60,292 nucleotides of DNA from Candidatus Gastranaerophilales bacterium (GTDB taxonomy: Bacteria; Cyanobacteriota; Vampirovibrionia; Gastranaerophilales; Gastranaerophilaceae), in the NCBI GenBank assembly GCA_944322945.1, contig CALUQN010000012.1:1-60292 (forward strand), read 5' to 3'. Each line of letters opens with the position of its first letter. Within the stretch, counting starts at the first letter, position 1. Positions 1 to 60,292 of this stretch are shown here, one piece after another. The translations under genes and the position numbers were made by a program. The notes below the pieces were generated by a model, which was not told the origin of the DNA, made no database searches, and worked only from the letters and a program-made list of their open reading frames with translations.

Positions 1-188
1 TTTGTGAGAGGTAAGAACCGGAGGTTCGACTCCGATTATTAAAAAACTCTCCTAAGAGAGTTAAAATGCCGATGGCCACTCTGCCGAGCAAAATATGACT
101 AAATGTCATATTTTGTGAGAGGTAAGAACCGGAGGTTCGACTCCGATTATTAAAAAACTCTCCTAAGAGAGTTAAAATGCCGATGGCC
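1..188. repeat. 111-bp-period direct repeat with tRNA-like fragments
   Basis: Bases 1-77 recur at 112-188 with no difference I can see. The 34 bp between them (78-111) includes most of an 11-bp perfect hairpin, 89-99 with 105-115, loop TAAAT. Each copy carries a T-arm-like stretch (GGAGGTTCGACTCC), the hairpin AACTCTC-CTAA-GAGAGTT, and GCCGATGGCC. In the second copy GCCGATGGCC is the 3' end of the real tRNA-Leu; in the first copy it is only a 10-base remnant. The array may continue left of the window. Simplest reading: duplication of the 3' end and terminator of tRNA-Leu together with neighbouring tRNA-derived sequence. Confidence 0.8.
152..173 (-). terminator. Terminator of tRNA-Leu
   Basis: Read on the minus strand, AACTCTC-TTAG-GAGAGTT (156-173) is followed by a run of six T. 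It lies 4 bp past the tRNA-Leu 3' end. The same hairpin occurs in the first repeat copy (45-62). Confidence 0.75.
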
Positions 189-263
189 GGAGTCGAACCG
201 GCACGGGGCGTGAACCCCACAAGATTTTGAGTCTAGCACGTCTACCAATTTCATCACATCGGC
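178..263 (-). tRNA. tRNA-Leu(CAA)
   Basis: This 86-nt leucine tRNA reads UUG codons. The acceptor stem is GCCGATG with CATCGGC and discriminator A. The D-arm contains AAATTGGTAGACG. The anticodon loop CTCAAAA (225-231) gives anticodon CAA, a long variable arm follows, and the T-arm is CCGGTTCGACTCCGG. The anticodon stem has one T-T mismatch by my fold. CCA is not encoded. The class-II variable arm plus the AAATCGG/AAATTGG D-loop style fits Leu rather than Ser. Confidence 0.93.
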
Positions 264-420
264 ATGTATCATTGTGCCCATAAATATATTACCAAAAACA
301 TTTAAAATTTCAAATATAATCTTTACTTTTTATTAAATATCCTTAAAACTATACATGTAATTGATTATATTGTATTCAGCACCGGTTAATATTATATAAA
401 AGATGAGCAATGAGGTTAAT

Positions 421-1212
421 ATGAAAAAAATATTATCAGTAATACTAATTATATTTTCAATCTTGATAAATACATTGACAGCAGAAAGTGCGATGATGTC
501 AGGCGGAGTAACAAAAAACGGGATAAATTCGTCGAATCAGGTGCTTGATGCGGCTGATAATAGTCCGATAGAAAACGCCAAAATATCCATACCAAAAAAT
601 AATTACAAAACCTATACTGATAATGAGGGACGTTTTGATTTGGATACCAGCATCACCGGTGATACGATAATGTCTGTTGAAAAAGACGGTTACAGACCGT
701 TTTCAGTAACTATTGATGAAAACCTTGCAAAACATCCGATAATCCTCGGAATTCAAAAAAGCAATGCAACTGATATTGTAATAGATTCAAATATGGTGCA
801 TTTAGGTGACGATAACTATTCTACAGCGTCAGCAAACGCAGGAGAGTTTAAAATTCCCGCGTGCGGGCCGTTTTACACAAAAACTTTTTATATGACAGCT
901 TCAACCAAAACAGCAACCAACTACCTTATAATCGGTTCTGTAATAGGTATAGATACAGCAATGGCACGTTCAATGGGGCAAAACAGGATAACAAATTCGT
1001 TTGCAAGCCCGCCTGAAATATATTTTAACGGACAAAAGATTGCGGAATTGCATCTGAACGGCGACGGTCAAAAGGTAAAACTGCCAAATGCACTAATCAG
1101 AAGCGAGCAGGTGAACGAAATTACTATCAAAAGCGGTCGTAATATGATGCAGACTGCCTACATTGATTACGATGACATTGAGTTTATGAATTTGTCCATC
1201 CAGTCAGAGTAG
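421..1212 (+). CDS. Secreted protein with carboxypeptidase-regulatory-like domain
   Basis: This is a 263-aa exported protein of unknown function. I chose the ATG at 421 because GAGG sits 6 bp upstream and the protein then starts directly with a signal peptide (MKKILSVILIIFSILINT, cleavage near TAES). An in-frame ATG at 403 would add six residues. Residues about 40-110 look like a carboxypeptidase-regulatory/CNA-B-like beta-sandwich: VLDAADNSPIENAKISIP, then YTDNEGRFDLD, then a KDGYRP motif. Such domains are typical of surface proteins. The rest is Ser/Asn-rich with no motif I recognise. It converges with the giant gene with no bases between the two stop codons. No enzymatic role is visible. 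Confidence 0.75.
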   Translation: MKKILSVILIIFSILINTLTAESAMMSGGVTKNGINSSNQVLDAADNSPIENAKISIPKNNYKTYTDNEGRFDLDTSITGDTIMSVEKDGYRPFSVTIDENLAKHPIILGIQKSNATDIVIDSNMVHLGDDNYSTASANAGEFKIPACGPFYTKTFYMTASTKTATNYLIIGSVIGIDTAMARSMGQNRITNSFASPPEIYFNGQKIAELHLNGDGQKVKLPNALIRSEQVNEITIKSGRNMMQTAYIDYDDIEFMNLSIQSE

Positions 1213-4200
1213 TTAACGGATTTTATAGAGATTTGTCCGGCTGACTTTTTCTCCGTCGATTACATAGCGTCCGGCAAAATCTATGTAAGTATCTTCGCCG
1301 TCAGTTGAGCCTATGATTTTCAGGTCGTGAGAATCCATCGGGTACGGGCTCATATTGAATTTGTGCCTGTAAGGTCCTGCATAAATCGGAAGATCCGGTT
1401 TGCCTACTTCTTCACAGAGTTGTTTTGCATAATCCATAAAGACATCACGGATTTTGTCATTGTTTTGATATTTTGCACTCATTTCAATATTATCGAGAAC
1501 CAGAGCTAACTTGCCGTCAACTTCTGCAAAGTAGCACATTGTATTGCCGACGAATTCTTTGCCGTCCATAACTTCAATAGCTGAAATACATTTGTCCATA
1601 ATGTATCTCGGGGCAGCATAGTCATTACCGATACTTGACCCTACAGCAGTGCAACAGCCGGCATGGTTGCCTAAGAAGAGTGAATGCGAAATGTTGTTCA
1701 TATCGGTTTTGTGGACTTCCAGAGTTGCAAGTTCATCGTCTTTCAGGTTTGATGCTGCATCAACTTCCGCATCTCTCAGTTTCATAATATGGTTGTAAAT
1801 AGTTGTTCTTGCCTGATCGATTGCAGGGTCGCTGTTTGTTTTTGTCCAGAAGTCATTTTCGTTTATAACCTGTTTTATGGCAGAAAGTGCTTTTTCCAGC
1901 TTATTGAACGTAATAGGTTTGTCATTGACGTATAATCTTGTTATATCATCATAGCCTCTGATAAAACCGTCTTCATCGTAGCGGGGTTCTTTTTTAGTTT
2001 TTGTAGTGACACCGATTTCTTCAAGTGCTTTGAAAATTTTGTCGGTTTCTTCTTTAGGAATTGCTTTGAAATCCGGATCGTTCAAGTCGGCTTCAAGGTT
2101 TGCAATTGCAGCCTGTCTGGATTTTTGTGCGCTTGCCTCAACTTCAACAACCAGATAGGAGTCTTTATTTGCTGAAACCCATTTGTCGTAATCAATTCCG
2201 TATTTTTCAAATTGTCTTTGAGTTTCTATGTTTTGCGGCAGTTCATCAAAGATTTCTCTGATGGATTTGTCAGGGTTCTCAACAATATGGTCAACCATTT
2301 CGCCAAAGTTTTCTTTGAAGCCTTGATTTGCGTGGAAGAATGTTGATAAATATTTATTATCGGCGAGGTTAAGTCTTCTTGAGAGTTCAGGTGTGTATGT
2401 TACGCCTATTTCTTCGTAAACCTTTTTATCAATGGCAGTGTTCCATTCGTGTTCGTTGCGTTTTCTTACGACTTCTATTTCAAGCAGTTTGGCAAGTTCT
2501 GATTCTTTTACACCGTTAAGAATTTTGTAGCCTTTTGCGTTGGTTTGGGCTCGTTTGTTGAAGAATTCAACTACTTTTTTGTTATCTTTATCAAGCCCGA
2601 ATGTTTCACAAAATTCATTCAATTTATCGTCAAATTTTGCTTTTGGATTTGCCCAGATGGCTTTTGCTTTTTGAATTTCGTCTTTTGACGGTGTGTTTGG
2701 TTTGATTAAGCTTATAAACTCTTGCGGATTTGTATACGTATTTAATATAACTCCGAGCGTACGGAGTTTGGCAATTTTTTCCTGCGGTTCAAGGCTTTTG
2801 TCATTTATGCGTGCTTCTAAATCTGCAAAATCTTCAGCACTTAGATTTTGTTTTAATATATGTACTGATTGTACAAAGCTTTCAACACCCGTGAGTTTTG
2901 ATGTGTAAGAATGCGTGAATGCAGGCAGGCCTACCATATCAATTGTCATCAAGATTGATGCCATATTTTTGTTGAAGAAATTATCTATATCACGGTCAGT
3001 TAAGTCAGCAACGCCAGATTTGAGCTGGTTGCGTTTCTTTTTGGCTTCTTCTATTGCTTTATCATATTTTTCTAATATTTTTGTATCTTTACATTTTGCA
3101 ACGGTGAGTGCCAGTCCACCATGATGACCGTTTTCCAGAAGTTGTTTTGCTATTGCAAATTGTTCTGAATCAAGAGATGCTATTTCTTTAAAATAATTAG
3201 TCTGGTTATAGGCTTTTTCAATCTGCATTAATTCTGTTAACTGTTTGAATTTTTCACCTTTTAATGATGCACATTCCAGTATTGTTTCATCGTTTTTAAT
3301 TATTGCGGATTCAGCAATAGTTTTGAAGTTGTTGAAACATTCATCATCAAGTTTTGCTGCCGCAATTAATACATCAGCCTGATATTTATAACCGGATATT
3401 TCATCCAGTTTCGCCCGTACAGATTCATTTTGTGCTGCAATATTTGTGATATGTCCTACATTGAAATTAGGGTTTTTGATGTATTTTTCAACATTGCGTA
3501 ACAACTCTTCATCTTCCAGCGCTGCAAGGTGTCTAACCTCATCGGCATTGAATTGTTTTGTCCCTCTTTCTTCAATGAACATAAATTCTTTAGCTTTTGG
3601 CAGCCATTCATCCGGCATATACATAATGTGATTGAATATATCATTACCGTTCCATTGCGGGATATTGTGTGCGGCACGGTCTGCATTGTAGATAAAATCT
3701 TTGTGTTTTTCAAAGTTTTCTACACTGCCGAGCTGTGCCATAATACGCGGCAGATTGCTGCCATCAATCTGCTCGGCACCGCGCTCCGGTATGTAGATAA
3801 GCCTTTCCAGCAATTCTCTTTGTTCCGCAATTTGCTCCGGTGAATATTTATATTGGTCTTCTATTGCGCCGTAACACGATTGCGTCAAGGCATATAAACC
3901 ATTTGCTTCCATTGCTGAAAGTCTTGTTGCTCCGGAAGTGTTACGACCTTCATGTGTAACTAAATTCAGCCATTCTGTATTTATTGAACCATCTTCATTC
4001 ATTAGCTGATATATTTCAGCTAAATCCAGAGTTTTTTGATTTTGGTCTGCAAGTGTTTTATTATTTGCTAATTCTAAAAATGAGGCTTTGAACCTGACAC
4101 GAGTCTCTGCCGGGAGCAATTGTTTAATCTCTTGGTTCAGGCTTTTGAGATCAATAATACTAAATTGATTAGACCCGCGGTTTTCAAAGTATAAATATTC

Positions 4201-7200
4201 GTCTATCCCCTCAAGTTCTTCTTTTGTAAAGTTAGACAGCTTAACCATTTCATCAAAAGTCAGCCCGCGTTTTTTCATATTTTCAGTAGGATTGTTACGG
4301 ATATCAAGGTAGTTGTTATAAGTTTCATCGTCCATTTTTACTAATACGTCCAGATTCCAGAAAGTAAAATCATTTTCATTGACATTATGTAGGATATCTC
4401 TTTCTTTTGCGAGCGCGTATTCTGTATCAGGGAGTGTAGCAAGCAGTCTAATTTGCAGGCCTGTTAATGATTTATCCTGCAAAAGTCCGCGTTCCAGCAT
4501 TGCTGTATACTGTCCATCAGTGAATGGAGTGGAAAAGTTTTGTGCAAGGTCAATTCTTTCTACAATAGTTAGATTTAAAGACGGGTCCTGCAGTTCGGTA
4601 CGGGATTTAAGTGCTGACAAATTACTTGTATATACCCTTTGTGCTACGTAAATCCAATCGTCTTTTGTCAAATTCATGTTGAGAAGATAATCATTGTCTT
4701 CTATTATTTCATCTATTCTATAGGTATTGGTTGCAACATAAATTGCGTCTTCTTTAGATAAATTCGTATTTTTTAATTTGTTGTATGCATCAAAATATGT
4801 ATCCGTTGCATGCGCCAATCTTACAATTTGATCACCTGTCAGAGTTTTATCTTCCAATAACTTGCGATTTATTACATTGTTTTCATATTTATTAAGCTCC
4901 ATATAGCAAAGACTCTTAATATTATCCATGTTAAGACGTTCATCTTTTAACAGATAACTCCGTTCTTTGAAAGTGTCGCTGTAACGCATATTGTATAAGC
5001 TTGTCAACTCACGTTCAAGAAGTTTCGGGTTTTCTTGTGCAAGTATTCTGGATATGTATTCTTTCAGGTGCGGGATATCGTGTGTTGTTGCCATTTCCAC
5101 CGCTGTAATATAGTCTGACGCCCAGGATTGGGTTTGGGTCAGTATTTTATCGAACATATCACGCTGCTCATCGGTTTTTAACTGTTTTACAGTCCTAAGA
5201 ATATCGGATTGATATATCTGGCTGCTATTCAGTTTTTCATAGTAATCAAAATCTCTGTCTTTTCTGAGAGTTACAATTGTATCTATGATTCTATTCATAT
5301 CATAAACATCTATTGGGTCTGTTATTTCACTTTCAAGTTTTTTGAGCAGTGCATTCTGACGTTCGCCAAGCCCCAGTGTTTCTACCGGATATTTTTCTGG
5401 GGCGTCAAAATAATTATAAAATTTTTCTGCAAGCTGAACTTCTTCAAGGAGTTCTTTCGGATTTGCGTTCTCAAAATCATCGAATCTGCAGAGCATAAAA
5501 TCAGCTTTTTCCATGTTAGAATAAACATATTCGCCGTTTATATCTTTCTTCATAAGGATTGCGAAAACTTCCGGTACTTTGGAGTAGAGTTTATAAAACT
5601 CGTTTAATTCCTCACTGTTTCTAAATTCTATAATTTCTTCATCAGTAACAGTTTCATTTCCTTTTCGTCTTAATGTTACTACAAAATTAATCAATTCATC
5701 TTTGAACGTATTTTCGTCCATATCTAACAATTTAGTATTGAATTCATCAGGTGAGAGACCTTTTAGAGAACTTGTTAAATTTGCATCATTGTTTGCACGC
5801 GGCGACAATTCATCATCTTCAGGAGCTCTGGTGTACAGGGATTCTCCGTCGTCTGTACGGAGTCGTGTTTCAAACGGATTAGTTCCGCGTTCTTTCAACG
5901 CATTAAAGATTTCCCTCATTTCAATCTCATCTTTTGCATAATCTGCCACGGTTTCAAAGTCTTTATCCGGCAAATCTGCTCTTACTTGTCCGGCAATTTG
6001 GGAATTTTGGATTATGTGAGGGTTTCTGACAGGAAGTTTAAAAATTTCTTCCGGCATCCCGAGTTTCTTCAGAACTTCTTTAAATTCCGGTGAATATTTG
6101 CTCATATCGCCCTCTGCGGCTACTGCAAGAAATTCATTACGGGAGTTGTACGCGTAACTAATATGTGCGGGATGAATGCCGGCTTTTAGAAATTCTTCTT
6201 TGTATTTACAGTTTTCATAATCAAGTCGGTTCAGCTGTAAGCTGCCTAATCTTACGTTCTTCTTAGGCGCGATTTCCGCAAAAAGTCTGTTCATTTCCTC
6301 ACGTGCTTTTTGTGAAAGCGGCATTCTGTCATTGAGGTGCATCATCTCATGTCTCAAGACATGATGAATACTTGCTTCTGTTCCGCCGTTGAGCCTGATT
6401 GTTGCGCCCATTTGCTGTGTCTCTCCGCCTGCTCGTGAACCGTATGCTGAATTGTCGTCTATATAAATTTTATTTATTGTACTCATATCAAGCACCCGCG
6501 GATAGGAGGCGTTGCCGCCTGTTGCATCTTCCCAGTCTTTGTATTCCTGCTCAATGAGCTTTATTTCGGCAGCTGCATCTTCGCTTTTTGCTGATAAAAA
6601 GATTTTTGAATTATATTTTTCCGAAATTTCTGTACATTTATCTTTGACTGCTTGCGGCAGGTCAAGATTTTTTATGTACATTTCTTTGTACATATAATCT
6701 GCGATGTCATTTTTCTGTGCAGAGCCGGCAAGTTCTTTGAGAGCTTCTGTTTTCTGGGCTTGAATAAAATCCTGCACAAGATTTTGCTGGGCTTTTGTAG
6801 CTCCGGTATCCTGTTTTCCTGTCTGCGCTTCGGCTATAAATTCTTCAAATTTTTGGGCTGTTTCGGGGTCATTTTCCCGTAAAAAGTTCAAATATTCGAC
6901 AGGTGTCGGGTCTTTTAAGTCGCCTGTAAGAGGTCTCTCCGTTACATATCTTGTGTAATCCCCGCGCAGAGTGTGATATGCGTCTGCAACCCTGTTCAGT
7001 TTACTTAAAATTTCCAGTCTGTCTTCGCCTGTCAGATACGGGTCATCCAGTTCTTTTGCTCTTTCCAGTTCGTCTTTTATGTATTTGTTAATTTTCGCAT
7101 CGTTAATATTTTCAAGGTTAAATTGTAGCTCTTCAAGTTTTGCCAGTTCCTGCCGGTTCAAGTCACCCTCATTAAACGCTTTTTCTGCAATATCACGAAG

Positions 7201-9462
7201 TGCGGGATTTTTTATCAGCCGCATTTTCTGCGTATATTCTTCGCCGCTGACAAAGGCAACTCTATCTTCTACACCGCTCAAAAAATCGTCCTCTTCATCA
7301 AGTAATCTTTCTGCTAATGTTTTATTTTTCTCTGTTTGTTCACTGCTATGGCGCTTTGCCTCCATTCTTGCTCTGAGAGCCTCAAATTCATCCCTATAGT
7401 CACGCTCGGATGATTCATTTCTGTAAACACCCGGCTCCGCAGCTTCCTGTTGGCTTTGTACAGTTCTATTCCGCACCTGTGCTTGCGGCTGCGTTGCGGC
7501 TTGCATTTGAGATGCAGGCACATCCGTCGGAAATTCACCTTTAAACATCTCTTTACTTGCTTTTAGACCTGTAATTGTTGACACAAGGATGCCTATACCG
7601 TTTGATTTTAATGTTTGCTCAAGCCCCTGGTCGTAATGCAGAACACCTATCATAGCCAGATCACCAGCTGCTGACAGGGTAAAATCCGTACCTTTTTCTA
7701 TTGCAATGGCAAGCGCTTTATTACCGCCGTTTTGCAAAAACTGCGAGGCAAATTTCAACCCCTGACGTCCTGCTGCACCGCCGATAATTAAACCGCCCAA
7801 ATCCAAAGCCAAATCTTTATACATTCTCGTCAAGCGTTCTTGTGATTGCTCGTCTTTTGAATATTCATCGCTGAACTCTAAAAGGTGATGCGAAGCCATG
7901 CCGCTCAAAGCTATTTTGCCGCCTGCACCAATCAAATACATGCCGGCAGGTGCTGCCGGTGTAAGAGTTAAAAGCCCGCCAATTGCCATTACTCCCATTC
8001 CGCCGAACGACACTAAGCCTGTTGTATTATCTATCACTGTCAGCTGGTCTTCTTTGAACGCTTCTGCCATTGCCGTTGCATTTCGTTCTCCGAGTGCATT
8101 TTTGTAATCGGTTTGATAATCTGTAATGTACTGTTGGTAGGTCTTTCCGTTTAGAAGCGTATTCAGCCGTTTTTCCTGATTTTGGACTGATACTTTTAAC
8201 AAGGTATTGAGTGCCCTGTTTTTTTCTAAATCAGTTTTGTATAATTCACCAAAATTTATTGATAAATTACCTTTCTCATCAGTGTCTAATTTTATATCAA
8301 GTTTTTGTTTTTTGATAATCTCTGCCAAATCACTCTGTGCATTTTCCGGCGCGGACTTGTAGTAATCCGTAAAAAATTCGGCGGCTTCCTGTGCTCTTTT
8401 TGCAGCAGAGGGCTCTTGACCTCCGGTTGCTATACCGTCAGCAGACATATAAACTTTTGTTGCCGCTGCGTAATTGTCTTCCATTTCTTTTACTTTATTT
8501 TTCAAAACCTGCGTCTTGTTGTATGCTCCTGTTGCAAAGTCCAACTCGCCTTTGCTTTGAGCCAAATCTTCCATGTATTTGGGCGAATATTCTGTTCCGC
8601 GTTCACATTTGAATGTAGTTCTAAAATCCATAAGTTCATCCGCGGGAACTGTTTCTTCCAAAGGCATTAAATCAATATTGACAGCACTTGCCATATCCAT
8701 GGGTTTTTCGGCGTTATTTGCAATGGCTTGTGCTGACAGCCTTTTTAAATATTTTTCCTCCTGCTCGGCTGTCAGTGCTGTAATTCCAAGCTGAATTGAC
8801 TTTAAATCTTCTATGTTTCTTATCCGGTTTATTTCTTTTTCAATTTCTTTTTGCAGAATTTTTGTGTAATCTTCTCTTGATAGGCCGCCTCTGTTTCTGT
8901 CAATAAAATCTGTACCGGTCTCTTCATCTTTTCTTTCAAGCCGTTCAAGAAGCATATCAGATATTCTGCCTTTGTTTTCTTTTATGTAATCCCGTTTGGT
9001 CAAAGTCCCGCTCTGTGCTCGCTTCAGGTAGGATGTACTGCTGTTTTCATAGTCTATAATATCTCTTACGTTATCACGCGAAAGATCTGTTTTGAAAAAA
9101 TTTTTTATTTCTTCATATCCCTGTGTTATGAAGCCGTTATGGATATCTTCCAAAAGCTGCTCTGCGTTAAGTGCATTTTTCGCTATCATATCCATTGAAA
9201 AGTTCTCAGCTTCCGGCTGTGTAAAGTCTACTTTCGGCTGTATAGCCGGTACAGTCTGCGACTGCTCGGCATGTTCCACGGCTATGCCTTTGTCATCTTT
9301 TACTTTGGCTGTCCCGGCAAAGGCTGAAATTTTCTTTGCCTCAGCTTCGGACAATTCACCGGTTTCTACCATTACAGAAATGATTGTTTCTCTTGGTAAG
9401 GTCTTTAATTGCGGGTTTGCCAGGAGATATGAATTTATTTTATCATCAATCGTATTAGCCAT
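1213..9462 (-). CDS. 2749-aa protein with HExxH metallopeptidase motif and helical repeats
   Basis: This is a very large protein of unknown function. The start ATG at 9462 has AAAGG 7 bp upstream. There is no N-terminal signal peptide. Two Gly/Ala-rich hydrophobic stretches (about residues 478-525 and 585-630) could be membrane-interacting. HEMMH at 1038-1042, followed 68 residues later by NEFLAVAAE (first Glu 1110), has the arrangement of gluzincin-type zinc peptidases with a downstream Glu ligand. Residues about 1530-2120 form degenerate 30-45-residue helical units of the type LTxxQIxxLA...DxxYxxY, probably an alpha-solenoid. The C-terminal 150 residues (GCCTAVGS ... ALVLDNIE) look like a separate small domain. 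Lack of stops over 8.2 kb and clear codon bias make it a real gene. A secreted or surface effector-like role is only a guess. Confidence 0.85.
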   Translation of the reverse strand: MANTIDDKINSYLLANPQLKTLPRETIISVMVETGELSEAEAKKISAFAGTAKVKDDKGIAVEHAEQSQTVPAIQPKVDFTQPEAENFSMDMIAKNALNAEQLLEDIHNGFITQGYEEIKNFFKTDLSRDNVRDIIDYENSSTSYLKRAQSGTLTKRDYIKENKGRISDMLLERLERKDEETGTDFIDRNRGGLSREDYTKILQKEIEKEINRIRNIEDLKSIQLGITALTAEQEEKYLKRLSAQAIANNAEKPMDMASAVNIDLMPLEETVPADELMDFRTTFKCERGTEYSPKYMEDLAQSKGELDFATGAYNKTQVLKNKVKEMEDNYAAATKVYMSADGIATGGQEPSAAKRAQEAAEFFTDYYKSAPENAQSDLAEIIKKQKLDIKLDTDEKGNLSINFGELYKTDLEKNRALNTLLKVSVQNQEKRLNTLLNGKTYQQYITDYQTDYKNALGERNATAMAEAFKEDQLTVIDNTTGLVSFGGMGVMAIGGLLTLTPAAPAGMYLIGAGGKIALSGMASHHLLEFSDEYSKDEQSQERLTRMYKDLALDLGGLIIGGAAGRQGLKFASQFLQNGGNKALAIAIEKGTDFTLSAAGDLAMIGVLHYDQGLEQTLKSNGIGILVSTITGLKASKEMFKGEFPTDVPASQMQAATQPQAQVRNRTVQSQQEAAEPGVYRNESSERDYRDEFEALRARMEAKRHSSEQTEKNKTLAERLLDEEDDFLSGVEDRVAFVSGEEYTQKMRLIKNPALRDIAEKAFNEGDLNRQELAKLEELQFNLENINDAKINKYIKDELERAKELDDPYLTGEDRLEILSKLNRVADAYHTLRGDYTRYVTERPLTGDLKDPTPVEYLNFLRENDPETAQKFEEFIAEAQTGKQDTGATKAQQNLVQDFIQAQKTEALKELAGSAQKNDIADYMYKEMYIKNLDLPQAVKDKCTEISEKYNSKIFLSAKSEDAAAEIKLIEQEYKDWEDATGGNASYPRVLDMSTINKIYIDDNSAYGSRAGGETQQMGATIRLNGGTEASIHHVLRHEMMHLNDRMPLSQKAREEMNRLFAEIAPKKNVRLGSLQLNRLDYENCKYKEEFLKAGIHPAHISYAYNSRNEFLAVAAEGDMSKYSPEFKEVLKKLGMPEEIFKLPVRNPHIIQNSQIAGQVRADLPDKDFETVADYAKDEIEMREIFNALKERGTNPFETRLRTDDGESLYTRAPEDDELSPRANNDANLTSSLKGLSPDEFNTKLLDMDENTFKDELINFVVTLRRKGNETVTDEEIIEFRNSEELNEFYKLYSKVPEVFAILMKKDINGEYVYSNMEKADFMLCRFDDFENANPKELLEEVQLAEKFYNYFDAPEKYPVETLGLGERQNALLKKLESEITDPIDVYDMNRIIDTIVTLRKDRDFDYYEKLNSSQIYQSDILRTVKQLKTDEQRDMFDKILTQTQSWASDYITAVEMATTHDIPHLKEYISRILAQENPKLLERELTSLYNMRYSDTFKERSYLLKDERLNMDNIKSLCYMELNKYENNVINRKLLEDKTLTGDQIVRLAHATDTYFDAYNKLKNTNLSKEDAIYVATNTYRIDEIIEDNDYLLNMNLTKDDWIYVAQRVYTSNLSALKSRTELQDPSLNLTIVERIDLAQNFSTPFTDGQYTAMLERGLLQDKSLTGLQIRLLATLPDTEYALAKERDILHNVNENDFTFWNLDVLVKMDDETYNNYLDIRNNPTENMKKRGLTFDEMVKLSNFTKEELEGIDEYLYFENRGSNQFSIIDLKSLNQEIKQLLPAETRVRFKASFLELANNKTLADQNQKTLDLAEIYQLMNEDGSINTEWLNLVTHEGRNTSGATRLSAMEANGLYALTQSCYGAIEDQYKYSPEQIAEQRELLERLIYIPERGAEQIDGSNLPRIMAQLGSVENFEKHKDFIYNADRAAHNIPQWNGNDIFNHIMYMPDEWLPKAKEFMFIEERGTKQFNADEVRHLAALEDEELLRNVEKYIKNPNFNVGHITNIAAQNESVRAKLDEISGYKYQADVLIAAAKLDDECFNNFKTIAESAIIKNDETILECASLKGEKFKQLTELMQIEKAYNQTNYFKEIASLDSEQFAIAKQLLENGHHGGLALTVAKCKDTKILEKYDKAIEEAKKKRNQLKSGVADLTDRDIDNFFNKNMASILMTIDMVGLPAFTHSYTSKLTGVESFVQSVHILKQNLSAEDFADLEARINDKSLEPQEKIAKLRTLGVILNTYTNPQEFISLIKPNTPSKDEIQKAKAIWANPKAKFDDKLNEFCETFGLDKDNKKVVEFFNKRAQTNAKGYKILNGVKESELAKLLEIEVVRKRNEHEWNTAIDKKVYEEIGVTYTPELSRRLNLADNKYLSTFFHANQGFKENFGEMVDHIVENPDKSIREIFDELPQNIETQRQFEKYGIDYDKWVSANKDSYLVVEVEASAQKSRQAAIANLEADLNDPDFKAIPKEETDKIFKALEEIGVTTKTKKEPRYDEDGFIRGYDDITRLYVNDKPITFNKLEKALSAIKQVINENDFWTKTNSDPAIDQARTTIYNHIMKLRDAEVDAASNLKDDELATLEVHKTDMNNISHSLFLGNHAGCCTAVGSSIGNDYAAPRYIMDKCISAIEVMDGKEFVGNTMCYFAEVDGKLALVLDNIEMSAKYQNNDKIRDVFMDYAKQLCEEVGKPDLPIYAGPYRHKFNMSPYPMDSHDLKIIGSTDGEDTYIDFAGRYVIDGEKVSRTNLYKIR

Positions 9463-9570
9463 TTTAAAACCTTTTACACATGTACATTCTTATATATCAT
9501 ATATCGGCAAGGATTGGCTCTTACTTTAATATTTTTACAATTTTATTAACAATTGTAAATTGAAATTTAG

Positions 9571-9686
9571 GGACTTATATAGCAAATTCCACAGATGCTA
9601 TAAAAACTCGTCATTCTGAGGGCATTTGCCCGAAGAATCTTTTTTTATTAAGATACTTCGCTAACGCTCAGTATGACGGAGTTTTG
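9571..9686. mobile_element. Short inverted-repeat element, copy A (right end missing)
   Basis: It starts with the family end GGACTTATATAGCAAATTCC. The interior is a large imperfect palindrome: AAAACTC-GTCATTCTGAG at the left, CTCAGTATGACGGAGTTTT at the right. The interior matches the reverse complement of copy B (11514-11653). The outer right end is absent; the 471-aa gene's stop codon lies 5 bp further on. No coding capacity. Confidence 0.7.
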
Positions 9687-9691
9687 ATTTT

Positions 9692-11107
9692 TTATGCTTG
9701 CTGATTTTGCTGCTGTTGCTGCAATTCTGCAATTATCTTTTGTTTTCTTTCAAAGTCTTTGTTTTTGCTCATAAATCTGAAGGCAACCATTATAGCAGGT
9801 GCTACGATACCGAGTGCGCCGATACAAGAGCCGATGTTCTTTAATATTGACGCTCTTTTTAACTTTTTAACCTGTTTTAAGAATGTATCAACAGTGTTGT
9901 CTGCACTTTCTGCCATATAATCAGCCAATTGGGCTTTCAATCTGCCAAGGTTTTCATAAACACCTTTGACTTCGCCAATATCAATATATCTTCTGTTATC
10001 AATTTTGTCGGATTTTTTAAGGGTAAAGCCCATGAATTTTTCGTCCATTGTTTCGATAATATCGGACTTTTTCGCAAATTGAACAACCAGATTTTCAGGG
10101 TTTGTATTTAAGAACTTGTAGATTTCAGCGTCACTCTTACCTGCAACTTTGCTGAATTCTTCCAGAGCTTCTGCAAGTTTGTTGGTTTTCATTGCGTTGT
10201 TAAGTTCTGTGCTTTCGATTACTCTTGCATCAAGTCCGATGTTTCTGTTGTGTTTTGTCTCTGCTGATTTTTCAAGGTGTTCTTGGATTTTTTTGCCGGC
10301 AATGTACATAAAGCCCCAGAATGAACCTTCTTTGATTAAATATCCGAAGAAGTCCTGTTTGGTCTCTGACATTACAAGTCTTTCGCTTGTGATTGCAGCA
10401 TCGACAATCATCAGGTTGTTTGTCGGCGAGAACATAAAGTGATCAAGCACCTGTAGAGGTGATTTCCCGGTAAATGTTGTGTCTTTGCCTTTTTGACCGT
10501 TTGTTTGAGAAGAGGTATCTTTATGTACCGCAGAGAAAGCTTGTGAAAATTTCGGCGGAAGATGGGTTGGAGTGAATGGTACGTTTGACTTGCCGTTTGC
10601 TTTTGCAGCTGCTTCCATTTTGGCTTTTTCTTCTTCTCTGATTTTGTTTTCAGTGTATTTGTATCTGAATTTTGTCAAAGCTCCGTAAGAGAATATTGTC
10701 AAAATTGTTGATGCTGCGAACTTGCCGAATGTCAGACCTTTAAACATTTTCTGATTTTGTGCGGCTTTTTTGATGTTTGCTCTTACGCTTTCATCTGCAT
10801 ATCTAAACGCTTGTTTCAGCACTTCTTTATCGTGCATAATCCTCGGATCCACTTTCGGATCATATTTGAAAGGTTTGAAAATTGCCCAGTCGATGACTTT
10901 TTTGTATATCGGAATCCCGAACAGCCATATCCCTTGTGTTCCTACTTCATCTATAAATCTGTCTTTTCCCTCTGCTGCATCTCCTGTTATGTATGAGCCT
11001 GCCGTTATACCAAGGCTGTTTGCAATATCTTTTATTGCAAGGGGTACAAGTGAATTGTTATTTCCTATTATTGAATATATTTTGCTTGCCGTGATAGCGG
11101 GTATCAT
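9692..11107 (-). CDS. 471-aa membrane-associated protein, unknown function
   Basis: I do not recognise the family. The ATG at 11107 has AAAGGA 6 bp upstream. Hydrophobic segments occur near residues 30-75 (LGITAGSYITGD...GIWLFGIPIYKKVI), 120-145 (FGKFAASTILTIFSYGAL), 265-290 (LIKEGSFWGFMYIAGKK) and 425-450 (IGSCIGALGIVAPAIMVAF). The middle is charged and includes KIREEEKAKMEAAAKANGK. The C-terminus ends in a Gln-rich tail. This suggests a peripheral or multi-pass membrane protein. It stands alone between two short inverted-repeat elements in opposite orientation. A candidate attenuated leader or sRNA lies upstream (11316-11456), reading the same way. Confidence 0.75.
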   Translation of the reverse strand: MIPAITASKIYSIIGNNNSLVPLAIKDIANSLGITAGSYITGDAAEGKDRFIDEVGTQGIWLFGIPIYKKVIDWAIFKPFKYDPKVDPRIMHDKEVLKQAFRYADESVRANIKKAAQNQKMFKGLTFGKFAASTILTIFSYGALTKFRYKYTENKIREEEKAKMEAAAKANGKSNVPFTPTHLPPKFSQAFSAVHKDTSSQTNGQKGKDTTFTGKSPLQVLDHFMFSPTNNLMIVDAAITSERLVMSETKQDFFGYLIKEGSFWGFMYIAGKKIQEHLEKSAETKHNRNIGLDARVIESTELNNAMKTNKLAEALEEFSKVAGKSDAEIYKFLNTNPENLVVQFAKKSDIIETMDEKFMGFTLKKSDKIDNRRYIDIGEVKGVYENLGRLKAQLADYMAESADNTVDTFLKQVKKLKRASILKNIGSCIGALGIVAPAIMVAFRFMSKNKDFERKQKIIAELQQQQQNQQA

Positions 11108-11315
11108 TTTGTTCCTTTACTTTCTGCGGAAGTAGTTTTCCGCCTCAATCACTATATTACAAGCCCCAAATTAAGTTCATTAATTTGACGATTGGGGCAT
11201 TCGCCTTTATGATTGAGTTTCGTCGGATATTTTTTGTCATTTTCTAACCTTTCTTTTTCTTTAAGTTCCCTGAAAAAAATAATTGCCAATTTTTAGCGTT
11301 ATTTTTACGTTTTTT
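11108..11315. other. Intergenic region with a 34-bp palindrome
   Basis: There is no gene here. At 11165-11198 the sequence CCCCAAATTAAG is followed by TTAATTTGACGATTGGGG, an imperfect inverted repeat upstream of the 471-aa gene. It could be an operator or part of its 5' leader. I see no other clear signal. Confidence 0.35.
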
Positions 11316-11456
11316 AACAAAAAAATAAGACCCTTCAATATCAAAAGGTCTTGTCTAAAATGTTTTTTACCGCATAAGATTTAGTAGTCCTTATTTTTAA
11401 ACAAGTCCTTTTGTTTTAATTCTTACTAATCGTCGGTATTGAACATTTCTAATCAT
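11316..11456 (-). ncRNA. Candidate small RNA or attenuated leader
   Basis: A sigma70-like promoter (11463-11490) reads leftward. About 105 nt after its start, the hairpin AAGACC ... GGTCTT (11327-11352) is followed on the same strand by ATTTTTTTGTT, an intrinsic-terminator shape. Between them I find only a 19-codon reading frame (ATG at about 11449) without a ribosome site and a two-codon ATG-CGG-TAA at about 11376. It could be a free sRNA of about 140 nt or a leader that limits transcription into the 471-aa gene 209 bp further on. Confidence 0.4.
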
Positions 11457-11462
11457 ATTTTT

Positions 11463-11490
11463 ATTATACAGTGGAGATTTTTTTTGTAAA
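11463..11490 (-). promoter_or_regulatory. Sigma70-type promoter TTTACA-16-TATAAT
   Basis: On the minus strand TTTACA (11485-11490) and a perfect TATAAT (11463-11468) are separated by 16 bp. The next gene that way is the 471-aa protein. Confidence 0.55.
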
Positions 11491-11513
11491 GTCCGGATGT
11501 TGGGGACTTATAT

Positions 11514-11653
11514 AGCGTATTCCGCTAAAAATCTTAAAAACTTCGTCATACTGAGCGATAGCGAAGTATCTAAATAAAATAGATTCTTCGGGCTAAAGCC
11601 CTCAGAATGACGGAGTTTTAATAATAGTATCTGCGGAATTTGCTGTATAAGTC
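11514..11653. mobile_element. Short inverted-repeat element, copy B (complete)
   Basis: This 140-bp element has imperfect terminal inverted repeats: GGACTTATATAGCGTATTCC at the left, and GGAATTTGCTGTATAAGTC at the right, which reverse-complements to GACTTATACAGCAAATTCC. The interior contains GTCATACTGAGCGATAGCG and its partner CTCAGAATGACGGAG. It has no coding capacity and looks like a MITE. It ends 42 bp before the next gene. Confidence 0.75.
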
Positions 11654-11694
11654 ACGGATTTTTTATGGTAGTATTGACTTCGGGGGGAGTATTA

Positions 11695-13851
11695 ATGATT
11701 TTATTTATAATTTCTTTTTTAATGATATTTGGGGCGTCTTATCTCGTGACATCCTTGATTGCAAAGAAAAACGATGTCTGCGGATTGTTTTACCTGCCGC
11801 TGATTGCGTTTGCGCTGGTTGTTTTTGATTTTGAGGTTTTATCATTATTCAAGAGTATTTCTGTAACCGGTGTCCTCGGGTTAAATATCTTAGGTCTTAT
11901 TGCAGCGCTGGCTGTTTGGTTTTATTCCGGCAAGCCGTTATGGTCAATCCATGCCGCACGATTTTTTAAACGGGTTTGGTTTGCTGTTTGCAAGGACAAA
12001 TACCTTTTGACGCTTTTTGCTGGATTTTGTATATTTTTTGCGGTATCTGTATTTTTGATAATAGTTTCCCCTGTTGTGAACGAAGATGCTTCTGCTTATC
12101 ACGTTGCACGGAGCGTGTTTTGGATTTTCAACAAATCTTTAAACCATTTTTCTGTCGGAGATATAAGAAACCTCGTATTCCCGATAAATTCGGAAATTCT
12201 TTATACGTGGGTTATTTTGTTCACTAAAAAGCTTGTATTCTTCGGTGCTTTTTCTTTTGTCGGATATTTGCTCAGTGTATTTGGGATTTATAATATTTTA
12301 AATTTATTAAAATTTGATATCAGGAAAAAATTGTGGGTAATTTTTTTAGTTACGTCATTTTCTTCTGTCACGATTTTGTCATCCGGAACCGAAACTGATA
12401 TATTGATTGCGGGGCTTGTAATTTCTTCAATATATCTCTTTTGGCAGGGTGTTCAAAGTAAACGCTTTGTTCCTGTTTTTATGTCAGCTTTGGCGTATGC
12501 ACTTGCTATCGGCACAAAAACTACGGCGCTTTTTGCAATCCCAGGAGTCGGCTTAGGTTTTTGCGCAATTGCATATCACTACTATAAAAAAGAATTTTAC
12601 AAACCGGTTTTATATTATCTCGGATTTAGCATTATAAACTTTATTTTATTTGCGGCTTACAATTATATTTTGAATTTTTTGAATTTCGGAGACATTTCAG
12701 GGCCGGTAAATTTTGCCGTAATGCATAAGAATATTTACGGACTGCGTGCAATTCCTGCTCATATTATCAAATATTTATTTTTATTCATTGATTTTACAGG
12801 TTTCAGGTGGGCTGATTATGTCGGCGATAATATTTTGCAGTTCCGTAACGAAATTATCGGCTTGATGAATTTAGGCGATATATCAGACGGGGTATTCACG
12901 ACGAAAACCTCGGTTGTAAATAAATCTCTGCTGGAGCCACTTGTCGGAATGGGGGTTGTCGGAATGCTTACATTCCTGCCGTCATTGGTGATATCTTTTG
13001 TTAAACCGTTTTTTAAAAAAGATGATAAAACATTTGGCATCCTCGGATTTGGTCTTTTGTGGGTTATTAATATAACCGTGATGTCTGCTATGCTTATTTT
13101 TATGGCTTATAACATCAGGTTTTTGACAACTATGTGCCTAATTTCTGCGCCAATATTAGTTTATACTTATTCAAGAAAAAATAATCCGTACAAATTTATT
13201 GTGACTGTATTTGCGATGTTCAGCCTTGTTCTCGTCTCGACTCATATTTGGGCAAGACCTTTTTTGCGGATTGTAAACTATATGAAACACGACGTGAGTA
13301 TCACTTATATAAGAAAGTTTATGACTGAATCCGCACTGCTGGCAAAATTTCCTGCAAATATAGACCCTGACAAATATCCGGTATCTGATATGCCGACGGC
13401 TTTAGCAGAGTATCTATCCAATTTTGATAAGTCTAATAAGATTATTTATTTTTCCGGCGCCGGACAGGGTGTTCTGCCGCTTTTGATGCTGAATCTGTAC
13501 GGATATCATATCGACTTTGGTATGATTGAAAATATTGATAAAATTGATTTGAGCAAGTATAACATTCTTGTCATTGTTAATGATTATCAGGAATCCTTTT
13601 TGATTAAAAATACGGATAATAAATACTGTTCTTATACAGGTGTAAAACTAAATAATAAAAATATTTTGCTGCAGTCAAAATGTACTCTGTCAGGAGACTT
13701 TTATCAGAAAAAAGAATTTGTGCTATATGACATGTGGGATAAAATCGGATACAACCAGCGTTTCATCCCCGAAAAATTGAATATTGAAAATGATGAAGAA
13801 ATTGATTATTATAAGATATATGAAAATAAAAATAATCCTATAATAAAATAA
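11695..13851 (+). CDS. Multi-pass membrane glycosyltransferase-like protein
   Basis: The protein is 718 aa. I chose the ATG at 11695 because GGGGGGAG precedes it by 6 bp; the in-frame start at 11665 lacks such a site. About 12 hydrophobic helices span residues 1-520, followed by a soluble C-terminal domain of about 180 residues. The loop after the third or fourth helix contains VVNEDASAYHVARSVFW, the position where GT-C enzymes (GT39/ArnT/PMT type) carry acidic catalytic residues. GT-C enzymes move sugars from polyprenyl-phosphate donors on the outer face of the inner membrane. I infer a GT-C fold from topology, not from a diagnostic motif. It is 13 bp from the TonB-C-like gene and probably cotranscribed with it. 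Confidence 0.65.
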   Translation: MILFIISFLMIFGASYLVTSLIAKKNDVCGLFYLPLIAFALVVFDFEVLSLFKSISVTGVLGLNILGLIAALAVWFYSGKPLWSIHAARFFKRVWFAVCKDKYLLTLFAGFCIFFAVSVFLIIVSPVVNEDASAYHVARSVFWIFNKSLNHFSVGDIRNLVFPINSEILYTWVILFTKKLVFFGAFSFVGYLLSVFGIYNILNLLKFDIRKKLWVIFLVTSFSSVTILSSGTETDILIAGLVISSIYLFWQGVQSKRFVPVFMSALAYALAIGTKTTALFAIPGVGLGFCAIAYHYYKKEFYKPVLYYLGFSIINFILFAAYNYILNFLNFGDISGPVNFAVMHKNIYGLRAIPAHIIKYLFLFIDFTGFRWADYVGDNILQFRNEIIGLMNLGDISDGVFTTKTSVVNKSLLEPLVGMGVVGMLTFLPSLVISFVKPFFKKDDKTFGILGFGLLWVINITVMSAMLIFMAYNIRFLTTMCLISAPILVYTYSRKNNPYKFIVTVFAMFSLVLVSTHIWARPFLRIVNYMKHDVSITYIRKFMTESALLAKFPANIDPDKYPVSDMPTALAEYLSNFDKSNKIIYFSGAGQGVLPLLMLNLYGYHIDFGMIENIDKIDLSKYNILVIVNDYQESFLIKNTDNKYCSYTGVKLNNKNILLQSKCTLSGDFYQKKEFVLYDMWDKIGYNQRFIPEKLNIENDEEIDYYKIYENKNNPIIK

Positions 13852-13864
13852 AAGGAGGTAATTT

Positions 13865-14218
13865 ATGAAAAAGACAGGTCTTATTTTTGCAATAATGAGT
13901 TTTATATTTTTATCAGCTGCAAGTGTAAACGCTGACATCGTATCATACTGGAGCGGTTATACGCAGTCTGTTCAGACAAAAGTTATGAGTAATTTCCTTC
14001 CGCCAAAGACTAAAGAGCCTTTAGCCGCAACTGTTTCTTTGAATATTAACAAAGACGGCAGTGTTGAATCTCAAAAAATAGTTGAATCTTCCGGCAATCC
14101 GGCTTTTGATGCGGCTGCAATGAAGGCTGTGGAAAAATCTATTCCGTTTGAAGCTTTCCCGTCTGAAATTATTGACAGCCACTACAATATGCTCTTGAAA
14201 CTGGAGTCTGTACAATAA
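13865..14218 (+). CDS. Small exported TonB-C-terminal-like protein
   Basis: The protein is 117 aa. A strong AAAGGAGG ribosome site lies 6 bp before the ATG. Residues 1-23 are a signal peptide (MKKTGLIFAIMSFIFLSAA, cleavage after VNA). The remainder has the TonB C-terminal pattern: AATVSLNINKDGSVESQKI, then SSGNPAFDAAAMKAV, then a proline-containing strand. Full TonB proteins have a membrane anchor and a Pro-rich linker; both are absent here, so it is probably a free periplasmic domain rather than an energy transducer. Confidence 0.7.
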   Translation: MKKTGLIFAIMSFIFLSAASVNADIVSYWSGYTQSVQTKVMSNFLPPKTKEPLAATVSLNINKDGSVESQKIVESSGNPAFDAAAMKAVEKSIPFEAFPSEIIDSHYNMLLKLESVQ

Positions 14219-14237
14219 GAATTACAGAGGTATTTTT

Positions 14238-14660
14238 ATGAAATATATATTTACGATACTAAGTGTGTTGATATTTAGTATGAATTTTGCTCTAGCTGGC
14301 AATATTCAATACGGCTACAATGCGCAGGGACAATATGTGCCGACCTCCATAAACGGTCAGCGAGTCCAGTACGGATTTAACGCACGGGGGAATTATGTTC
14401 CTGTCTCTGTCGGCGGCCGCAGGGTGCAATACGGGTATAATGCTCAAGGAAATTATGTTCCCACATCAATAGGCAACGAAAAAATCCAATACGGTTATAA
14501 CGCACAAGGTGATTATGTTCCAAAATCAATCGGTTCTGACAGAATAAATTACGGCTATAATGCTCAGGGCGATTATGTTCCAAGAGCAATTGGCGAACAG
14601 CGTATTGATTATGGCTACAATGCCCGCGGCGACTACGTGCCGACTTCTATCGGAAACTAG
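14238..14660 (+). CDS. Secreted 20-residue-repeat protein
   Basis: The protein is 140 aa. It has a signal peptide (residues 1-20, ending ALA) and then consists almost only of six 20-residue repeats from residue 24, consensus QYGYNAQGDYVPTSIGxxRI. The Tyr-Gly-Tyr-Asn core is nearly invariant while positions 15-20 vary. Such short Tyr/Gly/Asn repeats occur in surface or matrix proteins. It follows the TonB-C-like gene by 19 bp, so they are probably one operon. Its end overlaps the 3' end of the convergent glycosyltransferase gene by 14 bp. Confidence 0.75.
   Translation: MKYIFTILSVLIFSMNFALAGNIQYGYNAQGQYVPTSINGQRVQYGFNARGNYVPVSVGGRRVQYGYNAQGNYVPTSIGNEKIQYGYNAQGDYVPKSIGSDRINYGYNAQGDYVPRAIGEQRIDYGYNARGDYVPTSIGN
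14307..14657 (+). repeat. Six 60-bp coding tandem repeats
   Basis: The DNA period is 60 bp, in frame with the repeat protein. Copies differ mostly at third codon positions and in the variable end of each unit, so the repeat is under protein-level constraint and is not a recent perfect duplication. Confidence 0.8.
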
Positions 14661-15681
14661 TTTTGCGTTTCGGTTTATTTTTAATTATCAGGCGTTTTAA
14701 TTTTTGCAGGATGATTTTTAGTTCGTTCAGAACTATATATAACCACACCGGCGTTGTTTGGGCAAGCCGTAATTTGTAGTAGTAAGGTTTGTTATAAATA
14801 TAATCTTTAGAATAGAGCGGTATCGTATTTTTAATAAATTTCAAAAAATCAACAAGCTGTTTTTTAGGCATATATCTGGACACATAAAATAATGATTCTA
14901 TGTAAGCATTGTCAAAACTTTGTTCCGTCAATAAATCCATTTTTCCGTGGTCAATAATAAAATCTTTTAATTTTTTAAACGTGTCAACAGCATATAGTTT
15001 CTTTTCTTTCCTGTTTAAAGTAATTGAATTAGCATTTAGAAAATTATACATAATAAGAGATTTATCAATTACAGTAATTTTCTCGGCAAAAATTAAGGAA
15101 CTCAATGTAAAAAAAGTATCGTTTGAATTTGGAATTGTATCAAATTTCAGATTGTTTGTTCTTAAAAATTCGGTTTTAAAAAGTTTATTCCACGGGGCAT
15201 GGCTTGTAAAATTAAAAATATATTGAGGGAAATCCGCTGAATTGAAAATTTCTTTTTGCGGAATTCGTTCTGACTTTACCCCCTGATTTTTCGCATAAAA
15301 ACTGCCGTCAGGCAGTACAACATCGTATTTACAAATTACAATATCCGCTTCGGTTTCTTCATACTTTTTGTACATTTCTGACAAAAATTCCGGGTAAAAA
15401 TAATCGTCGCTATCAAGAAATATTGTTGTTTCTCCGGTTACGTATTCAAATCCTTTGTTGCGTGCGGCGCCGGCACCTTGATTTTCTACGGTGATTATTT
15501 TCATTGTAAAATCTGAGTTTTTTGCTTTTTCTTCCAGAATTTCCAGTGAATTATCCGTTGAACCGTCATTTACGCAGATGAGTTCAAAATCTTTAAAAGT
15601 TTGTGCTGCGATACTTTCAAGGCAGCTTTCAAGATATTTTTCGCTGTTATAAACAGGCATGACTATACTAATTTCGGGCAT
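14647..15681 (-). CDS. Family 2 glycosyltransferase
   Basis: The protein is 344 aa. The GT-A nucleotide-sugar domain covers residues 1 to about 220: MPEISIVMPVYNSEKYLESC, VNDGSTDNS, the Q-GAGAARN-G loop, and the metal-binding acidic motif FLDSDDYF. The C-terminal part is helical and very basic at the end (KRLIIKNKPKRKTSFR), as expected for membrane surface association. It adds a sugar to an envelope glycan; donor and acceptor cannot be told. It starts 1 bp after the next upstream gene ends, so the two glycosyltransferases are cotranscribed. Confidence 0.9.
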   Translation of the reverse strand: MPEISIVMPVYNSEKYLESCLESIAAQTFKDFELICVNDGSTDNSLEILEEKAKNSDFTMKIITVENQGAGAARNKGFEYVTGETTIFLDSDDYFYPEFLSEMYKKYEETEADIVICKYDVVLPDGSFYAKNQGVKSERIPQKEIFNSADFPQYIFNFTSHAPWNKLFKTEFLRTNNLKFDTIPNSNDTFFTLSSLIFAEKITVIDKSLIMYNFLNANSITLNRKEKKLYAVDTFKKLKDFIIDHGKMDLLTEQSFDNAYIESLFYVSRYMPKKQLVDFLKFIKNTIPLYSKDYIYNKPYYYKLRLAQTTPVWLYIVLNELKIILQKLKRLIIKNKPKRKTSFR

Positions 15682-15682
15682 T

Positions 15683-17335
15683 TTATCCTCTTTTTTCTTT
15701 TAATCTTTTTTGTAACTCCGGGTAATACTCCAGAATCGCCTGCAGTTGTGTATCATTCATTCCGAGTTTGTTTGAACTGTATAATGTTTTTGCATTCACT
15801 AATTCAAAATCTCTAAACGGGTTTATATAATATAATTTATTTATATGACCGTCGACGAGTTTAACTTTTTTGTTGTTGAGTTCAGCCATTGCCCAGAGCC
15901 AGAGGTCATCTCCTTGCGGAGCAAGGTTCATAAATAATTCACTGCGCGCCGCATCTTTGTACAATGAACCCGGCGGAAATAATAGACCGGCACCGCTTGT
16001 TGCCAGATAATTTTTGTTTTCTGTCTGTGAGTTTACAGGCATGTCTAAATACTTAGCTGTGACGTTTTGCCCTTCTTTGACAGTTAAAATTTCTTTTATT
16101 CTGTGACCGTACAGGTAGTCAGGATTTTTCTCGTATGATTTATACAACAATTCCAGCCAGTCTTTTCTGTAAAACAAGTCGTCATCGGCTGTTACCAAAA
16201 TATCATCAGGGTATTCCAAAAGTGCAGGTACAATTTTTTTATACGATTTTAAATTTTCACACCACCTGATAGTCAGCCCGTATTTTTGTAAGTTGAGCAA
16301 AGCTGGCGGCAGGTCTTTTTCTTTTTTGGGAAATTCATCTTCTGCCAGCCAAAGAATTATCATATCAGGTCTTAAAGTCTGGTTGAGCAGGGTTGTAATC
16401 CCGAGATGTACTTCTTTTATGCGCTCAGGAAATGATGTTAGTGTCACAATAAGTTTTTTATCCCGCGGGGCGGTATTTAGCCCGTAACGGGGTTTTTGCC
16501 GCCGGTATCGAAAACTGCTCCGGTATTGCCTCAGTGCATTACAGATTGCAACTCTTTTTTTGAAAGCAAAAGACAGGATGTTTTTTAGTATCATAAATAT
16601 CATCGGAAGTGCAACTATAATAGAATATTTTAAATATAATTCAGGGTGTAATTTAATTATGTTATATCTGATTTTGATATAATTTTGCGGACGGATTGCA
16701 TTTTTACTCCTAAAGTTTTCCGCAACTCTGTAATAAAATAATTCTTCGTCTATTTTATACGGCTTCAACCCGTTTTCCAAAAATTTAAGCCACAAATCCC
16801 AATCTTCGCATCCCGCTTCCATAACGGGATTAAAACCGCCTGTTTTTTCAAAATCAGATTTTCTGAAAAGGGCACTCAAAAAAATTCTATTTTGTGTAAG
16901 CATATTAATGACAGTTGGTTTTTCAAGTTCCCAGCGGCGCTCTTTATTATGCAACGGGGTCCACAAAATAGCATTACAAAAAACAATGCCGGTGTCGGGA
17001 TTTCGCGCCAATATATTCACAGCCTTGCTTATGTAGGTCTCTGCAATTTTGTCATCAGCATCAAGAGGCAGAATATATTTGCCTGAGGCTGCTGCTATTC
17101 CGTTGTTGCGAGCCGCACAGACACCTTGATTATTTTGCCTGATAATTCTAATTTTACCGGAATCAAGTTTGTCCAGTGTTTTTTGAGTAAAAGTATCCTC
17201 TGAACCGTCATCTACCAAAATTATCTCAATATTGGGGTAATCTGAATTTGTAACGGAATTTATGCACTCTTCCAAGTATTGCCCCTGATTGTAGCAGGTT
17301 ATTACAACAGAAACAGTTTCCAATAAATCTTCCAT
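15683..17335 (-). CDS. Two-domain glycosyltransferase (GT2 plus second GT-like domain)
   Basis: The protein is 550 aa. Residues 1 to about 230 are a family 2 domain: VSVVITCYNQGQYLEECI, VDDGSEDTFT, NNQGVCAARNNGIAAA, PLDADDKI and the GCEDWDLWLKF motif. After a hydrophobic patch (about 225-250, IIVALPMIFMILKNIL) a second domain begins with KKLIVTLTSFPERIKEVHLG and carries VTADDDLFYRKDWLE, another acidic metal-binding type motif. The fusion suggests two transfer steps, or catalysis plus acceptor binding, in building a surface polysaccharide. It is first in a two-gene operon. Confidence 0.85.
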   Translation of the reverse strand: MEDLLETVSVVITCYNQGQYLEECINSVTNSDYPNIEIILVDDGSEDTFTQKTLDKLDSGKIRIIRQNNQGVCAARNNGIAAASGKYILPLDADDKIAETYISKAVNILARNPDTGIVFCNAILWTPLHNKERRWELEKPTVINMLTQNRIFLSALFRKSDFEKTGGFNPVMEAGCEDWDLWLKFLENGLKPYKIDEELFYYRVAENFRSKNAIRPQNYIKIRYNIIKLHPELYLKYSIIVALPMIFMILKNILSFAFKKRVAICNALRQYRSSFRYRRQKPRYGLNTAPRDKKLIVTLTSFPERIKEVHLGITTLLNQTLRPDMIILWLAEDEFPKKEKDLPPALLNLQKYGLTIRWCENLKSYKKIVPALLEYPDDILVTADDDLFYRKDWLELLYKSYEKNPDYLYGHRIKEILTVKEGQNVTAKYLDMPVNSQTENKNYLATSGAGLLFPPGSLYKDAARSELFMNLAPQGDDLWLWAMAELNNKKVKLVDGHINKLYYINPFRDFELVNAKTLYSSNKLGMNDTQLQAILEYYPELQKRLKEKRG

Positions 17336-17408
17336 ATCTCCCTTTATAATTTTTCAATCAATTATATGCAAAATAATGTATTATCGCAAATTTTTTACAA
17401 ATATAAAA

Positions 17409-18305
17409 TTATGAGCACCGCTTTTTTCTGATAGTATTTCTTGTGACAATTAAGAATACTCCGGCTAAAATAAGCATAACGCCTATTCCGATACGGACAG
17501 TTAATTGTTCATGGAATACCACGACCCCGAAAAATATAGCGGTCAACGGCTCCAGCGCCCCCAGAATTGCTGTTGTAGTCGAACCGATTAACTTTATTGA
17601 AACAGACAATGTCTCCAGTGAAATTATTGTCGGGAAAAGCGCCAGAGCAATCGCATTCAGCCACAGATAAGGTTCTTTTATAATCTGCAATTCAGTGCAT
17701 CCTTTCAGGTTGAAAACATATACCAATAGCCCGAAAAGCATTACATAAAAACTTAATTTATCAATCTTGATGTGTTTGATTGTCTTTATAGTTCGTACCC
17801 CGACTATATATATGGCGTACAATAGCGCCGACGCAAACACTATGGAAACACCATATAAGTTCAAACCTGATGCGGAATTGCCTTTATATAAAAGCATAAT
17901 TCCGCAGAATGTTAACAGTATTGAAAATATAACAGTTTTAGTAATTTTTTCATGGAAAAATAACGCCATAATAACAGCAACCAAAACCGGATAGATAAAA
18001 AGTATTGTGCAGGCAATCCCTACTTCTATGTATTTGAAAGCTTCAAAAAGCGTCAGTGACGACAGAGAAAAAAGCAGCCCCAGTATAAAAAGAGGAGGCA
18101 ATTCTTGTTTGGAAATTTTGAGAGAAGTTTTTTTGAAAAATTTTAGCCAAACGAAGTATATCATAACCGCAAAAGCATACCTGTAAAAGAGTACGGAATT
18201 AACTCCGATTCCTCCATCATACATTGGCAGTGCGAACAGAGGATTAGTTCCATAACTTGCTGCGGCAATTGCACCGTTCAATACGCCTATGAATTTTCTT
18301 CTCAT
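17409..18305 (-). CDS. EamA/DMT-superfamily transporter
   Basis: The protein is 298 aa with ten predicted helices in two homologous halves, the normal length for the drug/metabolite transporter superfamily. Visible family features are the N-terminal GAIAAASYGTNPLF and the paired motifs RYAFAVMIYFVWLK and LGALEPLTAIFFGVVVFHE, the latter typical of the EamA second half. The start ATG has GGGAG upstream. The substrate is unknown; the family exports amino acids, metabolites or drugs. It stands alone between the glycosyltransferase and kinase operons. Confidence 0.9.
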   Translation of the reverse strand: MRRKFIGVLNGAIAAASYGTNPLFALPMYDGGIGVNSVLFYRYAFAVMIYFVWLKFFKKTSLKISKQELPPLFILGLLFSLSSLTLFEAFKYIEVGIACTILFIYPVLVAVIMALFFHEKITKTVIFSILLTFCGIMLLYKGNSASGLNLYGVSIVFASALLYAIYIVGVRTIKTIKHIKIDKLSFYVMLFGLLVYVFNLKGCTELQIIKEPYLWLNAIALALFPTIISLETLSVSIKLIGSTTTAILGALEPLTAIFFGVVVFHEQLTVRIGIGVMLILAGVFLIVTRNTIRKKRCS

Positions 18306-18386
18306 TCTGACTGTTCTCCCAATTAATAACTTTATATATTAAAGCCCAGGAAAAATCAATTTTATAGTGGATTGCCTTTTGTCTTA

Positions 18387-19784
18387 TTATGCCTCCAGCG
18401 GTAAGGTAATTGTAAAAGTTGTTCCCTTGCCTAATTCACTTTCTACGGATATTTTTCCGTTATGCAGTTCAATTATGTTTTTTGTAATCGCAAGCCCCAA
18501 TCCGGTACCGCCGTTTTTTCGGCTTCGTGCTTTATCTATGCGGTAAAATCTTTCAAATATAAAAGGCAGATGCTCTTCTGCTATTCCTATACCGTAATCT
18601 TTTATCTGTATTTTTACGGTTTTATCTTCTTGCGTAATTATAAATTCTATTACATCTGATTTTGAATATTTTATAGCGTTTACAAGCAGGTTTGTGACAG
18701 CTCGTTTTATTAATTCATAATCGCCGTATAATGATATATTTTTGTTTTGTTTAAAATTTATTTTTATACCATTTGCAGGTGTGTAATTTATTACTTCTTT
18801 TATCGCATCATTCAAAATAAAATTTTTAAAATTTTTGTGTTCGTCAGTTTTTTCAACCGTCAATTCAGCAAGACTCAGAATATCATTAACGAGTGAATTT
18901 ATCGCGTTGACTTGAAATTGAATTATATTAAAACACTCTTTGTTTAATGTTTTGTCAGAGTTTTTGTTTTCTTCAATTAACTCGATAGCTGAATTTATTG
19001 CTGTTATAGGGGTTTTTATTTCATGTGACAAATTTTGTATAAAATCGTTTTTGTATTCTTCCAGGAGTTTTAATCTTAGTATTTGATTTTTTAATCTTTG
19101 AGCCATTTTTTTTACTGCAATAGCGAGTTCTTCAAGTACTGCAAGTTTAGGTATTTCAATTTCCGTATCAAGTGCCCCGTTCGCTATTTTGATTACGCTG
19201 TCCTGCAGTTTGTTAAACGGTCTGCGGATTTTTTGCAATATATAGATATATCCGCAAATAAAAAATACAAATGCACAGAATATAAAAATAAAAAGATTTG
19301 CCTGTGCAGCCAAAATACTCTTCATTACATCTTCTTCGGAAATCGTAATTTCTATATAATAATGAGTATTATGAGCCGTTATTTCTTTGACAATTCCTAT
19401 CATCTTGTTTTTAGTAGATGCTCTGTAACTTTGAAAAGATGTCGGAGGTAATTTTTCCGTATTGCAATTTTCCCGGAGAGGTTCCGTGTCAGACATGTTG
19501 CTTGAAGCTATTAGTGTTTTATTTTTATCAAAAATTCTTATCTTTATTGATTTTTCAGTAAATTCATTACAATAATTTTTTATTGTCTGTATATCATTCT
19601 GTTCAAGATAAGGTTTTACCGCCCATTCAATCTGTTTTTGAAAAACTTTCAATTCATCATATTCTTCAGTCATATAAGAATGATTAAAGTGGATAATGTT
19701 ATATAAAAAAATCAATCCGAAAAGTAAGACGATTCCGGTAAACCGGAGCAGATTACTAATCCAGAATTTATCGCGTCTATTCAT
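18387..19784 (-). CDS. Membrane sensor histidine kinase
   Basis: The protein is 465 aa. Helix 1 is about residues 13-32, and a periplasmic sensor domain of about 130 residues follows. Helix 2 (about 164-183, LFIFIFCAFVFFICGYIYI) leads to a HAMP linker, and the HisKA H-box is FIQNLSHEIKTPITAI. The ATP-binding domain has the N-box (LLVNAIKYS), G1 (IKDYGIGI), F-box (FERFYR) and G2 (GGTGLGLAI). It phosphorylates the response regulator encoded just upstream; the genes overlap by 8 bp. The stimulus is unknown. Confidence 0.95.
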   Translation of the reverse strand: MNRRDKFWISNLLRFTGIVLLFGLIFLYNIIHFNHSYMTEEYDELKVFQKQIEWAVKPYLEQNDIQTIKNYCNEFTEKSIKIRIFDKNKTLIASSNMSDTEPLRENCNTEKLPPTSFQSYRASTKNKMIGIVKEITAHNTHYYIEITISEEDVMKSILAAQANLFIFIFCAFVFFICGYIYILQKIRRPFNKLQDSVIKIANGALDTEIEIPKLAVLEELAIAVKKMAQRLKNQILRLKLLEEYKNDFIQNLSHEIKTPITAINSAIELIEENKNSDKTLNKECFNIIQFQVNAINSLVNDILSLAELTVEKTDEHKNFKNFILNDAIKEVINYTPANGIKINFKQNKNISLYGDYELIKRAVTNLLVNAIKYSKSDVIEFIITQEDKTVKIQIKDYGIGIAEEHLPFIFERFYRIDKARSRKNGGTGLGLAITKNIIELHNGKISVESELGKGTTFTITLPLEA

Positions 19785-20472
19785 CAGGAATTTCCTTTAA
19801 CCTGTATCCGACGCCGCGAATAGTTTCAATATTAGAACCAAAGGCACCGAGTTTTTTTCGCAGATTTAAAATTTGAACATCAACAGCCCTCTCTGAAACT
19901 TCAAAACTGTTGTCGCCTTTCAGGTATGTAAGTATTTGCGAGCGCGAATATACCCGCCCTACATTTGATATAAAAAGCCTCATTAATTCAAATTCAAACC
20001 GTGTAAGTTTTATCGGAGTATTATTTATTTGTGCACTCATATTATATTCATCAAGTATAAAATCCCGATACTGTTTTGGCAGTACAATAGAGCGTGAATT
20101 TTGCAGATGTGCATTGACACGAGCCAGCAAAATTTTATTTTTGAATGGTTTGGTTATATAATCGGTAGCCCCGGACTCAAAGCCTTTTAAAATATCATCA
20201 TCAGTCTTTTTAGCAGTTAACATAATTACCTGAATTGATTTTAATGCCGTGTCATTTTTTATTGTACGGCAAAGTGTATAACCATCAATCTCCGGTATCA
20301 ACACATCAAGAAGAATCAAATCCGGCTTGTCCTGCCTTATGATAGAAAGAGCTTCAGCACCGTCAAACGCCTTTTTTATTTTGTAGTATCCATCAGAAAT
20401 TAACACAATCTCAATTAATCTGTTAATATGAGGTTCATCCTCTACGATTAATATTTTTGCATCTTTACTCAT
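19777..20472 (-). CDS. OmpR/PhoB-family response regulator
   Basis: The protein is 231 aa. The receiver domain (1-120) has the acidic pair ED (11-12), phospho-acceptor Asp56 in LILLDVLIPEIDG, Thr in MLTAKK and Lys in TKPF. The C-terminal winged helix (about 130-230) has ELMRLF, VSERAVDVQILNLRKKLG and the final IRGVGYRL, diagnostic for OmpR/PhoB. It acts as a DNA-binding regulator switched by the partner kinase. A TATAAT on the minus strand lies within 15 bp of the start, so the leader would be very short. Confidence 0.95.
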   Translation of the reverse strand: MSKDAKILIVEDEPHINRLIEIVLISDGYYKIKKAFDGAEALSIIRQDKPDLILLDVLIPEIDGYTLCRTIKNDTALKSIQVIMLTAKKTDDDILKGFESGATDYITKPFKNKILLARVNAHLQNSRSIVLPKQYRDFILDEYNMSAQINNTPIKLTRFEFELMRLFISNVGRVYSRSQILTYLKGDNSFEVSERAVDVQILNLRKKLGAFGSNIETIRGVGYRLKEIPDE

Positions 20473-20536
20473 AATACGATTATATCAAAGATGTGTTAGT
20501 TTTATGTTAAGTGTGCGTCAATTAATGCGTATAGTT

Positions 20537-20740
20537 TTAGTCGCTTTCGGCAACGACTGTTGCAATGAGCTCCCCGTAGCTGTTCATAGAACCGTCTGTT
20601 TCTTCTACAATGTATCTCATATCAGGCTTACCTTCAATGGCTTTTTCGGCTTTTTCCATTGCAAGGTCGTAATCCGGTGTTTCTATAACCAGACTTCTTG
20701 AAAATTCAGAGTGATTTTTTTCAGTGTAAACGTGATACAT
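20537..20740 (-). CDS. Small 67-aa protein, unknown
   Basis: The ATG at 20740 has a good AAAGGAG site. The protein begins MYHVYTEKNHSEFSRS and has a repetitive acidic/Ala middle (DYDLAMEKAEKAIEGKPD), consistent with one helix packed on a small sheet. There is no signal peptide, no membrane segment and no family I recognise. It stands alone between the regulator and the divergent antiporter gene. Confidence 0.65.
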   Translation of the reverse strand: MYHVYTEKNHSEFSRSLVIETPDYDLAMEKAEKAIEGKPDMRYIVEETDGSMNSYGELIATVVAESD

Positions 20741-20860
20741 ATAACATTTTCTCCTTTCACATCTGTATTATAGAACCCGGAAAAATAATTATCAATGTTT
20801 TAACCCGCGGGATTTTTATGCTATCCTTTTTGTGACAGGTAACAAAACAAAGAGCAGAGT

Positions 20861-22177
20861 ATGGAAATTTTATTAAACCCTATAATTGTTTCAGTAGTTT
20901 TATTGTGTGTATTGTGTCTTTGCAGAATTAATGTGCTGTTAGCATTGATAATTTCCGCAATAGCCGCCGGTCTAGTCGGCGGGATGCACATATCGGAAGT
21001 AATGAACACATTCATTTCCGGCATGGGAGGAAATTCCGAAACCGCATTAAGCTACATTCTGCTCGGTGCCTTTGCGGCTGCAATGACGCATACAGGACTT
21101 GCGCCTTTGGTGGCTAAAAAAATAGCGCTTGTAATTAAAAATAACAAATACCTGCTTTTATTCATTCTGGCGGGGATTGCGGTATTATCGCAGAACCTGA
21201 TACCTGTGCATATTGCCTTTATTCCGATATTAATTCCGCCGCTATTGACAGTTATGAATAAGCTGAAATTAGACCGCAGAGCCGCCGCGTGTGCGCTGGC
21301 ATTCGGCTTAAAAGCTCCTTATATAGCTATTCCGGCAGGCTTCGGACTGATATTTCAGGGGCTTATTGCGGATAATATTATCCAAAACGGAATGCAGGTG
21401 GCTAAAAACGAAATTTGGAAATCAACATGGTTTTTAGGGCTGGCAATGGTTGCCGGACTCCTTATCGCTGTTTTTGTAAGCTACAGAAAACCTCGTGAAT
21501 ACAAGGATTTGCCGATAAAAGCTTCTTGTGAAGAAATTTGTGAAGAAAATTCTCTCAGGTTTGAAAAAAATCACTATATAACCTTGTTTGCCGCATTTGC
21601 AACATTGGCTGTTCAGCTTCTGACAAATTCTCTGCCGCTTGGCGCGCTTGTCGGTCTTAGCATAATTTTCGGAACCGGCGCAATTGACCACCAGAAAATG
21701 GACAAACTTATAAATGAAGGTGTCGGACTTATGGGGTATGTAGCTTTTGTAATGCTTATTGCTGCAGGTTTTGCAATGGTTCTGAAACAAACCGGCGGAA
21801 TAGATGTTCTCATCAATGCTTTGATGCCGTTGATGTCCGGAAGCAAATTTATTGCGGCATCGTTAATGCTGTTTATCGGATTGTTTATTACAATGGGGAT
21901 AGGAACATCATTCGGAACAATTCCCATATTAGCGGTTTTGTTTGTGCCTATATGTACCAGTCTTGGTTTTTCTCCGGCTGCAACGATTATTGTATTGGCA
22001 GCAGCGGCAGCACTAGGGGATGCAGGTTCACCTGCTTCTGATACAACTCTCGGTCCGACCTCCGGTCTTGATGCCGACGGACAGCACAATCATATCTGGG
22101 ATACGTGTGTGCCGACATTTTTGCACTTTAATATACCACTCATAGCGTTTGCGTTAATTGCTATTTATATATTTTAA
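20861..22177 (+). CDS. Na+/H+-antiporter-family permease (YuiF-like)
   Basis: The protein is 438 aa with about 11-12 helices. The pattern fits the Na+/H+ antiporter family (ion transporter superfamily): IGTSFGTIPILAVLFVPI and GDAGSPASDTTLGPTSGL near the C-terminus, plus an N-terminal repeat region related to NhaC. Members such as Bacillus YuiF have been discussed as amino-acid carriers, so the substrate is open. The ribosome site is weak (AGAGCAGAGT). Its stop overlaps the convergent 257-aa gene by 4 bp. Confidence 0.85.
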   Translation: MEILLNPIIVSVVLLCVLCLCRINVLLALIISAIAAGLVGGMHISEVMNTFISGMGGNSETALSYILLGAFAAAMTHTGLAPLVAKKIALVIKNNKYLLLFILAGIAVLSQNLIPVHIAFIPILIPPLLTVMNKLKLDRRAAACALAFGLKAPYIAIPAGFGLIFQGLIADNIIQNGMQVAKNEIWKSTWFLGLAMVAGLLIAVFVSYRKPREYKDLPIKASCEEICEENSLRFEKNHYITLFAAFATLAVQLLTNSLPLGALVGLSIIFGTGAIDHQKMDKLINEGVGLMGYVAFVMLIAAGFAMVLKQTGGIDVLINALMPLMSGSKFIAASLMLFIGLFITMGIGTSFGTIPILAVLFVPICTSLGFSPAATIIVLAAAAALGDAGSPASDTTLGPTSGLDADGQHNHIWDTCVPTFLHFNIPLIAFALIAIYIF

Positions 22178-22947
22178 ATTTGAAAATCAATATCGTGTTT
22201 GCGGTAAAGTTCGTTAAAGAAGTCTTTATTTTGAGCTACTTTTTCTTTAGTCAGAACGAGACTGAAACCTTCGCTGAACGGCTGTCTGCGTGGTGTAATT
22301 TTTCTGTCGTTTTTGAGCATTTGAAGCATAAAATCATTTATATTTTTACTGATTTCCTGCAAAAGATTTTTATACTCCGGGGTTCCTTTTTCCTGCTCTT
22401 TAGTCGAGAAAACTTTTAAGAATTCTCTGGCACGTTGTTTTATCGGCTGCATATTAGCTTCTTTTGAATTTATAACAGCATTAAGTGCATTTTTAGTTTC
22501 ATTAAAAGCAGATAATTCGGGTTCAAATTTATATTTCGCGTGGAAGAACACAAACGGATTCGGGGAATAGAGTTTAATTTTTTCAAGATTATTTTTGACC
22601 ATCATCATAATGCTTGTGAGCTTCAGAATTTCACCAATTCTAAAACCGCTGTCCTGATAAGCTTCTCCGACATAAACATTTTTGCTGTAAATATATCTGT
22701 CAAACATATTAAAATGCAAAAGTTCCGTACCGTAGTCAAAGCCAGCAGGATTTTCAACCGCAATCATATAATTGAAAGGTCCGACATCATCAGGATAATT
22801 AAACGTGAGAAGATTTTCCCCTAATTTAGTATGAAGTTTGTATGTCTCAAACCTTATCGGATTCTCGCTTGTCCATTTAAGAGGGCGTGTTGCGTGCCAA
22901 ACTTTTTGAGCTGTATTTTCTAAATTCGGTGTGATATTCGGAATCAT
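22174..22947 (-). CDS. 257-aa protein, unknown
   Basis: I do not recognise it. It is soluble and begins MIPNITPNLENTAQKVWHAT, with an aromatic-rich N-terminal half (ENLLTFNYPDDVGPFNYMI; ELLHFNMFDRYIYSKNVYVG) and a helical, lysine-rich C-terminal half. A stretch near residue 100 (GFRIGEILKLTSIMMMVKNN) resembles the helix of acyltransferase-like folds, but that is too weak to name. It ends convergently, 4 bp into the antiporter gene. Confidence 0.6.
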   Translation of the reverse strand: MIPNITPNLENTAQKVWHATRPLKWTSENPIRFETYKLHTKLGENLLTFNYPDDVGPFNYMIAVENPAGFDYGTELLHFNMFDRYIYSKNVYVGEAYQDSGFRIGEILKLTSIMMMVKNNLEKIKLYSPNPFVFFHAKYKFEPELSAFNETKNALNAVINSKEANMQPIKQRAREFLKVFSTKEQEKGTPEYKNLLQEISKNINDFMLQMLKNDRKITPRRQPFSEGFSLVLTKEKVAQNKDFFNELYRKHDIDFQI

Positions 22948-23102
22948 ACTGGTATTAAAAAGCGTGATAAAAATTTTTGCTATTTTTTTAAGAAATATTA
23001 ACGTCAGGGCATTTGTGACAGTTTACAACTTCATCAATCTAAATATATTCTTGACAGATGTCCAGTTTAATCAGAAAATATCCGGTATAGAGGGGAATTG
23101 CT

Positions 23103-24209
23103 ATGACAAAAGAAACTTATTTGCATGACAAACACGTACAGCTTGGCGCAAAGATGGTAGACTTTGCAGGCTGGCACATGCCGGTACAGTATACTTCCAT
23201 TATAGAAGAGCACAAAACCGTCCGCGAAAATGTCGGACTGTTTGATGTTTCTCACATGGGAGAAGTCTTCGTCACGGGTAAAGATGCAGAAAAGTTTCTG
23301 AATAAAATTGTGCCGCAGGATATATCAAAACTTGCTTATGAAAAAGCGGTCTACTGTCAGCTTCCTAACAAAAAAGGCGGGCTTATTGACGATTTGATTA
23401 TCTATAAACTTGGTATTGACTGGTTTTTGATTATCTGTAACGCCTCCAGAATTGATGAAGACTTAAACTGGATGGTACGGAATAAACGCGGACTTGATGT
23501 TAAAATTGACAACCAGTCGCATAACTATTCGCTGCTTGCGATACAAGGTCCAAGAGCAGTGGATTTGCTGAACAAAATGGGATTGAATACTCATCAGGAT
23601 TCTTTTACCATAAAGCTTTCAGAAATCTGCGGTTTGAAAGTTCTTGCATCCCGCACAGGTTATACCGGAGAAGACGGGTTTGAAATCCTTGTTGAGAACG
23701 AATATTCAGAATTTCTCTGGGATAAAATTCTTGAAACAGGTCAAGAGTTCGGCATAAAACCAATCGGACTCGGTGCTCGCGACACTTTACGGCTTGAGGC
23801 AGCATTACACCTGTACGGAAACGACCTGGACGAAAATACAACCCCTGTGGAAGCAGGTCTATCCTGGTCAATCCCTAAAGATAAACAAGAAGATTACAAC
23901 GGTAAAGACGTAATTATGAACCAGCTCCAAAACGGTACCGAAAAACGCCTCGTCGGCTTTAAAATGCTTGATAAATCCATAGCCCGCCACGAATACGAGG
24001 TTTACTACAACGGTGAAAAAATCGGCATTGTGACAAGCGGCGGAGTCTCACCGGTGCTTGGTGCCAATATAGGTTTAGCTTATGTAAAAAATATTAAAGA
24101 AATTTGCGCCGGCACAACTATTCAGGTTATGATAAGGGAAAAACTGCACGATGCGGTTATCGTGAAACGTCCTTTTGTACCTAAAAGAAATATTATAAGA
24201 GTGAATTAA
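23103..24209 (+). CDS. gcvT: Glycine cleavage system T protein (aminomethyltransferase)
   Basis: The protein is 368 aa, normal for the family. It moves the methylene group from aminomethyl-lipoyl-H protein to tetrahydrofolate and releases ammonia. Visible motifs are MVDFAGWHMPVQY near the start, LFDVSHMGE, the folate-site stretch RTGYTGEDGFEI, and GLGARDTLRLEAALHLYGND. GAGGGG lies 7 bp before the ATG. A TTGACA at 23051 could be the -35 of its promoter, but the -10 is unclear. No glycine riboswitch is apparent in the 155-bp leader. It is first gene of gcvT-gcvH-gcvPA. Confidence 0.97.
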   Translation: MTKETYLHDKHVQLGAKMVDFAGWHMPVQYTSIIEEHKTVRENVGLFDVSHMGEVFVTGKDAEKFLNKIVPQDISKLAYEKAVYCQLPNKKGGLIDDLIIYKLGIDWFLIICNASRIDEDLNWMVRNKRGLDVKIDNQSHNYSLLAIQGPRAVDLLNKMGLNTHQDSFTIKLSEICGLKVLASRTGYTGEDGFEILVENEYSEFLWDKILETGQEFGIKPIGLGARDTLRLEAALHLYGNDLDENTTPVEAGLSWSIPKDKQEDYNGKDVIMNQLQNGTEKRLVGFKMLDKSIARHEYEVYYNGEKIGIVTSGGVSPVLGANIGLAYVKNIKEICAGTTIQVMIREKLHDAVIVKRPFVPKRNIIRVN

Positions 24210-24227
24210 GAAATATAAGGAGAAATT

Positions 24228-24611
24228 ATGAATATTCCTGACAATATTTTGTGTTCAAAATCACACGAATTTTTACAAGATAACGGCGGCAACACTTACA
24301 CTGTCGGGCTTACGGATTACGCAATTGAGCAGCTCGGAGATATCGTATTTCTGGAACTGCCGGAAGTCGGTGACGAATTTTCAAAAGGTGATACGTTTGC
24401 AACTGTAGAATCTGTTAAAGCCGCATCCGAAATCTATATGCCGATAAGCGGTAAAGTTACAGAAATCAATGAAGCTCTGGTCGATGCGCCGGAAATGCTT
24501 AACGAAGACAGCTACGAAAAAGGCTGGCTCGTCAAGATTGAAGCAACAGGCGACGAATCTGAACAGAATGACTTAATGGAATACGAAGATTACAAAGAAG
24601 AATTAGAATAA
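24228..24611 (+). CDS. gcvH: Glycine cleavage system H protein
   Basis: The protein is 127 aa. It is the lipoylated carrier that shuttles the aminomethyl group between the P, T and L proteins. The lipoyl-lysine is Lys64 in TFATVESVKAASEIYMPISG. The C-terminal GWLVKIE motif is present. AAGGAG lies 7 bp upstream. The last codon overlaps the start of gcvPA (ATGA arrangement), indicating translational coupling. Confidence 0.97.
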   Translation: MNIPDNILCSKSHEFLQDNGGNTYTVGLTDYAIEQLGDIVFLELPEVGDEFSKGDTFATVESVKAASEIYMPISGKVTEINEALVDAPEMLNEDSYEKGWLVKIEATGDESEQNDLMEYEDYKEELE

Positions 24612-25861
24612 TGAAAAATTTTTTAGTTCATACAGAAGAAATTAAAAAAGAAATGCTGGAGGCTATAGGAGTTTCCGGAATAGAAGACTTATTCGCCGAA
24701 ATTCCGCAAAGCGCAAGAACAAATTCACTTGAGCTTGATAATGCTATAAGCGAAATGGAATGTCAAAAACGTATTAAATCGCTTGCAAAAAAGAATAAAA
24801 CAGATTACATAAGTTTTCTTGGCGCCGGCTGTTATAACAAATTTATACCGGCAGCAATAGCACAGGTCGCACAGCGGTTTGAATTTTTGACGGCATATAC
24901 GCCCTATCAGCCGGAAATTGCTCAGGGAACGCTCCAGATAATGTATGAATTCCAAACAATGATTTGCCGTCTGACAGGTATGGATGTTGCAAATGCGACG
25001 GTCTATGACGCCGGGACAGCTTGCGCGGAAGCTCTTCTAATGGCATCTAGAATAAAAAAATGCAAACGGGTTTTAGTCTCTGATGATTTGAACCCGGAAT
25101 ACAATAAGGTCATTAAAACTTATGCACACGCAAACGGGATAGAAATTGAATGGTTTGATTCAGTAATTCCGGCAAATACGGAGGATTATGCCTGCGTACT
25201 CGTTCAGACACCTGATTTTTACGGAGAAATAAGAGAACTGCAGCCGGTTGAAACATTGCTCGTTGTATGCACGGACATTTCAACACTCTCAATACTTAAA
25301 CCGCCGGCTGAATACGACGCTGATATTGTAGTAGGGGATGTCCAAACACTTGGAATCCCGATGTCATTTGGCGGGCCGCATGCAGGATTTATGGCTTGTA
25401 AAGAAAAATACGTAAGACAACTGCCGGGGCGCCTTGCAGGACGAACTGTCGACGCTGACGGCAATCAGGCGTTCACTCTTACTATCCAAACCCGCGAGCA
25501 GCATATCAAACGAGAAAAAGCGACAAGTAATATTTGTTCAAATCAGGCGCTTATCGGGCTTTGTGCAAATCTTTATTTGAGCCTGATGGGTGAAAAAGGC
25601 TTTAAACAAGCAGGATTTTTATCCGCCAAGATGGCGCACCTGCTTTCTCAAAAACTTGCAGATTTTAAAGGCATAAAAACTCTGAATAACAATTTCTTTA
25701 ACGAATTTGTTATTGAGGTCAATGATTCTGATGAGTTTTTAGCAAAGCTTAAAAAGGCTGGCATCATAGGCGGTTTGAAACTGGACAAGAATAGAATTCT
25801 GGTTGCTGCAACCGAAATGATTTCGGAAGATGATATTGACTTATACATAGCAAGTATTTAA
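24611..25861 (+). CDS. gcvPA: Glycine dehydrogenase (decarboxylating) subunit 1
   Basis: The protein is 416 aa, slightly shorter than the usual 440-450. It is the N-terminal half of the two-subunit P protein. Visible features are FLGAGCYNKFIPAAI, the conserved TAYTPYQPEIAQGTLQIMYE, MDVANATVYDAGTA, and GGPHAGFMACKEKYVRQLPGRL. The PLP lysine is on the partner GcvPB, which does not follow here. It overlaps gcvH by 1 bp. Confidence 0.95.
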   Translation: MKNFLVHTEEIKKEMLEAIGVSGIEDLFAEIPQSARTNSLELDNAISEMECQKRIKSLAKKNKTDYISFLGAGCYNKFIPAAIAQVAQRFEFLTAYTPYQPEIAQGTLQIMYEFQTMICRLTGMDVANATVYDAGTACAEALLMASRIKKCKRVLVSDDLNPEYNKVIKTYAHANGIEIEWFDSVIPANTEDYACVLVQTPDFYGEIRELQPVETLLVVCTDISTLSILKPPAEYDADIVVGDVQTLGIPMSFGGPHAGFMACKEKYVRQLPGRLAGRTVDADGNQAFTLTIQTREQHIKREKATSNICSNQALIGLCANLYLSLMGEKGFKQAGFLSAKMAHLLSQKLADFKGIKTLNNNFFNEFVIEVNDSDEFLAKLKKAGIIGGLKLDKNRILVAATEMISEDDIDLYIASI

Positions 25862-25883
25862 ACTTAGTTTTTATAAAAATTTT

Positions 25884-25910
25884 GTTCCGCAGATACACAA
25901 TTTGCGGAAC
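25884..25910. terminator. Hairpin after gcvPA
   Basis: GTTCCGCA (25884-25891) pairs with TGCGGAAC (25903-25910). It sits 22 bp past the gcvPA stop. The following T-run is weak, so intrinsic termination is possible but not certain. Confidence 0.4.
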
Positions 25911-25949
25911 TTGTTTCATGCAAACAATATGGACTTATCCCAAAAAACT

Positions 25950-26100
25950 GGACTTATGTATATGTTTCCACCCAATATACTTAAGAGATAAACATAATGT
26001 CATTCCGAACTTGTTTCGGAATCTTACCACCGGCAAGACCCTGAAACAAGTTCAGGGTGACAATTTTAGCCATTATTAGTGGAATTTGCTACATAAGTCC
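25950..26100. mobile_element. Short inverted-repeat element, copy C
   Basis: This 151-bp element begins GGACTTATGTATATGTTTCC and ends GGAATTTGCTACATAAGTCC, which reverse-complements to GGACTTATGTAGCAAATTCC. Between them is a nested palindrome (GTCATTCCGAACTTG ... CAAGTTCAGGGTGAC) different from copies A and B, so the ends are conserved but the cargo varies. A partial extra end (GGACTTATCCC) lies at 25931. Confidence 0.7.
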
Positions 26101-26119
26101 CCCAAAAACTACCAGATCA

Positions 26120-26158
26120 GGTAATTGAATAAGGTGTATGAATTACGTTTAATATAAT
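26120..26158 (+). promoter_or_regulatory. Conserved upstream block with TATAAT, sRNA copy 1
   Basis: The block GGTAATTG...GGTGTA...AATTACGTTTAA followed by TATAAT (26153-26158) is nearly identical in copy 2 (47829-47866, minus). A canonical -35 is not obvious. Conservation upstream of the putative start argues that the promoter was duplicated with the RNA. Confidence 0.5.
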
Positions 26159-26163
26159 TAAAT

Positions 26164-26224
26164 CTTTTTCATACTTCCAGCTATTCTTAATTCCAACGAG
26201 CCTTTTTTTGAGGCTCTTTTTTTT
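26164..26224 (+). ncRNA. Candidate duplicated small RNA, copy 1
   Basis: This would be an RNA of about 60 nt starting after the TATAAT. It contains CTTTTTCATACTTCCAGC and TATTCTTAATTCCAACGAGC and ends in GAGCCT-TTTTTTG-AGGCTC followed by eight T. The 5' part is identical in copy 2 on the other strand at 47768-47823, while the terminator loop differs there. No reading frame of useful length exists inside. It ends 16 bp before the DUF4186 gene, so here it could also act as a leader attenuator. Confidence 0.55.
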
Positions 26225-26240
26225 GAGTTAGAATGAAAGT

Positions 26241-26588
26241 ATGTACGAGGAAGTATTAGAACGTTTATCAAAATCGGATTTTCGGCGAAAATTCCGTCTA
26301 AGAGAGCCTGAACTGGAATATATCAGAAAAAAAGGGATTGATGTAATATATTCACACGCACGCGACTTTATCGCAAAACGGATTGCGCCTGCCGTAATAA
26401 AAAACGACGGCAAGCAGACTCCGATGAAAGGTCATCCGGTGTTTATCGCACAGCACGCAACTGCCTGCTGCTGCCGCGGCTGCATTAATAAATGGCATCA
26501 CTTTTCTAAAAATTGTGAATTAACTCAAGCTCAACAGGATTATCTGACAGGGCTGATTATGGCGTGGATAAAAACGCAAAATAAATAG
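26241..26588 (+). CDS. DUF4186 family protein
   Basis: The protein is 115 aa. It carries the hallmark block GHPVFIAQHATACCCRGCI, then KWHHF, preceded by NDGKQTPMKGHP. His and Cys clusters suggest metal binding. The function of the family is unknown to me. The ribosome site is poor (GAATGAAAGT), which with the terminator just upstream suggests low or conditional expression. Confidence 0.85.
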   Translation: MYEEVLERLSKSDFRRKFRLREPELEYIRKKGIDVIYSHARDFIAKRIAPAVIKNDGKQTPMKGHPVFIAQHATACCCRGCINKWHHFSKNCELTQAQQDYLTGLIMAWIKTQNK

Positions 26589-26631
26589 CGTACAAGTTCT
26601 TTTAAGATAGCCGTTAAAATAACAGCCGCCG

Positions 26632-26653
26632 GGACTTATATAGCATTTTACTT
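26632..26653. mobile_element. Solo end of the short inverted-repeat family, copy D
   Basis: GGACTTATATAGCATTTTAC matches the outer 13 bp of copies A and B exactly. No partner end is found nearby. It lies 31 bp before the symporter start. Confidence 0.45.
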
Positions 26654-26683
26654 TTCTTTTGTCCATGATAAAATTATTTTACA

Positions 26684-28201
26684 ATGAGTTTAGATTGCTT
26701 GATTGACAGATTACTGTCCCCTATAGCCGATAAGATTTCAGGGATTATCTTTTCTTCCGTTACTATTAACGGTGTTAAAGTGGAATTTCTTGTGGCATTA
26801 TTGATGTGTGCCGCAATTTATTTCACTTTCAGGACCAGGTTTATCGGAATATGGGGATTTAAACACGGACTTAAACTTATTATGAATAAGTTTAAGCATC
26901 AGGATAATTTTGTCAGAAAGAAAAAAGGTGAAGTATCTTCATTTCAGGCATTAACAGCCACAATTTCTGCATCTGCAGGAATTGGGAATGTGGCAGGTTC
27001 CGCAGCGGCGGTATCAATCGGCGGCCCCGGAGTTATATTCTGGATGATTGTTGCCGGATTTTTCTCAATGGCACTAAAATTTTCTGAAGTCGTTTTGGGA
27101 ATAAAATTCAGAAAAATAAATGATGACGGAACGGTTGCCGGCGGTCCGATGTACTATATTCTAGGCGGGCTGCGCGGGAAATATTTATCTAAAATCGCGC
27201 CTTATCTTTCAAAAATTTACGCAATATGCTGTATCTTTGCAATGATAGGCGGCTGGAATTTATTCCAGATAAACGCAATGACAACCCAGATTACTGAAGT
27301 TACTGGCGGCAGTACAAGCTTCTTTGCCGAAAGAGGCTGGCTTTTGGGCGTAATTGTTGCTGTGATAACTTACGTTACAATTATCGGAGGAATTAAGGCT
27401 ATAGGTAAGTTTACATCTAAAGTAACGCCTGTGATGTGCACATTATATGTGTTATCGGCTTTTATAATTTGTTTGATAAACATAGGGCATCTGCCGGAAA
27501 CTATTGTACTTATCGTAAAAGAAGCATTTAAACCGCAAGCAATGGCGGGCGGCGGATTTGCGTGTATGCTTTGGGGATTCAGACGAGCAATGTTTGCAAA
27601 TGAGGCGGGATTAGGCACTGCACCAATTGCATTTTCTGCCGTAAAAACCAGCAAACCGGTTGTTCAAGGTTTTATTGCAATGCTCCAGCCTTTTGTTGAC
27701 ACTGTGATAGTAGGCTCGGCTACAGCTTTTGTAATTGTCGTATCAGGTGTTTATCTTGATAATTCCGGTCTTGCAGGAATTGAACTTACATCAAAGGCTT
27801 TTGGAACTGTTTGCCCGTTCTTCCCTATATTGTTGACTGTTATGGCGAGCTGTTTTGTACTGTCAACTATGCTTTGCGGCTCTTATTACGGAATAAAAAG
27901 CTGGAATTTTCTGTTCGGTAACTCTAAAAATACGACAAGAACCTTTCAAATTATTTATTGTTTGTTTATAATAATAGGGTCAGCCATGAACTTTAAAAGT
28001 ATCATCAATTTGTCGGATGCGTTTACATTATTCCTGGCTGTTCCTAATCTATTTGCAGTATTCTTGCTTTCAAATGTTGTAATGAAAGAATTAACGAGGT
28101 ATTGTAGAAAGTATAATGTAGGATTTTTTAAAGATAATCAAGTAAAAGAGGAGAGAGACAATGAAGAAAAATTGCCTGGAGATAGTAAGATCAAAATGTG
28201 A
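26684..28201 (+). CDS. Alanine/glycine:cation symporter (AGCS family)
   Basis: The protein is 505 aa with about 11 helices. It imports alanine or glycine with Na+ (or H+). The AGCS signature region [21 protein letters not shown] and the downstream [18 protein letters not shown] are both clear, as is [12 protein letters not shown]. No good ribosome site is seen before the ATG. Its position shortly after glycine cleavage genes suggests glycine or alanine as a physiological substrate. Its 3' end overlaps the uracil-DNA glycosylase start by 41 bp. Confidence 0.93.
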
Positions 28202-28805
28202 AAGCTGCAAAGGATGCGAACTTGCAAAAACCCGTACCAATGTAGTTTTTTCAGACGGAAATCCGTCTACGGCAAAAATCGTTTTAATTGGTGAAGCTCC
28301 GGGTGAAACCGAAGATTTAACCGGAATTCCGTTTGTCGGACGTGCTGGTCAGCTTTTGAATGAATTTTTGGAAAACGCCGGTATCTCACGTGAAAATGAT
28401 TTGTACATGATTAATACCGTAAAATGCAGACCGCCGGAAAACCGTGTCCCGACTGATGAAGAAAAAGCCGCTTGCAGAAAATTCTTAAATGCACAAATTG
28501 ATATTATCAATCCCAGAGCTATAATTCTTTGCGGCGCTACTGCTTTAAAAGAATTTTATCCTACAGACAAAAAAACAACAATCTCAAAACTTCGCGGTCA
28601 ATGGTTAGACATTAATGTCGACGGCAAGGATTATAAAGCAATGGCTATTTTCCATCCGTCATATCTTTTGAGAGATCATTCTTTGAAAGAAACTTCTCCC
28701 AGAACTCTCACCGCAAGAGATTTAGCAGAAATTAAAGCTGCGTACCTGAATGATACTGATATTGTTATTGACGAAAAAGCTGAAAATATATTTGCATGTG
28801 TGTAA
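28161..28805 (+). CDS. Family 4 uracil-DNA glycosylase
   Basis: The protein is 214 aa. It removes uracil from DNA. The N-terminal [13 protein letters not shown] supplies two Fe-S cysteines and [19 protein letters not shown] the others, giving the [4Fe-4S] cluster of type 4 enzymes. The active-site motif GEAPGETED and the C-terminal HPSYLLR are present. The start ATG has GAGGAGAGAG upstream, inside the symporter gene. The overlap suggests translational coupling. Confidence 0.95.
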
Positions 28806-28874
28806 TTTATCCGCACATATCAGCAATTTATTAATAACTTATTAGCTCAAAAAAGGTAATTTATATACATTCAA

Positions 28875-28914
28875 AAAAAAGACATCCATGCAAAAAAATC
28901 AGGATGTCTTTTTT
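28875..28914 (+). terminator. Intrinsic terminator after uracil-DNA glycosylase
   Basis: AAAAAAGACATCC pairs with GGATGTCTTTTTT around a 14-nt A-rich loop. The structure can work in both directions and also lies beyond the convergent dnaJ-like gene. Confidence 0.85.
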
Positions 28915-28976
28915 AATTAGTTTGCCAAACTGTTTTTATCAACACAAAAAAAGTTTGGATAAACCGTTTAAGAGAA

Positions 28977-30032
28977 TTACTTACGCAATTCAGCAAGCTG
29001 TTTGTACAGTGCTATTTCCTTCTCTGACAAGTCTTTTGGTATAACTATCTTTATTCTTATATTTAAGTTACCCTTGCCGCCTTCTTTTTTAGGAAGTCCG
29101 AGACCTTTCAGGCGGAGCATTTGACCTGATGAAGTTTTAGCAGGTATCTTGACACTGATATTTCCGTCAGTCGTCTTAACTTCTTTTTTAGCACCAAGAA
29201 CAGCTTCAACAGGCGTGATTTCAAGGTCTTTTATCAAATCGCTGCCATCAACTTCATATTCACTGTCTTTTATATGAATAATCAAGTATAGGTCGCCTTT
29301 TTGACCGTAAGCATCCGTTTTACCTTCACCTTTCACACGAACCTTTTGACCTTCATGGAGGGGGGATGGCAATTTAACTTTGATTGATTTTTGCTCGTTT
29401 CTTATCCCTGTACCGCCGCAGGCAGTGCAAAATCCGCCGCCTGGAGGGCACTGCGTGCAGCGTTCCATCTGATTAAACCTGACGTTTATAGGACTTGTTG
29501 ACATCAAGTCATTTAATGTTACGTTCAAATTCATTGTAACATCCAAATCTTCTTTAGGCGGCTGCTGGGCACGTTTTGAACGGGTTCTGCCCCCGCGCTG
29601 CGCCTGCTGCGCCCCGCCAAAATCAAACCCGCCAAAGTTCATACCTTGAGCTCCGCGCATTCCGCCGCCCATCATATCACCAAACAATGAACTGAAAAAG
29701 TCGGAAAATCCGCCCAAATCCTGTCCGTTGAAACTGTAACTTTGATAACCGCCCTGACCGCCGCCAAAGCCAAAATTTTCAAATCCCGGAGGAGGTGTGT
29801 AGCTTTGTCCGCCCTGCCAGTTTGAACCCAAGCTGTCATAACGTGCACGTTTTTGCTTGTCGCCTAAAACTTCATAGGCTTCGTTTATATCTTTAAACTT
29901 GCTTTCAGCTTCTTTTGTTTTATTTACATCAGGGTGATATTTACGCGCAAGCTTACGGTATGCGGATTTAATTTCTGACTCCGTTGCGTCACGTTTTACA
30001 CCCAGTATTTCATAATAATCTTTGTATTCCAT
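28977..30032 (-). CDS. DnaJ-like co-chaperone with reduced zinc region
   Basis: The protein is 351 aa. The J domain (1-67) contains HPD at 33-35 in KYHPDVNK, the contact with DnaK. A long Gly/Phe/Gln-rich linker follows (about 75-160). The zinc region is reduced to one CTQC and one CTACGGTG separated by PPGGGF, where classical DnaJ has four CxxCxGxG motifs. Two C-terminal beta domains follow ([29 protein letters not shown]). It may work as CbpA/DnaJ-type protein with a single zinc site. No grpE or dnaK is nearby. Confidence 0.92.
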
Positions 30033-30108
30033 AATATGTGTCTCCTATTATCATGATAATATAAATTTTACAAAATACCCAAATTATTAATTATTTTTTA
30101 ATCATATT

Positions 30109-30143
30109 AAAAAAGCCCTCTGAAATCATCAGAAGGCTTTTTT
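30109..30143 (-). terminator. Terminator after rplR
   Basis: AAAAAAGCC-CTCTGA and TCAGAAGGCTTTTTT form a stem with a run of T on both strands, 24 bp past the rplR stop. It isolates rplF-rplR from the downstream dnaJ-like gene. Confidence 0.85.
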
Positions 30144-30166
30144 ATTTTGTAAGTTGTTCAAAAAAA

Positions 30167-30535
30167 TTAGAACATCAAACCAGCTTCACGAGCAGCGTCG
30201 GCAAGTGCCTGAATACGTCCGTGGTATAAGAAACCTCCGCGGTCGAATACAACACATTCAACACCGGCTTTCAAAGCTTTTTTAGCAATGGCTTCACCGA
30301 CAACTTTAGCAGCGTCGATGTTTCCGCCGTGAGCCAATTTAGCTTTAAGTTCTTTATCGTTTGAAGAAGCTGCTGCCAGAGTTACATGATTTTCATCATC
30401 AATCAGCTGTGCATAGATATGTTTTGTGCTTCTGTATACAGCTAATCTCGGGAATTCCTTTGTTCCTGACAGTTTTACTCTGATTGATCTGTGTCTTTTT
30501 TGAGTTTGTGGTTTTCTTGCTTTTTGTTTAATCAT
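30167..30535 (-). CDS. rplR: 50S ribosomal protein L18
   Basis: The protein is 122 aa with the ATG at 30535, which has AAAGGAG 6 bp upstream; an earlier in-frame start at 30580 would add 15 residues that do not belong to L18. It binds 5S rRNA. Visible features are [34 protein letters not shown] and the C-terminal [23 protein letters not shown]. rpsE, its usual neighbour, is not here; the gene ends in a terminator. Confidence 0.97.
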
Positions 30536-30593
30536 TTTATTTTCTCCTTTCACCCAAACCTTCTTGAAAACCACTTTCAAGGGTTTATGCGGG

Positions 30594-30917
30594 CTATGCT
30601 TTTGTATCCAGTACTAATTCAACTTTAGATTTGTCTATATACTGCTGGCCTAAATTTTTATCCATTTTGTCGAAAATATCACACAAAATCCAGGGGTTAT
30701 CAACAGTAGTAGAAAGTCTAATTCCTTTATCGGCTAATTTTTTATCTGTTTTCTGGATATTGAAACTATCTTTTACAGCAACATCAAGTACTCCACTGAT
30801 AGCACTGTATTTTGTATCAATATAATTTTTTAAATCGGTATATTTTTTGTCAATTTCTTTATCGGGAGTTCCGTAGGGAAATCGGATATCATATATACCG
30901 GAAAAAGATACTTTCAT
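30594..30917 (-). CDS. 107-aa protein inside the rplF-rplR pair
   Basis: I do not recognise it. It begins [20 protein letters not shown] and is a soluble, Lys/Asp-rich alpha/beta protein with no signal peptide. The ribosome site is weak. It lies 22 bp after rplF and 58 bp before rplR, so it is cotranscribed with both. rplF and rplR are usually adjacent in the spc operon, so this is a lineage-specific insertion. It is not a known ribosomal protein by its sequence. Confidence 0.65.
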
Positions 30918-30939
30918 AATCAGCCGACTCAGTTATTTA

Positions 30940-31479
30940 TTATTTCTTACCAGCTTTACCGGCTTTACGTCTTACGTACTCGCCTTCATATCTGATACCT
31001 TTTCCTTTGTAAACTTCTGGCGGACGTTTTCCTCTGATTTCAGCGGCAACATCACCGACGGTTTGCTTGTTGGTACCCTTTACGCTGATTTTAGTGTTAG
31101 CGTCAACAGAAATTGTAATTCCTGCCGGCGGAACAATATCAACAGGGTGAGAGTAACCCAATTGCATATTCAAAGTAGTTCCTTGCATTTGAGCACGGTA
31201 ACCAACGCCCTGGATTTCAAGATTTTTTACAAAACCGTCTTTAACACCTTTAACTGCATTTGCGATTAAAGTTCTGAAAAGACCGTGTAAAGAACGAGCT
31301 TCTCTTGAATCATCTTTTCTTGTAACGATGATGTGGTTGTCTTCAACTTTAACATCTATTTCAGGACGGGTTTCAACAACTTCAGTACCGAGAGGACCTT
31401 TAACTGTTACTACGTGACCTTCGATTTTAACCTCAACTCCTGCGGGGATTTCAATTGGTAATTTTCCAATACGTGACAT
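30940..31479 (-). CDS. rplF: 50S ribosomal protein L6
   Basis: The protein is 179 aa. It has [21 protein letters not shown], the classic L6 start; [26 protein letters not shown] in the middle; and [21 protein letters not shown] at the end. It binds 23S rRNA near the factor-binding site. AAAGGAG lies 7 bp before the ATG. The usual upstream rpsH is absent; tuf and its terminator lie upstream instead, so rplF must have its own promoter. Confidence 0.97.
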
Positions 31480-31511
31480 GTTTTTTCTCCTTTAGGTATA
31501 TTACTACACTT

Positions 31512-31548
31512 GGCGGAACAGAAATATTTCGGCTTAATCGTTCCAGCC
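31512..31548 (-). promoter_or_regulatory. Possible structured leader of rplF
   Basis: On the minus strand GGCTGGAAC pairs with GTTCCGCC (one bulge), and GAAATATTTC lies in the loop. It sits 33 nt before the rplF start. Ribosomal operons often carry autoregulatory leaders, so this is a candidate only. Confidence 0.35.
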
Positions 31549-31663
31549 TCCGGACTTTTCTACCAATTACATCCGGCAAAAACAAATTTAACACAGACAA
31601 AATCAGTTGTAAACATGTTATTAACGATCGTAAAGAAAATGCTCTGTCAAACAATTTTTCTGT

Positions 31664-31697
31664 AAAAAAGAGCCCTGACAATATCAGGACTCTTTTT
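31664..31697 (-). terminator. Terminator after tuf
   Basis: AAAAAAGAGCCCTGA and CAGGACTCTTTTT form a stem 29 bp beyond the tuf stop, followed by T on the minus strand. Confidence 0.85.
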
Positions 31698-31725
31698 AAT
31701 TTTTATATCAGGTTTATCAATAAAA

Positions 31726-32934
31726 TTATTCAATAATTTTATCAACAACACCGGCACCAACGGTACGTCCGCCTTCACGGATAGCGAATCTCATACCTTC
31801 TTCAATAGCTACAGGAGCGATAAGTTCAACTTCCATAACTACGTTGTCACCAGGCATAACCATTTGACCGTCAAATTTAATTGAACCGGTTACGTCAGTT
31901 GTACGGATGTAGAACTGAGGTCTGTAACCAGGGAAGAACGGTGTGTGACGTCCGCCTTCTTCTTTAGTCAGAACGTAAACGTTAGCTGTGAATTTAGTGT
32001 GCGGGTGAATTGTTCCAGGTTTTGCAAGAACTTGACCACGTTGGATTTCAGTCTTATCAATACCACGGAGCAAAGCACCGATGTTGTCACCTGCTTGACC
32101 TTGATCAAGAGATTTTCTGAACATTTCAACACCGGTAACTGTTGTTTTCTTAGTTTCGCCAAGACCAACCAATTCAACTTCGTCACCAACTTTAACAACA
32201 CCACGTTCTACTCTACCGGTTGCAACTGTACCACGACCTGTGATAGAGAATACGTCTTCTACCGGCATCAAGAACGGTTTGTCCAAATCACGAACAGGTG
32301 TCGGGAAGTATGAATCTACTGCATCCATCAATTCCCAAATTTTGTCAACCCATTTGTCTTCGCCGCGTTGTACATTCGGGTTAGCTTGAACAGCTTCAAG
32401 AGCTTTCAAAGCAGAACCGTGGATGAACGGAATGTTGTCGCCGTCGAATTCATAAGAAGAAAGAAGTTCTCTAACTTCCATTTCAACGAGTTCTAACAAT
32501 TCAGGATCATCAACCATATCGCATTTGTTAAGGAATACAACAAGGTTAGGAACACCAACTTGGCGAGCAAGAAGGATGTGTTCACGAGTTTGAGGCATTG
32601 CACCGTCTGTAGCAGCAACTACGAGGATAGCACCGTCCATTTGAGCAGCACCTGTAATCATGTTTTTAACATAGTCAGCGTGGCCCGGGCAGTCAACGTG
32701 AGCATAGTGTCTAGAATCTGTTTCATACTCAACGTGAGCAGTAGAGATGGTAATACCTCTTGCTTTTTCTTCCGGAGCAGCATCGATTTCATCGAATTTT
32801 TTAGCTTGAGCTTTACCAGCTGCAGCCATAACACCTGTAATCGCAGCGGTCAACGTTGTTTTACCGTGGTCTACGTGACCAATGGTACCAATGTTAACGT
32901 GCGGTTTGGTACGTTCATACTTTTCTCTTGCCAT
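31726..32934 (-). CDS. tuf: Elongation factor Tu
   Basis: The protein is 402 aa. It is the GTPase that brings aminoacyl-tRNA to the ribosome. G motifs are [17 protein letters not shown] and NKCD; domains 2 and 3 include [14 protein letters not shown] and [24 protein letters not shown] lies upstream. It is flanked by its own promoter and terminator, so it is monocistronic; rpsG and fusA are not adjacent. Confidence 0.98.
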
Positions 32935-33002
32935 GAGAATAATCTCCTTTTCTCTTTTCTAATTATACTACTTACTAATTTGGTATTTTAAGCCATAATT
33001 TA

Positions 33003-33030
33003 ATCATAGTTGCTCAATTTTTTTTGTCAA
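33003..33030 (-). promoter_or_regulatory. Promoter of tuf, TTGACA-16-TATGAT
   Basis: On the minus strand TTGACA (33025-33030) and TATGAT (33003-33008) are spaced by 16 bp, 69 bp from the tuf start. A further TATAAT (about 32964) lacks a good -35. Confidence 0.6.
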
Positions 33031-33094
33031 TAAGTAGCTTGCAAATGTTGTTTACAGCGAACTTTAGAATAGTTGTTCCTGTGCCGTTTTTACT

Positions 33095-33122
33095 AAAAGA
33101 GCCCCGTTGTAGGGACTCTTTT
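33095..33122 (-). terminator. Terminator after nusA
   Basis: AAAAGAGTCCCTACAACGGG followed by GCTCTTTT on the minus strand forms a stem-loop 26 bp past the nusA stop. Confidence 0.8.
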
Positions 33123-33148
33123 AATATTATTTATGTGCTTTATAAAAT

Positions 33149-34384
33149 TTAGACTTCTTCGTCATCTGAAACTTCTTCAACGGCTTCGTCGTGCTGGATA
33201 TCTTCTTCGTCGTAAGCCTGCTGGTTCATTTCTTCTTCTATTTCCTGCTTCAATTCATCGTCTTCATCTTCAACAATATCGTCCTGAGGCTCTTCTTCAT
33301 AGTTTTGAATATTTTGAGCTTCGGCTTTTTCCATTTGTGAAACGCTCTTGATATCTATCTTCCAGCCGGTTAATTTATGCGCAAGTCTTACGTTTTGACC
33401 TTCGCGACCGATTGCAAGGCTCAATTGGTCATCAGGCACGACAACCATTGCTTCGTGTGCGTAATCGTCATCTGCCATAATATCCACTGATACAACTCTT
33501 GCAGGTGAAAGTGCGTTAACAATGTATTCTACAGGATCGTCGGAATATCTTACAATATCAATTTTTTCATTTTTCAACTCGCCTACGATTGTTTGAATTC
33601 TTGAACCTCTCGGTCCGATGCAGGCTCCGACAGAATCTACTTCAGGATCGTTTGACCAAACTGCAATTTTTGTTCTGTAGCCGGCTTCGCGGGAGATTGA
33701 CTTAATTTCAACAATTCCGTCTTCAATTTCCGGAACTTCGAGTTCAAAGAGTTCTCTGACGATTTCTGCGTGTGCATGGGAAACTATTACCTGCGGCAAT
33801 CTTGTTGTTTCTTTTACATTGAGAACAAAAACTCTAATTCTGTTGCCCGGTTTGTAGTATTCACCCGGGATTTGTTCTTTTTGAGGCATAATAGCGTCGG
33901 TTTTACCGATATTTACGATTACGTTTCTGTTTTCAACACGCTGTATAATACCTGTCACAAGAGTGCCTTTTTTGTCCATAAATTCTTGCAAAACGAGGTT
34001 TCTTTCAGCTTCGCGAATTCTTTGGGTAATAACCTGTTTAGCGGATTGAGCTGCAATTCTGCCAAACTGTTCCGGAGTTACTTCAATTTTGACTTCATCA
34101 TCAACTTCAACATCTTCGTCGATTTCTTTTGCGTCAGCCAAAGAAATTTGCAGTTCCGGATCTTCTACTGTTTCAACAACGGTTTTGGTGCTGAAAACAC
34201 CGATTTCGCCGGATTGTTCGTCAAGGATGGCTTCAATATTAGCGGCTTCCTTTGTTCTCATGTGTTTTTTGTAAGCAGCAACCATTGCGTCGCAAAGTGA
34301 TGCGATTAATACATCTTTAGAAATTCCGCGTTCTCTTTCAAGTTCTTCGCATGCTTCAAATAATGCTGTTCCGATTTTAATCAT
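33149..34384 (-). CDS. nusA: Transcription factor NusA
   Basis: The protein is 411 aa. Domains in order: N-terminal RNA-polymerase-binding domain (1 to about 130), S1 domain (KKGTLVTGIIQRVENRNVIV), then KH domains with VDSVGACIGPRGSRIQTIV and LAIGREGQNVRLAHKLTGW. An Asp/Glu-rich tail (about 355-411) replaces the C-terminal repeats of E. coli NusA. It modulates pausing, termination and antitermination. It ends in a terminator, so infB and rbfA are not in this operon. Confidence 0.97.
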   Translation of the reverse strand: MIKIGTALFEACEELERERGISKDVLIASLCDAMVAAYKKHMRTKEAANIEAILDEQSGEIGVFSTKTVVETVEDPELQISLADAKEIDEDVEVDDEVKIEVTPEQFGRIAAQSAKQVITQRIREAERNLVLQEFMDKKGTLVTGIIQRVENRNVIVNIGKTDAIMPQKEQIPGEYYKPGNRIRVFVLNVKETTRLPQVIVSHAHAEIVRELFELEVPEIEDGIVEIKSISREAGYRTKIAVWSNDPEVDSVGACIGPRGSRIQTIVGELKNEKIDIVRYSDDPVEYIVNALSPARVVSVDIMADDDYAHEAMVVVPDDQLSLAIGREGQNVRLAHKLTGWKIDIKSVSQMEKAEAQNIQNYEEEPQDDIVEDEDDELKQEIEEEMNQQAYDEEDIQHDEAVEEVSDDEEV

Positions 34385-34420
34385 TTTTTATTTTCCTTTC
34401 GTTGGTTGTTTATAGTTGAC

Positions 34421-34883
34421 GACGATAAGACGTTAAGACGATAGGACGTTAAGTTCTTTACATGGTACAAGATGTTTCTACGTATTTTTTCAGTCCTTGT
34501 AATAACGCACTTACTTTTTTGATGTGTTTTTCTAGATTTTCGTTATATGTCGTAAAACCTAAGTCTTCTGCCAAAATTAACTGTGTATCAAGTTCGGCAA
34601 TAGAGCCTAAAGCAATATCCAGAAACTTTTTTGTATCTTTATCCGAAAACCTTGTACATCCTTCAGCAATATTTGACGGAACTGAAACTACACACCGGTT
34701 AATTTGAGATGTTAATCCATAAATTTCAGTTTTGGGAAATTTTGAAGTTAATTCATAGACTTCTTTTACCAGAATTCGTGCTTCTTTCCAAACTTCCAAA
34801 TCCTTATAATACATATATACCTTTCAATATTGCCTCTTATCTTTAACAGACTTAGCGTCTTATCGTCCTAACGTCTTATCGTC
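34421..34883. mobile_element. 463-bp inverted-repeat unit carrying a four-helix-bundle gene
   Basis: 33-bp inverted repeats lie at 34421-34453 and 34851-34883, differing at three positions; each is about two copies of a 16-bp motif GACGATAAGACGTTA. They bracket one gene: the left repeat ends 4 bp from its stop codon and the right repeat begins 36 bp before its start. The right repeat begins 1 bp after the rimP stop. In the rimP-to-nusA transcript the repeats would pair, with 30 Watson-Crick and one G-U pair of 33. No target-site duplication is obvious. Confidence 0.75.
34458..34814 (-). CDS. Four-helix-bundle protein (23S rRNA intervening-sequence type)
   Basis: The protein is 118 aa. The family signature is clear: YKDLEVWKEARILVKEVYEL, FPKTEIYGLTSQINRCVVSV, PSNIAEGCTRFSDKDTKKFL and SIAELDTQLILAEDLG. 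Members were first found inside intervening sequences of 23S rRNA genes and elsewhere stand alone; their function is unknown. AAAGG lies before the ATG. The gene sits between rimP and nusA, which are normally neighbours, inside a 33-bp inverted repeat. Confidence 0.92.
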   Translation of the reverse strand: MYYKDLEVWKEARILVKEVYELTSKFPKTEIYGLTSQINRCVVSVPSNIAEGCTRFSDKDTKKFLDIALGSIAELDTQLILAEDLGFTTYNENLEKHIKKVSALLQGLKKYVETSCTM

Positions 34884-34884
34884 T

Positions 34885-35367
34885 TTAGTCAATGTACAAT
34901 TTGGCAGACTGGATGTTGGCGCGCGGGATGAGAAGTTCCTGCCCGTCTTCAAAACGGAAAAACTTCAAGCCCTCATTCCCGTCAAAATCCAGTATCTCGC
35001 CTTTGAAGATTTTTTCTTCTTCACCCTCCAGCGGAGTTTTGAGCTTCAAGCTGATTCTTCTTCCTTTAAATATAATAAACTCTTTATCAGACTTGAACTT
35101 TCTCTCCAGCCCCGGAGAGGAAACTTCCAGATAGTATTTTACAGGTACAAGCTCGTCGAGAAAGTCATTCAGGCTGCGCGTAACCTTTTCACAGTCATCC
35201 AGCGTTATGTCCCGCTCTTTTGAGTAAAGAAAAATCCGTAAAAACCACCTGTGGTTTTCTTTCGAAAAATCAATTTCGATAGGAATTAAATTGAAACGCA
35301 TTGCGGTGTTTTCAATGAGAGGCGTTATCGCTTCTATAATTTCATGCCTGTTGACATCTTGTTTCAA
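34885..35367 (-). CDS. rimP: Ribosome maturation factor RimP
   Basis: The protein is 160 aa. It is needed for 30S subunit maturation. The RimP pattern is VKYYLEVSSPGLERKFKSDKEF, preceded by DDCEKVTRSLNDFLDE and followed by a C-terminal SH3-like barrel (GEILDFDGNEGLKFF ... IPRANIQSAKLYID). It is first gene of a rimP - four-helix-bundle - nusA transcript. Confidence 0.95.
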   Translation of the reverse strand: MKQDVNRHEIIEAITPLIENTAMRFNLIPIEIDFSKENHRWFLRIFLYSKERDITLDDCEKVTRSLNDFLDELVPVKYYLEVSSPGLERKFKSDKEFIIFKGRRISLKLKTPLEGEEEKIFKGEILDFDGNEGLKFFRFEDGQELLIPRANIQSAKLYID

Positions 35368-35403
35368 ATTTCTACCCTCTTAATTACCTGCATATATTAC
35401 CGA

Positions 35404-35431
35404 AAAAAGAACGGGGTGTCCCGTTCTTTTT
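35404..35431 (-). terminator. Intrinsic terminator between 590-aa gene and rimP
   Basis: AAAAAGAACGGG-GTGT-CCCGTTCTTTTT is a perfect 12-bp stem with T-runs on both sides. It would stop the minus-strand transcript of the 590-aa gene before rimP. Confidence 0.9.
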
Positions 35432-35512
35432 CTGTGACAATACTGTCTGTATTTTCATTATAACCTAACGATTTTTAAATGTAAAGGTTATGTAAAGTTT
35501 GTGTAACTTATG

Positions 35513-37285
35513 CTAACCTAAGGAGGCTGCTATTTCTTTTCTGACGTCATCTTCTGATATTGGCCGTGCATTACCTGAAGCGTCAGTTATCGTGAATTGA
35601 CCGTTGTTATATGAAATTTTGCCTGCTGAACTTTCAAAATCATTGCCGCCTTTCAGCCGCTGCATTCTTATCTCAACGGTACTGTCTTTTAGACCGGCAG
35701 GTTCCTGTGCAAATGCCTTGTCAAGTTGTGCAACTGCTTCTTCATTCATTCTTTGCACTTGAGCGTTAATGCTTGCTTCCATCTTGTCTTTCTGCGCCTG
35801 ATGGTGGTTGTCTATCTTTTCGTAAACCGTACGTGAATCCGTTGCGTTTTCACCGATAGCTCTGCCGGCAAATCCTTCCAGTGTGGTGTTTGCCGCTATC
35901 TGGTTAAATTCTGCGCAGGTCTTGTTATATTTTTCTTGCAGTTTGGCCTTTTTGCCTTCGTCTTTTTCTGCATCCATTTTGTTTTTCAGGTCGTAGGCTT
36001 CTTTTTCCAGCTTTGTCAGTTCTTTCTTTTCTTGCTGTTCAAGTTTTTTCTGTTTTTCGTCTGCTGTGGTTTCGACTTCTTGCAGATCTTCAAACTTGCC
36101 TTTCATTCCTTTCAGGTCATTCTGCATTGTTGTGGCTTCAGTGCCCATTTCCTCGACGGCTTTCTTAGCTGCGTCTAATTCCTTCATTTGAATTTCCAAC
36201 TTGGATTTTTGTTCGTTTGCCTGATCTAATTGTTTTTGCAGAGCAGTGGTATCCGCACCTTGAGCCTGTGCAGTGGATATTTGAGCCTCTAACTGGTCTA
36301 TGCGTATAGTGGTTGCGTTAAGTGTGCCTTTAACTTCACCGCTCTTAGTGGTGATTTTCGCTGTGCTGCCTTCCAGAGTATTGGAGAAGTTTTCGACAGC
36401 TTCCATTTTCTGGGTGATACTTGTTATGATTTGCGATGTATCATCAGAATTTATAGTAATCTTGCCGAGCGCAGAGGTGTCTAATGTGACTCCGACATCG
36501 CTCAGAACTTGTTTCAATGTCTTGTCACTGCCCTCGACGCCTATTGAACCGTCAAGTTTAGAGTTGATAGTTTCGCTAAAGTCAATCTTCGACAATTCAT
36601 CTTTCAGGTTTGTCTTGATTTCGTCAGCAGCTTGTTTTGCGTTATAAACATCCGCAGATGTGTTTGCGTTCTTAACTGCAGACTTGACGCCTGACGCTGA
36701 TGTTAAATCTGTCGGCGTGCTGACTGTCGGAGCAGAACCCAGATCACTCAAGGACATGTTGCTGTATACATTATCTTTGCCGCCGATATTGCCCAAATTA
36801 TTCAGGAAGTTCACTGCGGATTTACCCAACTGTGCACCTAATTGTGCTTTCATTTGGTTTGCGTACATCTGGTTAAGCTGTGCATACATATTGGCTTGCG
36901 CATTATTACCTGATACAATTACCGGTGGTCGTTGACCTCCAGCTAAATTTCGCCATCCGTTTCCTGCCACACCAGGTTGGAATGTGGAATAATCAACAGT
37001 TTTTTGTACATCATACTGCCAGCCTGAATTACCGCGAACGGCTCCGCTTGTACCTTTTCTAATTGCATCACTAATACTATAATGTTGAGAAAGCTTACTT
37101 TCAGTCCGTGCTGTCCTTGCATTTTCAGCTGATGCAGGCGATGCAGTCCGTACCGACTCTGAAGCTCTCGCTTTTATGGTCGGCTTGCTGTCCCCGCTGT
37201 CTGAAACTGCCTGTTTCTTGACTGCTACGGGGTTCTTCCGAATATTTGCAGCTACTGCTGTTTTTACGCCTGGAAGTGGTGCCAT
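35513..37285 (-). CDS. 590-aa coiled-coil protein, unknown
   Basis: I do not recognise a family. The ATG at 37285 has GAGAGAG upstream. The first 70 residues are Ala/Ser/Arg/Lys-rich and disordered. A Gln/Asn/Gly-rich part follows (about 85-165; MYAQLNQMYANQMKAQLGAQLG). A Ser/Thr/Asp-rich part (170-290) precedes a long coiled coil (about 300-480: IDQLEAQISTAQAQG, KQLDQANEQKSKLEIQMKEL, KLEQQEKKELTKLEKEAYDL). No signal peptide or membrane segment. A structural or surface-assembly role is possible; there is no enzymatic motif. Confidence 0.75.
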   Translation of the reverse strand: MAPLPGVKTAVAANIRKNPVAVKKQAVSDSGDSKPTIKARASESVRTASPASAENARTARTESKLSQHYSISDAIRKGTSGAVRGNSGWQYDVQKTVDYSTFQPGVAGNGWRNLAGGQRPPVIVSGNNAQANMYAQLNQMYANQMKAQLGAQLGKSAVNFLNNLGNIGGKDNVYSNMSLSDLGSAPTVSTPTDLTSASGVKSAVKNANTSADVYNAKQAADEIKTNLKDELSKIDFSETINSKLDGSIGVEGSDKTLKQVLSDVGVTLDTSALGKITINSDDTSQIITSITQKMEAVENFSNTLEGSTAKITTKSGEVKGTLNATTIRIDQLEAQISTAQAQGADTTALQKQLDQANEQKSKLEIQMKELDAAKKAVEEMGTEATTMQNDLKGMKGKFEDLQEVETTADEKQKKLEQQEKKELTKLEKEAYDLKNKMDAEKDEGKKAKLQEKYNKTCAEFNQIAANTTLEGFAGRAIGENATDSRTVYEKIDNHHQAQKDKMEASINAQVQRMNEEAVAQLDKAFAQEPAGLKDSTVEIRMQRLKGGNDFESSAGKISYNNGQFTITDASGNARPISEDDVRKEIAASLG

Positions 37286-37476
37286 CGTTTACTCTCTCTT
37301 ATCTAATTGTTCTTGTATATATAAACAATTTTCAAATTGAGAAATTTCACAAAGCATAAAATTCGTTACATTTGTTAACATACTATTGAATACTCCGTCC
37401 CGTGCTGATTTTCGCTAGTGTATATGTTTATTAAGCCCAATTTGTACGGTTTTGAAACTTTTTTCGCAGGTTTATT

Positions 37477-37612
37477 GCGGAAACGTTACAAAAAGGCGTA
37501 AGCCTCTAAGCACGGCTTCTTTGAAGTTTTGCAAGTGTTTTAAAGCAAAAGTTTACAAAAATTTAGTAAACTTTTTAAAAATCCAGTTTTTCCCTCACTG
37601 TAACGTTTTCTC
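37477..37612 (+). ncRNA. Candidate structured RNA element
   Basis: The 590-bp gap 37286-37876 has no convincing gene. Inside it GCGGAAACGTTACA (37477-37490) pairs with TGTAACGTTTTCTC (37599-37612), one wobble and one mismatch in 14. The enclosed 108 nt hold AGGC-GTAA-GCCT (a GNRA-type tetraloop if transcribed rightward), CTTC-TTT-GAAG and the perfect 10-bp stem AAAAGTTTAC/GTAAACTTTT (37547-37575). It does not show the conserved core of a cobalamin riboswitch although cobO follows 265 bp later. The strand and function are inferred. Confidence 0.35.
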
Positions 37613-37876
37613 CAAAATGCAGAAAATTTATTGTAAAAAGATTGGCATGGATAGAGTGTTTTTTGTACCTTTTTTCAAAATTTGTTCTATGATGAATATA
37701 CAAATCTTGGGAGTGGGGATTTGTTATAAAGTATCAAAATAAAAAATCATACTTTATACATCCTTACTTACATTTTTATCCATCTAAAGAGCGATTAAAC
37801 CCTGATAAAAAATCGTTTAAAATATGGATAGAAATAAAAAAGACAGTCAGTTTTTATTTTTTTGGAGGAAACAGAA

Positions 37877-38410
37877 GTGTTAGAGCATGGGTATATACAA
37901 ATTTACACAGGAGACGGCAAAGGAAAGACTACGGCATCTCTTGGCTTGGCACTTAGAGCTTTGGGTCATGGTTGGAAAGTTTTAATCATCCAGTTTACAA
38001 AAGGCGACAGCGCTACATCTTACGGTGAAATTGTTACATCTTCTAAATTTTTACCTAATCTGGAAGTTGTACAGTTTGGTATGGACAGAGTGTGCTATTC
38101 ACATAATGTTTGCATGGATGATTTTAAGGAAGCTAAAAGAGGCTGGGAATTTGCTAAAAAAGCAATTAACTCCGGCAAGTATCAGCTTATTATTTTGGAC
38201 GAAATTAACATTTGCACAGCAATGAACATGATTAAGGTAAGCGATGTTAAAGAAGTACTTATGAACAAACCGGAAAATCTTGAAATCGTACTTACCGGAC
38301 GTTATGCCCACCCTGAATTAAAAGCAATGGCACATCTGGTTACAGAAATGAAACCTATAAAACATTACTTTGATATGGGTGTTATGGCAAGACAAGGCAT
38401 TGAATATTAG
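37877..38410 (+). CDS. cobO: Cob(I)yrinic acid a,c-diamide adenosyltransferase
   Basis: The protein is 177 aa. I chose GTG at 37877 because GGAGG lies 8 bp upstream; an earlier TTG at 37862 overlaps that site. The P-loop is IYTGDGKGKTTASLGLALRA, followed by VLIIQFTKG and LIILDEIN, matching CobA/CobO. It attaches the adenosyl group to the cobalt of corrinoids using ATP. No other cobalamin gene is in the window, so its role may be corrinoid salvage. Confidence 0.93.
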   Translation: MLEHGYIQIYTGDGKGKTTASLGLALRALGHGWKVLIIQFTKGDSATSYGEIVTSSKFLPNLEVVQFGMDRVCYSHNVCMDDFKEAKRGWEFAKKAINSGKYQLIILDEINICTAMNMIKVSDVKEVLMNKPENLEIVLTGRYAHPELKAMAHLVTEMKPIKHYFDMGVMARQGIEY

Positions 38411-38436
38411 ATCCTTTTTGTTTCATAAATGAGATT

Positions 38437-38465
38437 AAGGGGCACTCTATACGGGCGCCCTTTTT
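38437..38465 (+). terminator. Terminator after cobO
   Basis: AAGGGGC pairs imperfectly with GGCGCCCTT, followed by TTTTT. Confidence 0.6.
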
Positions 38466-38638
38466 ATTTTGATTTTTTATTCTGTTTTAGGCTAAATTAT
38501 ATAAATTCATCCGAACAACTGTTTTTTCACAAGCTGTGCTTGATTTCAAAACCTGCATGTGCGATAATTTATGTGGGGTTATCAGATTTTTACTGCACTG
38601 ATACCCTTTGACCATACACAAAAATATAGGAGTTTGAG

Positions 38639-39133
38639 ATGAGTGTAGAGAATCCCAACAAAATCGACACATCTAAACTGGATAAAATTATAGAATCCTA
38701 TAATTCAGATAAATCCAATTTGATAGCGATTTTACAAAAAGTACAGGAAGTTTACCGGTATTTGCCGGAAGAGGCATTAACATATATCGGTACAAAAATG
38801 GAAGGTTTGTCACCTGCAACAGTTTACGGCGTAGCGACTTTTTACGCGCAATTTTCGCTGGAGCCGAAAGGCAAATACGAGATAAAAGTATGCGACGGAA
38901 CAGCCTGCCACGTCAGAGGCTCAATGCCTGTTTTGAATGCTATAAAAGCCAGATTAAACCTTACAGACGGTCAATTGACAACACACGACGGTTTGTTTTC
39001 GCTTGAAACTGTCAGCTGTCTTGGCGCATGCGGGCTTGCGCCGGTTGTTGTAATAAACGGCAAAGTTTACCCGCAAATGACTTCTGATGCAATAAAAATA
39101 GTGTTGGATACGCTTTTGAAAGAGGAAAACTAA
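38639..39133 (+). CDS. hydC: Hydrogenase gamma subunit (NuoE-like)
   Basis: The protein is 164 aa with the thioredoxin-like [2Fe-2S] fold of NuoE/HndA. The ligands are Cys in KVCDGTACHVRGS and SCLGACGLAPVV. It passes electrons between the flavin subunit and the hydrogenase subunit. AGGAG lies upstream (about 38629). It starts the three-gene hydrogenase operon; the next gene begins 1 bp after it. Symbol follows the HydABC naming; HndA would be the alternative. Confidence 0.92.
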   Translation: MSVENPNKIDTSKLDKIIESYNSDKSNLIAILQKVQEVYRYLPEEALTYIGTKMEGLSPATVYGVATFYAQFSLEPKGKYEIKVCDGTACHVRGSMPVLNAIKARLNLTDGQLTTHDGLFSLETVSCLGACGLAPVVVINGKVYPQMTSDAIKIVLDTLLKEEN

Positions 39134-39134
39134 T

Positions 39135-40997
39135 ATGGAAAAAACAGCATTAAACATAGACATAAAAAAAGAACAGGAAAAAGCGCAGGAACAGATAAAA
39201 CAGCAGGGTTTAAGAGTACTGGTCTGCGCAGGCACGGGATGCGTCGCAAACGGTTCATTGAAAGTTATTGAAAAATTCAAAGAACTCGGGGCAAATGTTG
39301 CAGTGCTTTCTGATTACGACAAAATGACAATTGTACCGACAGGCTGCCACGGTTTTTGCGAACAGGGCGTTCTGGTTATCATTCCGGACAAACACGTGAC
39401 TTATGTTAAAGTTAAAGTGGACGATGTAGAAGAAATCTACGAAAGCCACATCAAAAATAATCAGCCGGTAGAAAGACTTCTCTATACTGATCCGAAAACC
39501 CGCGAGCACGTACATAAAAATGAAGATATAAATTTCTACGCAAAACAAACAAGAACAGCACTTGCAAACTGCGGCCACATCAATGCTGAATGTATTGATG
39601 AGGCAATTGCGGTGAGAGGTTATGAAGCTTTAGCTAATGTATTGGAAGCTAATAATCCTGATGCGGTAATTGAAGAAATTGAAAAATCAGGACTGCGCGG
39701 AAGAGGGGGCGGCGGATTCCCTACCGGAAGAAAATGGAGATTTACAGCAGCAAACAGAGGCGGAAAATCTTACGTTGTATGTAACGGCGACGAGGGCGAC
39801 CCCGGTGCTTTTATGGACAGAAGTATTATGGAAGGAGATCCGCACAAACTTCTTGAAGGTATGGCAATTGCAGCATTCGCAATCGGGGCTGACGAAGGAT
39901 ACATCTACGTCCGTGCCGAATATCCGCTTGCAATTAAACGTCTTAGAAAAGCAATCGCAGATGCGGAAGAACGCCACTTCCTGGGTGATAATATTATGGG
40001 AAGCAACTTCTCATTTAAGCTTCACATAAAAGAGGGTGCCGGCGCATTTGTCTGCGGGGAAGAAACTGCTCTTATTGCGTCAATTGAAGGTGAACGCGGT
40101 ATGCCGAGACCTAAACCGCCTTTCCCTGCAAACAAAGGTTTGTTTGGACGTCCGACACTAATCAACAACGTTGAAACACTTGCAAACGTTCCTGTCATTA
40201 TGCTCAAAGGTGCTGACTGGTTTGCGCAGATGGGTACAGAAACATCTAAAGGGACCAAAACTTTTGCACTCACCGGAGAAGTTAACAATACAGGGCTTAT
40301 AGAAGTACCTATGGGAACAACTCTAAGAGAAATCGTATTTGATATAGGCGGCGGAATCCGCGGCGGCAAAAAGTTCAAAGCTGTCCAAATCGGAGGTCCG
40401 TCAGGCGGATGTTTAACAGAAGAACATCTGGATTTGCCTATGGATTACGACAGTCTGATAAAAGCCGGAGCAATGGTCGGCTCAGGAGGGCTTGTTGTAA
40501 TGGCAGAAAATACTTGTATCGTCGAAGTTGCAAGGTTCTTTATGAATTTTACCCAGAACGAAAGCTGCGGGAAATGCGTTCCGTGCCGTGAGGGTACCAA
40601 AAATATGCTTAAAATACTTGAAAAAATAGTAGCAGGCAAAGGTGAAATGAAAGACCTAGATACGCTGGAAGAACTTGCCCATGCAGTAAAAGACGGTTCT
40701 CTCTGCGGACTCGGTAAAACAGCACCAAACCCGGTATTATCTACTTTAAAATACTTTAGAGATGAATATATAGCACACATCCGCGACAAAAAATGTCCGG
40801 CAGGAGTTTGTACAGCTATGAAGAAAATAGTGATCCAACCGGATTTATGTAAAGGTTGTACAAAATGTGCCAGAATTTGTCCGGTCGGTGCTATTGAGGG
40901 TACTGTTAAGCAGCCGCACCACATTAATCCTGAAAAATGTATTAAATGTGAAGCCTGCCTGACAAATTGTCCGTTCAGAGCAATTGTACTAGAGTAA
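39135..40997 (+). CDS. hydB: Hydrogenase beta subunit (NuoF-like flavoprotein)
   Basis: The protein is 620 aa. The N-terminal ferredoxin-like [2Fe-2S] domain has VCAGTGCVANGS and PTGCHGFCEQG. The NADH/FMN domain has GRGGGGFPTGRKW, NGDEGDPGAFMDR and GAGAFVCGEETALIASIEG. The [4Fe-4S] ligand stretch is ESCGKCVPCREG. The C-terminus has two ferredoxin motifs, CKGCTKCARICPVGAI and CIKCEACLTNCPF. The enzyme oxidises NADH in the trimeric, often electron-bifurcating hydrogenase. Full length for the family. Confidence 0.95.
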   Translation: MEKTALNIDIKKEQEKAQEQIKQQGLRVLVCAGTGCVANGSLKVIEKFKELGANVAVLSDYDKMTIVPTGCHGFCEQGVLVIIPDKHVTYVKVKVDDVEEIYESHIKNNQPVERLLYTDPKTREHVHKNEDINFYAKQTRTALANCGHINAECIDEAIAVRGYEALANVLEANNPDAVIEEIEKSGLRGRGGGGFPTGRKWRFTAANRGGKSYVVCNGDEGDPGAFMDRSIMEGDPHKLLEGMAIAAFAIGADEGYIYVRAEYPLAIKRLRKAIADAEERHFLGDNIMGSNFSFKLHIKEGAGAFVCGEETALIASIEGERGMPRPKPPFPANKGLFGRPTLINNVETLANVPVIMLKGADWFAQMGTETSKGTKTFALTGEVNNTGLIEVPMGTTLREIVFDIGGGIRGGKKFKAVQIGGPSGGCLTEEHLDLPMDYDSLIKAGAMVGSGGLVVMAENTCIVEVARFFMNFTQNESCGKCVPCREGTKNMLKILEKIVAGKGEMKDLDTLEELAHAVKDGSLCGLGKTAPNPVLSTLKYFRDEYIAHIRDKKCPAGVCTAMKKIVIQPDLCKGCTKCARICPVGAIEGTVKQPHHINPEKCIKCEACLTNCPFRAIVLE

Positions 40998-41030
40998 AAT
41001 AAGTTGATAAAACAAAAGGAATATAAAATT

Positions 41031-42782
41031 ATGACAGATAAAAAAACATTATTCATAGACGGCAGAGAGGTTGAATACACAGATGAACCTAATCTGCTTG
41101 AAATCATCAGAAAAGCAGGAATGAATGTTCCGACATTCTGTTACAGACCTGACTTAACATCATTCGGCGCCTGCAGAATGTGTGTGGTGGAAGTTGAGGG
41201 CAGAGGGATTCAATCCTCCTGCACCATGCCGCCGGAGCCGGGCTTAAAAATCCACTTAAACACAGACAGAACAAGAAGAATAAGAAAAACGGTCCTTGAA
41301 CTTCTTCTTGCAAACCATGACAAAGAATGCTTAACCTGCGAAAAATCCGGAAGCTGTGAGCTTCAACAATACGCGGAAGAATACGGAATAAGAAAAATCC
41401 GTTATCCGGAAAAACCGCTGGAAGATTATCTTCCTATAGACGACAGCAGCCCGTCACTGGTTAGAGATCCGAACAAATGCATCCTGTGCGGAGCATGTGT
41501 TAGAGCCTGTGCTGAATTTCAGGGACATGCAGTTCTCGGCTTTGCAAACAGAGGGTCAAAAACTGTCGTTCAGCCAATGGCAGGAAAACCGCTCGGTCAG
41601 GTAGACTGTGTAAATTGCGGACAGTGTGCTGCGGTTTGCCCGACAGGTGCTTTGACTATAAAATCAGACGTAGAAGCTGTATGGGGTGAAATTACAAACA
41701 CGAATAAAAAAGTAGTAGTTCAAATGGCACCTGCAACAAGAGTCGCAATAGGCGAAATGTTCGGGCTTAAACCTGGCGTTAACGCTATCGGCTTGATGAA
41801 TGCAGCTCTCAGACGTATCGGTTTTGATATGATATTTGACACCAATTTCTCTGCCGACTTAACAATTATGGAAGAGGCTACGGAATTTCTGGAAAGATTG
41901 AAATCAGGCGAAAATCTTCCGCTGTTTACTTCCTGCTGCCCTGCATGGATTAAGTACATAGAAACAGAACATCCGGAAATGCTAAAACACCTTTCAAGCT
42001 GCAAGTCTCCGATGTCAATGCTGTCACCTGTACTTGTAGAACTTGTGCCGAAACAGCTGGGTATTGAACGTGACAACCTTGTCGTTGTTGCAATTATGCC
42101 TTGTACGGCTAAGAAATTTGAGTGCAAACGTTCAGAGCTTTCACATAACGGACGCCCTGACACTGATTATGTTCTGACAACGCAGGAACTCGGCAGAATG
42201 ATTAGAGAGGCCGGCATTGACTTCAATGCACTTGAACCTGAAGAGGCAGATTCCCCGTTTGGTGAATACACCGGCGCAGGTACAATCTTTGGTGCATCCG
42301 GCGGGGTTGCAGAGGCTGCAGTCAGAACCGCCTACGAATTTGCAACCGGCGAAGTCCTTCAGGATGTCGATATCAAAGAGATGCGCGGTACATCAAACCG
42401 CTCACGTGATATTGAACTTGATTTAAAAGGTACAAAACTTGTGGTAAGAGTTGTTTCAACCCTCAAAGAAGCCGAAAAATCCATCCGTGAAATAAAAGAA
42501 GGCAAAGCACAATTCCAGATGCTTGAAGTTATGGCGTGTCCCGGCGGATGTATCAACGGAGGCGGACAGCCGAGAAGCTGCGATGACAGCCGGATTAAAG
42601 CTGAACGTGCGGCAGGTCTGTACAAAGAAGACAGCGAACTTCCGCAGCGGAAATCCCACATGAATCCGTCTATCCAAAAGCTTTATCAGGAATTTTTGGA
42701 ACACCCGAATTCACACAAAGCACACGAAATTCTGCACACAGTCTATACAGACCGCTTTGCAGGCTCCTACAAAGATGTGTAG
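41031..42782 (+). CDS. hydA: [FeFe]-hydrogenase catalytic subunit
   Basis: The protein is 583 aa. I chose the ATG at 41031 (AAAGGA upstream). The N-terminal [2Fe-2S] domain has CYRPDLTSFGACRMC, the His-Cys3 [4Fe-4S] site HDKECLTCEKSGSCELQ, and two 4Fe-4S clusters CILCGACVRAC and CVNCGQCAAVCPTGAL. All three H-cluster motifs are intact: FTSCCPAWIKYIE, IMPCTAKKFE and MACPGGCINGGGQP. It makes H2 with electrons from NADH and ferredoxin. The maturases HydE, HydF and HydG are not in the window. Confidence 0.97.
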   Translation: MTDKKTLFIDGREVEYTDEPNLLEIIRKAGMNVPTFCYRPDLTSFGACRMCVVEVEGRGIQSSCTMPPEPGLKIHLNTDRTRRIRKTVLELLLANHDKECLTCEKSGSCELQQYAEEYGIRKIRYPEKPLEDYLPIDDSSPSLVRDPNKCILCGACVRACAEFQGHAVLGFANRGSKTVVQPMAGKPLGQVDCVNCGQCAAVCPTGALTIKSDVEAVWGEITNTNKKVVVQMAPATRVAIGEMFGLKPGVNAIGLMNAALRRIGFDMIFDTNFSADLTIMEEATEFLERLKSGENLPLFTSCCPAWIKYIETEHPEMLKHLSSCKSPMSMLSPVLVELVPKQLGIERDNLVVVAIMPCTAKKFECKRSELSHNGRPDTDYVLTTQELGRMIREAGIDFNALEPEEADSPFGEYTGAGTIFGASGGVAEAAVRTAYEFATGEVLQDVDIKEMRGTSNRSRDIELDLKGTKLVVRVVSTLKEAEKSIREIKEGKAQFQMLEVMACPGGCINGGGQPRSCDDSRIKAERAAGLYKEDSELPQRKSHMNPSIQKLYQEFLEHPNSHKAHEILHTVYTDRFAGSYKDV

Positions 42783-42808
42783 TTGTGAATATATGATTTA
42801 ATAACATT

Positions 42809-42843
42809 AAATAGACGGGATAAATAATTATTCCCGTCTATTT
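42809..42843 (+). terminator. Terminator after hydA
   Basis: AAATAGACGGGA pairs with TCCCGTCTATTT, 11 nt loop, followed by T-rich sequence. Confidence 0.85.
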
Positions 42844-42863
42844 ATTTTTTATATCGACAAATT

Positions 42864-42894
42864 TAAAAAGCCGTATGAACACATCATACGGCTT
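42864..42894 (-). terminator. Terminator after ompH-like gene
   Basis: On the minus strand AAGCCGTATG-ATGTGTT-CATACGGCTT is followed by TTT, 32 bp past the stop. Confidence 0.8.
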
Positions 42895-42925
42895 CAAAAT
42901 ATTGTTCTAATATACCTTGCTATTT

Positions 42926-43408
42926 TTATTTAGCAGAAACAGCTTTTTTAACTTCAGCAGTCAGGTCAGCACCGCCGTAAAGGACAGCACCTTTAGCAAC
43001 AACTACAGTGTAGCCTTTTGCTCTGGCTGTTTCGGCGATTTTTTTAGAGATAGATTCGTCTATCTGTGACAATTTAGAAGTGTAAGATTTTTCATATTTT
43101 TCTCTTTTAGATACCAATTCTTTGTTGTATTTTTCTTCAAGAGATTTTTTCTTCTTTTCATCAGTTGTAGCAGCAACGTCTTTTCTTGCTTTTTCAATGA
43201 AAGTAATCAAATCTTTAGCGTTAGCTTCTTGTTCTTTTTTAAGAGCCTGGACAGCAGGTGATGCGTTAACAACAGCCTGGACGTCAACAACAGCCACAGA
43301 AGCAGGTGCAGGTGCAGCCGGAGCAGATGTAGTTGCAGCAAATGCTACTGATGCACAAAGAGTACATGCAACAACCCCGCTTAACAAAAATTTGAATTTG
43401 TTTGTCAT
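42926..43408 (-). CDS. OmpH/Skp-family periplasmic chaperone
   Basis: The protein is 160 aa. The signal peptide covers residues 1 to about 24 (ends ASVAFA). It starts, after an Ala/Pro linker, with the family strand VAVVDVQAVVNASPAVQ, then has a long charged helical hairpin (KKEQEANAKD... to KSYTSKLSQID) and ends with a strand region (YTVVVAKGAVLYGGADLT). Skp holds outer-membrane proteins unfolded in the periplasm. It is divergent from the outer-membrane TpsB-like gene, a sensible pairing. Confidence 0.88.
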   Translation of the reverse strand: MTNKFKFLLSGVVACTLCASVAFAATTSAPAAPAPASVAVVDVQAVVNASPAVQALKKEQEANAKDLITFIEKARKDVAATTDEKKKKSLEEKYNKELVSKREKYEKSYTSKLSQIDESISKKIAETARAKGYTVVVAKGAVLYGGADLTAEVKKAVSAK

Positions 43409-43497
43409 AAGTTTTTCTCCTTTGTTATAATAAAAATTCGTCTCTCCTGTCGTAAAAAAGCTAAGTAATTCATTAGGTTGATTTTTTTGTTAACTTC

Positions 43498-43526
43498 TTT
43501 ACAAAGATATTAGTATCTTCTATAAT
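43498..43526 (+). promoter_or_regulatory. Promoter TTTACA-17-TATAAT upstream of TpsB-like gene
   Basis: TTTACA (43498-43503) and TATAAT (43521-43526) with 17-bp spacing read toward the gene at 43676, giving a leader of about 140 nt. Confidence 0.6.
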
Positions 43527-43675
43527 AATAGCAGGCAAACTCAAAATGTTAACAGAAAATAAATTTTTGTTAACAAATTGTAATAAAAGTTCAAAAAATA
43601 TTTTATTTTGTTTTTATAGATATAACAATATATATGTAGCTATAACAAATGATAACTTTCTATAGAAGGATAACC

Positions 43676-45640
43676 ATGGAAAAGATGAATACAACCAAAA
43701 ACATTAAAAAGGCGATATTATGTATCTCAGCCTTATGCGCGTTTTCTTTTGCCGCATCCAATACCCCGGCACTAGCATCACCCCCTCCGGGAATGGACCC
43801 GGCTATATATCAACAAGGTCAATCTGAAGCCGGCAGGATGTATAATGACTTAAACAACTTACGTTACAAAACCCGTGACCACGGCATCAGTGACGATTAT
43901 GAGTATTATGAAGAACGCAAGCAGATTGAACGTGATCCTAATGCGGGCAATCAGCTTATCAAAAATGATGTAAAAGTACCTGAAGCACAGCAGGCAACTA
44001 TTGAAGAAATTGACACCAAGGGTGTTTTTGTAAATACCATTGAGGTTTCTCCGTCTGAAATCCTCACACAGGAAGAAATTGCCAACATTACAAAACCGCT
44101 TGTCGGCAAAAATGTTTTCATCAGTGATATTCAAAAAGCTATTGATGAAATCAACCATTTGTACGCAGAAAAGGGCTACGTAACGGCAAGAGCATTTCTG
44201 CCGGAACAAACAGTCCAGAACGGTAATATTTTTATTGAACTTATTGAATCAAAAGTCGGCAATGTTACCGTTGAGAACAACCGCTGGACAAAAGATAAAT
44301 ATATCTTAGACAGAATGCCTCAAAAACAATACCAGTTGTTTGATATTGTAGATTTGGAAAAGGAAATTCTGGACTTCAACAGATATAACGAGGGTGTAAA
44401 CCTTACAGCTAACTTGAAGGCAGGTGCTGAAAAGAACACCACCGATATTGAGTATAGTACAAAAGAAAAATTCCCGTGGCACTTGAGATTAATGATGGAT
44501 AACATGGGACGTCAATCAATCGGACCTATCAGAGGCGGAGCGATGATTACGGCGGACAGCTTGTTCGGATATCGTGACCAGATGAACATCGGTACATATT
44601 TCAGCAAATATTCTGTCAGCCCGTTCTTTGATTATAACGTACCGGTTAACAAAAAAGACGGACGCTTAGGTTTTGCGTTCTATTCGGGCTTTGCGAAAGT
44701 CGGCGCCGGTGACAACAACTGGATGGGAATCAAGAGCAGAACTTACAACTATGCTTTGTACTATTCACAGCCTCTCATCAGAACTCCGGGCTTTGAATTG
44801 AAGTCTGTTTCATCTTTGAACTACAAACGTGCCCGAGTAACATCAGATTTGGAATTCAACGGATATGATGTTTTAGGCAGACTTGATGAAGTAACGAGTG
44901 TTGAAACAGCATTACAATTGAGAAAAGATACCAAATACGGTATTTGGTATTTGAGTCAGGGCGTAGGCTATGCAGCACCGTTATTTGATGACAAATCAAA
45001 TTACTTCAAGATTAACGGTAGTGCTGTCAGATTGCACGACTTTTCACACGGTGTAATCGGTATCTTGCGGAGTAACTATCAGGTTATCCCAGGCAGAGCG
45101 CATGACGAAGTACCTTACCTCGATCAATTCCAAACAGGTGGTATGATGACAGTCAGAGGTTACAACGAAGGTATCATGATTGGTAAAAACGGATACTTCA
45201 TCAGTGGTGAACTTGAATTTCCGCTTATGCCGAGAGAAATCACAAGCCCTCGTTCAGGCGAAAAAATACCGTTCATCGGGAAATATGTTAAAGGTGCACT
45301 GTTTGCAGACCACTCCGGTATTTTCCCAAGCGTAGATCAGGATATCTATGGCGGCAGCTATTTCTTAGCATCAATCGGTTTAGGTTTGAAAGTTGCCTTG
45401 CCGGGCGATTTGAGCGCCAGATTATATTGGGGCTACCCTCTTGTTAACAACGCTTACGAATACGACAGAAAATACGGTCGTTTCCACTTTGAACTTGCAT
45501 TAGAACCTAACTTTGATGCACTGCTCAGAAACAGAAGCACAGCCAAACCGGCAGCCAAGAAAGAAGTTGAAGCTGACTTCCTTAACAACTATGACGATGT
45601 CAGACACTACGACTACTTTATTGACCGCGGTGCGTTGTAA
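43676..45640 (+). CDS. Outer-membrane TpsB/FhaC-type transporter
   Basis: The protein is 654 aa. I chose the ATG at 43676 (AGAAGGA 6 bp upstream). A signal peptide ends near residue 35 (ALAS). A polar linker precedes POTRA domains (about 95-250: VFVNTIEVSPSEILTQEEI, and INHLYAEKGYVTARAFLPEQ, the latter typical of POTRA_2). The C-terminal beta-barrel has DQFQTGGMMTVRGYNEG, with the VRGY motif of the ShlB/FhaC/BamA superfamily. The usual role is secreting a TpsA exoprotein. No TpsA partner follows; the next genes are bioD-bioA. Surface-glycan or lipid roles are possible. Confidence 0.88.
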   Translation: MEKMNTTKNIKKAILCISALCAFSFAASNTPALASPPPGMDPAIYQQGQSEAGRMYNDLNNLRYKTRDHGISDDYEYYEERKQIERDPNAGNQLIKNDVKVPEAQQATIEEIDTKGVFVNTIEVSPSEILTQEEIANITKPLVGKNVFISDIQKAIDEINHLYAEKGYVTARAFLPEQTVQNGNIFIELIESKVGNVTVENNRWTKDKYILDRMPQKQYQLFDIVDLEKEILDFNRYNEGVNLTANLKAGAEKNTTDIEYSTKEKFPWHLRLMMDNMGRQSIGPIRGGAMITADSLFGYRDQMNIGTYFSKYSVSPFFDYNVPVNKKDGRLGFAFYSGFAKVGAGDNNWMGIKSRTYNYALYYSQPLIRTPGFELKSVSSLNYKRARVTSDLEFNGYDVLGRLDEVTSVETALQLRKDTKYGIWYLSQGVGYAAPLFDDKSNYFKINGSAVRLHDFSHGVIGILRSNYQVIPGRAHDEVPYLDQFQTGGMMTVRGYNEGIMIGKNGYFISGELEFPLMPREITSPRSGEKIPFIGKYVKGALFADHSGIFPSVDQDIYGGSYFLASIGLGLKVALPGDLSARLYWGYPLVNNAYEYDRKYGRFHFELALEPNFDALLRNRSTAKPAAKKEVEADFLNNYDDVRHYDYFIDRGAL

Positions 45641-45717
45641 TACGTTTTACAGTTTATAAAACGAATGCGATAACTCTTTTAAAAGGGTTATCGCATAGTT
45701 TTGGAAAGAGAGAGATT

Positions 45718-46407
45718 ATGCCTAAAGGAGTATTTATAACCGCAACCGGAACTGACATAGGAAAAACCTTTATATCCGGTCTTTTAGTCAAAAAAATGAG
45801 AGATTACGGGTTGAATTGCGGATATTTCAAACCAGCACTGAGCGGAGCAGTGCGAGAGGCTGACGGAACACTTACCCCCGGGGATGCAAAATTTGTACTG
45901 GAAACAGCAGGGATAAAACGAAACCCTAAAGAAGTCGTCTCATATATTTATGAAGAGGCTGTTTCGCCGCATCTTGCAGCAGAAAGAGCCGGAAATCTAA
46001 TTTATCTTGATAAAATCAAAAAAGACTTCAACAGAATAAAACAGGAATACGATTATATTCTGACAGAGGGCTGCGGCGGGATTGTCTGCCCGATTAACTT
46101 GACTGATAAAAAACTTCTGCTGGAAGACATTATAAAAGGGCTTAATCTTGATGTTATAATAGTTGCAGACGGCGGACTCGGTACGATAAATTCTACTGTG
46201 CTAACTGTTGAATATGCACGCAGCCGCGGAATAACCGTCAGAGGGATTATTCTGAATAATTTTGATAAAAACGATTTTATGCACAGGGATAATCTGAAAC
46301 AAACTGAAAACCTGACCGGCATCAAAGTCATAGCAGCAGCAGAAAAAAACGCACAAGAGTTAGATATAGACAAAAGTACCCTGATTTCGATATTTAAGGA
46401 GATATAA
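45718..46407 (+). CDS. bioD: Dethiobiotin synthetase
   Basis: The protein is 229 aa. It closes the ureido ring of dethiobiotin from DAPA, CO2 and ATP. The P-loop is ITATGTDIGKTFISG; KPALSGA and TEGCGGIVCPI are the substrate and Mg-binding loops. GAGAGAG lies upstream. The gene is followed 2 bp later by bioA, so they are coupled. Confidence 0.95.
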   Translation: MPKGVFITATGTDIGKTFISGLLVKKMRDYGLNCGYFKPALSGAVREADGTLTPGDAKFVLETAGIKRNPKEVVSYIYEEAVSPHLAAERAGNLIYLDKIKKDFNRIKQEYDYILTEGCGGIVCPINLTDKKLLLEDIIKGLNLDVIIVADGGLGTINSTVLTVEYARSRGITVRGIILNNFDKNDFMHRDNLKQTENLTGIKVIAAAEKNAQELDIDKSTLISIFKEI

Positions 46408-46409
46408 AA

Positions 46410-47750
46410 ATGGATTGGGCAGAAAAGGATTTGAAATACATCTGGCACCCGTGTTCTCAGATGAAAGATTACGAAGAACTTAAACCGATAGTGATAGACC
46501 ATGCTCAAGGCATAAACCTGTATGATGTTGACGGGAATGTTTATAAAGATGTCGTAAGTTCATGGTGGTGCAATCTTTTAGGACACTGCAATCCTCGGAT
46601 TAACGCGGCTGTAAAAAAACAGATTGACACACTTGAACACGTAATTTTTGCAAACTTCAGCCACAAAACAGCGATTACATTGTGCGAAAAATTGTCAAAA
46701 GTTCTGCCGGAGGGTTTGTGCAAATTTAATTTTACGGACAACGGCTCTTCAGCTATTGAAGCTGCGATGAAAGTAAGTTTTCAATACCATTATCAGACAG
46801 GCAATCCTCAAAAGAAAAAATTTATGGCGCTTTCTGACGCCTACCACGGAGAAACAATAGGCGCACTATCTGTTGGCGGTGTGGATTTGTATTCTGAAAT
46901 TTACAAGCCGATTTTGCTTGATATAACAAGAATACAAGGACCTGATTGTTTTCGCTGTCCTTACGGAAAAAATAGAGAAGAATGTAATTGTGAATGCATT
47001 GAACATGCCGAAAAAACTTTTGAAAAATACGGAGACGAAACGTGTGCGCTACTTGTAGAACCTCTCTTGCAGGGGTCTGCAGGAATGAAAGTTTATCCGC
47101 CTTTGTATTTGAAAAAATTGCGCGACCTGTGTGATGAATACAATGTTCATCTGATAGCAGACGAAATAGCAACGGGTTATGGCAGAACCGGCAAAATGTT
47201 TGCCTGCAACCATGCCGGCATATCGCCTGATATTATGTGTCTGTCCAAAGGATTAACTGGCGGTTACATGCCTATGGCAATATTTGTAACTACCCAAAAG
47301 ATTTATGATGCGTTTTACGCAGACTACAACTGCGGCAAAGCCTTTATGCACAGCCACACTTACAGCGGGAACCCGCTTGCATGCTCTGCAGCTATTGAAG
47401 TTTTGAATATCCTTGAAGATGAAAAAATTATCGAAAAAGCATGCGAAAAAGCTAAATATTTTAATCAACTAATCAAAGAAACTTTCCTCCATCATAAAAA
47501 CGTCGGAGAAGTTCGTTCCATAGGTCTTATCAATGCTATAGAACTTGTTAAAGAAAAAAATACAAAAGAACCGTTTGATTCAAAATTAAGAACGGGCTAT
47601 CAAATCTATAAAAAAGCGCTCAAAGAAGGAGTACTTTTGAGACCTTTAGGTGATGTAATTTATTTCAACCCGCCGTTAATTATTGAAAAAAATGACATGG
47701 ATTTTGTGGTAGAAAAAGCCTATAAGTGTATGAAAGACATTTTAGGCTGA
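46410..47750 (+). CDS. bioA: Adenosylmethionine-8-amino-7-oxononanoate aminotransferase
   Basis: The protein is 446 aa. It makes DAPA from KAPA, with S-adenosylmethionine as amino donor. The PLP-binding lysine is in CLSKGLTGGYMPMAIF; other features are IWHPCSQMKDY at the start, VVSSWWCNLLGH and FTDNGSSAIEAAMKVSFQY. AAGGAG lies before the ATG. bioB and bioF are not in this window. Confidence 0.95.
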   Translation: MDWAEKDLKYIWHPCSQMKDYEELKPIVIDHAQGINLYDVDGNVYKDVVSSWWCNLLGHCNPRINAAVKKQIDTLEHVIFANFSHKTAITLCEKLSKVLPEGLCKFNFTDNGSSAIEAAMKVSFQYHYQTGNPQKKKFMALSDAYHGETIGALSVGGVDLYSEIYKPILLDITRIQGPDCFRCPYGKNREECNCECIEHAEKTFEKYGDETCALLVEPLLQGSAGMKVYPPLYLKKLRDLCDEYNVHLIADEIATGYGRTGKMFACNHAGISPDIMCLSKGLTGGYMPMAIFVTTQKIYDAFYADYNCGKAFMHSHTYSGNPLACSAAIEVLNILEDEKIIEKACEKAKYFNQLIKETFLHHKNVGEVRSIGLINAIELVKEKNTKEPFDSKLRTGYQIYKKALKEGVLLRPLGDVIYFNPPLIIEKNDMDFVVEKAYKCMKDILG

Positions 47751-47767
47751 CGTTTTTGTGAGAGCCA

Positions 47768-47823
47768 AAGAAAAGAGCCCTTTCGGGCTCGTTGGAATTA
47801 AGAATAGCTGGAAGTATGAAAAA
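47768..47823 (-). ncRNA. Candidate duplicated small RNA, copy 2
   Basis: On the minus strand the same 5' region as copy 1 follows a TATAAT (47829-47834), through CTTTTTCATACTTCCAGC and AATTCCAACGAGCCC. It ends in GAGCCC-GAAA-GGGCTC and TTTTCTTT. Between the two copies the about 90-bp block differs at only a few places before the terminator, whose loop is quite different but whose GAGCC/GGCTC stem is kept. It ends 17 bp past the bioA stop and is convergent with it. Confidence 0.55.
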
Positions 47824-47828
47824 GATTA

Positions 47829-47866
47829 ATTATATTAAACGTAATTTCTACACCATAAACAATTAC
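47829..47866 (-). promoter_or_regulatory. Conserved upstream block with TATAAT, sRNA copy 2
   Basis: TATAAT at 47829-47834 and GGTAATTG at its upstream edge match copy 1 (26120-26158). The remaining gap to 48060 has a TTGACA at 47888 reading rightward, a possible -35 for the glycogen-synthase-like gene, with a poor -10 (AAAAAT, 17 bp on). Confidence 0.45.
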
Positions 47867-47991
47867 CCAACTGCGCTATTTTAGGGGTTGACAGGCATTT
47901 TTTCTTGTGCAAAAATTTATCTGCATTTCCTATAGTGTTTATTAAAAATAAATAAAGAATTGTAACAAAAATACGAGGAGAAATTTTTTGC

Positions 47992-48021
47992 ATGGCAAAA
48001 AATATTATTTACGGCTTTTAA
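47992..48021 (+). CDS. Possible nine-codon leader peptide
   Basis: ATG GCA AAA AAT ATT ATT TAC GGC TTT TAA, preceded 11 bp earlier by a strong GAGGAGA. The downstream 966-aa gene has only a weak ribosome site (AAAAGGG). It is in the same frame as that gene but separated by a stop. It could be a translated leader, or the ribosome site may be a relic of an older start. Confidence 0.25.
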   Translation: MAKNIIYGF

Positions 48022-48060
48022 AATACAAGCGTGTGTACATATAGTAAAAAGGGTAAACGT

Positions 48061-50961
48061 ATGAGCAATGACATTACAACAACAAACCTACTAAGTTCAT
48101 CTGCGTTCAAAAAAATGCAACAGGCAGAAACTTCAAAACAACAACCGGCAGTAACCGCTCCGATTGTTCAACAACCGGCTGCCCAACAGCCATCACCTCA
48201 ATTGCAGCCACAACCTTCAGCTGATACATTCAATCAAACGGCTGCAAACAACATGCCAAAGGCATCATTTGGCAAATTCGCAGAAAAATACAGCGGGATT
48301 GCTGCCCTTGCAATATCTGTTATCGGACTTCCGGTAGTCTACACACAAGCTAAAAAATCAAGTTCAAAAACCGTAAAAGCTATGCAAGAAGCTCTTGATG
48401 ATATAAAAAATATAAACATTAAAAAAGAAATAGAAGAAGCAATTTCAAAACTCAACCTTCCAAAAGCCGACGCTTCCGGAGAGGCTAAAGGCAGTACAAA
48501 CGCATTCCCTGCGTCAACATTCCTGACAAGCATGTTTATCGGGATTGGCTCCGCGCTCGGCATAAATGAATTTGTAAAAAATAACAAAGAAACACTCAAG
48601 CAAAACGGATTTAAGGAAGAAGATATAAATACAGCGTCAAAAACTGCAAGTGACATTTTGAATAAGTCCGAAAACGCCCTCAACACCGCAAACGGAATTT
48701 CCAGTGCAGCAAGCGAAGCGAAAGCCATTGCTTACGAAGCTAAAAACGCAGCCTACGGCGCACAAAATACCGTAAATAGCTTTGACAGCAGAATTAATGA
48801 AGCTAACCAGCGTGCAATAGATGCAGTTAAAGCAACCGAACTCGGACTTGACCCGCTTATGCAGCAATATACTGTAAGACACTTTGACCTGAACCTCTTG
48901 CAGGTATTAAACTATGCTAAAAAAATCGACAATAGAAAAACCGGCGAAACACTTAACAGTATTCATAACGCTGCAATCTCCCGCCTGGACAGAACTGCTG
49001 CTCAAACTATCCGCGATATAAAAGCATACAAAGAAAAATTCCCTGAATTAACCTCAACCTGGTCTCTGACAGCCGAATATGCCCCGATTAAAACAGGCGG
49101 CTTAGGCGTTGTTCCGGTTGATATTCAGGATAACTTTGTAAAACTCGGCATTGATACACCAACATTCATCCCGATGTATCTGCAAAAAAATAAATCCGAA
49201 TTTATGGAACTTCCGAACAATGAATACAGATATACATATAACGGCAAAACCTTCAACCTTAGAAAAGCCGCCGAAACCACTACACACGTATTCAGAAACG
49301 GTCAGACTAAACCTGAAAAAATTGAATACTACGTAACGGAAGAAAGTATTCCAGACAGCGACAAAAAGAAAACTCTTGTATTTGTAAAATCAAGAGATTA
49401 CTTCAACGATAATATCTACGATTCAACAACAAACGCAGAAGAAACCGAAAGATTTGCACTCTTCACAAAATCTGTTTATAAACTTGCAAAACTCAAGGTT
49501 AATATGGCTCTCACCGATCCGAATGAGAAAAATCCGAAAACAGGCATCTCTAACCTCAAAATCTGTGATAAAGAAGCCTTTGACAAAATAAAAGCACCAA
49601 ATTCAATGATTCTTAACGATTGGCACGCTGGTTCAATGGCAAGCTTATTAAGATACCGTGCGCCAATGGAATACAACTACAGCGAAATTTCCAAGAAAAC
49701 ATTTGAAGCACTGAAAGATATGCCGCTCCTGATGATTGGTCACAACCTCAACTGCCAGGGCAAATCCAACGACGGTTCAGGTTCGCTGCTGAGTAAAAAC
49801 AGAGTTACTGAAAATATCATCAATACACTCTTTGACAGCTACGCAATTGCAATCACAGAACACGCACACAGCGGAATTTCAGGCGAAAATGATGATATGT
49901 GCAACACTGTCCTGATGAAACGCAGAACAGGCGATAAACACTTTAACCACCTCTTTAACGGGGTCGCACTCTCTGATTGGTTCGTTCCTGTATCCAAAAA
50001 TTACACTACCGAAGTCATAAATGACCCGATGAAGTCCGGCATTTTGTACCCGCTCCTGCAAAGACGACAGGACAGCGGTACAATTTCCGGTACCATCAAC
50101 GGGCTTGACAAAAACAAAGTCGATATGCACGCGATTGCTCACAAAAACTTTGTTAAAGGGCTTGACCTTGCAGAATACGACCAGAATACCGGAATTGATA
50201 AGGTTATGGAACTGAGAACAGAAAACAAAGGCAGATTCTATAACGCATTTATAAAACCGATAATGGACGGAACCCTCGATAAACCGGAAGTGGTAGGCAG
50301 CAACGTTAACATCTCCGAACAAGATTTTGTAGACGCACCGGTAATATCATTTGCACACAGACTAACCGACCAGAAAGGTTTGTCAATCATGAAAGGCGCA
50401 ATCTTCAGATTGTTTGACAACTGGGATGAGGTATTTCCGGGCAAGAAAATGCCGTTCTTTATTGTCGGCGGACCTCCGGAAGCAGCAGAAGAATTGCAGC
50501 ACCTTTATGACCTGAAAAACGGTGATTACGGTAAAAACAAAGAACGCTTGAACCATGTTCTTGCACTGAAAGGCAATATGCCGAACCCTGCAATCATGGC
50601 AGCAAGCACCTTCTTCTGCGCACCGTCAACTTATGAACCTTGCGGACTGACTCAGGGTGAATGTTTTGCTAAAGGTACACCTGTCATCACAACCGATGTC
50701 GGCGGATTCCACGATACAATTGTCGATGGCAAAACAGGCTTCCTTGCACCTTACGTCAGCGAAGAATCCTTCTACAACAAGCTTGTTGAAGCTCTCAAAA
50801 TGTACTTTGAAAGACCTGAAGATTACAAGAAAATGGTACAAAATGACCTTGAAATCGACTTCAGCTGGGTTCAAAAAGATAAAAACGGTCCGATATTTGA
50901 ATACACCGACAAACTCGGATTTGACAAAAAAGACCTGCCGGATCTTGCGGCTGCGGCATAA
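48061..50961 (+). CDS. Glycogen/starch synthase-like GT5 protein with long N-terminal extension
   Basis: The protein is 966 aa; GlgA is about 480. I chose ATG at 48061 (weak GGG site). Residues 1-70 are Gln/Pro-rich, 77-95 a hydrophobic helix (YSGIAALAISVIGLPVVY), then helical sequence with a second hydrophobic stretch (about 148-170) and an Ala-rich coiled region to about 270. The GT5 catalytic part starts near 340: AEYAPIKTGGLGVVPVDIQD (ADP-glucose loop), LNDWHAGSMA, and at the end PSTYEPCGLTQGECFAKGTP and GGFHDTI. Large inserts lie in the N-terminal catalytic half. It would add glucose to alpha-1,4-glucan; the extension suggests attachment to a membrane or to partners. No glgB, glgC or glgP is nearby. 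Confidence 0.85.
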   Translation: MSNDITTTNLLSSSAFKKMQQAETSKQQPAVTAPIVQQPAAQQPSPQLQPQPSADTFNQTAANNMPKASFGKFAEKYSGIAALAISVIGLPVVYTQAKKSSSKTVKAMQEALDDIKNINIKKEIEEAISKLNLPKADASGEAKGSTNAFPASTFLTSMFIGIGSALGINEFVKNNKETLKQNGFKEEDINTASKTASDILNKSENALNTANGISSAASEAKAIAYEAKNAAYGAQNTVNSFDSRINEANQRAIDAVKATELGLDPLMQQYTVRHFDLNLLQVLNYAKKIDNRKTGETLNSIHNAAISRLDRTAAQTIRDIKAYKEKFPELTSTWSLTAEYAPIKTGGLGVVPVDIQDNFVKLGIDTPTFIPMYLQKNKSEFMELPNNEYRYTYNGKTFNLRKAAETTTHVFRNGQTKPEKIEYYVTEESIPDSDKKKTLVFVKSRDYFNDNIYDSTTNAEETERFALFTKSVYKLAKLKVNMALTDPNEKNPKTGISNLKICDKEAFDKIKAPNSMILNDWHAGSMASLLRYRAPMEYNYSEISKKTFEALKDMPLLMIGHNLNCQGKSNDGSGSLLSKNRVTENIINTLFDSYAIAITEHAHSGISGENDDMCNTVLMKRRTGDKHFNHLFNGVALSDWFVPVSKNYTTEVINDPMKSGILYPLLQRRQDSGTISGTINGLDKNKVDMHAIAHKNFVKGLDLAEYDQNTGIDKVMELRTENKGRFYNAFIKPIMDGTLDKPEVVGSNVNISEQDFVDAPVISFAHRLTDQKGLSIMKGAIFRLFDNWDEVFPGKKMPFFIVGGPPEAAEELQHLYDLKNGDYGKNKERLNHVLALKGNMPNPAIMAASTFFCAPSTYEPCGLTQGECFAKGTPVITTDVGGFHDTIVDGKTGFLAPYVSEESFYNKLVEALKMYFERPEDYKKMVQNDLEIDFSWVQKDKNGPIFEYTDKLGFDKKDLPDLAAAA

Positions 50962-50991
50962 ATTTAGATTAACTTTTTATACATTTTTACG

Positions 50992-51021
50992 AAAAAAGGA
51001 GTATTTTTATACTCCTTTTTT
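50992..51021 (+). terminator. Terminator after the GT5 gene
   Basis: AAAAAAGGAGTA pairs with TACTCCTTTTTT, 6-nt loop. It ends 35 bp before the nucleoside transporter gene. Confidence 0.9.
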
Positions 51022-51055
51022 GTATAATAAAAAAGTAAAGAATTTATGAGGGCTT

Positions 51056-52336
51056 ATGGATAGATTTTTCGGAATTTTTGGGATTATATTGATATTCGCT
51101 ATAGCATTTTTGATGTCGAACAACAGAAAGGCTATTAACTACAAAACAGTTGGCACAGGCTTTGCACTCCAGATACTTTTAGCGGTATTTGTGTTCAAGG
51201 TGCCGCTCGGGCGGGCATTGTTTTTGAATATCGGATTATTTATCCAAAAAATTCTTGATTTTGCAAAAGAAGGCGGCTCATTCGTTTTCGGACATTTGAT
51301 GAATAACGTGAAACTGGATGAACTCTTCGGAACAGGGGCAAATGTATTCGCTCTCCAGCTTATCAGCTCTCTAATCTTTATGATGATACTTGTAAACATT
51401 CTTTACTATTACGGCATAATGCAGAGAGTTGTACCTATATTCGGCAAAGCAATGAACAAGCTGATGTCAGTATCCGGTGCGGAAGCTCTTTCTAATGTTG
51501 CAAGCGCATTTGTCGGACAGATTGCAGCACAGATTATGATTAGACCGTACCTTGCAAAACTTACCCGATCTGAACTTTTAGCATCAATGGCAGGCAGTAT
51601 GGCATGTATTTCCGGTGCTACAATGCCTATTTATATAGGCTTGGGAATTCCGGCACAGTATTTGCTGGCATCTTCAATAATGGCAGCCCCCGGAGCACTT
51701 GTATTATCGAAAATTATTTATCCGGAAACCCATACTCCGGAAACCAGCGAGGAATTTTCAATAACCTACAGCAAACGTAAAAAGCCTTATATAAATGTTT
51801 TTGACGCAATATCAGCAGGCGCATCTGAAGGTATGAAAGTTGCAATAAACGTTATTGCAATGATTTTAGCGCTTGTTGCGCTTGTTGCAATGATAGATTG
51901 GTTCCTGGGCGGTTTAGGGAATTTTATAGTCAAATATTTACACGTAAACTTTGCTTCATTTGACCTGACGCAGCTTTCACTGAGACTTATTTTAGGTAAA
52001 ATATTTGCTGTATTTGCTTACTTTATGGGGGTACCGCTGCACGAGGCAACAACTGTCGGAAGTTTGATGGGTACAAAGCTTGTTTTAAATGAGATGGTTG
52101 CTTATGTTGATTTGAGCAATCTGCCCCAGCAATTATCTGACAAAGCGTATTTGATAGCTTGTTTTGCGCTTTGCAGTTTCGGCAACTTCGGCTCCATTGC
52201 AATACAATTAGGAGGTATCGGAGAATTGGCGCCAAACCAGCGTAAAAACCTTGCACGGCTCGGGGTGAGAGCATTAATCTGCGGAACTTTAACCTGCTAT
52301 ATGTCTGCGGCTATCGTCGGGATTTTGTTCAATTAA
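51056..52336 (+). CDS. nupC: Concentrative nucleoside transporter (NupC/CNT family)
   Basis: The protein is 426 aa with 8-10 helices. It imports nucleosides with H+ or Na+. CNT motifs are visible: FVFGHLMNN; GAEALSNVASAFVGQIAAQI; SGATMPIYIGLGIPAQYLLASS; and near the end SFGNFGSIAIQLGGIGELAPNQ. Ribosome binding is weak (GAGGG 6 bp upstream). The gene is monocistronic between two terminators. Confidence 0.95.
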   Translation: MDRFFGIFGIILIFAIAFLMSNNRKAINYKTVGTGFALQILLAVFVFKVPLGRALFLNIGLFIQKILDFAKEGGSFVFGHLMNNVKLDELFGTGANVFALQLISSLIFMMILVNILYYYGIMQRVVPIFGKAMNKLMSVSGAEALSNVASAFVGQIAAQIMIRPYLAKLTRSELLASMAGSMACISGATMPIYIGLGIPAQYLLASSIMAAPGALVLSKIIYPETHTPETSEEFSITYSKRKKPYINVFDAISAGASEGMKVAINVIAMILALVALVAMIDWFLGGLGNFIVKYLHVNFASFDLTQLSLRLILGKIFAVFAYFMGVPLHEATTVGSLMGTKLVLNEMVAYVDLSNLPQQLSDKAYLIACFALCSFGNFGSIAIQLGGIGELAPNQRKNLARLGVRALICGTLTCYMSAAIVGILFN

Positions 52337-52351
52337 GTTTTTATATAACCC

Positions 52352-52412
52352 TATAAAAAGCGAGGGTTGCTTTCAGTCATAATGACTTTATGCTTTACCC
52401 TCGCTTTTTATA
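52352..52412. terminator. Long hairpin terminator after nupC
   Basis: TATAAAAAGCGAGGGT (52352-52367) pairs perfectly with ACCCTCGCTTTTTATA (52397-52412), a 16-bp stem. It can act in both directions, also for the convergent DUF1858 gene. Confidence 0.85.
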
Positions 52413-52456
52413 AATAATTTTGGCAAACACACATGTTTGCTTTTTAGTATAGCTGC

Positions 52457-52660
52457 TTATTCTTCAATCAAAGCGTTGATATCAGCAACCATAGCTTCCG
52501 GATCAAAACCGTGGACTTTAGCACCTGCTTCAAGGTTTTCAAATCTTGCAGCAGCACAGCCTATGCAGCCCAATCCGTATTTTTGGAATACTTCAATACT
52601 TTGCGGATATGCTTGCACAATATCCATAATATTCATCTCTTTTGTAACTTTTCCTGCCAT
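52457..52660 (-). CDS. DUF1858 disulfide-redox small protein
   Basis: The protein is 67 aa. The start ATG at 52660 has AAAAGGAG 7 bp upstream; longer upstream reading is not supported. It has the DUF1858 pattern KEMNIMDIVQAYPQSIEVF and the CxxC motif GLGCIGCAAARFENL. Such proteins are linked to hybrid-cluster or redox proteins in anaerobes. The exact role is unknown. Confidence 0.88.
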   Translation of the reverse strand: MAGKVTKEMNIMDIVQAYPQSIEVFQKYGLGCIGCAAARFENLEAGAKVHGFDPEAMVADINALIEE

Positions 52661-52733
52661 AATAATTCTCCTTTTGTTGACTTTTACACATCTGTCATTA
52701 ATAACATTATACAATAAAAAAAGAAGGAGTAAT

Positions 52734-52892
52734 ATGGAGCTGTTAAAAAAATTGTTTAAAGACGAAGAAAGAGCAATCGGACTGAGTTCATTCCGAAAAG
52801 CAGATGAAAAAGTGTATGATTTTCGTCCGAATTTTAGCGTAGACAAGCAAATCTATCGCACAAATTACGAAAAGAACTTTTTCCTTCTGTGA
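52734..52892 (+). CDS. 52-aa protein, unknown
   Basis: The ATG at 52734 has AAGAAGGAG upstream. The sequence begins MELLKKLFKDEERAIGLSSF and ends FFLL; it is charged, with no signal peptide or motif. It is divergent from the DUF1858 gene with 73 bp between starts; TATAAT on the minus strand (about 52710) serves the latter. The strong ribosome site makes it credible despite its size. Confidence 0.6.
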   Translation: MELLKKLFKDEERAIGLSSFRKADEKVYDFRPNFSVDKQIYRTNYEKNFFLL

Positions 52893-52910
52893 TATTTTTT
52901 ATTTGCTGAA

Positions 52911-52994
52911 ATAAAAAGGAGAAAAATTATTTTCAGAACACGCGTCTCGCATTCGCTCGCGCTATCGTCCTCAAATAACATTTCTCCTTTTTAT
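52911..52994. terminator. 84-bp imperfect palindrome, bidirectional terminator candidate
   Basis: ATAAAAAGGAGAAA (52911-52924) pairs perfectly with TTTCTCCTTTTTAT (52981-52994); TTATTT and AAATAA extend it inward. The tip is GC-rich (CGCGTCTCGCATTCGCTCGCG) unlike the AT-rich surroundings. It lies between the convergent 52-aa and 76-aa genes. Confidence 0.65.
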
Positions 52995-53017
52995 TAATCA
53001 TTATAATTTAAAATTAT

Positions 53018-53248
53018 TTACCCGAGCAAATCTATGGTGTCATAGTCACGTTTCGGGCAATCTAAGCTGTAGTGTGTAACCGCAAACGGATTACTTGCAT
53101 AAGAAGTTTTTGCAGGTGCAGCTTCCTCTGACGCCTTCTTTGCAGGCGCAAACGCAGGTGTACTTGTGCCGAAAAATGATGGCTGACGCCATTTTATCGG
53201 TGTCGGTGCCACAAATGAACTATTTATTGCTTCAGTTCCGAATGTCAT
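53018..53248 (-). CDS. 76-aa protein, unknown
   Basis: I chose the ATG at 53248 with GGGG 6 bp upstream rather than the TTG at 53260. It begins MTFGTEAINSSFVAPTPIKW and is Pro/Ala/Ser-rich with no hydrophobic segment, so probably disordered. It resembles the neighbour at 53339 only in its short polar N-terminal style (xTEAIN / NTQAID). No function is visible. Confidence 0.5.
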   Translation of the reverse strand: MTFGTEAINSSFVAPTPIKWRQPSFFGTSTPAFAPAKKASEEAAPAKTSYASNPFAVTHYSLDCPKRDYDTIDLLG

Positions 53249-53338
53249 ATTTTTCCCCAATATTAATTAATCCCTATATTATAATAAAGTATAATTACAG
53301 GGGAAAATTGACTGAAATAGTTCAAATATTAAGTTTTG

Positions 53339-53545
53339 TTACGCAAATAAATCCAAACGCTTTGAAACAGCCGTATTTTCATGTGACGGTCTGTTCAGAT
53401 TGTAGCCGGATGCGTTCAGCTGATTAAAAAATCCGCTGTCATCCTGCGCACGTCTTGGATTTTTTGCACCGGACTCGTAAAAATTAACAGGCTGAACCCT
53501 GAAAATATTACGCGCCTGAATGGAATCAATCGCTTGTGTGTTCAT
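53339..53545 (-). CDS. 68-aa protein, unknown
   Basis: I chose the ATG at 53545 (GAGAGAA upstream). It begins MNTQAIDSIQARNIFRVQPV and contains FYESGAKNPRRAQDDSGFFN. It is polar, Asn/Arg-rich, without signal peptide or motif. It is 90 bp upstream of the 76-aa gene on the same strand and may be cotranscribed with it. Confidence 0.5.
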   Translation of the reverse strand: MNTQAIDSIQARNIFRVQPVNFYESGAKNPRRAQDDSGFFNQLNASGYNLNRPSHENTAVSKRLDLFA

Positions 53546-53714
53546 AGTCTTATTCTCTCTCAAATATATAAAACGTTTTTAATATGTCGGAATTTCAGTA
53601 TAAAAAATTATTGTAACATTTGTTACAATTTACAAAAATCATTGAAGAAATTTCCATACACTGCCGATAAAGAAATTATAATAATGTTTTTTAATATTTA
53701 TGAAAGAGGTTAAC

Positions 53715-56189
53715 ATGGCAGATATTGATATCCACCACATTTCAAGTGCAAAAGTTTCAAGAACTGATTTGGAAAAACAATTTGCAGGCGACAAGCGTCT
53801 GGATAAAATTCTTTTGATTTTTGACAAACTAAACGAATTTGACAAAAAAGAAGGCGAAACTTTATCATCTTTAGATATTACTAATATGACGGGTCTTACA
53901 ATTTATCACAACAAAAATAAAGAGGACTATACCCATGCTTCCTTGGATAATAACCATGATGGCAAGATTACCGATTATGAGCTGAATTTGTATTTTTCCC
54001 AGGCTAAAGAATTTTACGGTGATGAGATTGAAATTGAAGATTTTAGAAAATTTTTAGGTTTTGTAGCCTCAAAAGGGGATGCGGCATACTCAAAACGGCT
54101 TGAAGAGGCATCTAATAATTTAGGGATGTCAAAAGAATTGATACAAAGACTCGGCGGCCCATCATTTGCTGAAGAATATAAACAAATTGAAAGAAACGGT
54201 CAAATTTGTTATGAGCGTACAATAGATGGATATACGGAACTGCGTGACCAAAACGGTAAACTTCTTGAACGCAGAGAAACTGCCAGTTCAATCATCGGTT
54301 ACGAAGGCTGCGAAGAAATTAATACCTACAATGAAAAAGGCGAAACCTCTACTACGTACATAAACCACAAAACCGGTGAACAAACAAAATTTCAATATGC
54401 ACAAAATCCTGATGAAAAAAGCTATAAAATGCACATAAAAGACGGGGTTGCTACAAAGCAATCGCTGATAGATGAAAAAAATTCACAGCTTGAAAATATT
54501 GTATTCAATGCAGGCAGCCCTGATTCTACAAGTGTCGCCTTTAAATATGATGAAAATAATCAGTTGACAGGTATAGATATAAAAGATAACGCCCTTGAAG
54601 AAGACAAACCACGCGGTTTTATAACAGACGGCGATATCTATCTGACACATGTTCCAAAGAAAACAACCGTTGACAACGCAACAGTTGAAGCCTTAAAACA
54701 AATGATAGACGGCGGTGCCCGATATGGTGAAGATTTTGACCTGAAAATTGAAGACGGGAAACTTAAAGTCATACCTAAAATAAAAAATGAAACAGGTAAA
54801 GAAACACCAGAACTCAAAGGTGCTGCAATGGAAAAATACAAAGACCTTGTTGGAAAAGGAATCCACGCAACAGAAGACTTTGACGTTGAATATGATAAGG
54901 ACGGAAATTTCCGCTATCAGCTGAAAAATAATCAGGCTAAAGGATATGATGCTGACTACAAAAGTGAGGTTTACGATAAAGACGGGAATTTTGTTTCGTC
55001 TCTCACAGTAAAAGGCGGAGAAGTAATCCGTGAAACAATGGTCAACGGGCAAAAACAAACAACTAAAATGCCGTTTGATGAAGCATTTATGCAGCTTTTA
55101 GCAGAGAAGAATTTTGCCGTAGCCGGAGAAATTCTCGGTAAAGATGATGTGCTTTCTGGCGGCTACAATATTTATCCGGCAGCAGAAAAGTACAAAGAAC
55201 TAACTGGCAGGGAACTTATCGGCGATGTTTACGACGCAATTCATACCGCAGCAGACGATAAGAATATGAATGGAGTCTATAATCTAATGGGCAAATTACA
55301 GCCGCACGGGCCAGGTTTTGGTGATACTAAAGAAGACTTTATCCAAAACTATTATGCCGGCTACAACCAATTTAAAGACGTATTGAATTTTGATCCGAAA
55401 AATTCACCAATTGCAGATATGCTCCCTAAAATTTCAAGGACTCAAACCGGCACAAATTCTTATACAGAAACAGTAAATAATGACTCATTTGCTGTACAAT
55501 TTAACAACGGACAAATAACAGTCAGCAAAAACGGAGCGAAGGCAAAGAGCATTGATATTTCTCACCTGCCTGATAATTATGTCAAAAATGTACTTTCACA
55601 AGTTCCGTCTGTTGTACTATATGATATAGCATCCTGTGGAACAAAGCTCAACTTGAACGATAGCATGAATGATAATTCTATGGGCGGAACAACAAATGGG
55701 TATTACATGCCGGCAGATGGCGGCGGAACCATTGTATTAGACCCTAATGCACTTATCGGCGAGCGAGCAGTCAAGACAATTGTCCACGAAGCAGGACACA
55801 TGTGTGATCATATAGACGATAAAGAGAACGCCATTAAAGCTATTAAAGAACAACTAAAATCGCCAACTGCAGATTTTGGCAGAGATAAACCTTTGACTGT
55901 ACAGGAATTACTTGACAAACAAGGTACATTTCAAGGAGTATCCCCCGCAGACGAAAAGTTACGAGAATTATTTGACAAAGAGTATGCAAATTACAGAAAA
56001 AATCCACCGCAAGTAAATTCTAATGCGAAGTATGCAACAGAAAGTCCGATGGAATTTTTTGCAGAATCCTATGCACTTTTAAATATGGGCACTTGCAAGT
56101 CTGAATATGTAATTGCAAACTATTTTCCGGAAACTTTAGCCCGGGTAAAAGAAATAATGGAAGCAAACAGGGCGCACAGAGAACAGTAA
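53715..56189 (+). CDS. EF-hand and HExxH metallopeptidase-like protein
   Basis: The protein is 824 aa. I chose ATG at 53715 (AGAGG just upstream); 53700 would add five residues. It has no signal peptide. An EF-hand calcium loop DNNHDGKITDYE (about 77-88) has Asp, Asn, Asp and Glu at the ligand positions. Residues about 155-265 are Tyr/Asn/Gly-rich strands (YNEKGETSTTYINHKTGEQ), somewhat YD-repeat-like. HEAGH is at 691-695 and ESPMEFFAESYALL carries possible third ligands Glu780 and Glu784. This HExxH-EFxAE arrangement is that of gluzincins such as the anthrax lethal-factor fold. Substrate unknown. Confidence 0.8.
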   Translation: MADIDIHHISSAKVSRTDLEKQFAGDKRLDKILLIFDKLNEFDKKEGETLSSLDITNMTGLTIYHNKNKEDYTHASLDNNHDGKITDYELNLYFSQAKEFYGDEIEIEDFRKFLGFVASKGDAAYSKRLEEASNNLGMSKELIQRLGGPSFAEEYKQIERNGQICYERTIDGYTELRDQNGKLLERRETASSIIGYEGCEEINTYNEKGETSTTYINHKTGEQTKFQYAQNPDEKSYKMHIKDGVATKQSLIDEKNSQLENIVFNAGSPDSTSVAFKYDENNQLTGIDIKDNALEEDKPRGFITDGDIYLTHVPKKTTVDNATVEALKQMIDGGARYGEDFDLKIEDGKLKVIPKIKNETGKETPELKGAAMEKYKDLVGKGIHATEDFDVEYDKDGNFRYQLKNNQAKGYDADYKSEVYDKDGNFVSSLTVKGGEVIRETMVNGQKQTTKMPFDEAFMQLLAEKNFAVAGEILGKDDVLSGGYNIYPAAEKYKELTGRELIGDVYDAIHTAADDKNMNGVYNLMGKLQPHGPGFGDTKEDFIQNYYAGYNQFKDVLNFDPKNSPIADMLPKISRTQTGTNSYTETVNNDSFAVQFNNGQITVSKNGAKAKSIDISHLPDNYVKNVLSQVPSVVLYDIASCGTKLNLNDSMNDNSMGGTTNGYYMPADGGGTIVLDPNALIGERAVKTIVHEAGHMCDHIDDKENAIKAIKEQLKSPTADFGRDKPLTVQELLDKQGTFQGVSPADEKLRELFDKEYANYRKNPPQVNSNAKYATESPMEFFAESYALLNMGTCKSEYVIANYFPETLARVKEIMEANRAHREQ

Positions 56190-56222
56190 CATCACAAAAA
56201 GCGAGGCATATATAAGCACCCA

Positions 56223-56249
56223 AAAGCCGGCTTGAAGCCGGCTTTTTTG
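56223..56249. terminator. Terminator between the HExxH gene and bfn-like gene
   Basis: AAAAGCCGGCT and AGCCGGCTTTT form a perfect 11-bp stem with a 3-nt loop, T-run after; usable in both directions. Confidence 0.9.
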
Positions 56250-56272
56250 TTTAAATAAAAACATTAAAATCT

Positions 56273-56788
56273 TTACTGATCGCTTTCGTGGTGGTCGTTA
56301 TCTTTTAACAGTTTTTCAAAATCTGACGGTTTGAGGCTCTGTACAAAGTTTTTAAACTCCTGCGCTTCCTCTTCATCTTTTGCGCTGTCAGTTGAGACAG
56401 AACCGCTTGAAATTACGTTAGCAGTCACAAAAATAGGCGCGTCGACACGAATAGCAACCGCAATAGCATCAGAAGGACGGGAATCTATTTCAACAGTTTT
56501 GCCGTTTTCATCCACAAGGTATAAAGTTGCATAATAGGTTTCTTTTTCCACATCATTGATTTCAACTCTGTCAAGTTTATAGCCGGTTTTTTCAATGATA
56601 TTGATAATCAAATCGTGGGTCATAGGTCTTGCGACAGTAAGATTTTCGATTTTTCTGATAATAGCGCTGGCTTCTGCGGAACCAATCCAAATAGGAAGAG
56701 CCTTTCTGTTTGCTTTATCGTGGAGAACAACAATAGGCGAGCCTGTTCTTGTGTCCAGAGCAATACCCATAACTTTCATTTCAATCAT
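56273..56788 (-). CDS. Bifunctional nuclease family protein (DUF151)
   Basis: The protein is 171 aa. The BFN domain is full: VMGIALDTRTGSPIVVLHD, KALPIWIGSAEASAI, ARPMTHDLI and IDSRPSDAIAVAIRVDAPIFV. Characterised plant and bacterial members show nuclease activity; the bacterial role is unclear. The C-terminus is acidic and His-rich (NDHHESDQ). GAGG lies upstream. Confidence 0.92.
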   Translation of the reverse strand: MIEMKVMGIALDTRTGSPIVVLHDKANRKALPIWIGSAEASAIIRKIENLTVARPMTHDLIINIIEKTGYKLDRVEINDVEKETYYATLYLVDENGKTVEIDSRPSDAIAVAIRVDAPIFVTANVISSGSVSTDSAKDEEEAQEFKNFVQSLKPSDFEKLLKDNDHHESDQ

Positions 56789-56829
56789 AACTATATATAC
56801 CTCTTATCTTAAATTCCTTTGATACAAAC

Positions 56830-56857
56830 ATTATAAACTCAAAAAGTTTTTTTTCAA
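56830..56857 (-). promoter_or_regulatory. Promoter TTGAAA-16-TATAAT of bfn-like gene
   Basis: On the minus strand TTGAAA (56852-56857) and TATAAT (56830-56835) are 16 bp apart, 41 bp before the start codon. Confidence 0.55.
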
Positions 56858-56936
56858 AGATTTTCAAAAAAAATTTTTTGTGGTAATATAAGCATATAAG
56901 GCTGAAATAAAAAAGCCATGACAATAAGAGTAAAAA

Positions 56937-57026
56937 GGAGAAGTGGCCGAGTAGGCTGAAGGCGGCACCCTGCTAAGGTGTTATGTGGAGTAATCTGCAT
57001 CATGGGTTCGAATCCCATCTTCTCCG
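56937..57026 (+). tRNA. tRNA-Ser(GCU)
   Basis: This 90-nt class-II tRNA has acceptor GGAGAAG/CTTCTCC with discriminator G, and D-arm TGGCCGAGTAGGCTGAAGGC. The anticodon loop CTGCTAA gives anticodon GCU (56972-56974), for AGU/AGC. A long variable arm and T-arm GGGTTCGAATCCC follow. CCA is not encoded. Confidence 0.95.
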
Positions 57027-57063
57027 TTTTTTAGTAAAGACAGCACATTAAGTGCAAAGTACA

Positions 57064-57106
57064 ATATACAAACAAATGCCCGAGTTACGGGCATTTGTTT
57101 GTATAT
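57064..57106. terminator. 19-bp perfect hairpin after tRNA-Ser
   Basis: ATATACAAACAAATGCCCG (57064-57082) pairs perfectly with 57088-57106 around AGTTA. A probable terminator for the tRNA. The following 184 bp up to ychF hold only a small hairpin, GTCAGCAT/ATGCTGAC at 57149-57168. Confidence 0.75.
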
Positions 57107-57290
57107 AAAACTTATTTTGAGTTCGCCGGTCGGATTTACTAATTATTTGTCAGCATAGTAATGCTGACCTACCCGCTGTTCTTTTACAATAATGAAGAGT
57201 GTATTTTGCGTAGTGCAGATTGTGTAATTATTTCGGGCAATCGGTTTGCGCTGCGGATTTGCTACTCAAATATAGTGTTGGTCGCACAAA

Positions 57291-58388
57291 TTATACAGCA
57301 AATCTAAAATGCACCAGATCTCCGTCTTGAACAACATAATCTTTACCTTCAAGACGCGTAACCCCTTTGTCTTTGCAAGCTGCGTAAGAGCCGCAGGCAA
57401 CAAATTCATCATATGGCGTTATTTCTGCTCTGATAAATCCTTTTTCAAAGTCAGTATGTATAACGCCGGCAGCTTGCGGAGCTTTTGCGCCTGCCGGAAT
57501 AGTCCACGCGTGGACTTCTTTTTCCCCTGCAGTAATAAATGTTCTCAAGTTTAAAAGCCGGTAAACCGATTTAATCATTCTATTGATACCGCTGTCTTCA
57601 ATGCCGAGTTCAGCCAGATACTCTTTAGCCTCATCTTCACCGAGTTCAGCAAGCTCTTCTTCAATTTTAGCCGAAATAAGAACAACTTCGGCATTGTGTT
57701 TTGATGCGTACTCTTTAACCTGCTCTGTATATGCGTTTCCGTTTTTCAAATCAAACTCTGAAACGTTTGCCGCGTAGATTACGGGTTTTGTAGACATAAG
57801 GTTAAGCTGTTTTACAAACGGGATTTCATCTTCATCAAAATGGTCTTTCACGTTGATAAAAGTGCCCTCAGATAATAAATCAGTAAGTTTTGTAAGAACT
57901 TTATCTTCCATAACAGCGTCTTTGTCGCCGCCTTTAGCTTGTTTTGAGATACGAGCCTGCCGCTTTTCTACAGAAGCCAAATCAGCCAGCGCAAGTTCGG
58001 TATTGATGACTTCAATATCATCAAGCGGACTGACTTTGCCTGCAACATGGATAGTGTTCGGGTCGTCAAAGCATCTTACAACCTGAATGATTGCGTCAAC
58101 TTCTCTTATATTGTGCAAGAATTGGTTGCCAAGACCTTCGCCTTTACTTGCACCTTTTACAAGTCCTGCAATATCGACAAATTCAATCGCTGTCGGGATA
58201 ATTTCCTGCGTCTTGCAAAGTTTAGCAAGGACTTCAAGCCGTTCATCAGGGACATTAACAACCCCCACATTAGGTTCAATTGTACAAAACGGATAATTGG
58301 CGCTCTGTGCATTTTTTGCACTTGTCAAAGCGTTGAATAAAGTTGATTTTCCTACATTCGGCAATCCGACTATACCTGTTCTTAGCAT
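57291..58388 (-). CDS. ychF: Redox-regulated ATPase YchF
   Basis: The protein is 365 aa with the start at 58388 (AAGGAATT upstream); 58439 would add 17 residues foreign to the family. The P-loop is [40 protein letters not shown] and the C-terminal TGS domain ([30 protein letters not shown]) are typical. It is an Obg-related protein that prefers ATP and binds ribosomes. Confidence 0.96.
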
Positions 58389-58476
58389 TATGATAATTCC
58401 TTTTTTTACTGTTACATAAGCTAATCTTAGCGCAAACACAAGTGAATTTCAAATTTGCGGGACATATAATAATTTT

Positions 58477-59616
58477 CTATTGCAGTTCAAAGATGATACT
58501 CTGCGCGGCAACAAACGCATCAGACCAGCAGTTTTGAAGGTTAAAGCCGCCGCAAAATCCGTCTATATCAAGAACTTCACCTGCAAAATACACACCTTTT
58601 ACAAGTTTTGATTCCATTGTCCTGGAATTAACCTCATCGAGCAACACTCCGCCTGCTGTGACAACTTCCCCGCCGTCTGCAGTGCCGGTTACTGTGACCG
58701 TAAAATTTTGAAGGCGGTTAAGAATTCTGTCGCGGGTCTTACCGTCAATGTGATGACACTTTTCATCCGCCGCCACACCCGTGTCGGATAGTATAAATTC
58801 CGCAAATGAGCGCGGCACAATTTCTGCCAAAAGATTTTTTATTGATTTATGCGGATTTTCGTTTAATAACCGCTGCAAATCTACATCTCCGCAAAAATCA
58901 AAGCTTAATTTGTATGGGAATTCATCTCTGGCTTTGAGTGAAGAGATTTTAAACACATAAGGTCCTGAAATACCTTTGTGCGTAAACAAAACATCTTCCC
59001 CTCGGCATTTCAAAGCAACTCCTGCAAGACTGCTGAAATCCTCGGCAGTTGTCAAGCCCACCAAGGATTTTTTCGGTTCAACAATAGTGTGACCCAAACT
59101 TTTAATAATAGCATAAGAAGCGTGACCGCCGGTTGATATAACAACTTTGTCAAACAAATACTCCGCCCTGTTTGTTTTTACGGCAAAATCACCCGTGGCA
59201 AGCGGATTTATGCACAAAACGCGTTCTTTTACAAGGGCTGCCTGTTTTATTGCACGTAAAATATGCTCACGGACAGATGCTGCGCTATCAGTGACCGGAA
59301 AAATTCTCATATCTTCCTGAATATATGTTTCAACCCCGATTTCCTTGAAAAAATCCAGCGTCTCAGCCGTCCCAAATCTGGAAAAAACAGAATATAAAAA
59401 TTTTTCTCCGCGCGGATAGTTACGGGCAAGTTCTCTGAAATCAAACTCTGCGTGTGCAAGGTTACATCTGCCGCCGCCTGTCGGCAATATTGTTCTCAAA
59501 AATTTGCCGGAATCAAAAACAGTAACATCACAGAGCTTCTGCAAAAAATACGCGCAAACACATCCTGCCGGACCGCCGCCTACAACTGCGACCCTACATC
59601 TCGACCCTTGTACCAT
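58477..59616 (-). CDS. HI0933-family flavoprotein
   Basis: The protein is 379 aa. The FAD-binding start is CRVAVVGGGPAGCVCAYFLQ, followed by LPTGGGRCNLAH, the conserved stretch ISTGGHASY, FTHKGISGPYVFKIS and the C-terminal GVYFAGEVLDIDGFCGGFNLQ. The family has been called aminoacetone oxidase or YhiN; the reaction here is unknown. The start overlaps folK by 23 bp, so the two are cotranscribed. Confidence 0.9.
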   Translation of the reverse strand: MVQGSRCRVAVVGGGPAGCVCAYFLQKLCDVTVFDSGKFLRTILPTGGGRCNLAHAEFDFRELARNYPRGEKFLYSVFSRFGTAETLDFFKEIGVETYIQEDMRIFPVTDSAASVREHILRAIKQAALVKERVLCINPLATGDFAVKTNRAEYLFDKVVISTGGHASYAIIKSLGHTIVEPKKSLVGLTTAEDFSSLAGVALKCRGEDVLFTHKGISGPYVFKISSLKARDEFPYKLSFDFCGDVDLQRLLNENPHKSIKNLLAEIVPRSFAEFILSDTGVAADEKCHHIDGKTRDRILNRLQNFTVTVTGTADGGEVVTAGGVLLDEVNSRTMESKLVKGVYFAGEVLDIDGFCGGFNLQNCWSDAFVAAQSIIFELQ

Positions 59617-60100
59617 ACAAAAATACCATTTCAGGATTTTCTAAATCATTGTGCAGCTCTGTAATTGTCTTATGTAAAACCGGATGCACAAAATCAGGCG
59701 ACAATTCAAGCATAGGCACCAGAGTAAAAGCTCTTAAATGTATAAATTTATGCGGAATAATCAAATCCGGTTCGTTTATAATTTCTTTTCCGAAAAATAA
59801 AATATCTATATCAATTGTCCTGTCACTATATACACCGGGCTCACCGTGCACCCTGCCCAATTGACGTTCAATCCGCCTGCATTCCGTCAAAAGTTCGCGT
59901 GCTGTTAGTTTAGTTTTAACTTCAACAACCGCATTGACAAACCATACTTCAGAATTCATATTCCAAGGTTCAGTCTCGTAAAATGCGGAAGTCCTCACGA
60001 TACTCACGCCGTCAACAGCCGACAACAAACTCGTTGCCTGCTGTATGTAACCTATTCTGTCACCTTTGTTTGACCCTAAACTTAAATACGCTACTGTCAT
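59594..60100 (-). CDS. folK: 2-amino-4-hydroxy-6-hydroxymethyldihydropteridine diphosphokinase
   Basis: The protein is 168 aa. It transfers pyrophosphate from ATP to the pterin in folate synthesis. Motifs: LSLGSNKGDRIGYIQQA, SAFYETEPW, FVNAVVEV, then DRTIDIDILFFG (metal-binding Asp residues) and IPHKFIHLRAFTLVPMLEL. Folate is the acceptor of the glycine cleavage T protein, though the genes are far apart. Confidence 0.96.
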   Translation of the reverse strand: MTVAYLSLGSNKGDRIGYIQQATSLLSAVDGVSIVRTSAFYETEPWNMNSEVWFVNAVVEVKTKLTARELLTECRRIERQLGRVHGEPGVYSDRTIDIDILFFGKEIINEPDLIIPHKFIHLRAFTLVPMLELSPDFVHPVLHKTITELHNDLENPEMVFLYGTRVEM

Positions 60101-60284
60101 AATTTCATTCTATAAATTTTATCCCTGATTGTCAATAAAAAACACGGTTTCAGGGGTAATAAATCTACATCATTCAGACGAAATTGTAACGAAATATTAC
60201 AAATTTAAAGAAAAATATTAAAGTTTTTCATTAAATATGCCGATATAGGTAGTACAAGGGAACGAAATCGAAAGGAAACAAGCT

Positions 60285-60292
60285 ATGGGAAT
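60285..60292 (+). CDS. Possible start of the next gene (cut by window end)
   Basis: ATG at 60285 with GAAAGGAAAC 8 bp upstream. Only the first two codons (Met-Gly) are inside the window, so nothing can be said about the product. 60101-60284 is AT-rich without other signals that I can support. Confidence 0.45.

Follow-up and report, generated by a model that had tools for sequence, protein, structure and literature searches.

Envelope-stress small RNAs such as RybB and MicA expose a conserved 5′ part that pairs at the starts of envelope-protein mRNAs, carry a terminator behind it, and depend on Hfq and sigma-E. Among cyanobacteria, Yfr1, an RNA of 54–69 nt found in nearly all members of the group, consists of a 5′ stem-loop of 6–10 bp, an unpaired part holding the ultraconserved undecanucleotide motif ACUCCUCACAC, and a 3′ terminator hairpin with a U tail (PMC2190773). 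The LhrC1-5 RNAs of Listeria (111–114 nt, with two stem-loops and UCCC motifs placed in loops and in a single-stranded stretch) are multicopy; their unpaired pyrimidine-rich segment covers the ribosome-binding sites of surface-protein mRNA, and one regulator serves them all (PMC4132741). For the Gastranaerophilales, common gut bacteria that form the non-photosynthetic sister group of the Cyanobacteria, a literature search for small RNAs found no sRNA and returned only a host-microRNA study in the rumen.

The window analyzed here, a 60,292-nt stretch of a Gastranaerophilales contig, carries two copies of what is, judged from its sequence, a new sRNA family of a known kind, set apart by an unstructured core of unusually high conservation. 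The copies lie on opposite strands (whole extents 26110–26224, plus, and 47767–47877, minus) and are built alike, with a TTGNNN–17 bp–TTTAAT promoter, an unstructured 33-nt core ATCTTTTTCATACTTCCAGCTATTCTTAATTCC, and a terminator hairpin followed by a T-run. Their features are as follows.

26110–26123, plus strand: copy 1, palindromic, putatively operator-like box TACCAGATCAGGTA (consensus TAnCCAnnTGGnTA), from the motif fit on 132 promoters
26125–26130, plus strand: copy 1, -35 hexamer TTGAAT (consensus TTGTAA), 17 bp from the -10
26148–26153, plus strand: copy 1, -10 hexamer TTTAAT, from the motif fit on 132 promoters
26160–26224, plus strand: copy 1, predicted sRNA transcript of ~65 nt (covariance model R1, E 3.0e-13; fold), with the start placed from the -10, ±2
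26162–26195, plus strand: copy 1, invariant unpaired core ATCTTTTTCATACTTCCAGCTATTCTTAATTCCA, from the genome pattern search and the alignment of copies
26198–26224, plus strand: copy 1, intrinsic terminator with a 7-bp stem, T5 loop and T8 run, from the fold
47864–47877, minus strand: copy 2, degenerate operator-like box AGCGCAGTTGGGTA, from the motif fit, its left half weak
47857–47862, minus strand: copy 2, -35 hexamer TTGTTT, from the motif fit
47834–47839, minus strand: copy 2, -10 hexamer TTTAAT, from the motif fit
47767–47828, minus strand: copy 2, predicted sRNA transcript of ~62 nt (model R1, E 2.4e-14, copy 2 being in the training set; fold)
47793–47826, minus strand: copy 2, invariant unpaired core equal to that of copy 1, from the pattern search
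47767–47790, minus strand: copy 2, intrinsic terminator with a 6-bp stem, GAAA loop and T-run, from the fold

A repeat search of the window joined the two copies through two inverted pairs, 26161–26202 with 47786–47827 (42 nt, 100%) and 26120–26168 with 47819–47867 (49 nt, 84%), the blocks being separated, where the -10 gives way to the core, by an indel of one base (TTAAATC/TTAATC). This bears out a sequence-only reading of copy 1, which had described a block repeated on the opposite strand with an identical 5′ transcribed part and a single-base indel. That reading was also right about the terminator stems and T-runs, but not about their details, as copy 1 has the stem GAGCCTT/GAGGCTC around a TTTTT loop and copy 2 has GAGCCC/GGGCTC around GAAA. 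Similarly, the TATAAT it took for the -10 overlaps the correct location, but best spacing across 132 promoters selects the hexamer listed above. A 31-nt piece of the core, allowed up to three mismatches, matched only these two sites in the window, and 100 shuffles yielded none. Both copies fold as an open stretch of 38 nt and then the terminator hairpin (z = -3.3 each). Copy 1 ends, as had been remarked, just before a DUF4186 gene (start at 26241; PF13811, E 1.1e-50).

In layout and reach the closest described RNA is Yfr1, which is likewise short, with an ultraconserved unpaired motif and a terminator, and near-universal in a large sister clade. However, the Gastranaerophilales RNA is without ACUCCUCACAC, its own motif being different and three times longer; it has no 5′ stem-loop (the core, or first 33 nt, is unpaired in 112 of 124 unique sequences) and it occurs as several scattered copies. 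LhrC is closest in logic, being multicopy with a recognition segment over ribosome sites, but the present RNA is only ~62 nt long, contains UUCC and not UCCC, forms one stem-loop, and extends across an order. RybB and MicA share with it a short RNA, an exposed conserved 5′ part for mRNA starts, and a terminator behind, whereas the promoter here is sigma-70-like with a palindromic box, and Hfq of the PF17209 type was found in none of 14 genomes of the class, a search that a divergent Hfq could escape. Hfq is usual but not obligatory for trans-encoded base-pairing sRNAs; a divergent Hfq or another chaperone may act here, and the family poses the question of how an RNA of this sort operates in bacteria that show no standard Hfq. 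The family is considered new because Yfr1 fails on motif and 5′ stem-loop, and LhrC differs in motif, size, and structure. Rfam, searched at the gathering threshold and at E ≤ 10, had no family that could be accepted for either copy, which agrees with the sequence-only reading. The best weak match, GcvB (RF00022; 15.6 bits against a gathering threshold of 42, E 0.19), was rejected, and the location of copy 1 behind a GDC-P gene, with its echo of GcvB, is a coincidence.

The core is almost letter-for-letter constant across nearly the whole order. Positions 1–30 are almost invariant in 133 distinct copies, the main exception being position 19, where G/A exchange is common in some genera. The terminator is rewritten yet stays paired, with a hairpin in 124 of 124 unique terminators analyzed, at least three pair types at every stem position, a loop of mostly 4 nt, and a T-run with a mode of 8. 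RNAalifold on the free alignment (A1) returned no pairs because MAFFT leaves the variable stems unregistered, and stems were instead counted sequence by sequence. In a geometry-matched subset (the A2/R1 sequences, chosen by stem geometry), each of the six stem pairs has both of its bases replaced in some members, which, the subset being selected for pairing, illustrates the exchange and is no independent test of covariation. Both signs named beforehand as support for an sRNA, a conserved body and compensatory changes in the stem, are thus present.

With up to three mismatches, the 31-nt core pattern was found in 229 of 241 Gastranaerophilales genomes (225 of 231 good ones), usually in 1–4 copies, so the expected recurrence within genomes holds for nearly the entire order; the reversed pattern had no match in the same 241. 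A whole-genome search placed the copy-1 sequence in 95 of the 97 genomes of the family. An exact 18-nt search over one genome per species recovered at least 113 stretches, nearly all from Gastranaerophilales among the matches listed. Matches in other phyla comprised the 18-mer alone or lay at a contig edge, and three of them (L047, L094, and L096), in which nothing matches beyond the 18-mer, were dismissed as chance. By family, the core was present in every sampled genome of f2, f5, f6, and f7, in one of two of f4, and in none of 10 of f3, which represents a natural knock-out clade. Model R1 found no match in the sampled genomes of other orders of the class; two weak matches in other classes of the phylum (E 0.0018 and 0.0049 per genome) are at chance level, because the ~185 unmatched genomes would yield as many. 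One genome (G138) carries 9 to 11 copies. A third copy in the home genome, at C22:6240-6299 (model R1, E 1.9e-5), has diverged: in it (L003, 1446–1560) the UUUUUCAU part is lost, while ATACTTCCA, CTTAATTCCA, and the palindrome are kept; it adjoins an aspartokinase gene, where other genera have ordinary copies. A 33-nt core frozen in nearly every genome marks a central regulatory RNA, with a reach comparable to that of Yfr1 in Cyanobacteria.

A motif fit to 132 upstream regions returned TAnCCAnnTGGnTA, then AATTG (-35 TTGTAA), 17 bp, and TTTAAT or TTAAAT as the -10; the best-spaced hexamers were TTGNNN–17 bp–T(T/A)(T/A)AAT. The degenerate palindrome abuts the -35 and has a strong consensus, its halves showing no covariation, as would be expected of a site read by a protein and not of an RNA stem. 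In the 1.75 Mb of sequence fetched, the strict palindrome had 18 sites, of which 17 belong to sRNA genes (the diverged copy among them), and a swapped control had none. Because sRNA loci are over-represented in that sequence, these figures express association and not genome-wide specificity. An operator scan found no wider regulon, the strict palindrome lying almost only at sRNA genes. Taken together, the box is suggestive of a dimeric class of regulator acting on the sRNA promoter. Some sRNA genes (L172, L140, and L106) have a second palindrome in tandem, about 112 bp from the core, where it separates the sRNA from a divergent small-protein gene (MITINPVKFN...; 32 loci), an arrangement that suggests shared control of the two genes.

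The reverse complement of the core, GGAATTAAGAATAGCTGGAAGTATGAAAAAGAT, looks like the beginning of a gene for a secreted protein. Targets were sought in the home genome among 377 start regions (~0.47 Mb on two contigs, about 22% of the genome), with start codons assigned by a simple rule and duplex energies that ignore target structure. The top-scoring match, to a XerD-like gene, had a misplaced start and was discarded. The third-best duplex (-23.5 kcal/mol) belongs to a secreted M48 peptidase (PF01435; G000:C1:23365), whose site, TTGGAATTAAGAGGATATATGT and ATGAAAAAATT, offers two blocks of 10 perfect pairs each to both ends of the core, and orthologs within the home genus keep this complementarity. 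Outside the home genus, a first M48 set averaged -18.6 kcal/mol, and signal-peptide controls whose starts carry Lys/Arg averaged -12.7 (p = 6e-9). The means were -20.2 and -14.2 with both groups restricted to ATGAAAA starts (p = 1e-6), and -11.1 and -7.6 with pairing limited to the 5′ UTR and the core's 3′ part. These p-values, like those that follow for M48, overstate independence, M48 having been chosen for its high home-genome score and the genomes being related. Of 150 dinucleotide-shuffled cores, none reached the full-region difference and one reached that of the 5′ UTR. A later set, 32 genes taken in order of protein similarity without regard to pairing, had a mean of -16.6 (p = 5e-7), with 17 of 19 other genera below the control mean; with the reversed core, M48 and control regions differed little. 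Some genera (g8, g17, and g50) had no M48 excess, and a second M48 gene, the home paralog, showed no pairing (-11.7; genus mates -11.8 and -13.9). The M48 genes of family f3, which is without the RNA, averaged -12.8 versus -17.6 (p = 0.012, n = 6). From this complementarity, the secreted M48 metalloprotease is probably the clearest and best-supported target, and the earlier suggestion that TTTTTCATACTTCCAGC could pair with ribosome sites gains support in a narrower version, involving the start codon, lysine codons, and upstream region of M48 protease mRNAs. Two blocks of ~10 nt in one mRNA leave the 33 frozen nucleotides unexplained, which indicates further targets or a protein partner.

Other candidates fared variably. 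A LolA-like secreted protein scored -20 in the home genus and -12.3 outside it and was dropped, the site not being kept. A search with the two-block pattern gave mostly chance sites but pointed to TRL-like secreted proteins, which averaged -15.9 outside the founding gene and paired more strongly than the LolA-like family used as a control (p = 0.0013, certainty here too being overstated by the relatedness of the genomes); in genomes that lack the RNA, the four TRL genes ranged from -11.8 to -12.9. These proteins constitute a weaker second candidate target on predicted pairing. Other strong sites exist in single genomes, and no LSU rRNA was found in the home assembly. In one genome (G044), the start region GAATTAAGAGGAGTTTTATTATGAAAA occurs six times (L286) ahead of very short reading frames, possibly as a repeat family mimicking an sRNA target.

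We consider it probable, with moderate confidence, that these genes form a family of trans-acting base-pairing sRNAs whose core pairs with the starts of secreted-protein mRNAs, M48 being the best supported, with repression as the predicted outcome. As is general for trans-encoded sRNAs, each gene is intergenic with its own promoter and intrinsic terminator, and its conserved exposed segment is, in statistical terms, complementary to unlinked mRNA starts. Each would be transcribed from its sigma-70-type promoter, probably under a dedicated regulator bound to the palindrome beside the -35, to give an RNA of ~60–65 nt with an open, invariant 33-nt core followed by the terminator. Within the cell, the 5′ part of the core, UUUUUCAUAC, would bind GUAUGAAAAA, the start codon and Lys codons of the signal peptide, and the 3′ part, UCUUAAUUCC, would bind GGAAUUAAGA upstream; pairing over the start region would then block ribosome binding, repressing rather than activating the target, and the RNA may thereby help to control the cell envelope or secretome. 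A bolder version, which we regard as unlikely, would make it an order-wide, apparently Hfq-free riboregulator, joining a 5′ antisense of the generic signal-peptide start (AUG AAA AAG AU) to an upstream discriminator, such that a small set of identical RNAs would tune the synthesis of secreted proteins (M48, TRL-like, and others) under one dedicated transcription factor and the 33 nt would be frozen by many overlapping targets.

There is a small chance that the invariant core is instead a protein-binding site, for an RNA chaperone, an RNase, or a sequestered translational regulator, with mRNA complementarity secondary: 33 frozen nucleotides on an open strand exceed the needs of most antisense seeds, and multiple copies per genome recall Rsm/Csr sponges (PMC4132741). 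Against this, the complementarity to M48 starts is significant and peculiar to the core's true base order, and no short motif, such as GGA, recurs within the core. A base-pairing sRNA with other mRNAs or RNAs as its main targets, the M48 signal being minor or a product of features common to secreted starts, is rather more doubtful. Such targets would account for the conservation of every core position, the middle GCTAT included, for the strong sites elsewhere in single genomes, and for the TRL-like genes exceeding their control, and the target scan covered about a fifth of the home genome; yet the M48 excess persists when the signal-peptide genes compared are matched for ATGAAAA, and also when the 5′ UTR is taken by itself.

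Copies scattered over many loci, in either orientation, might also be produced by a mobile or decaying repeat, such as a transposon end or MITE, that carries a promoter and terminator by accident. This is very improbable, as copy number is low and stable and the core hardly varies, while the terminator changes in sequence yet remains paired, the pattern on which the sequence-only reading had preferred a selected sRNA to a transposed fragment. Conservation into long flanks, which would have spoken for the fragment, was looked for and not seen; similarity ends at the promoter and terminator, and therefore a segmental duplication does not explain the copies. The least credible alternative is a short coding gene or leader peptide: spurious ORFs cross some loci, but the core contains no ATG, GTG, or TTG, third-position variation is absent, and the nucleotides themselves are conserved whichever frame is read.

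The window contains several other repeats. REP-like inverted repeats based on GTCATTCCGAAC and GTCATTCTGAGG occur at 25998–26062, directly upstream of sRNA copy 1, and at 9601–9685 and 11537–11620, the latter two forming arms around a gene. A perfect 77-nt direct repeat (1–77 and 112–188) lies at the left edge and overlaps the end of a tRNA gene (178–263, minus strand), and degenerate GACGATAAGACGTTAAG repeats stand in inverted orientation at 34421–34454 and 34850–34883, on either side of a small ORF.

Follow-up and report, generated by a model that had tools for sequence, protein, structure and literature searches.

A candidate minimal mobile DNA element between rimP and nusA: an intervening-sequence protein gene framed by inverted octamer arrays

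Introduction

What is a gene of the 23S rRNA intervening-sequence protein (IVP, S23p) family doing between the protein genes rimP and nusA, and why should it be closed off by inverted repeats? The unit lies in a window of 60,292 nt, the whole stretch of DNA analysed here, from a gut bacterium, Candidatus Gastranaerophilales (contig CALUQN010000012.1). From its letters it had been predicted to be a minimal mobile unit whose repeats form a stem in the mRNA and which survives by being excised from transcripts, much as the intervening sequences (IVSs) of 23S rRNA are. The IVP family, PF05635, is widespread and its structures have been solved, and we know of no function for it. Dispersed tandem arrays of 7–8-nt units have been described for decades, to our knowledge with no origin given. 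The present analysis joins these two puzzles: IVP genes of many phyla are framed by just such 7–8-nt arrays.

Results

In a profile search, the open reading frame between the two host genes matched PF05635 with 122.8 bits (cut-off 33.8) and TIGR02436 with 116.9 (cut-off 24), and the IVP profile retrieves the structure 2GSC at 4e-36, which bears out the family assignment of the original prediction. The gene order on the minus strand is rimP, the 118-aa IVP gene, nusA (Table 1). The IVP gene is present once in its own genome, whose assembly is 98.6% complete, and PF05635 is the sole domain that the profile search found encoded in the unit, with no endonuclease domain. Two arms of 34 nt, 91% complementary and with 395 nt between them, enclose the gene; their local-alignment score is 26.5, where shuffled flanks reach 18 at most, so the clean framing that had been described holds. 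The repeats had been read as 33 bp long and made of a 16-bp motif repeated twice. They are indeed inverted, but each arm comprises 34 nt with four tandem octamers of the consensus GACG[AT]TA[AG]. The outer edge just behind the rimP stop and the separate ribosome site of nusA, outside the arms, were both confirmed. A known RNA family at the rimP–nusA site was rejected, all matches being sub-threshold; further upstream, in front of rimP, 35397–35544 (minus strand) resembles an L20 leader below threshold (29 bits versus a gathering threshold of 58.7).

Table 1. Parts of the unit and its host genes, in window coordinates
Feature	Coordinates	Strand	Remarks
nusA, host gene downstream	33149..34384	-	own ribosome site AAAGGA, outside the arms
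3' arm, inverted copy, inward-reading octamers GACGATAA GACGTTAA GACGATAG GACGTTAA	34421..34454	+	
Subterminal motif GTTCTTTACA, GTYCRTTWCA-like	34453..34462	+	immediately inside the 3' arm; common to gene-less array elements
IVP / S23p four-helix-bundle gene, 118 aa	34458..34814	-	PF05635, 122.8 bits
GAAAGG, Shine-Dalgarno-like, for the IVP gene	34820..34825	-	by reading the sequence
Subterminal motif GTCTGTTAAA	34842..34851	-	immediately inside the 5' arm
5' arm (sense strand), octamers GACGATAA GACGTTAG GACGATAA GACGCTAA	34850..34883	-	outer edge (34883) 1 nt beyond the rimP stop
rimP, host gene upstream	34885..35367	-	

Among the 30 genomes examined at this junction, rimP and nusA are mostly separated by a gap of 13–50 nt, and an IVP gene is found there only in the genome of the window (G000), G020 and G027. 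An ancestral operon gene was therefore rejected, and empty sites, which a mobile unit had been predicted to leave, exist in most relatives. Array remnants lacking an IVP gene occur at rimP–nusA in G003, G030 and G014, and solo GACG arrays without IVP at groES–groEL in G020 and G078. Comparison by eye of filled with empty sites at both junctions, between genomes that are mostly MAGs, one per species and not near-isogenic, showed no target-site duplication beside the inverted repeats of the units. The window's own genome carries CCTAGTCACTCAATTA in its groES–groEL gap (L268, G000:C3); this resembles a vestige of the groES-lineage IVP unit, GTGACTAA in type, that other species have there.

Inverted-array framing of IVP genes is a general pattern. 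In the family-level clade, 90 of 383 genomes hold a PF05635 match above cut-off. Scoring framing by aligning the upstream flank with the reverse-complemented downstream flank, we found tightly framing inverted arrays beyond the 99% level of shuffled flanks (12.5) at 90 of 95 clade loci; the median over these 95 was 22, while mismatched loci gave 9 and shuffles 8.5. The arms begin ~15 nt from the gene start and ~3 nt from its stop, and hold ~4.2 units each. Unit length is 7, 8 or 9 nt and unit sequence varies by lineage, and the two arms of one locus agree: own arms outpaired cross arms in 93/93 clade loci, cross pairing (between loci of less than 65% IVP identity) being at noise level. A scan of named genomes yielded 80 IVP loci, including members of the Bacteroidota, Planctomycetota, Proteobacteria, Chloroflexi, Acidobacteria, Cloacimonadota and candidate phyla; 37 of the 79 measured loci beat every shuffle, and further framed cases lie on viral contigs and on a Nostoc plasmid. 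Phages gave no DNA match, and none of 20 checked loci from other phyla had an rRNA match at the gathering threshold.

The 98 IVP genes of the clade lie at recurring operon junctions, namely rimP–nusA (27), groES–groEL (25), a tyrS–cysE-like junction (8), and others in lpx operons, rfb operons and elsewhere; sites in other phyla include metH–metF and fatty-acid operons. Where long flanking ORFs were called on both sides, both neighbours read in the IVP sense at 88 of 93 clade loci. At the remaining five, the ORF that the automatic call had chosen upstream of groEL was antisense; the two that were checked (L103, L104) follow a co-oriented groES. In other phyla, 60 of 72 loci have sense neighbours on both sides. 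The 5' arm starts no more than 20 nt from the upstream stop at ~84% of clade and ~81% of other-phyla loci (hand-copied values, gross outliers omitted), and the ribosome site of the downstream gene mostly falls outside the arms. Sense orientation and stop-codon position would be best explained by a need for host-operon expression without harm.

On plasmids, two IVP genes depart from these habits. That of Nostoc edaphicum pNe_5 (L356), framed by TAGGGAG, has a ribonucleotide reductase gene on either side and lies antisense to them, which breaks the sense rule. That of Pseudanabaena pPg_01 (L358) lies between cas6 and cas4, and its arrays, (AAAAGCT)n on the upstream and (AAAAGCC)n on the downstream side, are direct rather than inverted. 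In a Cloacimonadota MAG (L225; 2075–2424, 2501–2794), a tmRNA gene is followed 77 nt later by an IVP match.

The elements also move between species. The IVP tree, built from 118 columns and poorly resolved at its deep forks, clusters by insertion site, with 15 site changes versus 58.7 for shuffled labels. The IVP of the window groups (98*) with those of G285, G277 (g54) and G227 (g2), all at rimP–nusA and all with GACGWTAA arrays. Elements of G020 and G104 are 99.2% identical, whereas rimP is 80.3% and nusA 88.7% identical, and the segment of near 100% identity runs from the rimP stop to ~60 nt inside nusA. Likewise, G003 (g1) and G184 (g25) share 92.5% identity in the IVP as compared to 84.8% in groES and 82.8% in groEL. 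Because element identity exceeds that of the flanking genes, the elements are mobile between species; plain homologous recombination by way of the flanks may have carried them. Related elements at the same site across species, together with recent transfer, are a trait of homing elements that the units share; unlike in homing elements, an encoded endonuclease for the empty site was not found. The IVP itself is under purifying selection (dN/dS 0.04–0.21 in 8 pairs).

Do the arms act in RNA or in DNA? If the unit were an mRNA counterpart of the 23S rRNA IVSs, RNase III would cut the arm stem and the IVP segment would leave the rimP–nusA transcript, a harmless and selfish arrangement. Protein family and size are those of rRNA IVSs with S23p ORFs, the units lie in sense orientation, and the arms are conserved in pairing and not in sequence. 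Moreover, the transcript is predicted to form a fold in which the two arms pair (-125.6 kcal/mol, z -5.5), in line with the mRNA stem of the original prediction. RNA helices under pairing selection usually show an excess of G.U, while absent such selection strand symmetry holds the ratio of G.U to A.C mismatches at 1. Over 143 loci, G.U and A.C mismatches in the arms numbered 83 versus 86 in the clade and 58 versus 66 in other phyla; the tRNA control for a G.U excess comprised 5 tRNAs only. With no G.U excess, arm pairing appears not to be kept at the RNA level and the arms look like DNA-level ends. Selection for an RNA stem thus finds no support in these counts, and neither does the predicted survival by excision from transcripts. 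Furthermore, the sites are intergenic, so that neither host protein requires excision, and the same arms bound gene-less elements in all orientations. We therefore regard an mRNA IVS as quite unlikely. The arms are also in register, unit order agreeing above shuffled order in 59 of 70 loci (p = 3e-9); one arm thus seems to have been copied from the other, or both to be bound jointly as DNA. G exceeds C in the 5' arm at 91 of 91 loci; this polarity was dropped as a sign of RNA because any inward-reading G-rich end yields the same.

That the octamer might be confined to the surroundings of the IVP gene was rejected, as it is dispersed in the genome. The 16-mer GACGWTARGACGWTAR has 78 exact copies, versus 1 for the reversed control, and 107 copies with one mismatch allowed; most reside in gene-less mosaic repeats. 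An inward-facing subterminal motif, ~GTYCRTTWCA, is common to the IVP unit and many gene-less repeats. Of the neighbouring arrays less than 800 bp apart in three genome sets, 15 pairs point towards each other and 1 points outward, and G110 harbours a gene-less family of 121–140 bp with GTGAYTAR arms and a common interior. Given these inward-facing pairs and the G110 family, the arrays behave as element ends. Gene-less elements bounded by such arms are scattered, occur in all orientations and outnumber IVP units by far. The arrays are the ends of elements that move with the IVP lineage between sites and species, and gene-less, MITE-like elements have ends of this kind too.

The mosaic gene-less repeats (L002–L052, L033–L036) contain modules such as CCCTCTCCT...AGGAGAGGG and GAGGTCTTAC..., and some short contigs start close to such arrays.

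Dispersed arrays tend to carry the unit of the genome's resident IVP, as judged from three units. Seven genomes with an IVP of matching unit hold 34, 22, 52, 138, 36, 36 and 2 GTGAYTAR arrays, versus 0–12 in 17 other genomes (p = 1e-4). GGRAATAR arrays number 97 and 117 with a matching IVP versus 0–18 elsewhere, and GACGWTAR arrays are found in 4/4 genomes of the GACG-IVP clade versus 48/379 others (p = 3e-4); these tests are incompletely corrected for kinship, and the contrasts also hold within genera g25 and g18. There are exceptions. G214 (107 matches), G247 and G238 are rich in GACG arrays with no IVP detected, G003 has an IVP of the GTGAY unit and the array only as its own copy, and GACG arrays abound in G222, G240 and G127, whose IVPs carry another unit. 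A search for the repeat across the genome was seen from the outset as a test of the mobile-unit idea, which repeats unrelated to the gene throughout the genome were to refute. Taken literally, that outcome was obtained, the copies being dispersed. Most of them, however, are ends of the same kind of element and their unit tends to be that of the resident IVP, which strengthens the idea.

The array-rich genomes without IVP could also mean that the IVP gene rides along as a passenger or has been domesticated, having been captured between the ends of array elements that belong to an unlinked DNA transposase, with interspecies spread by homologous recombination at conserved operons. Gene-less elements being much commoner than IVP units would fit such a capture, as would the short flanks included in the segment transferred between G020 and G104. 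However, capture would have to recur, IVP genes being paired with arrays of differing units across many phyla, and array load is tracked by neither of the two enzyme types examined, Y1 transposase and reverse transcriptase (RT). We consider capture unlikely. Spread driven by RT was rejected because RT is absent from G110, G184, G128, G291, G222 and G240, and spread driven by Y1 because Y1 is absent from G020, G291, G222 and G127 and present in the array-free G147 and G002, all judged on incomplete assemblies. As each enzyme is missing from some array-rich genomes, neither is needed on present evidence.

Discussion

Our preferred reading, to which we assign a probability of roughly 0.55, is that 34421–34883 is a minimal mobile DNA element whose iteron-like array ends are probably recognised by the IVP. 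The minimal mobile unit of the original prediction gains support from the site-clustered IVP tree, the near-identical elements of G020 and G104 and the gene-less array elements. The element would consist of one IVP gene flanked on each side by an iteron-like array of some four octamers facing inward; it lies behind the rimP stop and would be expressed from the rimP–nusA promoter. Its product, of a family of nucleic-acid-binding rings, may bind, as DNA and at both ends, the tandem units that belong to its lineage; it would then be the specificity factor by which its own unit, and in trans also the gene-less ones, spread. The IVP family forms pentameric rings (2GSC), and these rings together with the homology to Avd make an iteron-reading ring plausible. 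We know of no catalytic site in the family; strands would be cut and joined by an unlinked enzyme or by functions of the host, and homologous flanks may favour repeated use of one operon junction in different species, in a homing-like manner. If this is true, array binding would be a checkable function for the IVP, the dispersed arrays would have an origin, and a mobile element as small as ~460 bp would settle harmlessly between essential genes.

Pentameric rings and arms of about four units would also fit a regulator. TRAP binds repeated triplets, and in a TRAP-like manner the IVP might bind tandem units in mRNA or DNA and tune its neighbours or its own gene, the arrays being co-spreading regulatory sites. 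The purifying selection on the IVP and the placement of units in highly expressed operons agree with this, and TAACTGA arrays in Beggiatoaceae have been proposed as post-transcriptional sites (PMC4679880). Yet presence is patchy (the 90 of 383 genomes over cut-off), the host operons have no common theme and unit sequence is unconstrained across lineages, and we hold a host-operon regulator to be very unlikely.

The closest protein-bearing relative of the proposed mobile element is the 23S rRNA IVS with an S23p ORF, as in Coxiella, Leptospira and Brucella. Both have PF05635, a length of 430–460 nt, inverted terminal repeats of ~28–34 nt, sporadic presence and horizontal spread; the Coxiella IVS is 428 nt long, with a 28-bp stem and RNase III processing (PMC4990558). 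Long-stem termini, one of the features by which rRNA IVSs are defined, are present at rimP–nusA with the 91% complementarity given above. Unlike the rRNA IVSs, the unit lies between protein genes and not in rRNA, its arms are tandem arrays of 7–9-nt units common to gene-less elements, and RNA-level selection on arm pairing shows no sign. The closest working analogue is RAYT/REPIN (PMC3116915), in which a single-copy gene is likewise flanked by a repeat whose further copies lie dispersed in gene-less inverted pairs and which is specific to the resident gene's lineage. Here, however, the protein is a four-helix bundle and not a Y1 tyrosine transposase, and the repeats are tandem octamer arrays and not REP palindromes.

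Published heptamer arrays resemble the present arms, and those of Xanthomonas lend independent support. Xanthomonas GGGAATC and Nostoc GGGGA(C/T)T (PMC4692102), cyanobacterial STRRs and TAACTGA repeats (PMC4679880) are 7-nt tandem arrays, mostly of four units. Xanthomonas campestris ATCC 33913 has 186 GGGAATC arrays, 70 convergent pairs among them, at a mean distance of 28 nt from the neighbouring ORF on the 5' side (PMC4692102); convergent pairs often stand shortly behind an upstream ORF. The structure 2GSC (XCC0516) comes from X. campestris, and the plasmid IVP of Nostoc is framed by TAGGGAG arrays. Unlike the present units, the published arrays are tied to no protein family in PMC4692102 and PMC4679880, and the literature searched gave no earlier description of a link between IVP genes and arrays. 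A gene order gmk – four helix bundle – nadD has been given for F. columnare (PMC5524665). More tentatively, and with the odds somewhat against it, IVPs and iteron-like 7–9-nt arrays may together make up a class of mobile DNA that is found across bacteria and has no recognised transposase; in this class the IVP ring would read the units as DNA and the dispersed heptamer and octamer arrays of cyanobacteria, Xanthomonas and others would be gene-less offspring.

A further likeness is to Avd of diversity-generating retroelements, a homologous four-helix-bundle ring protein (PMC10053308). Unlike such retroelements, the rimP–nusA locus has no RT, template repeat or variable repeat; there is no RT match in the window, and the genome's two lie on other contigs. 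In G020, a weak PF05635 match (L066, G020:C23:1023-1316) lies ~650 nt from an RT match (G020:C23:1962-2633) and is probably the Avd of a diversity-generating retroelement; other PF05635 matches below cut-off may likewise be Avd.

Follow-up and report, generated by a model that had tools for sequence, protein, structure and literature searches.

A multicopy family of small RNA genes in the Gastranaerophilales with a conserved core and a putative trans-acting role

Several bacterial small RNAs are encoded in multiple copies and driven by an activator, as exemplified by Qrr in Vibrio, whose promoter is of the sigma-54 type, and by RsmY/RsmZ. In cyanobacteria, the nearly universal RNA Yfr1 (54-69 nt) has an ultraconserved, pyrimidine-rich segment that is left unpaired ahead of its terminal stem-loop, with the ultraconserved 11-mer ACUCCUCACAC and two stem-loops flanking the unpaired stretch (PMC2190773). 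Of the described systems, Yfr1 is the closest analogue of the Gastranaerophilales genes analyzed here, in terms of size, near-universality in a related lineage and an unpaired ultraconserved stretch. However, neither of its defining features, ACUCCUCACAC and the two stem-loops, was found, and identity with Yfr1 was rejected: ACUCCUCACAC is absent from the Gastranaerophilales RNA, whose 33-nt core is another sequence, and this RNA has no 5' stem-loop and occurs in several copies per genome. The likeness to Qrr and RsmY/RsmZ lies in the several copies and the one common upstream activator element, with no sequence relation claimed, and the genes differ from Qrr in that neither a sigma-54 type promoter nor Hfq was found.

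No Rfam family reached the threshold for this RNA. Gut-1 (RF01706), likewise an RNA of gut metagenomes, gave a weak match over the terminator hairpin only, on the opposite strand and with the core unmatched (15.7 bits versus a gathering score of 50), and was rejected. In addition, a literature search found no description of a small RNA from Gastranaerophilales. Like trans-encoded small RNAs, these genes have a promoter-like region and an intrinsic terminator of their own and do not depend on their neighbours, and they appear to represent a new family of trans-acting small RNA, for which any more specific mechanism is one that we infer.

The gene beside bioA and its paralogues

The window, i.e. 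the whole analyzed stretch of 60,292 nucleotides from a Candidatus Gastranaerophilales bacterium, contains two copies. According to the sequence layout, copy 2 is a complete small RNA gene on the minus strand (47768-47877), running from an operator-like palindrome through a -10 box and a 33-nt core to an intrinsic terminator, and copy 1 (26110-26224, plus strand) has the same layout:

47860-47877, minus strand: operator-like element of copy 2, AGCGCAGTTGGGTAATTG (family consensus TAcCCAnntGGgTAATTG from 72 copies)
47829-47834, minus strand: -10 box TATAAT of copy 2, read from the sequence, with no recognisable -35 box
47794-47826, minus strand: conserved 33-nt core AUCUUUUUCAUACUUCCAGCUAUUCUUAAUUCC of copy 2, at the predicted RNA 5' end (putative start site), unpaired in the fold
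47768-47790, minus strand: intrinsic terminator of copy 2, with stem 47790-47775 and T-rich tail 47774-47768
26110-26127, plus strand: operator-like element of copy 1, TACCAGATCAGGTAATTG, assigned by the family consensus
26153-26158, plus strand: -10 box TATAAT of copy 1, read from the sequence
26162-26194, plus strand: 33-nt core of copy 1, identical to that of copy 2 by sequence comparison
26198-26224, plus strand: intrinsic terminator of copy 1, differing from that of copy 2 in loop and lower stem

The two copies align with 81% identity over 127 bases, and the 21-mer CTTCCAGCTATTCTTAATTCC occurs in the window exactly twice, at 26174-26194 (plus) and 47794-47814 (minus), where shuffles expect 0.00. 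A preliminary description of this DNA had recognized a duplicated small RNA gene, which is borne out by an order-wide family with its own promoter and terminator. Its interval for copy 2, 47768-47866, holds the contents described, but the upstream limit has to be moved, as the palindrome (47877-47860) lies only partly inside. Similarly, the second copy in the window stands, but the genome total is three instead of two, as a divergent paralogue with the plan common to copies 1 and 2 is present on contig C22. This third copy, UACUUCCAACAAUACUUAAUUCC (G000 contig C22:6186-6300; L108:3882-4003), is positioned at the lysC locus, which carries the divergent copy here versus a canonical copy in other genera; the change is common to all four species of the genus.

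The terminator of copy 2 reads GAGCCC-GAAA-GGGCTC (47790-47775) followed by TTTTCTTT, and that of copy 1 reads GAGCCTT-TTTTT-GAGGCTC; both stems, and with them the previously noticed GAAA loop in copy 2 versus the T-loop in copy 1, are directly seen in the sequence. The predicted fold of copy 2 has an energy of -12.6 kcal/mol (z -3.1), and the TATAAT at 47834-47829 is compatible with a predicted RNA start near 47822-47826.

As described earlier, copy 2 is convergent to bioA, the gene of a class-III aminotransferase, which ends at 47750, leaving 17 bases before the end of the T-tract at 47768; the predicted RNA of copy 2 and the bioA coding sequence do not overlap. The next minus-strand ORF past bioA (at least 110 aa, outside plus-strand genes) is found at 42926-43408, in agreement with the earlier remark that a same-strand downstream gene occurs only far beyond bioA. 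Divergent from copy 2, at 48061-50961, lies a starch-synthase-type glycosyltransferase gene whose product has a Q/A-rich N-terminal extension of ~300 residues with predicted transmembrane-like stretches.

Conservation, distribution and neighbourhood

Comparison of 72 aligned copies from 45 or more genomes revealed that the 33-nt core is nearly invariant. The main variants are CCAGC/CCAAC and, in the third copy of the genus, a changed 5' half, and two copies in genome G024 have an extra base between CAU and ACUUCC. The terminator is kept in 72/72 copies by 54 different stems, which vary in length and all run into a T-rich tail, and a perfect stem with at least three GC pairs is present in 67 of the 72, versus 0.6% of shuffled downstream sequences. 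In the predicted folds of canonical copies, the terminator hairpin alone forms and the core is wholly unpaired. A fixed, free core combined with a freely exchangeable terminator is the pattern of a stand-alone RNA gene; the GAAA tetraloop is one of many stem and loop solutions and has no evident meaning. Two coding interpretations were rejected: a small ORF, as the core of the window copies contains no ATG, GTG or TTG, and an antisense ORF, as the frame ATG AAA AAG ATT... is not kept between copies 1 and 2.

The family was detected by BLAST in 45 of 59 relatives, and a sequence-only model, run on 382 genomes of the class, detected it in 279. In f1, the window's own family (Gastranaerophilaceae), all listed genomes are positive except G006 and G380. 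The family of genes is also present in f4, f6 and f7 (class-wide model search) and in f2 and f5 (BLAST), and the sequence-only model did not find it in f3 or other class families among the 382 genomes. In a sample of the phylum, the 62 matching genomes all belong to f1 and the other 84 gave no match, under the stricter filters of the class and phylum searches, which weak homologues may escape. Copy numbers range from 1 to 8 per genome, with mostly one to three in f1 and one in the listed outgroup families, which suggests that the gene was probably duplicated inside f1. Where record names are informative, they denote Candidatus Gastranaerophilales or cyanobacterial gut MAGs, except for L277 (CAMORE010000078.1), which contains the exact core and is titled uncultured Acinetobacter; this is probably a mislabelled or mixed MAG.

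Two close arrangements of copies were observed. Genome G181, with 8 copies, has two on the same strand ~1.2 kb apart (L228:5329-5351 and 6499-6521), flanking a prepilin-like (FTLAEVLITLGIIGVVAA) gene, and L082 (G030:C69:65287-65668) contains two head-to-head copies about 260-300 bp apart, flanked by related genes in mirror image, i.e. an inverted duplication.

Genomic context differs widely among the copies. Downstream of 71 copies, 54 gene families are represented, with 28 of the genes on the same strand and 43 convergent, which indicates that there is no fixed cis partner, and 53 of 72 copies have a divergent gene upstream. Recurrent sites comprise the small-protein/lysC locus (the genus's third copy), gcvP/DUF4186 (copy 1) and bioA/glycosyltransferase (copy 2, a location kept in the genus's four species). 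A further one, used in f2, f4 and f5, is where a dnaA-like gene ends; the lysC and dnaA labels were assigned from the sequences without a family search. A cis-acting role, either as leader or attenuator of the downstream gene or as an antisense regulator dedicated to bioA or to the convergent neighbour of each copy, could be suggested by copy 1, which ends 16 bases ahead of a same-strand ORF (DUF4186), and by copy 2 with its convergent position. We consider it very improbable, in view of the diversity and orientation of the neighbours, the strong terminator ahead of any downstream gene and a core that is the same whatever the neighbour. The cis-leader in particular was rejected, since no same-strand downstream gene is conserved, which upholds the earlier argument against a pure cis-leader. 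The label 'antisense to bioA' is accurate as a description of position; as a function it is not supported, as copies elsewhere lie beside lysC, gcvP, dnaA and other genes.

Promoter element, predicted pairing and competing explanations

The operator-like element is held at a nearly constant distance from the core: measured from the end of the best match to TAcCCAnntGGgTAATTG, the core's TACTTCC lies 43-44 nt further on in 52 of 72 copies and 41-47 nt further on in 66. TAATTG is the most constant part of the element. A -10 box occurs in most copies, and no -35 box is found. Searching 39 genomes for the operator, 25 nt and a -10 box returned mainly the small RNA promoters plus scattered others; the simplest reading is that the activator may be largely devoted to the small RNA. 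One such combination, with the same operator, -10 box and 25-nt spacing, precedes the gene of a short secreted-type protein (MKKILVIFALLLVTAAGCFAF...) at L146:1500-1762 (G004:C2). Sites of NarL/LuxR-type regulators can resemble the palindrome; the presence or absence of such a regulator was uninformative, as it is present in 59/59 genomes.

The best explanation, which we regard as probable, is that each copy is a free-standing gene whose product is an antisense RNA that acts in trans, is controlled by an activator and uses its core to pair with translation-start regions. A DNA-binding activator would bind the palindrome TAcCCAnntGGgTAATTG near position -48 and bring RNA polymerase to a promoter that has a -10 box and lacks a -35 box, and a non-coding, trans-acting transcript of ~55-60 nt would end at the intrinsic terminator. 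Its unpaired, pyrimidine-rich 33-nt core, with CAUACUUCC as the candidate pairing stretch, would pair with mRNAs around the ribosome-binding site and start codon and thereby block or alter translation, and the extra copies may add dosage or give partly different control. None of 29 genomes (G000-G046 relatives, almost all of the order) matched the Hfq model PF17209, which a divergent cyanobacterial-type Hfq could escape; the RNA was not assigned to the Hfq-dependent class, and because Hfq was not found, pairing is proposed to be chaperone-free or to proceed via another protein.

The complement of the core, GGAAUUAAGAAUAGCUGGAAGU-AUG-AAA-AAG-AU (GGAAGU-AUG-AAA-AAG-AU), resembles the translation start of an MKK-type (often secreted) protein, with GGAAG nearer to the AUG than a usual Shine-Dalgarno sequence. 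Target prediction covered ~430 kb of sequence from the genome itself, together with stretches of relatives. Among 1,796 predicted start regions, 130 contain a complementary match of 9 nt or longer, versus ~35 expected from coding interiors; this lies inside the range of shuffled cores (mean 67, maximum 149), so base composition explains much of it. Of 30 shuffled cores, 29 had a weaker mean predicted pairing with the 1,796 start regions than the real core, and the top duplex (-28.8 kcal/mol) falls within the shuffled range (best shuffle -29.4). Predicted pairing is thus only marginally better than that of shuffled cores, and the targets are candidates. In two copies, the inserted base of G024 would break continuous pairing over the Shine-Dalgarno sequence and AUG.

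The most suggestive single candidate is a gene that we take to be DUF1796-like. It carries GGAATTAAGA(A/T)T in the start region of three genomes, G000, G001 and G010 (TGGAATTAAGAT or GGAATTAAGAAT), and G010, examined because of the G000 match, also has TATGAAAAAG. We regard this gene as a lead and not as proof. It was rejected as an order-wide target, being patchy (9/39 genomes), and in G000 the complement sits at the end of the preceding ORF. Prepilin genes were rejected as a target class, with only one in about 430 kb of own sequence.

A search with 18- and 19-mer complements (up to 3 mismatches) found no long complementary target conserved across the order; matches outside the small RNA genes were scattered, and those inspected lay mostly in coding sequence, e.g. 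atpB. The lack of a conserved mRNA target would also suit a protein-binding decoy, in which the unpaired core would not pair with mRNAs but use its two UUCC motifs to titrate an RNA-binding protein, as CsrB/RsmZ RNAs titrate CsrA. The constant spacing of the two motifs, the conservation of the whole 33-nt core, which is longer than most antisense seeds, and the near-exclusive operator, recalling the GacA-type control of decoy RNAs, point in the same direction. However, there are just two short motifs, neither within a hairpin loop, and the last (second) UUCC is missing in three copies, and we consider a decoy rather unlikely. Far less likely still is a mobile or repeat element that multiplies by copying itself and has no role in regulation. 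The occurrence of up to 8 copies at many locations, two of them close together in one genome, could be read in this way, but most genomes have only 1-3, syntenic copies are retained across species, terminators diverge around a fixed core, and neither terminal repeats nor an associated transposase was seen around the window copies. In addition, the exact core had no match in IMG/VR, and phage and plasmid collections gave none.

Significance for the Gastranaerophilales

The antisense reading can be extended to a more speculative proposal, to which we give little credence at present, that one activator acts mainly for a multicopy, apparently Hfq-independent RNA that globally masks the start codons of MKK-type secreted and envelope proteins in most of the order. 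If true, this would amount to a master switch at the post-transcriptional level, undescribed in this lineage.

Most of what is known about the Gastranaerophilales, uncultured relatives of cyanobacteria that live in the gut, comes from metagenomes. For 33 nt to be strongly conserved while fully unpaired, with Hfq undetected, is unusual and raises the question of what constrains it. The exact coordinates, the promoter element and the candidate seed make the RNA testable in existing metatranscriptomes, and its conservation and near-universality in the main family mark a core regulatory function.
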